A stretch of DNA of 33,939 bases from an archaeon (lineage in GTDB: Archaea; Thermoplasmatota; Thermoplasmata; Methanomassiliicoccales; Methanomethylophilaceae), in contig JAKSHS010000008.1 of the NCBI GenBank assembly GCA_024399275.1, positions 1 through 33,939 on the forward strand, given 5' to 3'. Of the stretch, positions 1-33,939 are shown piece by piece (position 1 is the stretch's first letter; every line of letters starts with the position of its first letter). A program made the translations under genes and the position numbers. The notes below the pieces were generated by a model. That model searched no databases. It saw only the letters and a list, made by a program, of their open reading frames with translations, and was not told where the DNA came from.

Positions 1-39
1 TTAAATATCTTCCTCCTTTATATCAGGATGAGTGTACTC

Positions 40-342
40 TTAGAAACTCACTGCGTTAATTACGTATTCTAAATAATTTGTGACTGTTCTTTCATTCAAG
101 TGCTCCTGCTTTCTAATATCCATAATTCCTATGACTTCTTTATACATATCAAGGTCAGAGCACAGACCTTTTAACTCCCAATTTATAAACGTGTCTCCTA
201 CTGCCTCTTCTAATGCCGAACTATTAATAAGCCCCAGTTCATTCTCAACACGAATCCCCTCTTCAAATAACTTAGCAATTCCATGAATGACTTTAGTAGA
301 GTCTACATCTTTTACAATCTCAAATATTGTTTTTTCCTTCAT
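40..342 (-). CDS. Hypothetical protein, 100 aa
   Basis: I do not recognise this family. The 100-residue product is acidic, apparently soluble and mostly helical, with no signal peptide, membrane segment or cysteine motif. A TATA-like box on the same strand (371-378) lies about 26 bases before the expected transcription start, which falls a few bases ahead of the ATG. A leaderless or nearly leaderless message is therefore plausible and supports expression. There is no convincing ribosome binding site. After the TAA at 40-42 the same frame stays open for 12 more codons (EYTHPDIKEEDI) to a second TAA at 1-3, so the gene may once have been longer. It lies at the edge of a region rich in broken genes and could itself be a remnant. 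Confidence 0.45.
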   Translation of the reverse strand: MKEKTIFEIVKDVDSTKVIHGIAKLFEEGIRVENELGLINSSALEEAVGDTFINWELKGLCSDLDMYKEVIGIMDIRKQEHLNERTVTNYLEYVINAVSF

Positions 343-657
343 TCTGCCAGCAGGCTACATTTATTTTTCTATAAATAACTACTACTCATAATGAACACCC
401 CTTAACCACAGACGTTTGCCTGTATTATAATCTACCCGAGTCGCAGAGACATTCCATCAAATGTCACTTCCATTCCAATAGTTAATATCTCTCTTTTTAC
501 CAAGATTTTTAAATTACTGCACCATCCCACGCAACGATATTGTTTTTACAACATACCGTATACTAAACTCCCGGTACCACTCAGAATAAACACACCTAAG
601 CAATAACGTCAAAAAAGTACACCACTCTCCATAATAAACAAGACTAGCACTTTCCTT
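343..657. other. Intergenic, no gene seen
   Basis: This stretch is AT-rich with many stops on both strands. The only recognisable element is the reverse-strand TATA-like box at 371-378 that would serve the 100-residue ORF on its left. I see no tRNA, repeat array or convincing small ORF. Confidence 0.5.
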
Positions 658-1677
658 TTACGCTTTCATGTCAATTTCGTCTAGTTCCCTTTCCTGTCCC
701 TCATATGAAGAAATCAAAAAAAGCAGGATGACAAAAATAGCAGCAATTACAATAGCCGCAATCCTCGATTCAAAAGAAGCGGGTATGATAAAAGACATCA
801 GTAAGGCCAAAACAAAAATACCAACCCCCACCAAGCCCCTCTCTGATATACTCGAAGAAACGTGACGATACGGCTTATCAGAACTCTTGGCGCAATATTC
901 ACAGACGTAACTTCGATAATCAGTAACATAGGTGCAAGCACGACACAGCGTCTTGCCGCACTGTTCACAGATAAATCCATGGGAATCCAAAAATCTTTTC
1001 TGATGAACAATTGACCCACAGTCATTACAGATGTAGCCACGATCAACACGCCTTCTGCAGACCGCACAAGTGTTCAATACAGAAGAAAATAAAAGCTTAT
1101 CTTGAGTATAATAAATCTCAGATATAGGATAAAACGCCTGTTTAATATTGAGATTCATACTCATGATTGGAAGATAAACCAGGGTAATATTATAAAAACT
1201 AAAATCACGTACTGAAGGCGCACAAAACCTTGAATAAAACCTTTTATTCCCCCCGAAGTAAGTAATGGTGTGACTATGACGGCTAATGATGGCCTTCTCT
1301 ACAATTTTGTTAAGGCGAGTTGCAGTAACAACGGGGACAGGCAGCTGTGAACCATTTAATTTTGACGAATCCATTGCTGGCATACCGTAATAATGTTCGT
1401 AGATCGCATTATCAAATTCTTCCCCCGTCTTTCCATCAATACAGAGAGTTACATTTCCAAATTTTTCTCGATGAATTATCCTTCGCGTCGAAGTAGTAAA
1501 AATAGCATCTATATCATAATTTAGAGTATAAATTGGATAAAACATGGATTGAACTTGGGAAAACATAACAAGGCTATCCATCAAATCAGGGCTACTGACG
1601 TAACAAGACCTCAAATACTCCAGAAATTTCGATTGAACGGAAGATAAATTGGGAAACTGATAAACAATAGTGGACAT
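658..1677 (-). CDS. Zinc-ribbon membrane protein of unknown function
   Basis: This is a 339-residue protein from the chosen ATG; the frame stays open 14 codons upstream to an ATG at 1719, but that extension looks like non-coding sequence. Residues 204-262 contain five CxxC pairs (CAVC, CNDC, CEQC, CRAC, CEYC), enough for two or more zinc sites of the treble-clef or zinc-ribbon kind. Two strongly hydrophobic helices follow at about 283-300 and 307-324, then a short acidic tail, so the protein is probably membrane-anchored. The soluble N-terminal part repeats itself: a segment near residue 45 (MFYPIYTLNY) resembles one near 180 (AFYPISEIYY), suggesting a duplicated beta-rich module. It lies on the same strand as, and downstream of, the decayed caspase/TIR pair. 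Whether it belonged to that cassette cannot be told. No function is assigned. Confidence 0.65.
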   Translation of the reverse strand: MSTIVYQFPNLSSVQSKFLEYLRSCYVSSPDLMDSLVMFSQVQSMFYPIYTLNYDIDAIFTTSTRRIIHREKFGNVTLCIDGKTGEEFDNAIYEHYYGMPAMDSSKLNGSQLPVPVVTATRLNKIVEKAIISRHSHTITYFGGNKRFYSRFCAPSVRDFSFYNITLVYLPIMSMNLNIKQAFYPISEIYYTQDKLLFSSVLNTCAVCRRRVDRGYICNDCGSIVHQKRFLDSHGFICEQCGKTLCRACTYVTDYRSYVCEYCAKSSDKPYRHVSSSISERGLVGVGIFVLALLMSFIIPASFESRIAAIVIAAIFVILLFLISSYEGQERELDEIDMKA

Positions 1678-2294
1678 AGAACCCTTCTCTCTACACTGCA
1701 AGGCTCCCATACAGCCCAAAGATAGTACTCACTTTGCATATCTTCTTTTCGGCAGAGAATTGAATAACATCAATAACTGTCCATTACATAAATTATAAAT
1801 GGTTACAACACAGCAAAGTTTCTGACCGATTAGTTTCCAACAATATCTCAGCACTCGGCAAACGCACACATATAAATATAAACATAACTCCCTAACACTC
1901 AGAACACATAAGGCTCACTTGGCTATCCTCCTGATACAATAACTATCGAGATTCACTAGACCCCTTACAACCAAAGTGGGAAATGCAATAGTGCCATCAA
2001 TACACTTGTCTATTCCAAATGTATTGTCATTCTATGTAACCACATGGTCTCTCACTCACAAGCAATCTCTATACGGTCAACTTCATATTCTAAGAGCGAT
2101 ACAATCAATATGCCTCAAAATTACTGTAAAATCTTACTAGTCTAACATCAGCGAACTAATAATACGCGAAACATTTCCTTCGTCCCCTGCGCATCCTCAC
2201 TGGTAATTCACTAATAAAAACGCCTAGTCTACGCGAGTGACTCTCATCACAGACACCCTATAAAGCAAATCGCAATCTATCCCAAAATGCATTT
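1678..2294. other. Gene-less, probably degraded stretch
   Basis: No frame longer than a few dozen codons resembles a protein I know. A reverse-strand TATA-like box (1791-1800) could serve the zinc-ribbon gene, giving a leader of about 90 bases. The stretch adjoins two clear pseudogenes and may be older decayed coding sequence, but I cannot identify what it was. Confidence 0.4.
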
Positions 2295-2705
2295 TCAATC
2301 TCGACAAACTTCTCGAATTGCATTAGCAATCGACTCTGTACTCCATTTTACAATCCTGTCAGCTACACGTTTTGCAATGACAGACGTCCGTTTTGATCTC
2401 CGCCCCTAGACAACAATAATTTTCTTCGAGTTCTTAAAGCCGAACTTAGCTAGATCGATCTCAAAATTCATCCATCGGCTGTAATTAACGTAAATGCCTG
2501 CCAATATGATAACATAACTAGTCGGGGCTATCTGATTCCTAAGCTCCCCTGGTAACTCATACGACGGTACAACAATTGGATCGTACTTAGACACAGAATA
2601 ATCCGAACAATGAAACCTTTTACAACTATCCAACAACCGCTTGAGCCTGTCGTATTCTTTCGCATACCTCCAACAATGACTAGTAAATAGCTTTGACGTC
2701 TCTAT
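2295..2705 (-). pseudogene. TIR-like (ThsB/MTH538, DUF1863-type) pseudogene
   Basis: One continuous frame of about 136 codons matches the layout of the small TIR-like proteins that act as ThsB sensors in Thoeris. It opens with KLFTSHCWRYAKEYDRLKRL, where the family has a FISHSW-like opening followed by YDRL. The centre reads LRNQIAPTSYVIILAGIY, then WMNFEIDLAK. It ends VADRIVKWSTESIANAIRE, where the family has a comparable W-containing end. The frame is broken by a TAG at 2406-2408 just after KKIIVV. The expected start is ATA at 2703-2705 instead of ATG, directly overlapping the stop of the caspase-like gene upstream. Known members make NAD-derived signals; this copy should not yield a full product. 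The assignment is from remembered family motifs, not a search. Confidence 0.8.
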
Positions 2706-3631
2706 ACCCTACCCGTAGATACAAGCCTCCAATAACACTTCCCGAGCGGAGTTAGTTTACAACCTTTAGAATCTATGGCAGCATAATACACATGGTCCGT
2801 ATCGACCGGACTCGCGAGACCCGCACGATTGTACCTTTATAATATCTCAAATATATCTACATGCTCCTTACCCTTCGGCTCATACGTTGGGTCTAGTGAA
2901 TATTTATCTTCAGCATATCTAAAATATTTGGTTATCATACGCAGGCCCTTCAATGGAACAGATGGCACGCCTCCTCAGTGGTACAAAACAATCGACATTC
3001 GCCTTAAATGTAGGTCTTTGATCCCACGGGCCCAGTGCCTTATCAACATATGCATACACATTACCTAGCGTCATATTTCCGAATAAATCATTCTCACCTT
3101 TTAATGCGCCAAGAAACAGTTCCGTAAACACTCCATGACCGCATGATTCAGGGGCGCCTGCTCCCACGGCAAGCTGCAAGAATGACAATGCCCTCTCCTA
3201 TTATAGAAAAATCTTTAAACAGTCCTATATTCCCGACGCCCCCAGAGCGGCAACAATCAAGAATAATAACTTTATTCCTCCCGCGAGACTGAGAAGCAAT
3301 ACTTAGGAGACCATGGAATGACAATCCTTCGTCTACGACAACGCAATCGGATGTAATTAGGCACCCGCCAACACAATCTGCGTGTCCATGTTCTGGAAAT
3401 AAAACAGGCAAACGTCGCAGTTTCCCTCGAGTAACCTCATCACGCTACCCCTCAAGCTTTTCGCGAAACACCGCATCCGTGTTGAGCACCAGAAACTCTA
3501 CATCAAAATTCTGGGACTCATCATCATTAGTTTTAAGGGTTTTACCCACATCAATCGCATCACACACAGCCTCCTAGTGCCTGAAAATTGTCATCGAAAT
3601 CAATATCAACACACAAAGCTCTTCTAATCAT
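2702..3631 (-). pseudogene. Caspase-like (peptidase C14) protease pseudogene
   Basis: The gene can be followed from an ATG at 3629-3631 (MIRRALCVDIDFDDNFQALG) to a TAG at 2702-2704 by moving between frames. The catalytic histidine region survives as EHGHADCVGG near 3390, normally GHGH. The catalytic cysteine region survives as ILDCCRSGG near 3240-3255. The later GHGVFTELFLGALKG and the C-terminal CKLTPLGKCYWRL are intact in sequence. Frameshifts fall near 3564, around 3405-3440, near 3180 and near 2920. A TAG lies near 3450 and a TAA interrupts EIL-RYNRAGL near 2835. An archaeal promoter-like box remains upstream. The TIR-like pseudogene follows immediately, so the pair was probably one operon. 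In the known caspase-linked Thoeris systems the protease is the effector switched on by the TIR-made signal. This copy is dead as a single protein. Confidence 0.85.
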
Positions 3632-3663
3632 ATAACCAACCCCGGCCGCACTCCAATCAAGGT

Positions 3664-3673
3664 TATAAAAATT
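3664..3673 (-). promoter_or_regulatory. TATA-like box before the caspase pseudogene
   Basis: On the reverse strand the sequence reads AAAAGGAAATTTTTATAACC, a purine-rich BRE-like element followed by a TATA box. It lies about 35 bases before the ATG at 3631, so the start site would give a leader of roughly 10 bases. The promoter appears to have survived while the coding sequence decayed. Confidence 0.45.
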
Positions 3674-3857
3674 TCCTTTTTGTTGCTATAATCATCCTAA
3701 GGATTACTGCAACCACAGTACAGTCAATTATACGCACTTCGTAACTTCTCAGCAAGAAAGGAACACAGTAACTAAAAAATTTCGAATCACCCAGAGCCAT
3801 CCGCATTAAACTACAATAAAATTATCCACTCACTTTTAAGATCCACACAAACAAACA

Positions 3858-4556
3858 TTAGCACATTAACCTCTCAGTATTTTTCCGTATAAAACTTAGC
3901 ATCTTATTAGACGCCATATTCAAAACACCACTCACATTACTCGCATGCTGCGACATTGTTAAGCATCTATAGCGATTATTTGGGTCGTCAGTCTCTATCA
4001 GCAACCTATCCTCCGGCACCGAAGTTAGTACTGACCTAATTTTTTCTGGTTGTTTCCTAAATATTAAAGGAGATACAGAAAAATAACATCCACATCTAGC
4101 AAATGATTTAACATAACTTTCAGGTCCAGTAAAAGAGTGCAATATTGTTCTTATTGAGTATTCTTTTAGAATACGCAACATTTCACTCTCGCACTTTACC
4201 ATATGCACTGACACAATTCGATCATATTTCTCCGCTAACTCTAACTGTTCTCTAAAAAGAGCTATTTGATCTTCCAAAGACACTTTTCCAAAGTCTAATC
4301 CTATCTCTCCGACATTCGCTCTAGAATCTGCCTTCAAAATTGACTCTAATTCACTAATATTGACACCTTTGTTAGCAAACCAAGGATGAACTCCATAAAA
4401 CGGAACTATCCTACAATCTTCTTTGCAAAGTTTCTCCAGAAGCTTCCACTCCTTAACTTCTGACGTACAACTGAAAAGCATTTCTGCATCAGAAATATCA
4501 CTGTACCCATTACCAAATCTTGAATCAGTCATATGCAGATGGGCATCTACAAACAT
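3858..4556 (-). CDS. TatD-family metal-dependent hydrolase
   Basis: This protein of about 232 residues has the metal-binding set of TatD nucleases. HLH occurs at residues 6-8 (DAHLHM), the bridging glutamate in GEIGLDF (about 84), a histidine in SVHMVK (about 118), one in LHSFTG (about 140) and the aspartate in LIETDDP (about 190). TatD proteins are TIM-barrel phosphoesterases, mostly DNases or exonucleases acting in the cytoplasm. Length is slightly short for the family (usually 250-260). I chose the ATG at 4556 because it begins right at the first strand of the barrel; a GTG two codons upstream (4562) is also possible. It is transcribed alone, toward the decayed defence region. The precise substrate is unknown. 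Confidence 0.88.
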   Translation of the reverse strand: MFVDAHLHMTDSRFGNGYSDISDAEMLFSCTSEVKEWKLLEKLCKEDCRIVPFYGVHPWFANKGVNISELESILKADSRANVGEIGLDFGKVSLEDQIALFREQLELAEKYDRIVSVHMVKCESEMLRILKEYSIRTILHSFTGPESYVKSFARCGCYFSVSPLIFRKQPEKIRSVLTSVPEDRLLIETDDPNNRYRCLTMSQHASNVSGVLNMASNKMLSFIRKNTERLMC

Positions 4557-4826
4557 TCGCACAGGAATTTTGTTCCCTATATTTACGATACACTCATCAC
4601 TTCAAAAAATTTAGAAGTATAAGACAATTATAGCGCACACAGATCCCGTCAACACGAGTAGTACTAAACTAAATAAGCAGCATGTCTCGAAGGCATTTGA
4701 CAGCACCCGCACCATTGGGCCTACAGCAAACCAGTTGGCCCGTAGCCTATCTCCACACCTGAATAAACGCTCCGTATAAACTACGAAAGATATTGCCTAA
4801 ATCCTAAACAAAAATGGTAGGCAAGA

Positions 4827-4934
4827 TCACCTATCTTTGGCTCCTCCGAAAATGTCATACAGCAAAAGAATAGCCCCAAACGTCACAATCGCAATAATAG
4901 TCGGCGCAAACGCTTCAAATGTTATCTCAACCAT
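4827..4934 (-). CDS. 35-residue single-span membrane peptide
   Basis: A short reverse frame encodes a peptide starting MVEITFEAFAPT, then a hydrophobic stretch (residues 10-27, ending GAILLLYDIF) and a hydrophilic GGAKDR end, as expected for a one-helix membrane peptide. Two signals support it as a real gene. A purine-rich GGGTGGT lies five bases before the ATG and resembles the archaeal Shine-Dalgarno. A TATA-like AATAAATATA lies at 4962-4972, about 30-40 bases upstream. I do not recognise the family; small subunits of membrane complexes or secretion channels have this size and layout. It sits alone between the TatD gene and the divergent flavoprotein gene. Confidence 0.5.
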   Translation of the reverse strand: MVEITFEAFAPTIIAIVTFGAILLLYDIFGGAKDR

Positions 4935-4961
4935 AGATACCACCCGGCTATCATCGAATCT

Positions 4962-4972
4962 ATATTTATTGA
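4962..4972 (-). promoter_or_regulatory. TATA-like box for the 35-residue peptide
   Basis: The reverse-strand sequence AATAAATATAG lies 28-38 bases before the ATG at 4934, leaving room for a short leader that contains the GGGTGGT ribosome binding site. Confidence 0.4.
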
Positions 4973-5054
4973 TGTGCTTCGTTACATCCCCTACTCAACT
5001 TTGACACATTAAGTAAATATTTTTATACGATGGCCATAGGCCTGCCTGCTTATA

Positions 5055-5987
5055 ATGATCTACGATGTGATAGTAATCGGGGCCGGTCCTGCTGGGTTAA
5101 CAGCCGGAATATACACAAGAACTAAACTAATGTCTACATTAATTATCGATGCAGGCTCTGTAGGCGGACAATTGACTAGTATTTACCCAGAAAAAGATAT
5201 CCGTAATTTTCCATGTTTTAAGAACATTCAGGCCAAAGACTTATCCAACAAACTTCGCACACAAGTCGAATCTATGAATTGTGAAATTCATGAAAAAGAA
5301 GCGGTTGAAGAAATTAGTGATAATGATGGAAAATTTCTCATAAAAACCAACATAAAAGAATATCTCACTAAATCCGTTATAATTGCCATTGGTATAGGCA
5401 TCTTCAAACCTAAGGAAATAGGATGCGAAGGGGAGATCAATTTTAAAGACAAAGGTTTGTCATACGTTATGCCCCCAAGGGACGAACTTGTTGGGAAAAA
5501 AGTTGTTGTATTCGGCGGTGGAAATAGCGCCATAGAAATAGCGATGATGGCAAATTCTGTAGCTGATACAGTCATTGTTCACAGAAGATCAGCATTTAGA
5601 GCTGATGAGAGTAATGTTACCGATCTGATAAAAAGTGGTGTAAAAACAATTATGCCAGCCGAATTAAAGTCTATCAACGGTACAGATTTTGTAGAATCAG
5701 TCACACTAAAAGTGGATGAAAAGACTGTCGAATTACCCGCAAATACCGTCATCATTAGCATAGGAACACCATCCAATCTTAAAAACCTAAAAAAATGGGG
5801 TCTCGAAACTACAGAAAATGGACTTATCGAAGTAAAACATGATATGTCGACATCTAGACATGGAATATTCGCTTGTGGAGACGCTATCGATTACCCAGGA
5901 AAATGTAGAAGAATTGTCGCTGGATGCGGTGAAGCTTGCACAGCAGCGCTAAGTGCCTGTGAATTTGTGAGAAAACACAGACCTTAG
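5055..5987 (+). CDS. Thioredoxin-reductase-like NAD(P)H flavoprotein, no redox disulfide (FNR-like)
   Basis: The 310-residue protein has the two-dinucleotide-fold plan of low-molecular-weight thioredoxin reductases. The FAD motif is GAGPAG at residues 9-14, the NAD(P) motif is VVVFGGGNSA with HRRSAFRADE after it, and the C-terminal FAD motif is GIFACGDAID. The CxxC that thioredoxin reductases carry just before the NAD(P) motif is absent: the site reads GLSYVMPPRDELVGKK. Thioredoxin-reductase-like ferredoxin-NADP reductases (YumC type) also lack it. A ferredoxin gene converges on this one, 47 bases away, which supports a ferredoxin-NAD(P) oxidoreductase role by inference. Those enzymes usually have a longer C-terminus, so a ring-reduced flavoprotein with another acceptor is possible. 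A TATA-like TATTTTTATAC (about 5016-5027) precedes the gene. Confidence 0.82.
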   Translation: MIYDVIVIGAGPAGLTAGIYTRTKLMSTLIIDAGSVGGQLTSIYPEKDIRNFPCFKNIQAKDLSNKLRTQVESMNCEIHEKEAVEEISDNDGKFLIKTNIKEYLTKSVIIAIGIGIFKPKEIGCEGEINFKDKGLSYVMPPRDELVGKKVVVFGGGNSAIEIAMMANSVADTVIVHRRSAFRADESNVTDLIKSGVKTIMPAELKSINGTDFVESVTLKVDEKTVELPANTVIISIGTPSNLKNLKKWGLETTENGLIEVKHDMSTSRHGIFACGDAIDYPGKCRRIVAGCGEACTAALSACEFVRKHRP

Positions 5988-6003
5988 CCAAAACCTTGTT
6001 AAA

Positions 6004-6027
6004 GGTAAAATGTTTACCCGCTTTTTT
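6004..6027 (+). terminator. Hairpin plus T-run after the flavoprotein gene
   Basis: GGTAAA (6004-6009) pairs perfectly with TTTACC (6013-6018) around a three-base loop and is followed by CGCTTTTTT. It lies between the convergent flavoprotein and ferredoxin genes. The T-run alone could terminate an archaeal transcript. Confidence 0.4.
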
Positions 6028-6034
6028 AGAGCAC

Positions 6035-6199
6035 TCACTCTTCGATTGCGTCAGATGGGCACTCGTCAACACATTTACCGCATTCAATGCATTTCTCAGC
6101 ATCAATAACTGCGACATCATCAACGGTAATCGCACCCTCAGGACACGCATCAGCACATGCGCCACACCCAACACATTCACTTTCTTTAATTGTAGGCAT
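6035..6199 (-). CDS. 2[4Fe-4S] ferredoxin
   Basis: The 54-residue protein carries two classic cluster motifs: C9-x2-C12-x2-C15-x3-C19 (CVGCGACADACP) and C37-x2-C40-x2-C43-x3-C47 (CIECGKCVDECP). It is a bacterial/clostridial-type low-potential electron carrier of the cytoplasm. The start is fixed by a strong ribosome binding site, GAGGAGGT, seven bases before the ATG, and by a TATA-like AATTAAATATTA near 6232-6245. Its 3' end faces that of the FNR-like flavoprotein gene, the likely redox partner. In anaerobic archaea such ferredoxins link oxidoreductases and membrane complexes; which of these it serves is not shown here. Length and motif spacing are normal. Confidence 0.95.
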   Translation of the reverse strand: MPTIKESECVGCGACADACPEGAITVDDVAVIDAEKCIECGKCVDECPSDAIEE

Positions 6200-6370
6200 T
6201 CTATCAACCTCCTCTAATCGGATCGCAAACGGTAATATTTAATTTTGGTCTATAAAATACACCAACGTTTGAAATACCATCATAAAATGAGTGTTTACCG
6301 TTAAGTATTGTATCTAAATAACATACATAGATGCCTCAACAAATGCCTAACACCAAACGCTCTACATTTC

Positions 6371-6378
6371 TTTAAATC
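6371..6378 (+). promoter_or_regulatory. TATA-like box for the amidohydrolase
   Basis: TTTAAATCTATAATTT lies about 25 bases before the ATG at 6402, implying a leaderless or nearly leaderless transcript. Confidence 0.4.
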
Positions 6379-6401
6379 TATAATTTACGCAATACAGCAC
6401 C

Positions 6402-7433
6402 ATGGATAATCGTTGTGTTCTCGCAGGCCGTATTTGGAACGGAGATGTTTTCGAGGACGGCTACGTTATTGTAAATAATAAAAAAATAGAAGACATTCAG
6501 TATGGCAGATACAGTGGATTTCCAGATTTCAAAGGATGTATTCTTCCAGGAATCATAAACACACATACACACGTCGCCGACGCAGGACTGAAAATCGACA
6601 AACATTACAGTCTGGAAGAATTAGTGGCGCCCCCGTATGGACTGAAGCATATATATCTTAACGAAACACCCCCGGACAAACTCAAATCGAACATAACAGC
6701 GTACGTTAGCACCCTTCGCAAAAAAGGGGTGTCAAAGATAATAGATTTCAGAGAGGGAGGAATTAAAGGCAGCGCAATGCTACGAACTCTTTTTCCTGAA
6801 GCTATCATCCTAGGAAGGCCCATCTCTGCCAATTTTGATACTAATGAAATCGACGACATTTTGGGATATGCCGATGGCATTGGAATCTCTAGCGTATCTG
6901 ATGTGAGTCATAAGTACATAGATGCTATTGCGGAAGAGGTTCACAAGAAGAAAAAAATATTAGCATTACACGTTAGCGAGAGGTTTAGGGAAAACATAGA
7001 CTATGTCACTTCCCTGAAACCCAATTTCGTTGTTCATATGGTCCATGCAACAAGCACCGATATCGCAAAATGTGTTGATAATAACATTTCCATAATAGTG
7101 TGCCCCAGATCAAATCTTTATTTCGGAATGAAAGCTCCCGTTAACAGTATGATAAACGCTGGCGCGAATGTATCTATAGGTACAGACAATGCAATGTTAA
7201 CTCCCGACTCAAACATTTTTAACGAGGCCAAAATATTCGACAAACTTCTTTCCGTCTCTAACAGGGAGAAAGGAGAAACATTTCGTTCTCTCATCGCGCG
7301 TGGAAGAGAACTTTTACACGACAACTCATCACTGGAAACAATGATTGGCAAAAAAGCAGACATTATCGCAGTACCATGCAGAGAAGAACATATTTTAGCC
7401 AACGGTTGTACTAACTTAATTCACTTCTACTAA
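6402..7433 (+). CDS. Amidohydrolase-superfamily metal-dependent hydrolase
   Basis: The 343-residue protein has the motif set of the cytosine-deaminase/chlorohydrolase-like branch. These are HTH at 55-57 (NTHTHVAD), the histidine and glutamate of LHVSE (190-193), histidines 212 and 215 (VHMVHAT), CPRSN (234-238) and the metal aspartate in GTDN (262). These bind a catalytic metal and activate water to deaminate or hydrolyse a ring or amidine substrate in the cytoplasm. The protein is shorter than the usual 400-450 residues, mainly because the N- and C-terminal beta-sandwich parts are small. The substrate cannot be read from sequence; nucleoside or pterin-like deamination is one possibility. It is apparently transcribed alone. 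Confidence 0.85.
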   Translation: MDNRCVLAGRIWNGDVFEDGYVIVNNKKIEDIQYGRYSGFPDFKGCILPGIINTHTHVADAGLKIDKHYSLEELVAPPYGLKHIYLNETPPDKLKSNITAYVSTLRKKGVSKIIDFREGGIKGSAMLRTLFPEAIILGRPISANFDTNEIDDILGYADGIGISSVSDVSHKYIDAIAEEVHKKKKILALHVSERFRENIDYVTSLKPNFVVHMVHATSTDIAKCVDNNISIIVCPRSNLYFGMKAPVNSMINAGANVSIGTDNAMLTPDSNIFNEAKIFDKLLSVSNREKGETFRSLIARGRELLHDNSSLETMIGKKADIIAVPCREEHILANGCTNLIHFY

Positions 7434-7510
7434 AATGTCAATTTATCGGACAACAACAAAAATCATTGTAACACATCTCTAACAATTGTCCACTATCTTA
7501 ATATTACAAA

Positions 7511-7524
7511 TGTAAACAAGTTTA
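7511..7524. repeat. Perfect 14-base palindrome GTAAAC-AA-GTTTAC
   Basis: The inverted repeat lies between the amidohydrolase gene and the CBS-glyS operon, shortly before an A/T-rich promoter-like stretch (7529-7541). It could be an operator for the operon. Nothing else supports that. Confidence 0.3.
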
Positions 7525-7678
7525 CTACGTAAAATAAAAGCAAGTGATTATTTCGAGCTGGATAACTCTAAATGTAAGTTGATTTGTACCTCTCCAACCA
7601 GCACAAGCAGTATGCTTCATTATTAGAAAAAAACCCAGTTAAATGTTTAATTACTACCATATCATGAGAGGAAAAAGA

Positions 7679-8518
7679 ATGAAAACAGTTGCAGACATCA
7701 TGTCACATCTACCTATTGTCGCTGAAGTTCCTGGAACCCGCAGTGATGCAATTAACATAATGGTCAGAAATGGCATCACAGGAGTTCCGGTTGTTCGTTC
7801 AAGTGATGGCAAACTAGTGGGTATTGTTTCAAGAAAGGATATATTCAGAAATTTTGACGAAGATCAGCTCTCAATCATAATGAAAAAAGATTTCATCACG
7901 GTTGAATCCACAGCAACAATTCCTAGCGTTGCAAAGATATTCTTAGATAAAAGAATCCACAGAATTCCTGTTGTTAAAGATGGCAAGCTAGTTGGTGTTA
8001 TCACGCCCACAGACTTCCTCGACGAAATAAGAGAATTAAAAACAAATGTTACTGCAGGGGAAGCGATTACACAAACATGCGCAACAGTATACGTCAATGA
8101 CCCTCTATCATACGTAGTTTCATCGATGAGAGTCAATGAAATAATGTCACTTCCAGTCTTGGATGCAAAAGGTGATCTAGTTGGCATCATCACAGACAGA
8201 GATCTCTTTACCGATCAAACAAAAGATCTCGATGCCTTAAGAGAAATGGGGCTCGATGAAGCTGACCAAATGCTTGCGGGATACAGAAACGTCCTCCCGC
8301 TATTCTACGTTGCAACAAACAAAAATTTGCCGGAAGAATACACCGTTCGGGATTTTATGATTAGCAAACCCACGACAGTTTACAAAAAAACATCACTGTC
8401 TGAGGTCGCTAAAATTATGAAACAAAATAACTTCAGTCAAATACTTGTACATGGAAACAAAGGCGAACTCGTTGGTATGATTTATGATATCGACGTACTT
8501 GCAGCACTCTTAAGGTAG
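7679..8518 (+). CDS. Four-CBS-domain protein in an operon with glyS
   Basis: The 279-residue protein consists of four CBS repeats (roughly 5-57, 65-115, 122-178 and 228-279), i.e. two Bateman modules that usually bind adenine nucleotides or S-adenosylmethionine. Typical elements are GVPVVRSSDGKLVGIVSRKD and RIPVVKDGKLVGVITPTD. No catalytic domain is attached. The start is set at the ATG at 7679 because GAGAGGA lies eight bases upstream and the first CBS helix begins at once; the frame is open 12 codons further up. The glyS start follows four bases after the TAG, so the two are co-transcribed. A regulatory role tied to charging or energy state is an inference from this coupling. Confidence 0.88.
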   Translation: MKTVADIMSHLPIVAEVPGTRSDAINIMVRNGITGVPVVRSSDGKLVGIVSRKDIFRNFDEDQLSIIMKKDFITVESTATIPSVAKIFLDKRIHRIPVVKDGKLVGVITPTDFLDEIRELKTNVTAGEAITQTCATVYVNDPLSYVVSSMRVNEIMSLPVLDAKGDLVGIITDRDLFTDQTKDLDALREMGLDEADQMLAGYRNVLPLFYVATNKNLPEEYTVRDFMISKPTTVYKKTSLSEVAKIMKQNNFSQILVHGNKGELVGMIYDIDVLAALLR

Positions 8519-8522
8519 TAAT

Positions 8523-10229
8523 ATGCCCGATTCATCAGAACTCTTAGCTCTTTGTAAACGCCGAGGCTTCATTTGGCCATCATTCGAAGTGTATGGAGGT
8601 GTCGCAGGAATGTTTGACTATGGTCCTCTCGGATGCACTCTCAAAAATAACATCATAAACGTATGGAGGTCCATTTATAAGGGGGAAGAAAAGTTCGTCG
8701 AGATCGATTCTGAGACTATAAGTCCTAGAGATGTTTTCAAGGCCTCCGGGCACATCGACGGCTTCTCGGATCTTATTACATACTGTCAAAAATGCCACAC
8801 GCCGTTTAGAGCAGATCATCTGGTAGAAAAATTTTGTAAAAATCCAGATAAACTCTCTCCTGGGGAACTAGAAGGGCTGTTTGCTGAACACAATGTCAAA
8901 TGTCCTGAATGTGACGGAGATCTTGGTCAAATAAGTGAATTTAATCTCATGTTCAAGACCAGTATTGGGCCTGGTTCAATACGTGAGGGATATCTCAGAC
9001 CTGAAACAGCGCAAGGGATCTTTGTCAACTATCTTAACCTCTATAGGTACAACAGAGAAAAGCTACCATTCGGCGTTATACAGATAGGCAAGAGTTACAG
9101 AAACGAAATTGCGCCTCGTCAAGGTATGATGCGCATGAGGGAATTTAATCAGATGGAAGCAGAACTTTTCATTGATCCAGAAGATAAAAATTGGTCGAAA
9201 TTCAAGGAAATCGAAAACGAAAAGCTGAATCTCATTCCTAACACAACACTTGAACTTACAACAATAACAGTTGGAGAAGCCGTTGAAAGGGGCGTTATCG
9301 CCAACCAAGTTCTAGCATATTTTGTATACGTAACGAAACGATTCCTCACAACAATAGGTATAGATTCCGATAAACTTAGATTCAGGGAACACGAAAAAGA
9401 TGAAATGGCCCACTACGCGACAGATTGTTGGGATGCTGAAGTTCTGCTTTCGTATGGCTGGATAGAAATCGTTGGTATTGCCGATAGAGGATGCTGGGAT
9501 CTCTCAAGACACGCAAAGTTTTCCGGCCAAGACATGACATATTTTAGAAAATATAATAGCCCTAAGGAGGTAGACATAACCCGAATTAAAGCAAAAAATA
9601 GGGCAATCGGCCTTAAATTCAAAGAACGAGCAAAGGACGTCATGACAGAAATTGAAAGTCTTAAACCTGAAAACATTAAGAATGGAAGAATCACTGTCAG
9701 CGTTGGTAATGAAACTATTGAACTCAATGAAGAATTCTTTGAAGTAATTCTTACTAAAGAAAAAGTTACGGGTGATCGTATCATCCCTCATGTTATTGAA
9801 CCCTCCCATGGACTTGACAGAATATTATACTCCACTCTTGAGCATGCATATGAGCGTGATAATGAAGAAAACCGCACGATTCTCCATTTTATGCCGACAG
9901 TAGCACCAATTAAGGTCGGAGTGTTTCCTCTCATGGAAAAAGACGGTCTTGACAAGGTAGCCTATAAAATTTACAGCGATATTTGCTCCTCTGGAATCGA
10001 AGCATACTATGACAGTTCCGGTACAATTGGAAAAAGGTACGCTCGTATGGATGAAATTGGGACACCCTGGTGTATCACAGTAGACTACGAAACCATTGAA
10101 GACAAATCTAATAAAGAAACTGTCACAATCAGAGACCGAGATACCAAAGAGCAAAAACGCATAGAAATAAAGAGTATAAAAGAAATCTTAGGAAGGCTAT
10201 TAAACAATGCAAAGTTTGCCTCCTTGTAA
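8523..10229 (+). CDS. glyS: Glycyl-tRNA synthetase (archaeal/eukaryotic type)
   Basis: This 568-residue class II synthetase charges tRNA-Gly. The N-terminus has the signature RRGFIWPSFEVYGGVAGMFD and YGPLG. RPETAQGIFVNY lies near residue 159. Motif 2 covers about 185-210 (IGKSYRNEIAPRQG, MREFNQMEAE). Motif 3 is HGLDRILYSTLEHA near 430, and the anticodon-binding domain follows (APIKVGVFPLM). Two CxxC pairs in the insertion (CQKCH near 88 and CPEC near 128) suggest a bound zinc. Length is normal for the alpha2-type enzyme. It follows a four-CBS protein gene by four bases. Two tRNA-Gly genes (GCC and CCC anticodons) lie elsewhere in this window. Confidence 0.97.
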   Translation: MPDSSELLALCKRRGFIWPSFEVYGGVAGMFDYGPLGCTLKNNIINVWRSIYKGEEKFVEIDSETISPRDVFKASGHIDGFSDLITYCQKCHTPFRADHLVEKFCKNPDKLSPGELEGLFAEHNVKCPECDGDLGQISEFNLMFKTSIGPGSIREGYLRPETAQGIFVNYLNLYRYNREKLPFGVIQIGKSYRNEIAPRQGMMRMREFNQMEAELFIDPEDKNWSKFKEIENEKLNLIPNTTLELTTITVGEAVERGVIANQVLAYFVYVTKRFLTTIGIDSDKLRFREHEKDEMAHYATDCWDAEVLLSYGWIEIVGIADRGCWDLSRHAKFSGQDMTYFRKYNSPKEVDITRIKAKNRAIGLKFKERAKDVMTEIESLKPENIKNGRITVSVGNETIELNEEFFEVILTKEKVTGDRIIPHVIEPSHGLDRILYSTLEHAYERDNEENRTILHFMPTVAPIKVGVFPLMEKDGLDKVAYKIYSDICSSGIEAYYDSSGTIGKRYARMDEIGTPWCITVDYETIEDKSNKETVTIRDRDTKEQKRIEIKSIKEILGRLLNNAKFASL

Positions 10230-10303
10230 AGGTCCTCTTTAGACTACCAAGTTTGGATCTTATCTCACACCACTAATTTCCACGTACAGCACCAAGAGCA
10301 ATG

Positions 10304-10311
10304 CTTTATAT
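10304..10311 (+). promoter_or_regulatory. TATA-like box for the CBS-HPF gene
   Basis: CTTTATAT at 10304-10311 should start transcription near 10333, just before a good ribosome binding site GAGGTG (10336-10341). This placement argues that translation starts well upstream of the first ATG in the frame. Confidence 0.45.
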
Positions 10312-10347
10312 CCTTACCCAAGTGGTATTACAATCGAGGTGTGATAC

Positions 10348-11535
10348 ACGGAAGCAGCGGACCTACAAGACGTTAAAAGAATTTCCATCCTTAGATCTCA
10401 ATTTGATAATAAAAAAGTCGAAAAGATCATGGATGACAAATTCCCAACTATCGGATTGGATGAAAGACTTATAGACGCTATCACACTGATGCGTAGATCA
10501 GGATATCAGGACATCCCAGTCGTTAAAGACGAAGAATACCTTGGAACAATCAGCTACGGAGACGTTCTCAAAAAGAAAAATACTGCATTAGATTCAAAAA
10601 TTCGAAACCTTGTAAGCACGTCCCCTACGATAACCGAAAAGACAGACATCACAAAAATTGCAGAAATTATGATAACAAATGATCTAAGGCAAGTTCCTGT
10701 CGTATGCAGTGATAAAAAGAAAGTTATCGGATGTGTTGGAAGAAATCATCTTGTTAACCTAGCGGCTGGCATAAAAGCAATATGTGACATCAAAGTATGG
10801 GAAATAATGACCTCCACTATCGAAAGTGTTCATGAATACTCTACAATCGATGAAGCCATAGATGTCATGAGATCTCTTGATATAAGGGCCCTGCCAGTTA
10901 TTGACAACTCGAACAAAGTTATAGGCATTTTTGGCATGAATGAGGTTATCTCCAGTAACTGGAGGCCGTCAAATAAAACAATCGGAGACATTTTTGGGAG
11001 GGACAAAAAATCTTCCGCAAGAGTAGGGTCTATTTGTACCTCAGCAGTAAAATCCGTAAAATGGAACGATCCACTCGGAAATGCAATGAAAATTATGTTA
11101 GATAACGAATTCTCTACAGTGCCGGTCACAGAAAATGATAAACTTGTTGGAACTGTAGCACAATGCGATATCATAGAGCTCATATCAGCATGTAAAAAAA
11201 GAGATCATCTTTTTGTACAATTGAGCGGCCTTGACGAAATAGACAAAGCCAACACAAGCGCGATTTATGAAGTTGTAAAGGATGAAATCGATAAAATAAA
11301 GAGGATAGGTTTACCAGAATCACTTTCCATCAACATATCAAAGTACAACGAAAAGGGTGAAAAGAATAAATACAGCATGAGTGCCAGACTCATGTTTAAT
11401 GGACGTATATTTAATGCAAAACAAGTCGATTGGGATCTTATCAAAACAGTTAATGATTTGGTAAAAAAGCTTACCAATGCGGTGATAAGTTCTAAGGACA
11501 CAGCTACATCCTTAAGGAAAAGGAAAAAGGCATAA
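10348..11535 (+). CDS. Four-CBS protein fused to an S30AE/HPF-like domain; probable ACG start
   Basis: Four CBS repeats are followed by about 110 residues resembling the S30AE fold of ribosome hibernation factors. The C-terminal part begins FVQLSGLDEIDKAN, continues LSINISKYNEKGEKNKYSMS and ends with FNAKQVDWDLIKTVNDLVKK and a basic RKRKK tail. Such fusions are plausible nucleotide-sensing ribosome-silencing factors. The first ATG (10429, 368 residues) has no ribosome binding site and cuts the first CBS domain. The frame stays open upstream to a TGA at 10342-10344, with GAGGTG six bases before an ACG at 10348. Starting there adds EAADLQDVKRISILRSQFDN and the missing VEKI. I therefore favour ACG (395 residues), with the ATG as the fallback. 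The domain call is from remembered family pattern. Confidence 0.75.
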   Translation, partial: TEAADLQDVKRISILRSQFDNKKVEKIMDDKFPTIGLDERLIDAITLMRRSGYQDIPVVKDEEYLGTISYGDVLKKKNTALDSKIRNLVSTSPTITEKTDITKIAEIMITNDLRQVPVVCSDKKKVIGCVGRNHLVNLAAGIKAICDIKVWEIMTSTIESVHEYSTIDEAIDVMRSLDIRALPVIDNSNKVIGIFGMNEVISSNWRPSNKTIGDIFGRDKKSSARVGSICTSAVKSVKWNDPLGNAMKIMLDNEFSTVPVTENDKLVGTVAQCDIIELISACKKRDHLFVQLSGLDEIDKANTSAIYEVVKDEIDKIKRIGLPESLSINISKYNEKGEKNKYSMSARLMFNGRIFNAKQVDWDLIKTVNDLVKKLTNAVISSKDTATSLRKRKKA

Positions 11536-11571
11536 CCCGTATGGAATACCCTTATCCATTTCCTTGAATGC

Positions 11572-11581
11572 TTTTATAAAT
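11572..11581 (+). promoter_or_regulatory. TATA box for valS
   Basis: CTTTTATAAA is centred about 27 bases before the ATG at 11603, which predicts a leaderless valS transcript and excludes the upstream ATG at 11564 as the start. Confidence 0.6.
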
Positions 11582-11602
11582 GCTCAACTCTCCCGGTACA
11601 TC

Positions 11603-14215
11603 ATGTCGCAGTACGATTCTGCAGCGATTGAGAGACGCTGTCGAGAGATTTGGAAAAAAGGTGAAGTCTATCGCTTCGACCCTAAATCAGATAAACCAAT
11701 CTATAGTATCGACAACCCCCCTCGGTATGCTTCAGGAGCGCTTCATCTCGGCCACGCCGTCGGATACTCATTAATCGATTTCGTAGCTCGATATAAGAGA
11801 ATGAAGGGGTACAATGTATTTTTCCCACTATGCTTCGATGTCAATGGAACACCTATCGAAATTAAAGTTGAAAAAAAGCATGGCATAACAAAGCTCAACA
11901 CATCTAGGGATAAGTACAGAGAATTGTGTGAAGAGTTCGCCAATGAGCAAATAAATCAAATGATCTGCGAATTTGAAATGCTCGGGGAGAGTATGGATCC
12001 CTCAATTTATTATCAAACAGACGCTACATATTATCGAAAAGTCACACAACTATCGTTCGTGGAATTATTTAAACGGGGGCTTGTCTACAAAGGAAACTAT
12101 CCGGTAAACTGGTGTCCTAGCTGTATGACCGCCCTCGCAGATGCCGAGGTAGAATACAAAAATAATACCAACAAGCTCAACTACGTCAATTTTCAAATTG
12201 CAGATGAGGAAGGATACGTCTGTGTTGCAACAACAAGGCCTGAGCTTCTCTGTACATGCAAAGCAGTAGCCGTTCATCCTGATGATACAGAAAAAAAACA
12301 CCTTGTCGGGAAAGAGCTCATTACGCCCATATTTAAAAGGAAAGTAAAAATTATTTCAGATCCGAAAGTCAAGGTAGATTACGGTACAGGAACTGTCATG
12401 ATTTGCACGATCGGAGATAAAGACGATCTCGAATGGGTAATGAAGTACCACTTCAAAATGGAGAAAGGTATTGATGAAGCTGGAAAAATGACGAACCTCG
12501 CAGGCAAATATGCAGGTATGCCAGTTATTAAAGCTCGAGAAGCTGTTATCGAGGACCTCATAAAACAAGGAGCAATTATTAAGCAGGAAGACAACCCACA
12601 ACAAGTCTCTACGTGTTGGAGGTGCCACGAACCTATAGAATATCTCCAAATGCCTCAATGGTTCCTTAAGACGCTTGAATTTAAAAAGCAAATTTTGGAA
12701 ATGGCAGATCATATCAGATGGTTCCCCGAATTCATGAAAATAAGACTACGGGACTGGGTCGATTCTCTTCAGTGGGATTGGGTTATTGGAAGACAGCGTA
12801 TTTTCGCAACGCCAATACCGTTATGGGAATGTAAGAAATGTGGACATGCTGTATGCGCCACTGAAGAAATGTGCTACTGCGATCCCGTAAAAGACAAACC
12901 CCCTGTTGACAAATGCCCTAAGTGCGAATGTGAAGAGTTTTTAGGATGCACGGATGTATTTGACACCTGGATGGATTCTTCAGGTTCAGTACTATATAAC
13001 ACATACTGGAGCAGGAATACGGATTCACACAAAAAACTCTACCCAATGTCATTAAGACCTCAATCTCATGATATTATTAGGACCTGGGCATTTTATACAA
13101 TTCTCAGAAGCTACCAACTTACTGGCCAAATACCGTGGAAAGACATCATGATTCATGGATTCATAATGTCCCCGGATGGTACACCTATGCACTCATCCAT
13201 AGGAAACATCATCGAACCCGTACCAATAATCAATCGTTATGGATCAGATGCTTTAAGGTATTATGCAAGCACATGCTCCCTGGGTATTGACCACGCCTTT
13301 AGGGAAAAAGACGTGGTTCGCGGGAGAAGGTTGTGTAACAAGATATTTAACATAGGACAGTTCGCGAAGTCTTTCCTTGACAAAAAACCCTCTGATACTG
13401 GAAACCTAAGGCTTCCTGATAAATGGATTATAAGTAAATTTACACAAACAGTGGAACTTGTTACAGATTGCTTTGAAGTATACGCATTTGACAAAGCCAT
13501 GAAGAATATCGAGAATCTTATTTGGCACGACATTGCCGACCATTACATTGAAATGATCAAGTCACGAAAGGATGTTGCTTCCAAGTACACTCTGTATAGC
13601 ATCTTTCTAGGAGCAATCAAACTCTTAGCACCTTTTATGCCATACGTAACAGAAAGCATCTACCAAGACGTTTTCTCCAAATACGAAGGAACAAAGAGCA
13701 TTCATCTTACGTCATGGCCAAAGCCCATCTTTACAGATTCTGAGGCAGAAAGGGCAGGTGACATTCTTAAGGATATAATTGCATCAATTCGCAGATGGAA
13801 ATCAGAAAGAAAGATTCCTCTCAATGCTAATATTCAAATGATTGAGTTAATAGGAGAGAACTCAAAGATTATTGAGCGCGCTGCTGATGATATTATTGCA
13901 ACAATCAGAGCAAAGAAATTACAGTTCGTAAAGGAAGCAAATCTTGTTGAAGAATACATTTCAGCCAAACCAGTATACGAAAAAATTGGGCCAAAATTTA
14001 AAAAAGAATCAAATTCTATCGCCGCAAAAATCTTAGAAATGAAACCCAACGATGTTGCCAAAGTACTTACTGATAAGACTATAAAAATTATGGTGAACAA
14101 AAAAGAAGTTATTCTTACTGCAGACTGTTTTGAATTTGAAAAGAGACTTACAATAGATGGAAGAGCTGTTGACACATTACAATTAGAGGGTATGTTAATA
14201 GCCATTGAAAGATAA
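11603..14215 (+). CDS. valS: Valyl-tRNA synthetase (archaeal type)
   Basis: The 870-residue class I synthetase charges tRNA-Val and edits mischarged threonine. The HIGH motif is HLGH at 48-51 (GALHLGHAVGYSL). The CP1 editing domain contains CVATTRPELL and GTGTVMICTIGDKDDLEW. Two zinc-ribbon-like groups are visible: CPSC near 172 and the CEYC-like pairs CKKCGHAVC and CPKCEC near 410-450. The anticodon-binding domain follows WIISKF, and a C-terminal coiled region ends the protein. The KMSKS loop is unusual: the aligned site reads DGTPMHSSIGNIIEP (about 525-538), lacking both lysines. The start at 11603 is chosen because a TATA box lies inside the longer frame and the protein aligns from MSQYDS. 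A partial tRNA-Val gene ends the window. Confidence 0.95.
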   Translation: MSQYDSAAIERRCREIWKKGEVYRFDPKSDKPIYSIDNPPRYASGALHLGHAVGYSLIDFVARYKRMKGYNVFFPLCFDVNGTPIEIKVEKKHGITKLNTSRDKYRELCEEFANEQINQMICEFEMLGESMDPSIYYQTDATYYRKVTQLSFVELFKRGLVYKGNYPVNWCPSCMTALADAEVEYKNNTNKLNYVNFQIADEEGYVCVATTRPELLCTCKAVAVHPDDTEKKHLVGKELITPIFKRKVKIISDPKVKVDYGTGTVMICTIGDKDDLEWVMKYHFKMEKGIDEAGKMTNLAGKYAGMPVIKAREAVIEDLIKQGAIIKQEDNPQQVSTCWRCHEPIEYLQMPQWFLKTLEFKKQILEMADHIRWFPEFMKIRLRDWVDSLQWDWVIGRQRIFATPIPLWECKKCGHAVCATEEMCYCDPVKDKPPVDKCPKCECEEFLGCTDVFDTWMDSSGSVLYNTYWSRNTDSHKKLYPMSLRPQSHDIIRTWAFYTILRSYQLTGQIPWKDIMIHGFIMSPDGTPMHSSIGNIIEPVPIINRYGSDALRYYASTCSLGIDHAFREKDVVRGRRLCNKIFNIGQFAKSFLDKKPSDTGNLRLPDKWIISKFTQTVELVTDCFEVYAFDKAMKNIENLIWHDIADHYIEMIKSRKDVASKYTLYSIFLGAIKLLAPFMPYVTESIYQDVFSKYEGTKSIHLTSWPKPIFTDSEAERAGDILKDIIASIRRWKSERKIPLNANIQMIELIGENSKIIERAADDIIATIRAKKLQFVKEANLVEEYISAKPVYEKIGPKFKKESNSIAAKILEMKPNDVAKVLTDKTIKIMVNKKEVILTADCFEFEKRLTIDGRAVDTLQLEGMLIAIER

Positions 14216-14442
14216 TACATATCGATCGAGAACGTCGGCTCTCTCACTACACCACGCGTTTCAAACTTTAAGCATTAGATGTAGATGTCACTCTACATCT
14301 GTTGACATACACACGTATGCAGTCCATTCTCACCGATATCTCGATTAATATCACCTTCGTCAACTCGAACAGCGCTAAAATAATTCGAAAGAAAATCACG
14401 CCTCTCATAAAAATCCCTATCAGAATTATTTCCATACAAACA

Positions 14443-14449
14443 TTTATAT
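14443..14449 (+). promoter_or_regulatory. TATA-like box for tRNA-Gly(GCC)
   Basis: TTTATAT lies about 30 bases before the mature 5' end of the tRNA gene at 14477, the normal spacing for an archaeal stable RNA promoter. Confidence 0.5.
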
Positions 14450-14476
14450 CGGGTAATATAGTCATTCGTCCGCGTC

Positions 14477-14549
14477 GCGGGCGTAGTGTAGCTGGTCATC
14501 ACTTGACCTTGCCAAGGTCAGAACTCGGGTTCGAATCCCGGCGCCCGCA
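14477..14549 (+). tRNA. tRNA-Gly (anticodon GCC)
   Basis: The acceptor stem GCGGGCG pairs with CGCCCGC. The anticodon stem TGACC/GGTCA encloses the loop TTGCCAA with anticodon GCC. The T arm contains GGTTCGAATCC and the discriminator is A. The 3' CCA is not encoded, and no intron is visible. Confidence 0.97.
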
Positions 14550-14608
14550 CTGTAATACACGAAATTCAATACAACTGCTTTTATAGAGCTCTTGAAATGT
14601 GCATTGTC

Positions 14609-15565
14609 ATGGTGAATAAGGTACAGAGTGTGGCTATGGCATTCATCATCGGAGCTGGCAGTTTATGGGGAACGATGGGTGTGGCCAGTCGGTATCTCCT
14701 TGAGCACTCTGTTATCGGATTCCAAATAATTTTTGTCAGATCACTCATAACAAGTCTTACCATATTCATCGGGTACTATTTTCTCGATGCAGGTAAGCTT
14801 AAAATTGAGTTGAAAGATATTTGGATGTTCATCGGCTCAGGAGTGTTTGGGCTCACAGCGTTTAACCTGTGTTACTTCAATGCACTCCCAACACTCAGCT
14901 TGTCTATGGCAACTGTGCTGCTATACACGGCGCCAGTGTACGTCACAGTCATCTCATTGGTTGTGTTCAATGAGAAAATGACTAGGTACAAACTATTAGC
15001 CCTTATAACAGCAATCTTTGGTTGTATTTTTACAACCGGCGTTGTCGGAAATGGGGACGGAGATACAGTCGGAATAATGTTCGGAATTCTTGCAGGATTC
15101 TTTTATTCTCTGTATACAGTCTTTGGATCTATTGCACTGAAGAAGTACGATCCAATAACATATACTGCATACACATTCCTCCTCGCAGCAATATTTACAT
15201 TCCCTACCTCGCACATGACTGAATTATGTTATCTTTCGTCGAAGGATATCCTTATACCAGTTTGCCTGGTTCTCATAGGGGTATTGTTCACACTGATTCC
15301 ATTTTTCATGTATTCGCGTGGCCTCAGAGATCTAGATCCTAGTGTCGCTGCTGTACTCGCTTACACTGAACCAATGGTTGCGACTGTTATCGGTTTCGTA
15401 ATCTACGGTGAAACGATATACTTCAGCACTATAGTTGGAATTTTATTGATCCTTGGATCAATAGTTCTTCTTAGTTACGGAGACAGAATACCTGGCATGA
15501 TAGAAGAATGGAAAGCAAAGAGGAGAAAAGAAGGCAAAAGAGAAGCAACAGAAGAAGCAACATAG
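14609..15565 (+). CDS. EamA/DMT-family transporter
   Basis: The protein of about 318 residues has ten predicted membrane helices in two repeated EamA halves, typical of drug/metabolite exporters. The first half opens with GAGSLWGTMGVASRYLL. The second holds the repeat GILAGFFYSLYTVFGSIALK, and the conserved end of the domain is AAVLAYTEPMVATVIGFVIY. A charged tail of about 35 residues (KAKRRKEGKREATEEAT) ends in the cytoplasm. The substrate is unknown; amino acids or small metabolites are usual. An ATG at 14597 is four codons upstream. I prefer 14609 because the TATA-like GCTTTTATAG (14578-14587) would start the message there. It lies just downstream of tRNA-Gly but has its own promoter. Confidence 0.9.
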   Translation: MVNKVQSVAMAFIIGAGSLWGTMGVASRYLLEHSVIGFQIIFVRSLITSLTIFIGYYFLDAGKLKIELKDIWMFIGSGVFGLTAFNLCYFNALPTLSLSMATVLLYTAPVYVTVISLVVFNEKMTRYKLLALITAIFGCIFTTGVVGNGDGDTVGIMFGILAGFFYSLYTVFGSIALKKYDPITYTAYTFLLAAIFTFPTSHMTELCYLSSKDILIPVCLVLIGVLFTLIPFFMYSRGLRDLDPSVAAVLAYTEPMVATVIGFVIYGETIYFSTIVGILLILGSIVLLSYGDRIPGMIEEWKAKRRKEGKREATEEAT

Positions 15566-15613
15566 CCACACTTAAATAGCCACACTCAAACGCTTTAAAC
15601 AACAAACTTTCCC

Positions 15614-15645
15614 GCATCTACGGGTAACCGTAGATGCAGTCTTTT
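15614..15645 (+). terminator. Strong hairpin terminator after the EamA gene
   Basis: A perfect 10-bp stem, GCATCTACGG (15614-15623) with CCGTAGATGC (15628-15637), closes a GTAA tetraloop and is followed by AGTCTTTTT. It lies 48 bases after the transporter stop codon. It looks like an intrinsic terminator or a stable 3' end. Confidence 0.55.
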
Positions 15646-15765
15646 TATAATGAAATACTAAGTCCAGCTGTAATATCCGTGGATGACCGTACAAATACAT
15701 CCGTCCGCCTAACAAACAACCGCATTGTAAAAAATAGCAGCACAAAAATTTAAGCCATGCTATCT

Positions 15766-15915
15766 TCACATCGCTGGTACTAGGCTCATTATTTGTTTTT
15801 TTCTTTTATGCTTTGAGTCTACAGCAGCCGAACTCAGCACTTTCCTGAGATGCTCTGTTAATGCCTCATTTGTATCAAACTTACAACCGCATTTTGGACA
15901 GATAATCATACTCAT
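15766..15915 (-). CDS. 49-residue zinc-finger peptide
   Basis: A short reverse frame encodes a peptide beginning MSMIICPKCGCKFDTNEALT, then EHLRK and a lysine-rich stretch KHKRKKQ. The CPKCGxxF...L..HL pattern resembles half of a C2H2 finger, with a CxxC knuckle and a histidine placed where a zinc ligand is expected; a further histidine lies in KHKRKK. A purine-rich GGAAATGAT precedes the ATG, and a TATA-like TTAAAATATTC lies near 15960-15970. It may bind nucleic acid. It is too short to assign to a family with confidence; a remnant of a longer zinc-ribbon protein is possible. A second start two codons in (15909) is equally good. Confidence 0.5.
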   Translation of the reverse strand: MSMIICPKCGCKFDTNEALTEHLRKVLSSAAVDSKHKRKKQIMSLVPAM

Positions 15916-16235
15916 TATCATTTCCTACCCTTTATGCTCTAGATCGTACCCATAATAATAGAATATTTTAACACTTTCATGTAGTAAGAACGGTGTAATT
16001 TCTAACGTTCAGAACAGCAATTAGGGCTACAGCATTTCAAAGCTACATGTTCTGTCTCACAATTTGTCCTGCTTTATCTGTAATCACTCACAGACAACTT
16101 GTCTGTCATAAAAGACCCCATCACATGACTAATCCCCCGCCAACATAGTTGTAGTTTCCGTTCGCCTACCGATGAGACAAGGCGTCTATTTCGGAGATCA
16201 CTAGCCGTAGATTCAAAGACATCTAGGTACAATAA
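15916..16235. other. Gene-less stretch with a palindrome
   Basis: I see no gene here. It contains a reverse-strand TATA-like element for the zinc-finger peptide and a perfect inverted repeat CAGACAA-C-TTGTCTG at 16091-16105 that could be an operator. There is also a loosely related copy (CTGTCTCACAATTTGTCC) around 16050. Confidence 0.4.
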
Positions 16236-17918
16236 TCATGATCTATGACGAACCCTAACAGCAACTCCTCTCTTGAGATCCATCATTTCTCTTCCAGACA
16301 TAGCCGCAACTCCTATAGCTTTAACACTTCCATTAGACATTACAACGGCCTCGTCACCTATTCGAATTCTTGGATCAGATCTCACTACACCAGCAGCCAA
16401 TAAATCTCCCTTAAGATCAAAATTTTCCATTTCTACCACATGAGTATTGTTTTTAGCGAGTATTTGCGCACCACTTATAGTGAGGGAAATCATCCCTCTC
16501 GATTCACTTAACATTCCAAGTTGAATACCATTCCTCATAATCTTCCATTGAGGAAACTTTCCCATTCCCATGGTGTTTTCATCCATTATGGAATCTGCAA
16601 CATTTCTACCAAATTGAAATGACAATATAGAACGAACGCTCTCCCTCGTGTCCTCACGGTAATCGCTCCTAGCATTCATATCTCCAATTATTCTTTCCAG
16701 TGTTTCCTTCAACTTTAAAAGTGATGCAGGTGACACAGGGTCTGTAATTGCTGTTTCCTCAATGTCGCATATCCCACTTATAAGTTCAGTATCCTTACCA
16801 AGGTGAGATATTACATGATCATATCCCTGATTCACAATATGCGAGATTAACTCCCTAATGAAACTTTTTTCCTCACATTTCCAATCGCCCGTTACAGGAA
16901 TGTCGTATGATTTCGGTGGAAAAAATACGTCTAGTTCTCTTGGAACCACCCCAAGAGGAGACGTAACAATAACTTCGTGAATAAGATCATGATGGGCAAC
17001 ACTATAAATAACAGACATGAGCAGCTTGTGTGTTTTTGAAATATGATACGGTTTTTTCGCGGAACATGGCAAAAGAAGAAGTATCCGCTTATTTTTTGGC
17101 TTTAAGTATCTATCCAAAATAGCTTTACGATATCTTAAGACCTCAGGCCTTCTAAGAGATTGTGTTGTATTGCACGCGAATTTATCCCCGATAGTAGGGC
17201 AAGCCTCTTCTTGGTATGCATATCCTTCAGAATCAAAAAGCCTTAACGATGATACCAAGTTCGACGAAGCAACTGCTCTCTGATCAACAAGTTCTCTTAG
17301 CCTACCTCCTTTAATAAAATCATGAACTTTGGAACATTCCTCTGTAAGGATTTCTAAATTTCTTCCCACCATATTTTCATCATAAGCTATGTTCCCTTCC
17401 GGAATTGACAAAATCTTATTCACTCCCGATACCCTTGTAACAGCATCATCAAAAATGTCAACTCCCATGTACGACAATAATGATACAAAACTTGAGTCAG
17501 CAATACCTAGCATGCATATCAGCACATTGTATCCCACCCTCGATCTGATATCGATTATCGTTTTTACAAGCTTTCTTGCATCTTTTCTTAATTCATACGC
17601 ATTCGATATTATTAACACCTCAGTTCCATTTGGGATAGCAATATCATTTGCATATGGGACTCTTAGTACAGTCACAAAATCAAAAGTTTCTACTGGTCTA
17701 ACAATGTTAGATGACTCCGGTATCGTAATGTCTGAATCAAGATCAATGTTTTGCCCCATAATATGCAACTTTCTTTTTTTATCACAAATTTGAATATATA
17801 TGGGATCGTCGCACTCAGTCGTCAAAACTTTCATAATATACGGTGTGAAAATAGATTGTTTCTTTCTCTCGTACTTACAGATTCTCCCCCTCTGCGAACG
17901 AGCTATAACATCAAGCAT
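16236..17918 (-). CDS. arcS: Archaeosine synthase subunit alpha (ArcS/TgtA2)
   Basis: The 560-residue protein carries the ArcS signature PCSAKKPYHISKTH at residues 284-297; the first lysine region is where preQ0 on tRNA is attacked by lysine in the characterised enzymes. A TGT-like N-terminal half precedes it (residues 1-270), including the cysteine-containing ACPTIGDKFACNTTQS and SLRRPEV. A C-terminal PUA RNA-binding domain covers about 485-560 (RIRIGDEAVVMSNGSVKAIG). ArcS, with or without a radical-SAM partner (RaSEA), converts preQ0 at position 15 of archaeal tRNAs to archaeosine. No partner gene is in view. It is transcribed divergently from pyrB, with a TATA-like TTTTAATATAC (about 17938-17950) implying a nearly leaderless message. 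Confidence 0.93.
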   Translation of the reverse strand: MLDVIARSQRGRICKYERKKQSIFTPYIMKVLTTECDDPIYIQICDKKRKLHIMGQNIDLDSDITIPESSNIVRPVETFDFVTVLRVPYANDIAIPNGTEVLIISNAYELRKDARKLVKTIIDIRSRVGYNVLICMLGIADSSFVSLLSYMGVDIFDDAVTRVSGVNKILSIPEGNIAYDENMVGRNLEILTEECSKVHDFIKGGRLRELVDQRAVASSNLVSSLRLFDSEGYAYQEEACPTIGDKFACNTTQSLRRPEVLRYRKAILDRYLKPKNKRILLLLPCSAKKPYHISKTHKLLMSVIYSVAHHDLIHEVIVTSPLGVVPRELDVFFPPKSYDIPVTGDWKCEEKSFIRELISHIVNQGYDHVISHLGKDTELISGICDIEETAITDPVSPASLLKLKETLERIIGDMNARSDYREDTRESVRSILSFQFGRNVADSIMDENTMGMGKFPQWKIMRNGIQLGMLSESRGMISLTISGAQILAKNNTHVVEMENFDLKGDLLAAGVVRSDPRIRIGDEAVVMSNGSVKAIGVAAMSGREMMDLKRGVAVRVRHRS

Positions 17919-17973
17919 AGCTGCGCCATATTTTTAGTATATTAAAATATCAGTCATATCCCACAGCATGCGA

Positions 17974-17990
17974 CAATTTAAGTTATAAAA
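17974..17990 (+). promoter_or_regulatory. Promoter of the pyrB operon
   Basis: The AT-rich AATTTAAGTTATAAAAAA lies 16-32 bases before the pyrB ATG. It is the only promoter-like element between arcS and pyrB on this strand and predicts a leaderless pyrB message. Confidence 0.45.
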
Positions 17991-18005
17991 AACATAGTAG
18001 TCTTC

Positions 18006-18947
18006 ATGAGTGATGAGATAAGTTTCCTCGGAAGGGATGTTGTCTCGATGAGGGATTTCACAAGAAAAGACATCGAATTCATTATGGATGTTTCCGAAGC
18101 TATGATACCATACGCCAAAGGAGAAAAAACTAAACGTCTACTTAATGGCAAGATTCTCGGAAATTTGTTCTTTGAACCATCTACAAGGACAAGACTTTCT
18201 TTTGAAAGTGCAGCATATAGGCTCGGAGCAAGCGTCATAGATGTTTTACAAGCATCTATGACATCTATTGCCAAAGGAGAAACTCTTGTCGATACTATAC
18301 GCATGGTCGACTCTTACTGTGACACAATTGTTCTGAGACATCCTCATGATGGAGCTTCAAGACTCGCAGCAAATGTCTCTAAGAACCCTGTTATTAATGC
18401 TGGTGACGGAACTGGCTCACACCCTACACAAACTCTTCTAGATCTTTTCACAATGAGAAGATTAAAGGGTTCGATTGATGGACTTAATATTGCTCTTGTT
18501 GGAGACCTAAAGTATGGAAGAACGGTCCATTCTCTTTCAGATGCGCTCACAATGTTTGGTGCGAAGCTTACGTTCGTTGCACCTGAATCCCTTCAAATGC
18601 CAGAAGATATCATAACTGGTCTAAAAAGAAAGGGATGTAAACCAACACAAACTGCATCACTCGATGACGTAATCGAAGACTCCGATGTACTCTACATCAC
18701 GCGTATACAAAAAGAAAGGTTCCCAGATCCATCCGAATATCAAAAAGTTGCCGGAACGTACAGAATTAACAATGAAACACTTCGACAAGCTAAAAAGGAT
18801 CTTGTCATATTACACCCTCTCCCAAGAGTGGATGAAATAGCACCTGAGGTAGATATAACACAACATGCAAGATATTTCGAGCAGGCGTTCAACGGAATCC
18901 CCGTAAGAATGGCTCTACTCTGCTTGATTCTTGGAGGCGAAATATGA
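18006..18947 (+). CDS. pyrB: Aspartate carbamoyltransferase catalytic subunit
   Basis: The 313-residue enzyme joins carbamoyl phosphate and aspartate, the committed step of pyrimidine synthesis. The carbamoyl-phosphate loop STRTR is at residues 59-63 (FFEPSTRTRLSFE). HPTQTLLDLFTM and HPLPRVDE give the remaining active-site residues, and KGET near 90 supplies the lysine donated to the neighbouring subunit. The length is normal. The stop overlaps the start of pyrI by four bases (ATGA), so the catalytic and regulatory chains are translationally coupled, as expected for the dodecameric ATCase. The start immediately follows the promoter element, consistent with leaderless translation. Confidence 0.98.
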   Translation: MSDEISFLGRDVVSMRDFTRKDIEFIMDVSEAMIPYAKGEKTKRLLNGKILGNLFFEPSTRTRLSFESAAYRLGASVIDVLQASMTSIAKGETLVDTIRMVDSYCDTIVLRHPHDGASRLAANVSKNPVINAGDGTGSHPTQTLLDLFTMRRLKGSIDGLNIALVGDLKYGRTVHSLSDALTMFGAKLTFVAPESLQMPEDIITGLKRKGCKPTQTASLDDVIEDSDVLYITRIQKERFPDPSEYQKVAGTYRINNETLRQAKKDLVILHPLPRVDEIAPEVDITQHARYFEQAFNGIPVRMALLCLILGGEI

Positions 18948-19411
18948 CAGCAGGAGAGTACAAAATAGCACCTATTAGAAATGGAACAGTCATCGATCAC
19001 ATCAAACCAGGACAGGCGCTCAATGTTTTAAAAATTCTAGGCATAAATGAAAACACCATAGATTCATCTGTTGTTCTCGCAATGAATGTTTTTTCCAAAA
19101 AAGGAATAGGAAGAAAAGACATTGTCAAAGTCGAAGACAGAGAATTGTGTCCAACAATGGTAAACAAAATTGCTCTCATTTCACCCGATGCAAACATTGT
19201 GATCATTAGAGATTATTACACCGCAGAAAAGTATAAAGTTCATGTTGACGACCATATCAAAGGGCTTGCGAGATGTAGCAATCCAAACTGCATTACTAAC
19301 GTCGGTGAGCCAGTTGATCCAGAGTTCGACGTTATAAGTCGCGACCCGCCAGTTCTCAGATGCATGTACTGTGAGAGATACTTGACTGACATTACCAACA
19401 ACCTGCTCTGA
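18944..19411 (+). CDS. pyrI: Aspartate carbamoyltransferase regulatory subunit
   Basis: The 155-residue chain has the nucleotide-binding allosteric domain (KIAPIRNGTVIDHIKPGQAL) followed by the zinc domain. Its four cysteines, C111, C116, C140 and C143 (CSNPNC and CMYC), hold the structural zinc that joins it to PyrB. CTP and ATP feedback is expected from the family. It overlaps pyrB by ATGA and is followed four bases later by the UPF0200 gene, so at least four genes appear to be co-transcribed. Confidence 0.97.
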   Translation: MTAGEYKIAPIRNGTVIDHIKPGQALNVLKILGINENTIDSSVVLAMNVFSKKGIGRKDIVKVEDRELCPTMVNKIALISPDANIVIIRDYYTAEKYKVHVDDHIKGLARCSNPNCITNVGEPVDPEFDVISRDPPVLRCMYCERYLTDITNNLL

Positions 19412-19415
19412 TTAC

Positions 19416-19949
19416 ATGAAGCTAATTATAACGGTAGGTATGCCCGGTTCTGGTAAAGAAGAATTTCTGGTTGCTGCGAAAGAATTAGGACATCAGTTTA
19501 TTAGAATGGGAGATACAGTCAGAGAATATTACATCAAAAGAGATTCGAGGGACGAAAATTTATCCATGAGTCAATTTGCCGATATCGAAAGAGAGAGACA
19601 TGGATTTGATATTTGGGCAAGACGAACAATAAAAAAAATATCAGAGCTTACTTCCATAATAGACGGCTGCCGAAGCATGGTTGAAATAGAAGCATATAAG
19701 GAAAAGACTGACGACGTCAGTGTTATCGGCATATCAGCCTCTCCCAGAATTCGATACAAGAGACTTGTCACACGAGGTCGTGATGATGCTCCCAAGGATA
19801 TGTATGAATTTCAAGAACGTGATAGAAGAGAAATAAACTGGGGTCTTGCTGAAGCAATAGTATTAGCCGACATCATAATCGTTAACGAATCATCCCTTAG
19901 TGATTTTAAGAACAAGGTAAAGAAAACGATAAGAGAGGGTTTAAAATGA
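19416..19949 (+). CDS. UPF0200-family kinase-like P-loop protein
   Basis: The 177-residue protein begins with a P-loop, GMPGSGKEEF (residues 8-17), and RMGDTVRE near 30, both characteristic of the archaeal UPF0200 family. Its fold is close to dephospho-CoA and nucleoside-monophosphate kinases. The residue after the P-loop lysine is glutamate rather than serine or threonine, a family trait. Other shared elements are HGFDIWARRT and TRGRDDAPK, the latter a lid-like basic segment. The biochemical role is not established. It sits in the pyrBI operon and overlaps the next gene by four bases (ATGA), so a link to nucleotide metabolism is tempting but unproven. Confidence 0.85.
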   Translation: MKLIITVGMPGSGKEEFLVAAKELGHQFIRMGDTVREYYIKRDSRDENLSMSQFADIERERHGFDIWARRTIKKISELTSIIDGCRSMVEIEAYKEKTDDVSVIGISASPRIRYKRLVTRGRDDAPKDMYEFQERDRREINWGLAEAIVLADIIIVNESSLSDFKNKVKKTIREGLK

Positions 19950-20245
19950 ACTTTACAGTCACTAGGCTTTGTGGCGGAAAGGCACTCATGGTTATCCCCA
20001 GAGAAGATACAAATATCAATCTTAAATACGTCCCTGACATATTAGGAGAGGAGTTTGTTGTCAAGAGCGATCATGAAGGGCTAATGCTTGTCTTAAATTG
20101 GAAAAATATGGATGTAACATTATACCCTCAAGGAAAAATAATGTTTTATCCTCTTGATGACAAGAATCTAGCAATAGAATATGCAGTCTCAATTTTTAAC
20201 AAAATCCGTAATAGCAAAACTGACAGCACCATGAACAAAAAATAA
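19946..20245 (+). CDS. Conserved-looking hypothetical protein, 99 aa
   Basis: I do not recognise this family. The protein alternates predicted strands and helices (VTRLCGGKALMVIP, LMLVLNWKNMDVTLYPQG, then a helix LAIEYAVSIFNKI), a small alpha/beta layout reminiscent of TBP-like or ferredoxin-like folds. There are no membrane segments or catalytic motif. Its ATG overlaps the stop of the UPF0200 gene (ATGA), and the gene ends the pyrB operon. Translational coupling suggests it acts with the UPF0200 protein. Confidence 0.7.
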   Translation: MNFTVTRLCGGKALMVIPREDTNINLKYVPDILGEEFVVKSDHEGLMLVLNWKNMDVTLYPQGKIMFYPLDDKNLAIEYAVSIFNKIRNSKTDSTMNKK

Positions 20246-20300
20246 ACACAAAATCTCATCTGCTTTTATTAATATCAAATTAATTCTTATTTGAGTAACA

Positions 20301-20309
20301 TTTATATAT
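20301..20309 (+). promoter_or_regulatory. TATA box of the 5S rRNA gene
   Basis: TTTATATAT is centred 26 bases before the likely mature 5' end of 5S rRNA at 20331, so the gene appears to be transcribed on its own. Confidence 0.6.
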
Positions 20310-20330
20310 TGCCCAAGTGTCATGCCCCAT

Positions 20331-20457
20331 GGCATGACGGTCACAGCGGCGGTGTAACACCCGGTCCCATTCCGAACCCGGCAGTTAAGCCCGCCCGCGT
20401 CCCCGCCTGTACTGTGCTGCGCAAGCGCACGGGAACACGGGGTCGCTGTCAGCCGCC
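20331..20457 (+). rRNA. rrf: 5S ribosomal RNA, unlinked
   Basis: The sequence matches the archaeal 5S core: GGTCACAGCGGCGGTGTAAC, then ACCCGGTCCCATTCCGAACC and CGGCAGTTAAGCC, followed by TGTACTGTGCTGCGCAAG. Helix I can form between GGC-A-TGAC at the 5' end and GTCAGCC at the 3' end. The 5' opening GGCA..ACGGTCA..AGC resembles the Thermoplasma 5S. The ends are approximate, by one or two bases. No 16S, 23S or tRNA lies next to it, and it has its own TATA box, as in Thermoplasmata, where rRNA genes are dispersed. The helix I arm also pairs perfectly with DNA just upstream. Confidence 0.92.
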
Positions 20458-20637
20458 TTTATTCACAGTGATACGTGGGCGTCATTCATTTCCCACTTGC
20501 AATACGAACCCTCTTCGATCACCGCTGCATCTTCCATACATTTAGTAAAATGTAATCGAAAAACTATATTATATAAGGCGAAATACAACCAAAGGCATAC
20601 TAACAATCAATCCTTTAAAACATCACCGGCGAGTAAT

Positions 20638-22956
20638 ATGTACAAAAAAATAGTGAAGATGAACGAACTGTGTGCGGGCGACATCTCTATTGGCGGAGGA
20701 AAAGGTGCAAATCTCGGAGAACTTGCAAGAGCCGGTTTTCCAGTTCCAGCTGCGTTTTTCATCACGACCCTCGCATATGACCACTTTATAAAAATGGGGA
20801 ATCTTTTCGACAGAGTTCATAGAGAACTCGAAATATACGACAAGACCTCTAGTGAAAGCCTTGCAAACACATCCAAAAGAATCAGAAATATTTTCGAGTC
20901 ATGCGAAATACCCACTGACCTAAAAACAGACATTATTGATAATTATGTCAACCTCTTCAACGGATGTATAGATGGATTTGTAGCTGTACGTTCATCTGCC
21001 ACAGCAGAAGACCTTCCCGATGCAAGTTTTGCTGGACAACAGGAAACGTATCTTAATGTTCACGGAGAGAACGATCTACTCAGCAAAGTCAGAAAATGTT
21101 GGTCATCGCTCTTCACAGAGAGAGCAATTGTGTATCGCGAAAAGCAAGGATTCACACATGAAGAAGTAAAACTAGCAGTTGTTGTTCAGAAAATGGTCAA
21201 TTCTGAGATGTCTGGAGTGATGTTCACTGTAAATCCAAATAGTGGCGCAAAGGAAATTGTTATCGAAGCTGGTTATGGACTTGGAGAATCCATCGTAGGG
21301 GGCGAAATTACACCCGATACGTATGTAATTGACAAGTCCACGATGGACATAAAGAGCAAGAGAATATCCATTCAAGAGTGGAAGTATACTAAAGATTCTA
21401 AGAACGGGTGCACTATCAAAGTTACCGTCCCGCACAGCGAAAGCGGAGTGCAAAAGATTAACGACCAAATAATAGCAGAAATCGCCGAAATTGGAAGACA
21501 AATAGAAATTCATTACAATAAACCCATGGACATGGAATGGTGCGTAGAGAACGGTAAAGTCTACATCGTTCAGGCAAGGCCAATGACAGCAGTTGGCAAT
21601 GCATCGACTAATGAAGTAGCCGAAAACACCGCAAATGAAGACATTATTACAACAGGACTTGGTGCGAGTCCTGGTCTTGCTTCCGGAAAGGTATGTCTCT
21701 TTAACACATCAATGAGTCTCGAAGTCATTGAGGAAGGAGATATTCTTGTTACAACAATGACCATGCCGGATATGATTCAAGCCATGAATAGAGCTGCTGC
21801 TATTGTTACCAATGAAGGAGGGATGACTTGTCACGCGGCAATTGTTTCAAGAGAATTAGGAATACCTTGCGTCGTCGGAACAACCAACGCAACATCTCTT
21901 CTTAAAAATGGACAAATTATCACAGTTGACGGCACCACTGGCACAATTTATAAAAATAAATTGACACGAAAAAAACCTACTGAAGCCACACATGCACAAG
22001 CATCATTAGAGTCTGTACCGATAACAGGTACTGGCGTAATGGTCAACATGTCTATCCCAATGAAAGCAGAAGAGGCGGCAGCTCTTCCTGTCGACGGCGT
22101 AGGGTTAATGAGATCAGAATTTCTATTCACTAATTGTATCAGGGAACATCCCGTCTCTATAGTTAAAGACGATCGCGATCAGGAGATAATTGACAAACTC
22201 GCGGATGGTATTGCAAAGGTATGTCACGCATTTTACCCAAGAAAAGTTATTCTAAGAACATCTGATTTTAAAACGAACGAGTATCGCGATATGAAAGGTA
22301 GTGATAACCTTGAACCCTACGAAAGCAATCCAATGATTGGATGGAGAGGATGCTCTAGGTATGTATCTCCAGAATACAAAAAGGCCTTCATATGCGAACT
22401 TAAAGCCGTTAAGAAAGCTCGAGACAAAATGGGGGCAAAAAACCTGTCTATGATGCTTCCGTTTGTCAGAACGGTCGAGGAAGTTCAAAAAATTACTAAA
22501 ATGATGGAATCCGTTGATCTTAAAAGAAGCAAGGATTTTAAACTATACCTCATGGCAGAAGTTCCTGCTATCATAATCTTGGCAGCAGAATTTTCAAAGT
22601 ACTGCGATGGATTTTCAATAGGTTCCAACGATCTAACACAACTTATAATGGGTGCAGATAGAGATTCTAAGACCCTTGGTAATATGGGATATTTTGACGA
22701 AAGAAACACTGCAGTAAAAGCCGCCATTAAATATCTCATTAAGATTGCTCACAACAGCGGCGTTACTGTTGGTATTTGTGGACAGGGACCATCAGTTTAT
22801 CCTGAATTTACAGAATTTCTCGTCAGGGAGGGAATTGATTACATATCACTCAACCCAGACACGGTCATCAAAACAAAGAAAATAATAGCAGCCACAGAAC
22901 AAAAAATTATTCTTGAACGCCTAAGGAGCATAGAAACAGACAACAGACAGGTATGA
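20638..22956 (+). CDS. ppsA: Phosphoenolpyruvate synthase
   Basis: The 772-residue enzyme converts pyruvate, ATP and water to PEP, AMP and phosphate for gluconeogenesis. Domain order is normal. The ATP-grasp nucleotide domain begins GGGKGANLGELARAGF and includes VRSSATAEDLPDASFAGQQE. The swivelling phosphohistidine domain has MTCHAAIVSRELG, with His399. The PEP-binding TIM barrel has GVGLMRSEFLF, SIGSNDLTQL and the catalytic Cys714 in GICGQGPS. The start is the ATG at 20638, where similarity begins (MYKKIVKMNEL); upstream frame reads back into the region next to 5S rRNA. A TATA-like CTATATTATATAA (about 20564-20576) predicts a leader of about 35-40 bases. Confidence 0.96.
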   Translation: MYKKIVKMNELCAGDISIGGGKGANLGELARAGFPVPAAFFITTLAYDHFIKMGNLFDRVHRELEIYDKTSSESLANTSKRIRNIFESCEIPTDLKTDIIDNYVNLFNGCIDGFVAVRSSATAEDLPDASFAGQQETYLNVHGENDLLSKVRKCWSSLFTERAIVYREKQGFTHEEVKLAVVVQKMVNSEMSGVMFTVNPNSGAKEIVIEAGYGLGESIVGGEITPDTYVIDKSTMDIKSKRISIQEWKYTKDSKNGCTIKVTVPHSESGVQKINDQIIAEIAEIGRQIEIHYNKPMDMEWCVENGKVYIVQARPMTAVGNASTNEVAENTANEDIITTGLGASPGLASGKVCLFNTSMSLEVIEEGDILVTTMTMPDMIQAMNRAAAIVTNEGGMTCHAAIVSRELGIPCVVGTTNATSLLKNGQIITVDGTTGTIYKNKLTRKKPTEATHAQASLESVPITGTGVMVNMSIPMKAEEAAALPVDGVGLMRSEFLFTNCIREHPVSIVKDDRDQEIIDKLADGIAKVCHAFYPRKVILRTSDFKTNEYRDMKGSDNLEPYESNPMIGWRGCSRYVSPEYKKAFICELKAVKKARDKMGAKNLSMMLPFVRTVEEVQKITKMMESVDLKRSKDFKLYLMAEVPAIIILAAEFSKYCDGFSIGSNDLTQLIMGADRDSKTLGNMGYFDERNTAVKAAIKYLIKIAHNSGVTVGICGQGPSVYPEFTEFLVREGIDYISLNPDTVIKTKKIIAATEQKIILERLRSIETDNRQV

Positions 22957-22971
22957 AAATTTATTGTTTGC

Positions 22972-23805
22972 TTACTCGCTGTCTTCAAGCCTCTTACTAA
23001 TGCTACTAGCCTCCTCATTTGGTAGTAGCATGGCTTTTCCTTGCATAAACGGATGTTTCAAGCCCTCAACTATCTCGACATCATCCAACGTATGAAGCCC
23101 CCATTTCTCAGCAGTTCTCTCAAGCCCGAGGCGGACGTTGAGATCGTCAGGCTCTAAAACTATTGCCTTATATTTTTCGATGCCCAATTTCATTGCTGCC
23201 ATTGCCCTATGGTGTCCATCGACAATGAGGTATCCCTTATTTCTTTTAACAACGATAAGAGGCTCGATGAGGCCTTTTTTAATTTCATACTGTCTCCCAA
23301 CCAATTCATCCATATAGACCTCTTTTTGTGATGGGAGAACTTGTGTCATTGGAATGTCCATACTCATGATTTGAATTTTTATATCATTATGTGACTCGAG
23401 AAACGATTTTACAGATGTAACTTTAGAGGGTCGAATCTTTTCAATCTGCGAACGCACAATATCGATATTCGATATAATCCCAACAAGCTTTCTATTGCTA
23501 TCGACAACAGGAAGATTTCTTATTCCATATCTAAACAAGATTCGAGTTGCATCGCTGATTTTCATTGATGGTACCGCATAGACAGTTCCGCGCTTTACAA
23601 CATCACGCATAGTGGCATCCGGGCGATCGACATATCTTAGCAATTCTTTGGACGTTACAAATCCTAAAAGATACCCTCGCTCAGTAACAGGGAAACCATA
23701 AAAATTTGAATGGACTATCTTTTCTATGGTCTCCTTAACTGTCATATCCAAAGATATAGAAACTACATTCCTGACCATATAGTTGGCAACCGTCTCCTCA
23801 TCCAT
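22972..23805 (-). CDS. CBS-pair protein with ParB/SerK-like domain
   Basis: Two CBS repeats (about residues 5-60 and 66-124 of 277) are followed by a ParB/sulfiredoxin-fold domain at about 140-225. Its key motif is YLIVDGHHRAMAA, with DGHHR at 196-200. In this fold some archaeal proteins are free-serine kinases (SerK) rather than DNA-partitioning factors, and no helix-turn-helix DNA-binding domain follows here. I therefore consider a nucleotide-sensing small-molecule kinase more likely than chromosome partitioning. The ATG at 23805 is preceded by GTGGTT; a GTG start four codons upstream (23817) is possible. The gene converges on ppsA with 15 bases between stops. A TATA-like TATTAAATG lies near 23860. 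Confidence 0.8.
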   Translation of the reverse strand: MDEETVANYMVRNVVSISLDMTVKETIEKIVHSNFYGFPVTERGYLLGFVTSKELLRYVDRPDATMRDVVKRGTVYAVPSMKISDATRILFRYGIRNLPVVDSNRKLVGIISNIDIVRSQIEKIRPSKVTSVKSFLESHNDIKIQIMSMDIPMTQVLPSQKEVYMDELVGRQYEIKKGLIEPLIVVKRNKGYLIVDGHHRAMAAMKLGIEKYKAIVLEPDDLNVRLGLERTAEKWGLHTLDDVEIVEGLKHPFMQGKAMLLPNEEASSISKRLEDSE

Positions 23806-23876
23806 CAAATTAACCACATCACATGTAGGATATATTGTCTACTAGGCCAACTATCATTTAATACTTACAGATAAGA

Positions 23877-23887
23877 GTTAAATAGTG
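23877..23887 (+). promoter_or_regulatory. TATA-like box for tRNA-Asp
   Basis: AGTTAAATAGT lies about 30 bases before the tRNA-Asp 5' end at 23912. Confidence 0.4.
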
Positions 23888-23911
23888 TCTACTAATACAT
23901 CGCCGCGTCAC

Positions 23912-23987
23912 GCCCCGGTGGTGTAGCGGCCTATCATGGAGCCCTGTCGAGGCTCCGACACGGATTCAAATTCCGTCCGGGGCGCCA
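23912..23987 (+). tRNA. tRNA-Asp (anticodon GTC)
   Basis: The acceptor stem GCCCCGG pairs with CCGGGGC. The anticodon loop CTGTCGA (anticodon GTC) is closed by GAGCC/GGCTC, and the T arm reads GGATTCAAATTCC. The discriminator is G, as expected for tRNA-Asp. Unlike the other complete tRNAs in this window, CCA is encoded (23985-23987). Confidence 0.97.
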
Positions 23988-24439
23988 TCCTTCTGTGGGA
24001 AGTATTATTGCCAGTGCGTAGTTATCATCCCTAGGGCTACATTTAGCGGGTAGATATCTCCGACGTCTTCGGATTAAATCAAGTGCACTGGTATTCATAT
24101 ATGCCCAGCGCCTCTAAGGACATATAAATAAGCTTTCTGCTCAGCCCCAGCCGAACGCTCACACTTCAATTTATCAAATCCTTATATCTCATAAATTTTA
24201 CGTTATGATTTGCAACTAATTTCAACTACCAAATTTTTAAATAGATGTGCTCAAGCATCGATTTTCACATTAGAAAATAAACTTCAATAATGAATCATTC
24301 CCAAACAGATGGTATAAAATATCAAAATAAATGTGGAGGCGCGGATTACAAAGAAATCACCTCGATCTATTACAAACGTAACTCACTTCTGAGTAACACT
24401 GCCCGCAGATCGAGTAAACGCTCTTGATATGGTGTAGAT
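23988..24439. other. Intergenic between tRNA-Asp and smc
   Basis: There is no confident gene. A segment bounded by the inverted repeat CCAGTGC (24011-24017) and GCACTGG (24085-24091) has an inner hairpin TCCGA/TCGGA (24059-24073) and could fold into an RNA. TATA-like stretches occur at 24120-24132, 24232-24243 and 24310-24320; one of these should drive smc. A 45-codon frame at 24290-24427 has no ribosome binding site and resembles nothing I know. Confidence 0.4.
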
Positions 24440-27400
24440 GTGTACCTAAAGAAAGTTTATGCAGAGAATTTTAAGTCTTTCGGAGGCAAGGTCTCAGTTC
24501 CTCTTGTAAGAGGATACACAGCAATCACAGGCCCAAATGGATCTGGCAAGTCAAACATAACGGATGCCATCCTATTTGTTCTTGGCCCCAAAAGTTCGAA
24601 AGTTATGAGAGCGGGCAAACTTATTGATCTCATAAACAAGAATAATAAGGGGAAAAAAGCCAATTACGCCAAAGTCACACTCTATTTTGACAACACAGAC
24701 AGATTCATTTCATGGAATACCGACGAGGTAAAGCTCACAAGAATAATTAAACCAACGTCAAATGGAGACGTATGTAGCTCAACATTTTATATAAACGATC
24801 AAAAGTCCACGATGGCAGAGTTTGACTCACTACTCACAAGGGCAAAGATCAGCGCTGATGGCTATAATGTGGTACAACAAGGAGACATCACTGATATTAT
24901 CAAGATGAGCAATATTGAAAGAAGGCGCATCATTGATAACATTTCTGGCATATCAAGTTACAATTCAGATATTTTAAAAGCGGACAATGAAAGATACGAA
25001 GCGCAACGTAATATACGTGACTTAGAAATCATCACTAACGAACTAAAACAGCGTATTGATGAACTCGAAGTAGACATGAAAGCCGCCAAAAAATATATTG
25101 AAACAAAAAATAGTCTTGACGTCGCGGTCTCACAACTTATCAAAAGACAGTTGACTAATAAGGAGGAAGAATACAAGTGTGTGTCCGAAAACGTGAAAAA
25201 TTTACAAAGACAAATAGATGAACTTATACAAAACAGAGATAGATTCAATCTAGACATTAAACGACTAGATACAGAAATCAAAGAGAAAGATACAGAAATT
25301 TCAGCACATGTCGGATCGGAATATAAAGAGATCAAAGACAAAATAGACAATGTTAAACTAAAAAAGGCTCTTGTTTGTGACAATATTGCTAGAGAAGAGA
25401 AACAAATAGAGCAATATAAAAATTCTATAAATAAGCAGACAAATGAATTTAAAAACTTGGAGACGAGCCTCGCAGGCTATATCAATTCTTCTGCCAACCT
25501 CAAAACAAAAATCAATGAAAAAGAAAACAGTATTGAAAACATCAAGGCTGTCATTGAACATATAAAAGATGAAATAAATGTTAATGAGGGAGAAAGTAGA
25601 GTCTTAGAAGCAAAGCTTGCCACAATCGAAAAAGGCATTGATTTAAAAAATAATGACAAACTTAATCTCAACAAAGAAAAGACAGAAGCAGAAATCTTAG
25701 AAGATGATGCCTCACGTACAATTGCAGAGTTGGAGACAACAATAGCCAATATTGATTTTGAAATTAGAGACAAGGAGTGGAATCTTCAAAAAATAAAAAA
25801 GGAGACAGATCCTGCATTGGATTTTAGTGTGCTTACGAACAAGATACACGATCTACGAATGCAAGAGCTAGATTTAGAGAAACAAGAACGCATCATTTCA
25901 GACCAAATTCATAGAATTAGTCAGGAGTACAATTCCATGACAGTAGAAAAAAATGTAACAGAAAAGCTTCTACATGGTAATAGTGCTGTCGCAACAATCC
26001 TAAGAATGCGGGATCAAGGCCTATTAAACGGGATCCACGGTACCATTGCCGAGCTAGCTACCGTAAAACCCGAATTCGAAATTGCATTATCAATAGCAGC
26101 AGGCGGAAAGATGCAAGCAATAATCGTGGATGACGACAAAGTTGCAGCCACTGCTATTGAAAAACTAAAATCAACAGGCCATGGAAGGGCAACTTTCCTA
26201 CCTTTAAATAAAATGATTGAAGGTAAACCTCGCGCGAAGGCAATTACATCTGTAAAACAATCACTGGGATATGCTATAGATTTTGCTCATTTTAAACAAG
26301 AATACCGTGCAGCATTCTGGTATGTATACACTGACACAATAGTTGTCGAAAATGTAACCAAAGGAAGACAATTAATGGGAAATGTAAGAATAGTCACAAA
26401 AAATGGAGAACTTTTCGAATCATCTGGCGCAATAACAGGAGGTACGATTAAGGCTCCAATAATAAAATTTAATTCAGAATCCGAACTCAGAATAAATGAA
26501 GCAAAAACACAACTTAAAACACTAAACAATTCTTTGGAAGGAATAAAAGAAAAACTCAAGAGCATTAGAGATGCCATTAATTCAACTAGCAATAGCATAA
26601 AAAAGGCTGGAATAGGAAATATAGATCTTCAAGGAAAAATTGGAAAAATGGAAACAAGCATTAAAGCTCTCAAAGAAACTAAGATGCATTGTAAAGAAAA
26701 ATTAGATACAAAAAAGAAAAAATACACGGAATCCAAGAATAAAAAAGTTAAGATCGAGAAAGATCTTATTAAAGTCACCATAGATCTCAATAATCTTATA
26801 AGTCAAAAAATTAGTGTGAAAAATCGTATTTTAGAAATCGGATCTAAAAACAATCACCAAAAAATCCAAGACACAGTGAACACCATATACGATCTTACTG
26901 ATGAAAAAAACACACTCATAAACTCACTAAATTCACTTAGCCTAAAAATATCTGAATATAACAGCACCAAACACTTTCTCTTGAAAAATATATCAGAACT
27001 TCAAACAAAAATTGAGAGTGCGGAGTTAGCAATAACGAACAGCACCGCCGAAGCCACGAAACTCAAGGTCGAGCTAGATGCATTAAAAAGTATTGAGAAT
27101 GAAACAGACAAAAGAATCGAACATCTTCAAAATGAGAAAAAAATGTTAGACAATTCTAGATATGAAGCGGTTAAGAACAGGGACACCGCTGTCAATAATA
27201 TTGAAACAAAGTCTGGAATCAAATCAAACCTCGAAGTATCGTTGTCTGTAATATCCAAGCAAATATCAGACCTCAAAGGTAAAGAAATAATGATTAAAAC
27301 AGACGCAGTGAAGACACTTCCATCTGAAGAAACCATAAAAAGAAATATAAAATTCTATGAATCCGCCCTACGAGAACTAGGTAACGTTAATTTACACGCA

Positions 27401-28000
27401 ATCGACGATTATAACACCGTTAAAAAGAGACATAACGCTATTATGGGAAACATCAATAGATTAAATAAACAAATATCAGACCTCACAAGCTTGGTAAATT
27501 CACTTGAAAGCAAAAAGAGGAAATTATTTTTAGAAACTTACACAGAGATTGATAAAAATTTCAAATCAATTTACACCGACCTCTCCGGAGGAGAAGCTTT
27601 TATATCGCTAGATAATGAAAACAACCCATTCGAAGGAGGTTTAATTATTAATGCCAGACCAAAAAATGGGAAAATGTTAACGCTTAATCTTCTCTCTGGT
27701 GGAGAAAAATCACTCACTGCACTAGCCTTCATCTTCGCATTGCAGAAATATCAACCATCTCCCTTCTATATATTCGATGAAGTTGACATGTTTTTAGATT
27801 CCGTTAATTCTGAGACTGTTGCTAAATATCTAAAAAAGACATCTACGACAACTCAATTTATTCAAGTATCTCTAAGAAAAGTTACACTACGGCTTGCTGA
27901 TTACCTCATTGGCGTAGTAAGACCTCCAAATGGCATTAGTAAAGTTATAATCCGGCCTAGTTTAGTTGGAGCATCTAAGCAAGAAGAATGTTCGGCATAA
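24440..28000 (+). CDS. smc: Chromosome segregation ATPase SMC
   Basis: The 1186-residue protein has the full SMC plan. The N-terminal ATPase half has Walker A GPNGSGKSN (31-39) and a Q-loop at VVQQGDIT. A long coiled coil runs from about 165. The hinge at about 510-660 contains GIHGTIAEL and GHGRATFLPL. The return coil leads to the C-terminal ATPase half with signature LSGGEKSLTALAF near 1085 and Walker B FYIFDEVDMFLDS near 1110. It dimerises at the hinge and, with ScpA and ScpB, forms the condensin that organises and segregates the chromosome. The start is a GTG at 24440, where the family's MYLK-like N-terminus begins. scpA and scpB follow directly. The coils are unusually lysine- and isoleucine-rich, in keeping with the AT-rich genome. 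Confidence 0.97.
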   Translation: MYLKKVYAENFKSFGGKVSVPLVRGYTAITGPNGSGKSNITDAILFVLGPKSSKVMRAGKLIDLINKNNKGKKANYAKVTLYFDNTDRFISWNTDEVKLTRIIKPTSNGDVCSSTFYINDQKSTMAEFDSLLTRAKISADGYNVVQQGDITDIIKMSNIERRRIIDNISGISSYNSDILKADNERYEAQRNIRDLEIITNELKQRIDELEVDMKAAKKYIETKNSLDVAVSQLIKRQLTNKEEEYKCVSENVKNLQRQIDELIQNRDRFNLDIKRLDTEIKEKDTEISAHVGSEYKEIKDKIDNVKLKKALVCDNIAREEKQIEQYKNSINKQTNEFKNLETSLAGYINSSANLKTKINEKENSIENIKAVIEHIKDEINVNEGESRVLEAKLATIEKGIDLKNNDKLNLNKEKTEAEILEDDASRTIAELETTIANIDFEIRDKEWNLQKIKKETDPALDFSVLTNKIHDLRMQELDLEKQERIISDQIHRISQEYNSMTVEKNVTEKLLHGNSAVATILRMRDQGLLNGIHGTIAELATVKPEFEIALSIAAGGKMQAIIVDDDKVAATAIEKLKSTGHGRATFLPLNKMIEGKPRAKAITSVKQSLGYAIDFAHFKQEYRAAFWYVYTDTIVVENVTKGRQLMGNVRIVTKNGELFESSGAITGGTIKAPIIKFNSESELRINEAKTQLKTLNNSLEGIKEKLKSIRDAINSTSNSIKKAGIGNIDLQGKIGKMETSIKALKETKMHCKEKLDTKKKKYTESKNKKVKIEKDLIKVTIDLNNLISQKISVKNRILEIGSKNNHQKIQDTVNTIYDLTDEKNTLINSLNSLSLKISEYNSTKHFLLKNISELQTKIESAELAITNSTAEATKLKVELDALKSIENETDKRIEHLQNEKKMLDNSRYEAVKNRDTAVNNIETKSGIKSNLEVSLSVISKQISDLKGKEIMIKTDAVKTLPSEETIKRNIKFYESALRELGNVNLHAIDDYNTVKKRHNAIMGNINRLNKQISDLTSLVNSLESKKRKLFLETYTEIDKNFKSIYTDLSGGEAFISLDNENNPFEGGLIINARPKNGKMLTLNLLSGGEKSLTALAFIFALQKYQPSPFYIFDEVDMFLDSVNSETVAKYLKKTSTTTQFIQVSLRKVTLRLADYLIGVVRPPNGISKVIIRPSLVGASKQEECSA

Positions 28001-28041
28001 ACAACCTCATAAAAATGAAGTGGACACATTGAGCTATAAAT

Positions 28042-28902
28042 ATGACAACAAACGAGACGCTAGAGCAGCATCTATTATTTTACAGATCACTAATATGCGA
28101 TGATTCAAGCCTTGAAAGGATAGACAAATATCTCAAAATTCTAAGCGAAGCATCAGATTGTGAGAAAATGCAAAATCCAATAGATGAATCTATAAGGATA
28201 GCATTTCAACTCGTTATTGAAAAAAATTTTGATCCTTGGGCAATTGACATCAGCCAATTTGTTAGTGCATATTCTACAAAGATCAATAATAACAATTTTG
28301 ACATTATAATTACAGGAAAATTTATTCTAATGGCCTGGAAAATTCTCAAAATGCAGGCCAATGCAGCTAAAATATTGTATGTCTATAATGGGGAAGACAA
28401 AGTCAAATCACTAAAAGAAATTCCTAAGTCAGAATCATCCATTTACGTTCCAAGTAACCCGCTAAAAATGTCATGTGCTCACACAGTTAAAAGGCCAATA
28501 ACAATGGTTGAGCTTCTCGAAGCGTTTAATGAAGTAAAAAATGAACTCAAAGCACATACAAAGCATCCACCTGAGCAAGTTAAATCAAATAAATCAGAAA
28601 TCGATAGCAAAATTCACGAAGAGATCAGCAAAAATGATGTCGATGAAATATGGAAACACATCCAGAAAATTGGTCTTAGCGTACTCTCTATCAATAAATT
28701 ATTCACTAATCACATCGATAACAACATCACTGTATTCATTTCGGTACTTCATCTGGCAAGAGATGGAAAACTCTCTATATGGCAGGATGAAATCCCTTAC
28801 GGAGACATAATTATCAAAGTTAAAATAGACCAAACACCAGAGAATAACAATACAAAAACCATTAAAGAAAGAGCGTTAACATGCACCCAAAAAGCGCAGT
28901 AG
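28042..28902 (+). CDS. scpA: Segregation and condensation protein A (kleisin)
   Basis: The 286-residue protein lies between smc and scpB. It has the expected kleisin layout: an N-terminal helical part with FDPWAIDISQFVSAYSTKI, which binds the SMC neck, and a helical segment after it. A variable linker follows, and a C-terminal winged helix (TVFISVLHLARDGKLSIWQD) binds the SMC head. It bridges the two SMC heads and recruits ScpB. The start lies 41 bases after the smc stop, and the end overlaps scpB by 22 bases. Sequence conservation in this family is low, so the assignment rests on the FDPW motif, the C-terminal motif and context together. Confidence 0.93.
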   Translation: MTTNETLEQHLLFYRSLICDDSSLERIDKYLKILSEASDCEKMQNPIDESIRIAFQLVIEKNFDPWAIDISQFVSAYSTKINNNNFDIIITGKFILMAWKILKMQANAAKILYVYNGEDKVKSLKEIPKSESSIYVPSNPLKMSCAHTVKRPITMVELLEAFNEVKNELKAHTKHPPEQVKSNKSEIDSKIHEEISKNDVDEIWKHIQKIGLSVLSINKLFTNHIDNNITVFISVLHLARDGKLSIWQDEIPYGDIIIKVKIDQTPENNNTKTIKERALTCTQKAQ

Positions 28903-29390
28903 AAGCCGCACTTTTTTACGCATCAGAATCGATCTCAGCATCTGAGATCGCAAAGGAAATAAATATAACAAAAGAGGAGGTCGAAGACTCCATAACTGCA
29001 CTTATCACCGAGTACGACGACAAATGTTCTGCTATAACCATCGTAAAAGTCGGGACAAGCTATCGCATGCAACTCCGTGAAGAATATGTAAAACTCGTAA
29101 AAAAATTCTCCAAAACGGAACTTTCTCAAAAAGAAACAAAAATTATAGCAACAATAGCGTACAACCAACCTATAATGCAATCAGAACTTGTTAAGAAATT
29201 TGGTACTGGGATATATGTCAATATTCGTGATCTTACAGATATGGGATTTATCAACAAAAAACAAATAGGGTCATCTTTTCAACTCACCACCACAAAAAAA
29301 TTCTCTGAATATTTTGGAATTGAAAGTGTAAAAATAGAAGATATTCGCAAGTGGATTGAAAACAACGAAAAGAGAAACGTTCAAACATAA
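28881..29390 (+). CDS. scpB: Segregation and condensation protein B
   Basis: The 169-residue protein has two winged-helix domains. The first is VEAALFYASESISASEIAKE and the second has the family signature ETKIIATIAYNQPIMQSEL followed by DLTDMGFINKK. It dimerises and binds ScpA in the SMC complex. Its start lies inside the last 22 bases of scpA, so the genes are translationally coupled and the smc-scpA-scpB set is complete. Confidence 0.96.
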   Translation: MHPKSAVEAALFYASESISASEIAKEINITKEEVEDSITALITEYDDKCSAITIVKVGTSYRMQLREEYVKLVKKFSKTELSQKETKIIATIAYNQPIMQSELVKKFGTGIYVNIRDLTDMGFINKKQIGSSFQLTTTKKFSEYFGIESVKIEDIRKWIENNEKRNVQT

Positions 29391-29440
29391 TTGTGGATCT
29401 CTTTCTATATTGCAATTATCCTCTCTATTTTTCAGAATAA

Positions 29441-29450
29441 TTTTATATAA
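29441..29450 (+). promoter_or_regulatory. TATA box for the Lsm gene
   Basis: TTTTATATAA is centred about 35 bases before the ATG at 29480, giving a leader of roughly eight bases. Confidence 0.5.
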
Positions 29451-29479
29451 TATTACAGAATGGATCGCCGTCGATTGCT

Positions 29480-29698
29480 ATGGTCATGCCGCTTAATCTA
29501 CTAGAAAAGTCAATGGACAGACGTGTTTCCCTTCTTCTCAAGGATGGAAGAATTCTTGAGGGAAAACTTGCCGGATTTGATGAGTATATGAATATGGTTC
29601 TCGAGGAAACAGCAGAGCACACTATAACTGCAGAAGAGAGACGCCTCGGAACGGTCGTCCTCCGCGGTAATAATGTCGTGAGCATTGCGCCTATATAA
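29480..29698 (+). CDS. Archaeal Sm-like RNA-binding protein (Lsm)
   Basis: The 72-residue protein has the Sm1 motif (VSLLLKDGRILEGKLAGFDE, then YMNMVLEE) and the Sm2 motif (LGTVVLRGNNVVSI) of archaeal Lsm proteins. These form hexa- or heptameric rings that bind U-rich RNA and take part in RNA processing and decay. Length is typical. A nearby downstream ATG (29486) is an alternative start. It has its own promoter after scpB, and the adjacent genes on its right are transcribed toward it. Confidence 0.96.
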   Translation: MVMPLNLLEKSMDRRVSLLLKDGRILEGKLAGFDEYMNMVLEETAEHTITAEERRLGTVVLRGNNVVSIAPI

Positions 29699-29812
29699 GC
29701 TTCAGCAATTGCAATAAGATCAGCCAACTACAGGAAATCTCTAAGTAAGCACACCAGTCAAGTTACACTCGCACTGCTACTCTCGTGTGGTGTATTAAAC
29801 AGTCGCAGGTTG

Positions 29813-30712
29813 TCAAAATCGGGAAGAAACTCCATCACAAGTAAAAGGCGCACCTGCAAGTTTCCTTCCATACACCGCCATAGCTTCTTTTATATATCTA
29901 GCCGCGAGAATCGACGTAATTCCCGTCAAATCTGCCGGAGGGCACACCTCCATCACATCGAATCCGACAAGACGGTCTCCCACAATATTAATCACTTTTT
30001 TTACATCTACAGGGTGTAATCCAAACGGTTCTGGCGTACCAGTTCCAGGAGCGAACGCAGGATCGATACAATCAATATCAAGTGTAACATAAATATGCTC
30101 ACTTTTTACAGAATCCAATGCTTGTCTAATGGCCCACTCAATACCCCTTTCATAAATCTGATAAGCATCTATGTACGGCACTATTTCCTCCATCTCAAGC
30201 TCATCCTCTGATACAGAGCGTACACCCAAAACGAAGACATTATTAATACCCAAGTGTTCGGCAGCTCGTCTTGTGACACAAGCATGACTGTTCCTAACAC
30301 CCATATATTCTTCTCTGGAATCTAAGTGTGCATCAAGCGAAATCAGTGCAATGCTTTTCCTTTCAAAGCATTGGATGATAGGGATATTACCCGAATGATC
30401 TCCCCCCATGGCAATTATAAATTTTCCATCTCTAATCGCTGGACCAACAGCAAATTTGACTTCACTGACCATATCATCAGGAATAATTTGGTCACTGCAA
30501 TCCCCGTAATCATAAACAGACAATCTCCTCTGTCCACGTCCATGTTCAAAATGTGTCTGCTCAAAGTTGTAAGAAGAACGTCTTATCGCACTTGGTCCTT
30601 CTCTCGCCCCTGACCTAAAACAAGCCGTACGGTCATAAGGTATCCCGTAAATGCACACATCAGCTTCATTATAACCAGACTCTGCGTCTGCGAAAGACGT
30701 CCCATAGGACAT
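29813..30712 (-). CDS. speB: Agmatinase-family ureohydrolase
   Basis: The 299-residue enzyme carries all manganese-binding motifs of ureohydrolases: GGDHS (103-107), DAHLDSR (127-133), histidine 143 in NSHACVTRRA, and LDIDCIDPAFAPGTGTPEP from about 211. Agmatinase splits agmatine to putrescine and urea. It lies nine bases downstream of aIF5A on the same strand. In haloarchaea an agmatinase-like enzyme was implicated in making deoxyhypusine on aIF5A from an agmatine intermediate; whether this enzyme acts on free agmatine or on modified aIF5A cannot be told from sequence. Arginase is unlikely given the archaeal context and length. Confidence 0.92.
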   Translation of the reverse strand: MSYGTSFADAESGYNEADVCIYGIPYDRTACFRSGAREGPSAIRRSSYNFEQTHFEHGRGQRRLSVYDYGDCSDQIIPDDMVSEVKFAVGPAIRDGKFIIAMGGDHSGNIPIIQCFERKSIALISLDAHLDSREEYMGVRNSHACVTRRAAEHLGINNVFVLGVRSVSEDELEMEEIVPYIDAYQIYERGIEWAIRQALDSVKSEHIYVTLDIDCIDPAFAPGTGTPEPFGLHPVDVKKVINIVGDRLVGFDVMEVCPPADLTGITSILAARYIKEAMAVYGRKLAGAPFTCDGVSSRF

Positions 30713-30721
30713 TCTGCAGCC

Positions 30722-31105
30722 TCACAAAAGTTTCATTCTGTCCATAGCAACAATATACAAAATCTCTGCACCGGGCTCAAGAGAACATTCATGATCTTCA
30801 TTAATCTCCATTGTCACTGTCTCATTTGTTTCAATATCCAAAATTGAAATCTCATTGCCATTTGTGTAGAGAACCTGTCCTTTTCTCTTATCTATCACTG
30901 GAACCTGACATTTTGTACTAACTGGGCCAACTAGAGATTTCTTCGCACCAGTGAAAATACTAGTCGCAACAATATTTGCCTTCGCAGATCCATGTTTACC
31001 TGGTTTTGATGTATCAATTGAAATAATCTTACAGGGCTCGTCATCAATATTCACATATCTGCCAACCTTTAGCTCCCTAATCTCTCTAGTTTCCCAATCA
31101 GCCAT
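30722..31105 (-). CDS. eif5A: Translation initiation factor aIF5A
   Basis: The 127-residue protein has the two-domain IF5A layout. The N-terminal SH3-like domain carries the hypusine loop DTSKPGKHGSAKANIVA, in which K37 is the expected modified lysine. The OB domain follows (ISILDIETNETVTMEI). It helps ribosomes through difficult peptide-bond steps. The start is backed by GAGAGGGA about eight bases upstream and a TATA-like element near 31140-31148. It is the first gene of a two-gene unit with the agmatinase, a pairing that makes sense if the latter feeds hypusine formation. Confidence 0.97.
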   Translation of the reverse strand: MADWETREIRELKVGRYVNIDDEPCKIISIDTSKPGKHGSAKANIVATSIFTGAKKSLVGPVSTKCQVPVIDKRKGQVLYTNGNEISILDIETNETVTMEINEDHECSLEPGAEILYIVAMDRMKLL

Positions 31106-31251
31106 ATCAATTCCCTCTCAAAAGCGCGCCTAAGTTTTACGATAAATCCTTAAAGAATGTTCTAAATTCAAACCACATACCATAACTTGCACGCACATGC
31201 CACTCGGGCACGCATCTTTGAAACTATATATAATACTTTTAACAAGCAAAA

Positions 31252-32628
31252 CTAATCTTTATCTCTAATCGAAGCCAAGAGTAAGGATATTAAGCTAATA
31301 ATTATCCCAATAAATATTGCAGAGTAAAGTCCATTCATAAAATTTGGAACAGTCAACTCTTGAAATCTAGCGCTACTTCCTGCACCAAATCTAAACGCTC
31401 CAGAAAATACCGCAATGCCAAATGCACTTCCAAAATATGCAACGAATGATGTTATAGCCGATCCTATGTTCCTCAATTTTTCTGGTGTGTTATAAATAAT
31501 ACGAGCTCCGACAGGACCGCCCGCAATTCCAAACTGAATACCCATAAGGATAAGCGTACTAACAAATGGCCACCTCTCTGAATTTTCTTTAACTGTAAAC
31601 ATTAAAATCATCTCTATTAACATAACCACGCAGCCTATAAAGGCAAAAAGTCTACGCTCGTTAAGCTTGTCTGATATTTTACCGACAAAAATACACAGAG
31701 GTAATGTGATAACGGCTGGTATCGACAGATATAATCCACTAATTATAGGACTAAATCCAAACATTTTTTCTGAATAAAAGGGTACAATGTATTGCAGGCC
31801 CATGTAACATGCGTTCATAAGAAGACATACAATAATCGCTGCGTTTAGATTTATACAATTAAATAAACTAAGATCAACAATAGGCTCAGGCTTCCTTTTG
31901 CAATGTATAATAAACCATATAAACGTCAAAACAGAAAATATCATTATAGCTGCTGTCGAGGCATCAATTTTATTGAATGGAATAGTTTGAAGAACATACA
32001 ATCCTGACGTCAAAAAAATTAAGAGAAGAAGTGCACCTCCAACGTCAAATTTCTCACTAGACACCTTATCCCTAGGGATTGTATATAGCGCTATAAACGT
32101 CAATGCAATTCCAATAGGAACGTTTATGATAAACGTCCAATGCCACGATTGCATACTAGCTAATACACCTCCGATTGCAGGTCCAGCAGCGAACCCAGAC
32201 GCAGAACCAAGGACAACTACCGACACCGCAAAACTCAATATCTTCATGGGCAAATGAATAGTGCATAACATGAGAGCCGACGATGCGAGCATTGACGCAC
32301 CTATTGCTTGTATCGATCTTGAAACAATTAGAATAGTGAAATTTACAGACAACCCACAAAACAATGAACCAACAGTGAATATTACAAGTCCAGACACAAA
32401 GACCTTTTTAATATGACCTATGTCAGACAGTTTTCCAAAAATAAACATAAAACCTGCAACCAATAAAAAGTAAACAGTAGATATCCACGAAACAGTGCTT
32501 GCGTCAACACAAAAATCTGTGCTTATTGACGGCAAAATTATACTTACTATCGATCCATCAAGACCATCAACGAATGTTGCCACTGCCACCATAAAAAGAA
32601 GCAATGTTTGTTTCCTTTTGCTTATCAT
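31252..32628 (-). CDS. MFS transporter, DHA2-like (14 helices)
   Basis: The protein of about 458 residues has some 14 hydrophobic helices. It shows the DHA2 signature elements: an MFS motif-A-like GKLSDIGHIKKV between helices 2 and 3, and motif C with the following SWHWTFIINVPIG. Relatives export drugs or dyes by proton antiport. The N-terminal DGLDGSIVSIILPSI matches the first helix, which in the family carries an acidic residue (D). The frame is open 34 codons upstream to 32730, but that part is hydrophilic and unlike the family. I chose the ATG at 32628, with GAGGT 13 bases upstream; 32652 is possible. Both neighbouring genes on the left side are in the same direction but far away, so it is transcribed alone. 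Confidence 0.9.
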   Translation of the reverse strand: MISKRKQTLLLFMVAVATFVDGLDGSIVSIILPSISTDFCVDASTVSWISTVYFLLVAGFMFIFGKLSDIGHIKKVFVSGLVIFTVGSLFCGLSVNFTILIVSRSIQAIGASMLASSALMLCTIHLPMKILSFAVSVVVLGSASGFAAGPAIGGVLASMQSWHWTFIINVPIGIALTFIALYTIPRDKVSSEKFDVGGALLLLIFLTSGLYVLQTIPFNKIDASTAAIMIFSVLTFIWFIIHCKRKPEPIVDLSLFNCINLNAAIIVCLLMNACYMGLQYIVPFYSEKMFGFSPIISGLYLSIPAVITLPLCIFVGKISDKLNERRLFAFIGCVVMLIEMILMFTVKENSERWPFVSTLILMGIQFGIAGGPVGARIIYNTPEKLRNIGSAITSFVAYFGSAFGIAVFSGAFRFGAGSSARFQELTVPNFMNGLYSAIFIGIIISLISLLLASIRDKD

Positions 32629-32824
32629 AAATCGCCGCTTAACCTCACACATTTCGTTTTTCGCTACAAACGACAGCCTGGAGACTTTTATCCCGTTTAT
32701 TTGTAAATAACGATAGGGCTCATCTAACAAGAAATAAATTACATACTACGTCCTCGAATGAACATTACAATACCTGCCCTTCATAAAACTAACCTAACTC
32801 TGCAAATGAGATGTCAAGGGTAAC

Positions 32825-33451
32825 TTAGTAAACAGGTTTGTACACAAGAAGAACACCGTCACCAAGAATATTCGAGCCTTCAAATTGAAGATAAAGTCCT
32901 CCTTTTTTCACCCACCCTAATCCATCAACCGGTGTAGGAGAATTTTTTCCACCAATTATAATATTTCCAATAAAAACAGTATATATATCAACAATACCAG
33001 CTCTAAAAAATGAAGATATCGTCTCCCCTCCACCCTCGACGAGAATACTCTTAATTCCAAGATCAAACAGTTTTTCCACTGCTTCTACAACATTAAACTC
33101 ATTGTCACATCTAATAACTCTCGCATTCCTCCACGTTCTTTCACAACTATGGTCTGTAATAATTATGGTTGGCGCCAGTCCATTTAGCACCAATGCAGAA
33201 TCAGGAGTTCTCCCATGTGGATCTATAACAACTCTCGTAGAACTTTCATTATAGGTAACACCCTTAACTGAAAGATGTGGATTATCTGCTATAATTGTTC
33301 CAACGCCAACCAGCACAGAATCAAATTCTTTTCTAAGAATCCTTACTCTTTGTATATCTTCTTGAGAAGATATTCTAACTTGCGTTCTATCAGATCCGGC
33401 AATCTTTCCATCCGCCGACATGGCACAATTGACATGTATAAATGGCCTCAT
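32825..33451 (-). CDS. arfC: 2,5-diamino-6-ribosylamino-pyrimidinone 5'-phosphate reductase
   Basis: The protein of about 208 residues matches the RibD C-terminal reductase fold as found in archaea. It has FIHVNCAMSADGKIA at the N-terminus, FDSVLVGVGTIIADNPHLSV for the NADPH site, and SILVEGGGETISSFF with a later VKKGGLYLQFE. It reduces the ribose of the GTP-derived pyrimidine in archaeal riboflavin and F420 precursor synthesis. The start at 33451 follows AAGTGAT by three bases; a GTG ten codons upstream (33481) is possible. No deaminase domain is fused, as expected for archaea. Confidence 0.92.
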   Translation of the reverse strand: MRPFIHVNCAMSADGKIAGSDRTQVRISSQEDIQRVRILRKEFDSVLVGVGTIIADNPHLSVKGVTYNESSTRVVIDPHGRTPDSALVLNGLAPTIIITDHSCERTWRNARVIRCDNEFNVVEAVEKLFDLGIKSILVEGGGETISSFFRAGIVDIYTVFIGNIIIGGKNSPTPVDGLGWVKKGGLYLQFEGSNILGDGVLLVYKPVY

Positions 33452-33688
33452 AGTATCACTTGTATAATCATAACCGTTCACATGTTATCTTAAATCAAAT
33501 TTTCAAACATAGCTCCCATCTGCAGATTCCATTTTAATGCTAAATATTTCATGCACACTAACTTCACATAAAACAGCGATAAATGCTAATAGTCAAAAGG
33601 AGACAAATCACCAATACTCGTATGTCCTGCCTCATACTATTAAGTACATTTTAAATCAGCCGTCATGTGACGAAACCCGAAGCATAGG

Positions 33689-33760
33689 TGCGAATGCCGG
33701 GATTCGAACCCGAGTTAGATGCTTGGGAAGCATCTGTCCTAACCCCTAGACTACATTCGC
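33689..33760 (-). tRNA. tRNA-Gly (anticodon CCC)
   Basis: Read on the reverse strand the acceptor GCGAATG pairs with CATTCGC. The anticodon stem GATGC/GCATC closes the loop TTCCCAA with anticodon CCC, and the T arm contains GGGTTCGAATCCC. The discriminator is A, with no encoded CCA. A second glycine isoacceptor, GCC, lies at 14477. Confidence 0.96.
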
Positions 33761-33885
33761 CTCGGTAAAGATACACGCCAACAGCACAACATCAAGCCAC
33801 TAGCGACCAACCACCCTACCGTGCGTAGGGGGCATGTGTTATGATAGATATTAATATTGTTTCAATATAACAACACGCATTAACT

Positions 33886-33939
33886 GGGCTCGTGGTCTAG
33901 GGGTTATGACGTCGTCCTTACAAGGCGAAGGTCGCCGGT
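33886..33939 (+). tRNA. tRNA-Val (anticodon TAC), cut by window end
   Basis: The 5' part is present: acceptor strand GGGCTCG, D arm GTCTAGGGGTTATGAC, anticodon stem TCGTC/GGCGA and loop CTTACAA with anticodon TAC. The T arm begins at the edge (CGCCGGT), and the 3' acceptor strand lies outside the window. A TATA-like TTCAATATAAC (about 33861-33871) precedes it. Confidence 0.9.

Follow-up and report, generated by a model that had tools for sequence, protein, structure and literature searches.

A probable HibA-type ribosome hibernation factor gene with an apparently non-standard start codon in a Methanomassiliicoccales methanogen

The window analyzed here, a stretch of 33,939 nucleotides from a Methanomassiliicoccales methanogen, harbors a gene that is very probably this organism's orthologue of hibA, which codes for a ribosome hibernation factor of archaea. 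Domain architecture, sequence homology, and the predicted fold all make its product a member of the HibA family, and we infer its function from the characterized members. Because its full length matches the solved HibA of P. abyssi, the gene represents an orthologue of a known family and no new kind of protein; the hibernation-factor family is already in print, and the window gene is ordinary in kind. The only unusual feature is that hibA, in this organism as well as in several of its relatives, appears to start with a non-standard codon.

Cryo-EM, in vitro translation assays, and a gene deletion have served to characterize the HibA family (PMC13324472). According to that report, HibA combines four CBS domains with an HPF/RaiA domain, is present in 47% of archaeal genomes, and inhibits in vitro translation; its C-terminal domain occupies the 30S mRNA channel, its CBS module adopts three positions on the 50S, and deletion of hibA in T. 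barophilus led to a longer lag and to a decrease of 70S by about 60% (PMC13324472). The best full-length sequence match of the window protein in the PDB was 9sr9_H (residues 23-391 against 5-380, phmmer E 2.1e-22), a chain which carries the label 'Dehydrogenase' and belongs to the entry 9SR9, described as the deposited HibA-ATP entry of P. abyssi in the data section of PMC13324472. This match bears out the proposal of a candidate archaeal hibernation factor made in the first-pass annotation. In the same way as the HibA proteins of P. abyssi (Q9UYR4) and Thermococcus barophilus (F0LKU5), as they are described in PMC13324472, the window protein has four CBS domains followed by an S30AE/HPF domain in a chain of roughly 390 residues, with collinear alignment along its whole length. 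The pairwise alignment with P. abyssi HibA showed a difference of about one residue at each place compared. Both proteins have a loop between CBS3 and CBS4, and the long PTC loop appears to be of similar length in this alignment. The window gene differs from the two characterized ones in coming from a different order of Archaea, in carrying ACG in the start-codon place, and in the replacement of the CBS4 Thr by Ala, which is shared with the sister protein of genome G003.

The plus-strand open frame extends from 10345 to a TAA at 11533-11535, and the features found within and around it are collected in Table 1. The Pfam search (hmmscan) detected PF00571 with an E of 5.9e-39 for the whole protein and with four domain matches above the cut-off, and the model aligns to four-CBS chains. 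Together with PF02482 and the basic tail, this reproduces the architecture of four CBS repeats and a C-terminal S30AE/HPF-like domain with which the gene had been annotated at first pass. Around residues 213-220, in the linker between CBS3 and CBS4, model confidence is low. In the draft genome (0.75 Mb, 79% complete), the six-frame genome search returned the window protein as the only S30AE match, and the CBS matches of the whole genome fall in three chains, all inside the window, namely the 7643-8518 gene, HibA, and a CBS-ParB protein at 22972-23817. The latter, on the minus strand, has two CBS domains and a ParB_N-like domain (PF02195, E 1.3e-4, under its cut-off). The same genome also encodes, outside the window, an SBDS_N domain (PF01172, 2.8e-16; G000:C1:173903-174160, minus strand); SBDS is a factor reported alongside HibA on the idle ribosomes of P. 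abyssi (PMC13324472).

Table 1. Features of the hibA region, with positions counted from the first letter of the window.
Feature	Position	Strand	Remarks
Stand-alone four-CBS protein, upstream of glyS	7643..8518	+	Best NCBIfam match HhpR, 3.5e-36, 125 of 520 bits
glyS (TIGR00389), conserved upstream neighbor	8523..10229	+	
TATA-like box TTTATAT	10305..10311	+	43 nt before ACG
Shine-Dalgarno-like GAGGTG	10336..10341	+	6 nt before ACG
ACG at the start-codon position of homologues	10348..10350	+	ATG in the 85%-identical G003
hibA, CBS x4 + S30AE/HPF fusion	10348..11535	+	395 codons from ACG at 10348 plus stop
CBS domain 1	10417..10575	+	Above Pfam cut-off
CBS domain 2	10603..10761	+	Above Pfam cut-off
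CBS domain 3	10798..10953	+	Above Pfam cut-off
CBS3-CBS4 linker	10954..11022	+	Aligns with PTC loop, P. abyssi HibA residues 190-207
CBS domain 4	11023..11187	+	Above Pfam cut-off; T/S-x-x-D motif reads A-Q-C-D
Ribosomal_S30AE / HPF domain (PF02482)	11254..11499	+	Pfam; residues 303-384
Basic C-terminal tail	11500..11532	+	Translation; SLRKRKKA
valS (PRK13208), conserved downstream neighbor	11564..14215	+	ATG at 11603 by homologues

By sequence alone the S30AE domain is borderline, since hmmscan gave PF02482 20.3 bits (E 9.6e-4), below the cut-off of 23.7, and the six-frame genome search gave 23.4 bits alone and 23.8 bits with neighbors. A single-sequence phmmer search of the C-terminal domain against the PDB yielded just one chain, 8rd8_D, at E 0.91; a 16-row profile of homologous C-termini reached this same chain, the RaiA of P. 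urativorans, with E 7.8e-4, and the same profile matched HibA 9sr9_H at only 0.092 and Coxiella 3tqm at 0.094. The AlphaFold2 model, built with 13 sequences (mean pLDDT 79.2, pTM 0.72), shows C-terminal elements E289-293, H299-318, E323-333, E341-350, E353-361, and H364-394, which follow the order reported for HPF/RaiA (PMC13324472). When the C-terminal domain was folded alone, as a single sequence without alignment, pLDDT was 73.7. Foldseek with this domain alone placed S30AE ribosome factors in all nine top rows, at weak E values of 0.02-0.15; these are ribosome entries of chloroplast pY/HPF, bacterial HPF/hibernation factors, and mycobacterial MPY/RafH, and the best VIA-align score was Z 5.0 (6dzk_Y, 3.2 A over 77). 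The Pfam, profile, AlphaFold2, and Foldseek evidence agrees on S30AE, no single line being strong, and the predicted fold at the C-terminus is that of S30AE, as first proposed; no contrary fold was found. In Foldseek and VIA-align searches with the whole model (library to 2026-04-08), HibA was not among the matches listed; these were all partners of the CBS module, since hits to the CBS part took up the whole list. By VIA-align, this part superposed on Sulfolobus 3ddj with Z 27.0 (3.3 A over 263), on the 70S-bound SriA/SriB entry 9znf_4 of M. acetivorans with Z 26.9 (2.7 A over 256), and on Dri 9e7f_3 with Z 24.5 (2.9 A over 258).

Several other ribosome-associated families share one of the two halves of the window protein. 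The bacterial HPF/RaiA/YfiA proteins and chloroplast pY (S30AE) share with it the C-terminal fold and the predicted binding site, whereas they have no CBS module and show low sequence identity. Bacterial long HPF was rejected as an identity, its S30AE domain being N-terminal and followed by a C-terminal dimerization domain, whereas in the window protein S30AE is C-terminal with no Pfam domain after it. Dri of Pyrobaculum calidifontis (9e6q/9e7f) and SriA-D of Methanosarcina acetivorans (9znf/9zng/9zni) have CBS folds close to the window module (VIA-align Z 22.3 to 26.9). Dri is described as a protein of two CBS modules that lacks S30AE (PMC13324472), and this identity was rejected as well, the window protein consisting of one four-CBS module plus S30AE as opposed to eight CBS domains without S30AE. 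SriA-D are stand-alone CBS ribosome factors, compared here by their PDB titles; their source paper was not among the matches listed in our literature search. HhpR / CM-3, the best NCBIfam match of the adjacent 7643-8518 gene, is also a four-CBS chain, yet it has no S30AE domain and is a transcriptional regulator according to PMC13324472.

The position of hibA between glyS and valS is a conserved arrangement throughout the order. Among 40 wide loci (L032-L071, with G022 counted twice), glyS lies directly 5' of hibA in 38 and valS lies 3' in 33. The two loci without adjacent glyS are L036, which holds the extra copies of G022, and that of G004, with glyS about 10 kb off; of the seven loci without valS, four are cut off by a contig end (L035, L059, L064, and L065); no such cut affects the other three (L036, L056, and L069). 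Of 61 genomes searched across the genus, family, and order, counting that of the window, 57 gave a hibA match below 1e-60. At 1e-30 the gene was found in 93 of 102 family genomes and in 44 of the 45 with completeness of 90% or more and contamination of 5% or less. Those relatives that bear a name are MAGs of Methanomassiliicoccaceae and Candidatus Methanoplasma, and the nearest (85%) came from horse feces. G002, the only high-quality genome of the family that lacks hibA, belongs to the same genus and is 96% complete; its glyS-valS gap spans 468 nt (L178, G002:C155:29000-35760), and no remnant of hibA was found in this gap. G002 is a natural hibA deletion, and, because it has both glyS and valS and no hibA, the gene must be dispensable somewhere. 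Conversely, in f6, another family of the order, six of the eight genomes hold a tandem hibA pair between glyS and valS (L044, L046, L050, L051, L053, and L054), and G022 has two further copies elsewhere beside the standard one. Since the downstream copies of f6 cluster together with support in the FastTree tree, the tandem pairs are likely to derive from one old duplication. The main-text passages on duplication in the HibA paper make no mention of it (PMC13324472).

The start codon was compared across the same relatives. At 10348, where the first-pass annotation began the gene, the codon is ACG. In the window hibA, the first in-frame ATG, GTG, or TTG is the ATG at 10429, inside CBS1, and the aligned N-termini read T-E-A-A-DLQD in the window and M-G-T-E-DLQD in G003, in which the distance from Shine-Dalgarno to start is 2 nt shorter. 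The 91 hibA 5' ends of family f1 begin with ATG (54), TTG (21), ATA (8), GTG (7), and ACG (1). At these loci of the same family, ATG opens valS in 56/56, glyS in 56/65 (the remainder GTG or TTG), and the CBS-only gene in 55/62 (7 TTG; the gene of G018 read as ATG). Fisher tests of non-ATG starts in hibA against valS, glyS, and the CBS-only gene, which ignore shared ancestry and count the CBS-only gene of G018 as GTG, gave p values of 5.9e-10, 3.2e-4, and 2.5e-4, respectively; the scan of the control genes sought only ATG, GTG, and TTG, and each of them had one near its start. Parsimony on the FastTree tree counted 10 switches from ATG to non-ATG or back; for ATA the number was 4. The ATA codon occurs in 7 of the 14 hibA genes of genus g4, among them that of the single-contig genome G006; the eighth case is G103, from genus g3. 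Five of these eight genes have no in-frame canonical codon upstream; in the other three a different start is possible, as such a codon is present at -4 (TTG), -8 (ATG), or -21 (ATG).

The upstream signals mostly accompany these codons. A Shine-Dalgarno-like motif is located 4-7 nt 5' of the start in all 37 non-ATG hibA genes, and it is missing in four of the 54 with ATG. Of 89 regions upstream of hibA, 67 contain a TATA-like hexamer at -50 to -25, with a peak at -45 to -39, compared with 7/89 after shuffling, and a TATA-like box lies at -50 to -36 in six of the eight ATA genes as well as in the ACG gene. Set against the always-ATG valS, the non-ATG starts of hibA hint at translational control, although they may instead reflect drift. 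By analogy, it is possible, and we advance it only tentatively, that hibA of the Methanomassiliicoccales has a deliberately weak start (often TTG, GTG, or ATA, and ACG in the window) behind its own TATA-like box about 42 nt ahead and a Shine-Dalgarno motif 4-8 nt ahead, through which the initiation state of the 30S would set the level of its own blocker. In bacteria, infC starts with AUU. The GTC start of Streptomyces sigR, reported to be repressed by IF3, provides a precedent for start-codon control (PMC5472188). A literature search for AUA start codons in archaea returned, by title, only work on Mycobacterium tuberculosis.

The ACG could instead mark a decaying gene, its start lost in a lineage that is shedding hibA, with the protein either not made or initiated at 10429, so that it would lack the beginning of CBS1. 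The lack of a canonical start ahead of 10429 and the clean absence of hibA from G002, in the same genus, would fit such a loss. We nevertheless regard it as very unlikely, as the frame is intact, the TATA-like box and the Shine-Dalgarno motif keep their spacing to the ACG, and eight other family genomes have ATA at the same codon. Selection argues in the same direction: by the Nei-Gojobori method, applied to the single pair of the window and G003, dN/dS of hibA was 0.095 (a value in which a recent loss would not yet show), with 0.097 for the CBS part and 0.087 for the HPF part. The neighbors ranged from 0.053 to 0.106 (glyS 0.060, the CBS-only gene 0.053, and, named from a reading of their translations, an amidohydrolase 0.106 and a TrxB-like gene 0.093). 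The window hibA is under purifying selection, with both halves constrained alike. The ACG itself may be a base error of the draft genome. It is still less probable, to the point of being hardly credible, that this CBS-S30AE protein mainly serves some other purpose, for instance sequestration together with proteins of DNA recombination or replication. HibA was found with proteins of this sort in Thermococcales pull-downs, but gene deletion and cryo-EM place it on ribosomes (PMC13324472), and the window neighbors are translation genes.

A further reading concerns the CBS module, which had been expected at first pass to link nucleotide status to ribosome silencing. We scored the ribose/phosphate motif, which we take to be G-x-x-T/S-x-x-D, in an alignment of 110 homologues. 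In CBS4, Thr or Ser is kept in 108/110 and Asp in 110/110, the two exceptions with Ala at the Thr/Ser place being the window protein and G003; in CBS3, this place is Gly in 110/110. Judged from the alignment, the CBS4 Ala may weaken adenylate binding in the window/G003 sub-lineage. A switch in which AMP or ATP on the CBS module decides ribosome silencing by S30AE would agree with the four CBS domains, with the conservation of CBS4 in the homologues, and with the binding of AMP by P. abyssi HibA (Kd 12 uM, nucleotide at the CBS3/4 interface; PMC13324472). It is nonetheless unlikely: AMP, ADP, and ATP all bind P. abyssi HibA, and no clear effect on ribosome binding is reported for them (PMC13324472), and the window protein is itself one of the two that have lost the CBS4 hydroxyl residue. 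Because the P. abyssi nucleotide site is at CBS3/4, where the window protein has Ala and Gly, the nucleotide link is weaker here than had been supposed, and that part of the first-pass annotation is not upheld.

Under the preferred reading, that of a HibA orthologue, the mechanism would be the one described for P. abyssi and T. barophilus HibA (PMC13324472), in which 70S ribosomes would be held inactive and shielded from nucleases until growth returns. A literature search combining Methanomassiliicoccales and ribosome hibernation found no paper, and the present analysis places a characterized ribosome-protection factor in gut methanogens. It also marks natural variants, namely a genome without hibA beside relatives that have it, the tandem copies in family f6, and the non-AUG starts, which make testable both the worth of HibA to a host-associated archaeon and the control of hibernation-factor synthesis at initiation. 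Of all these findings, it is the pattern of start codons that deserves follow-up.
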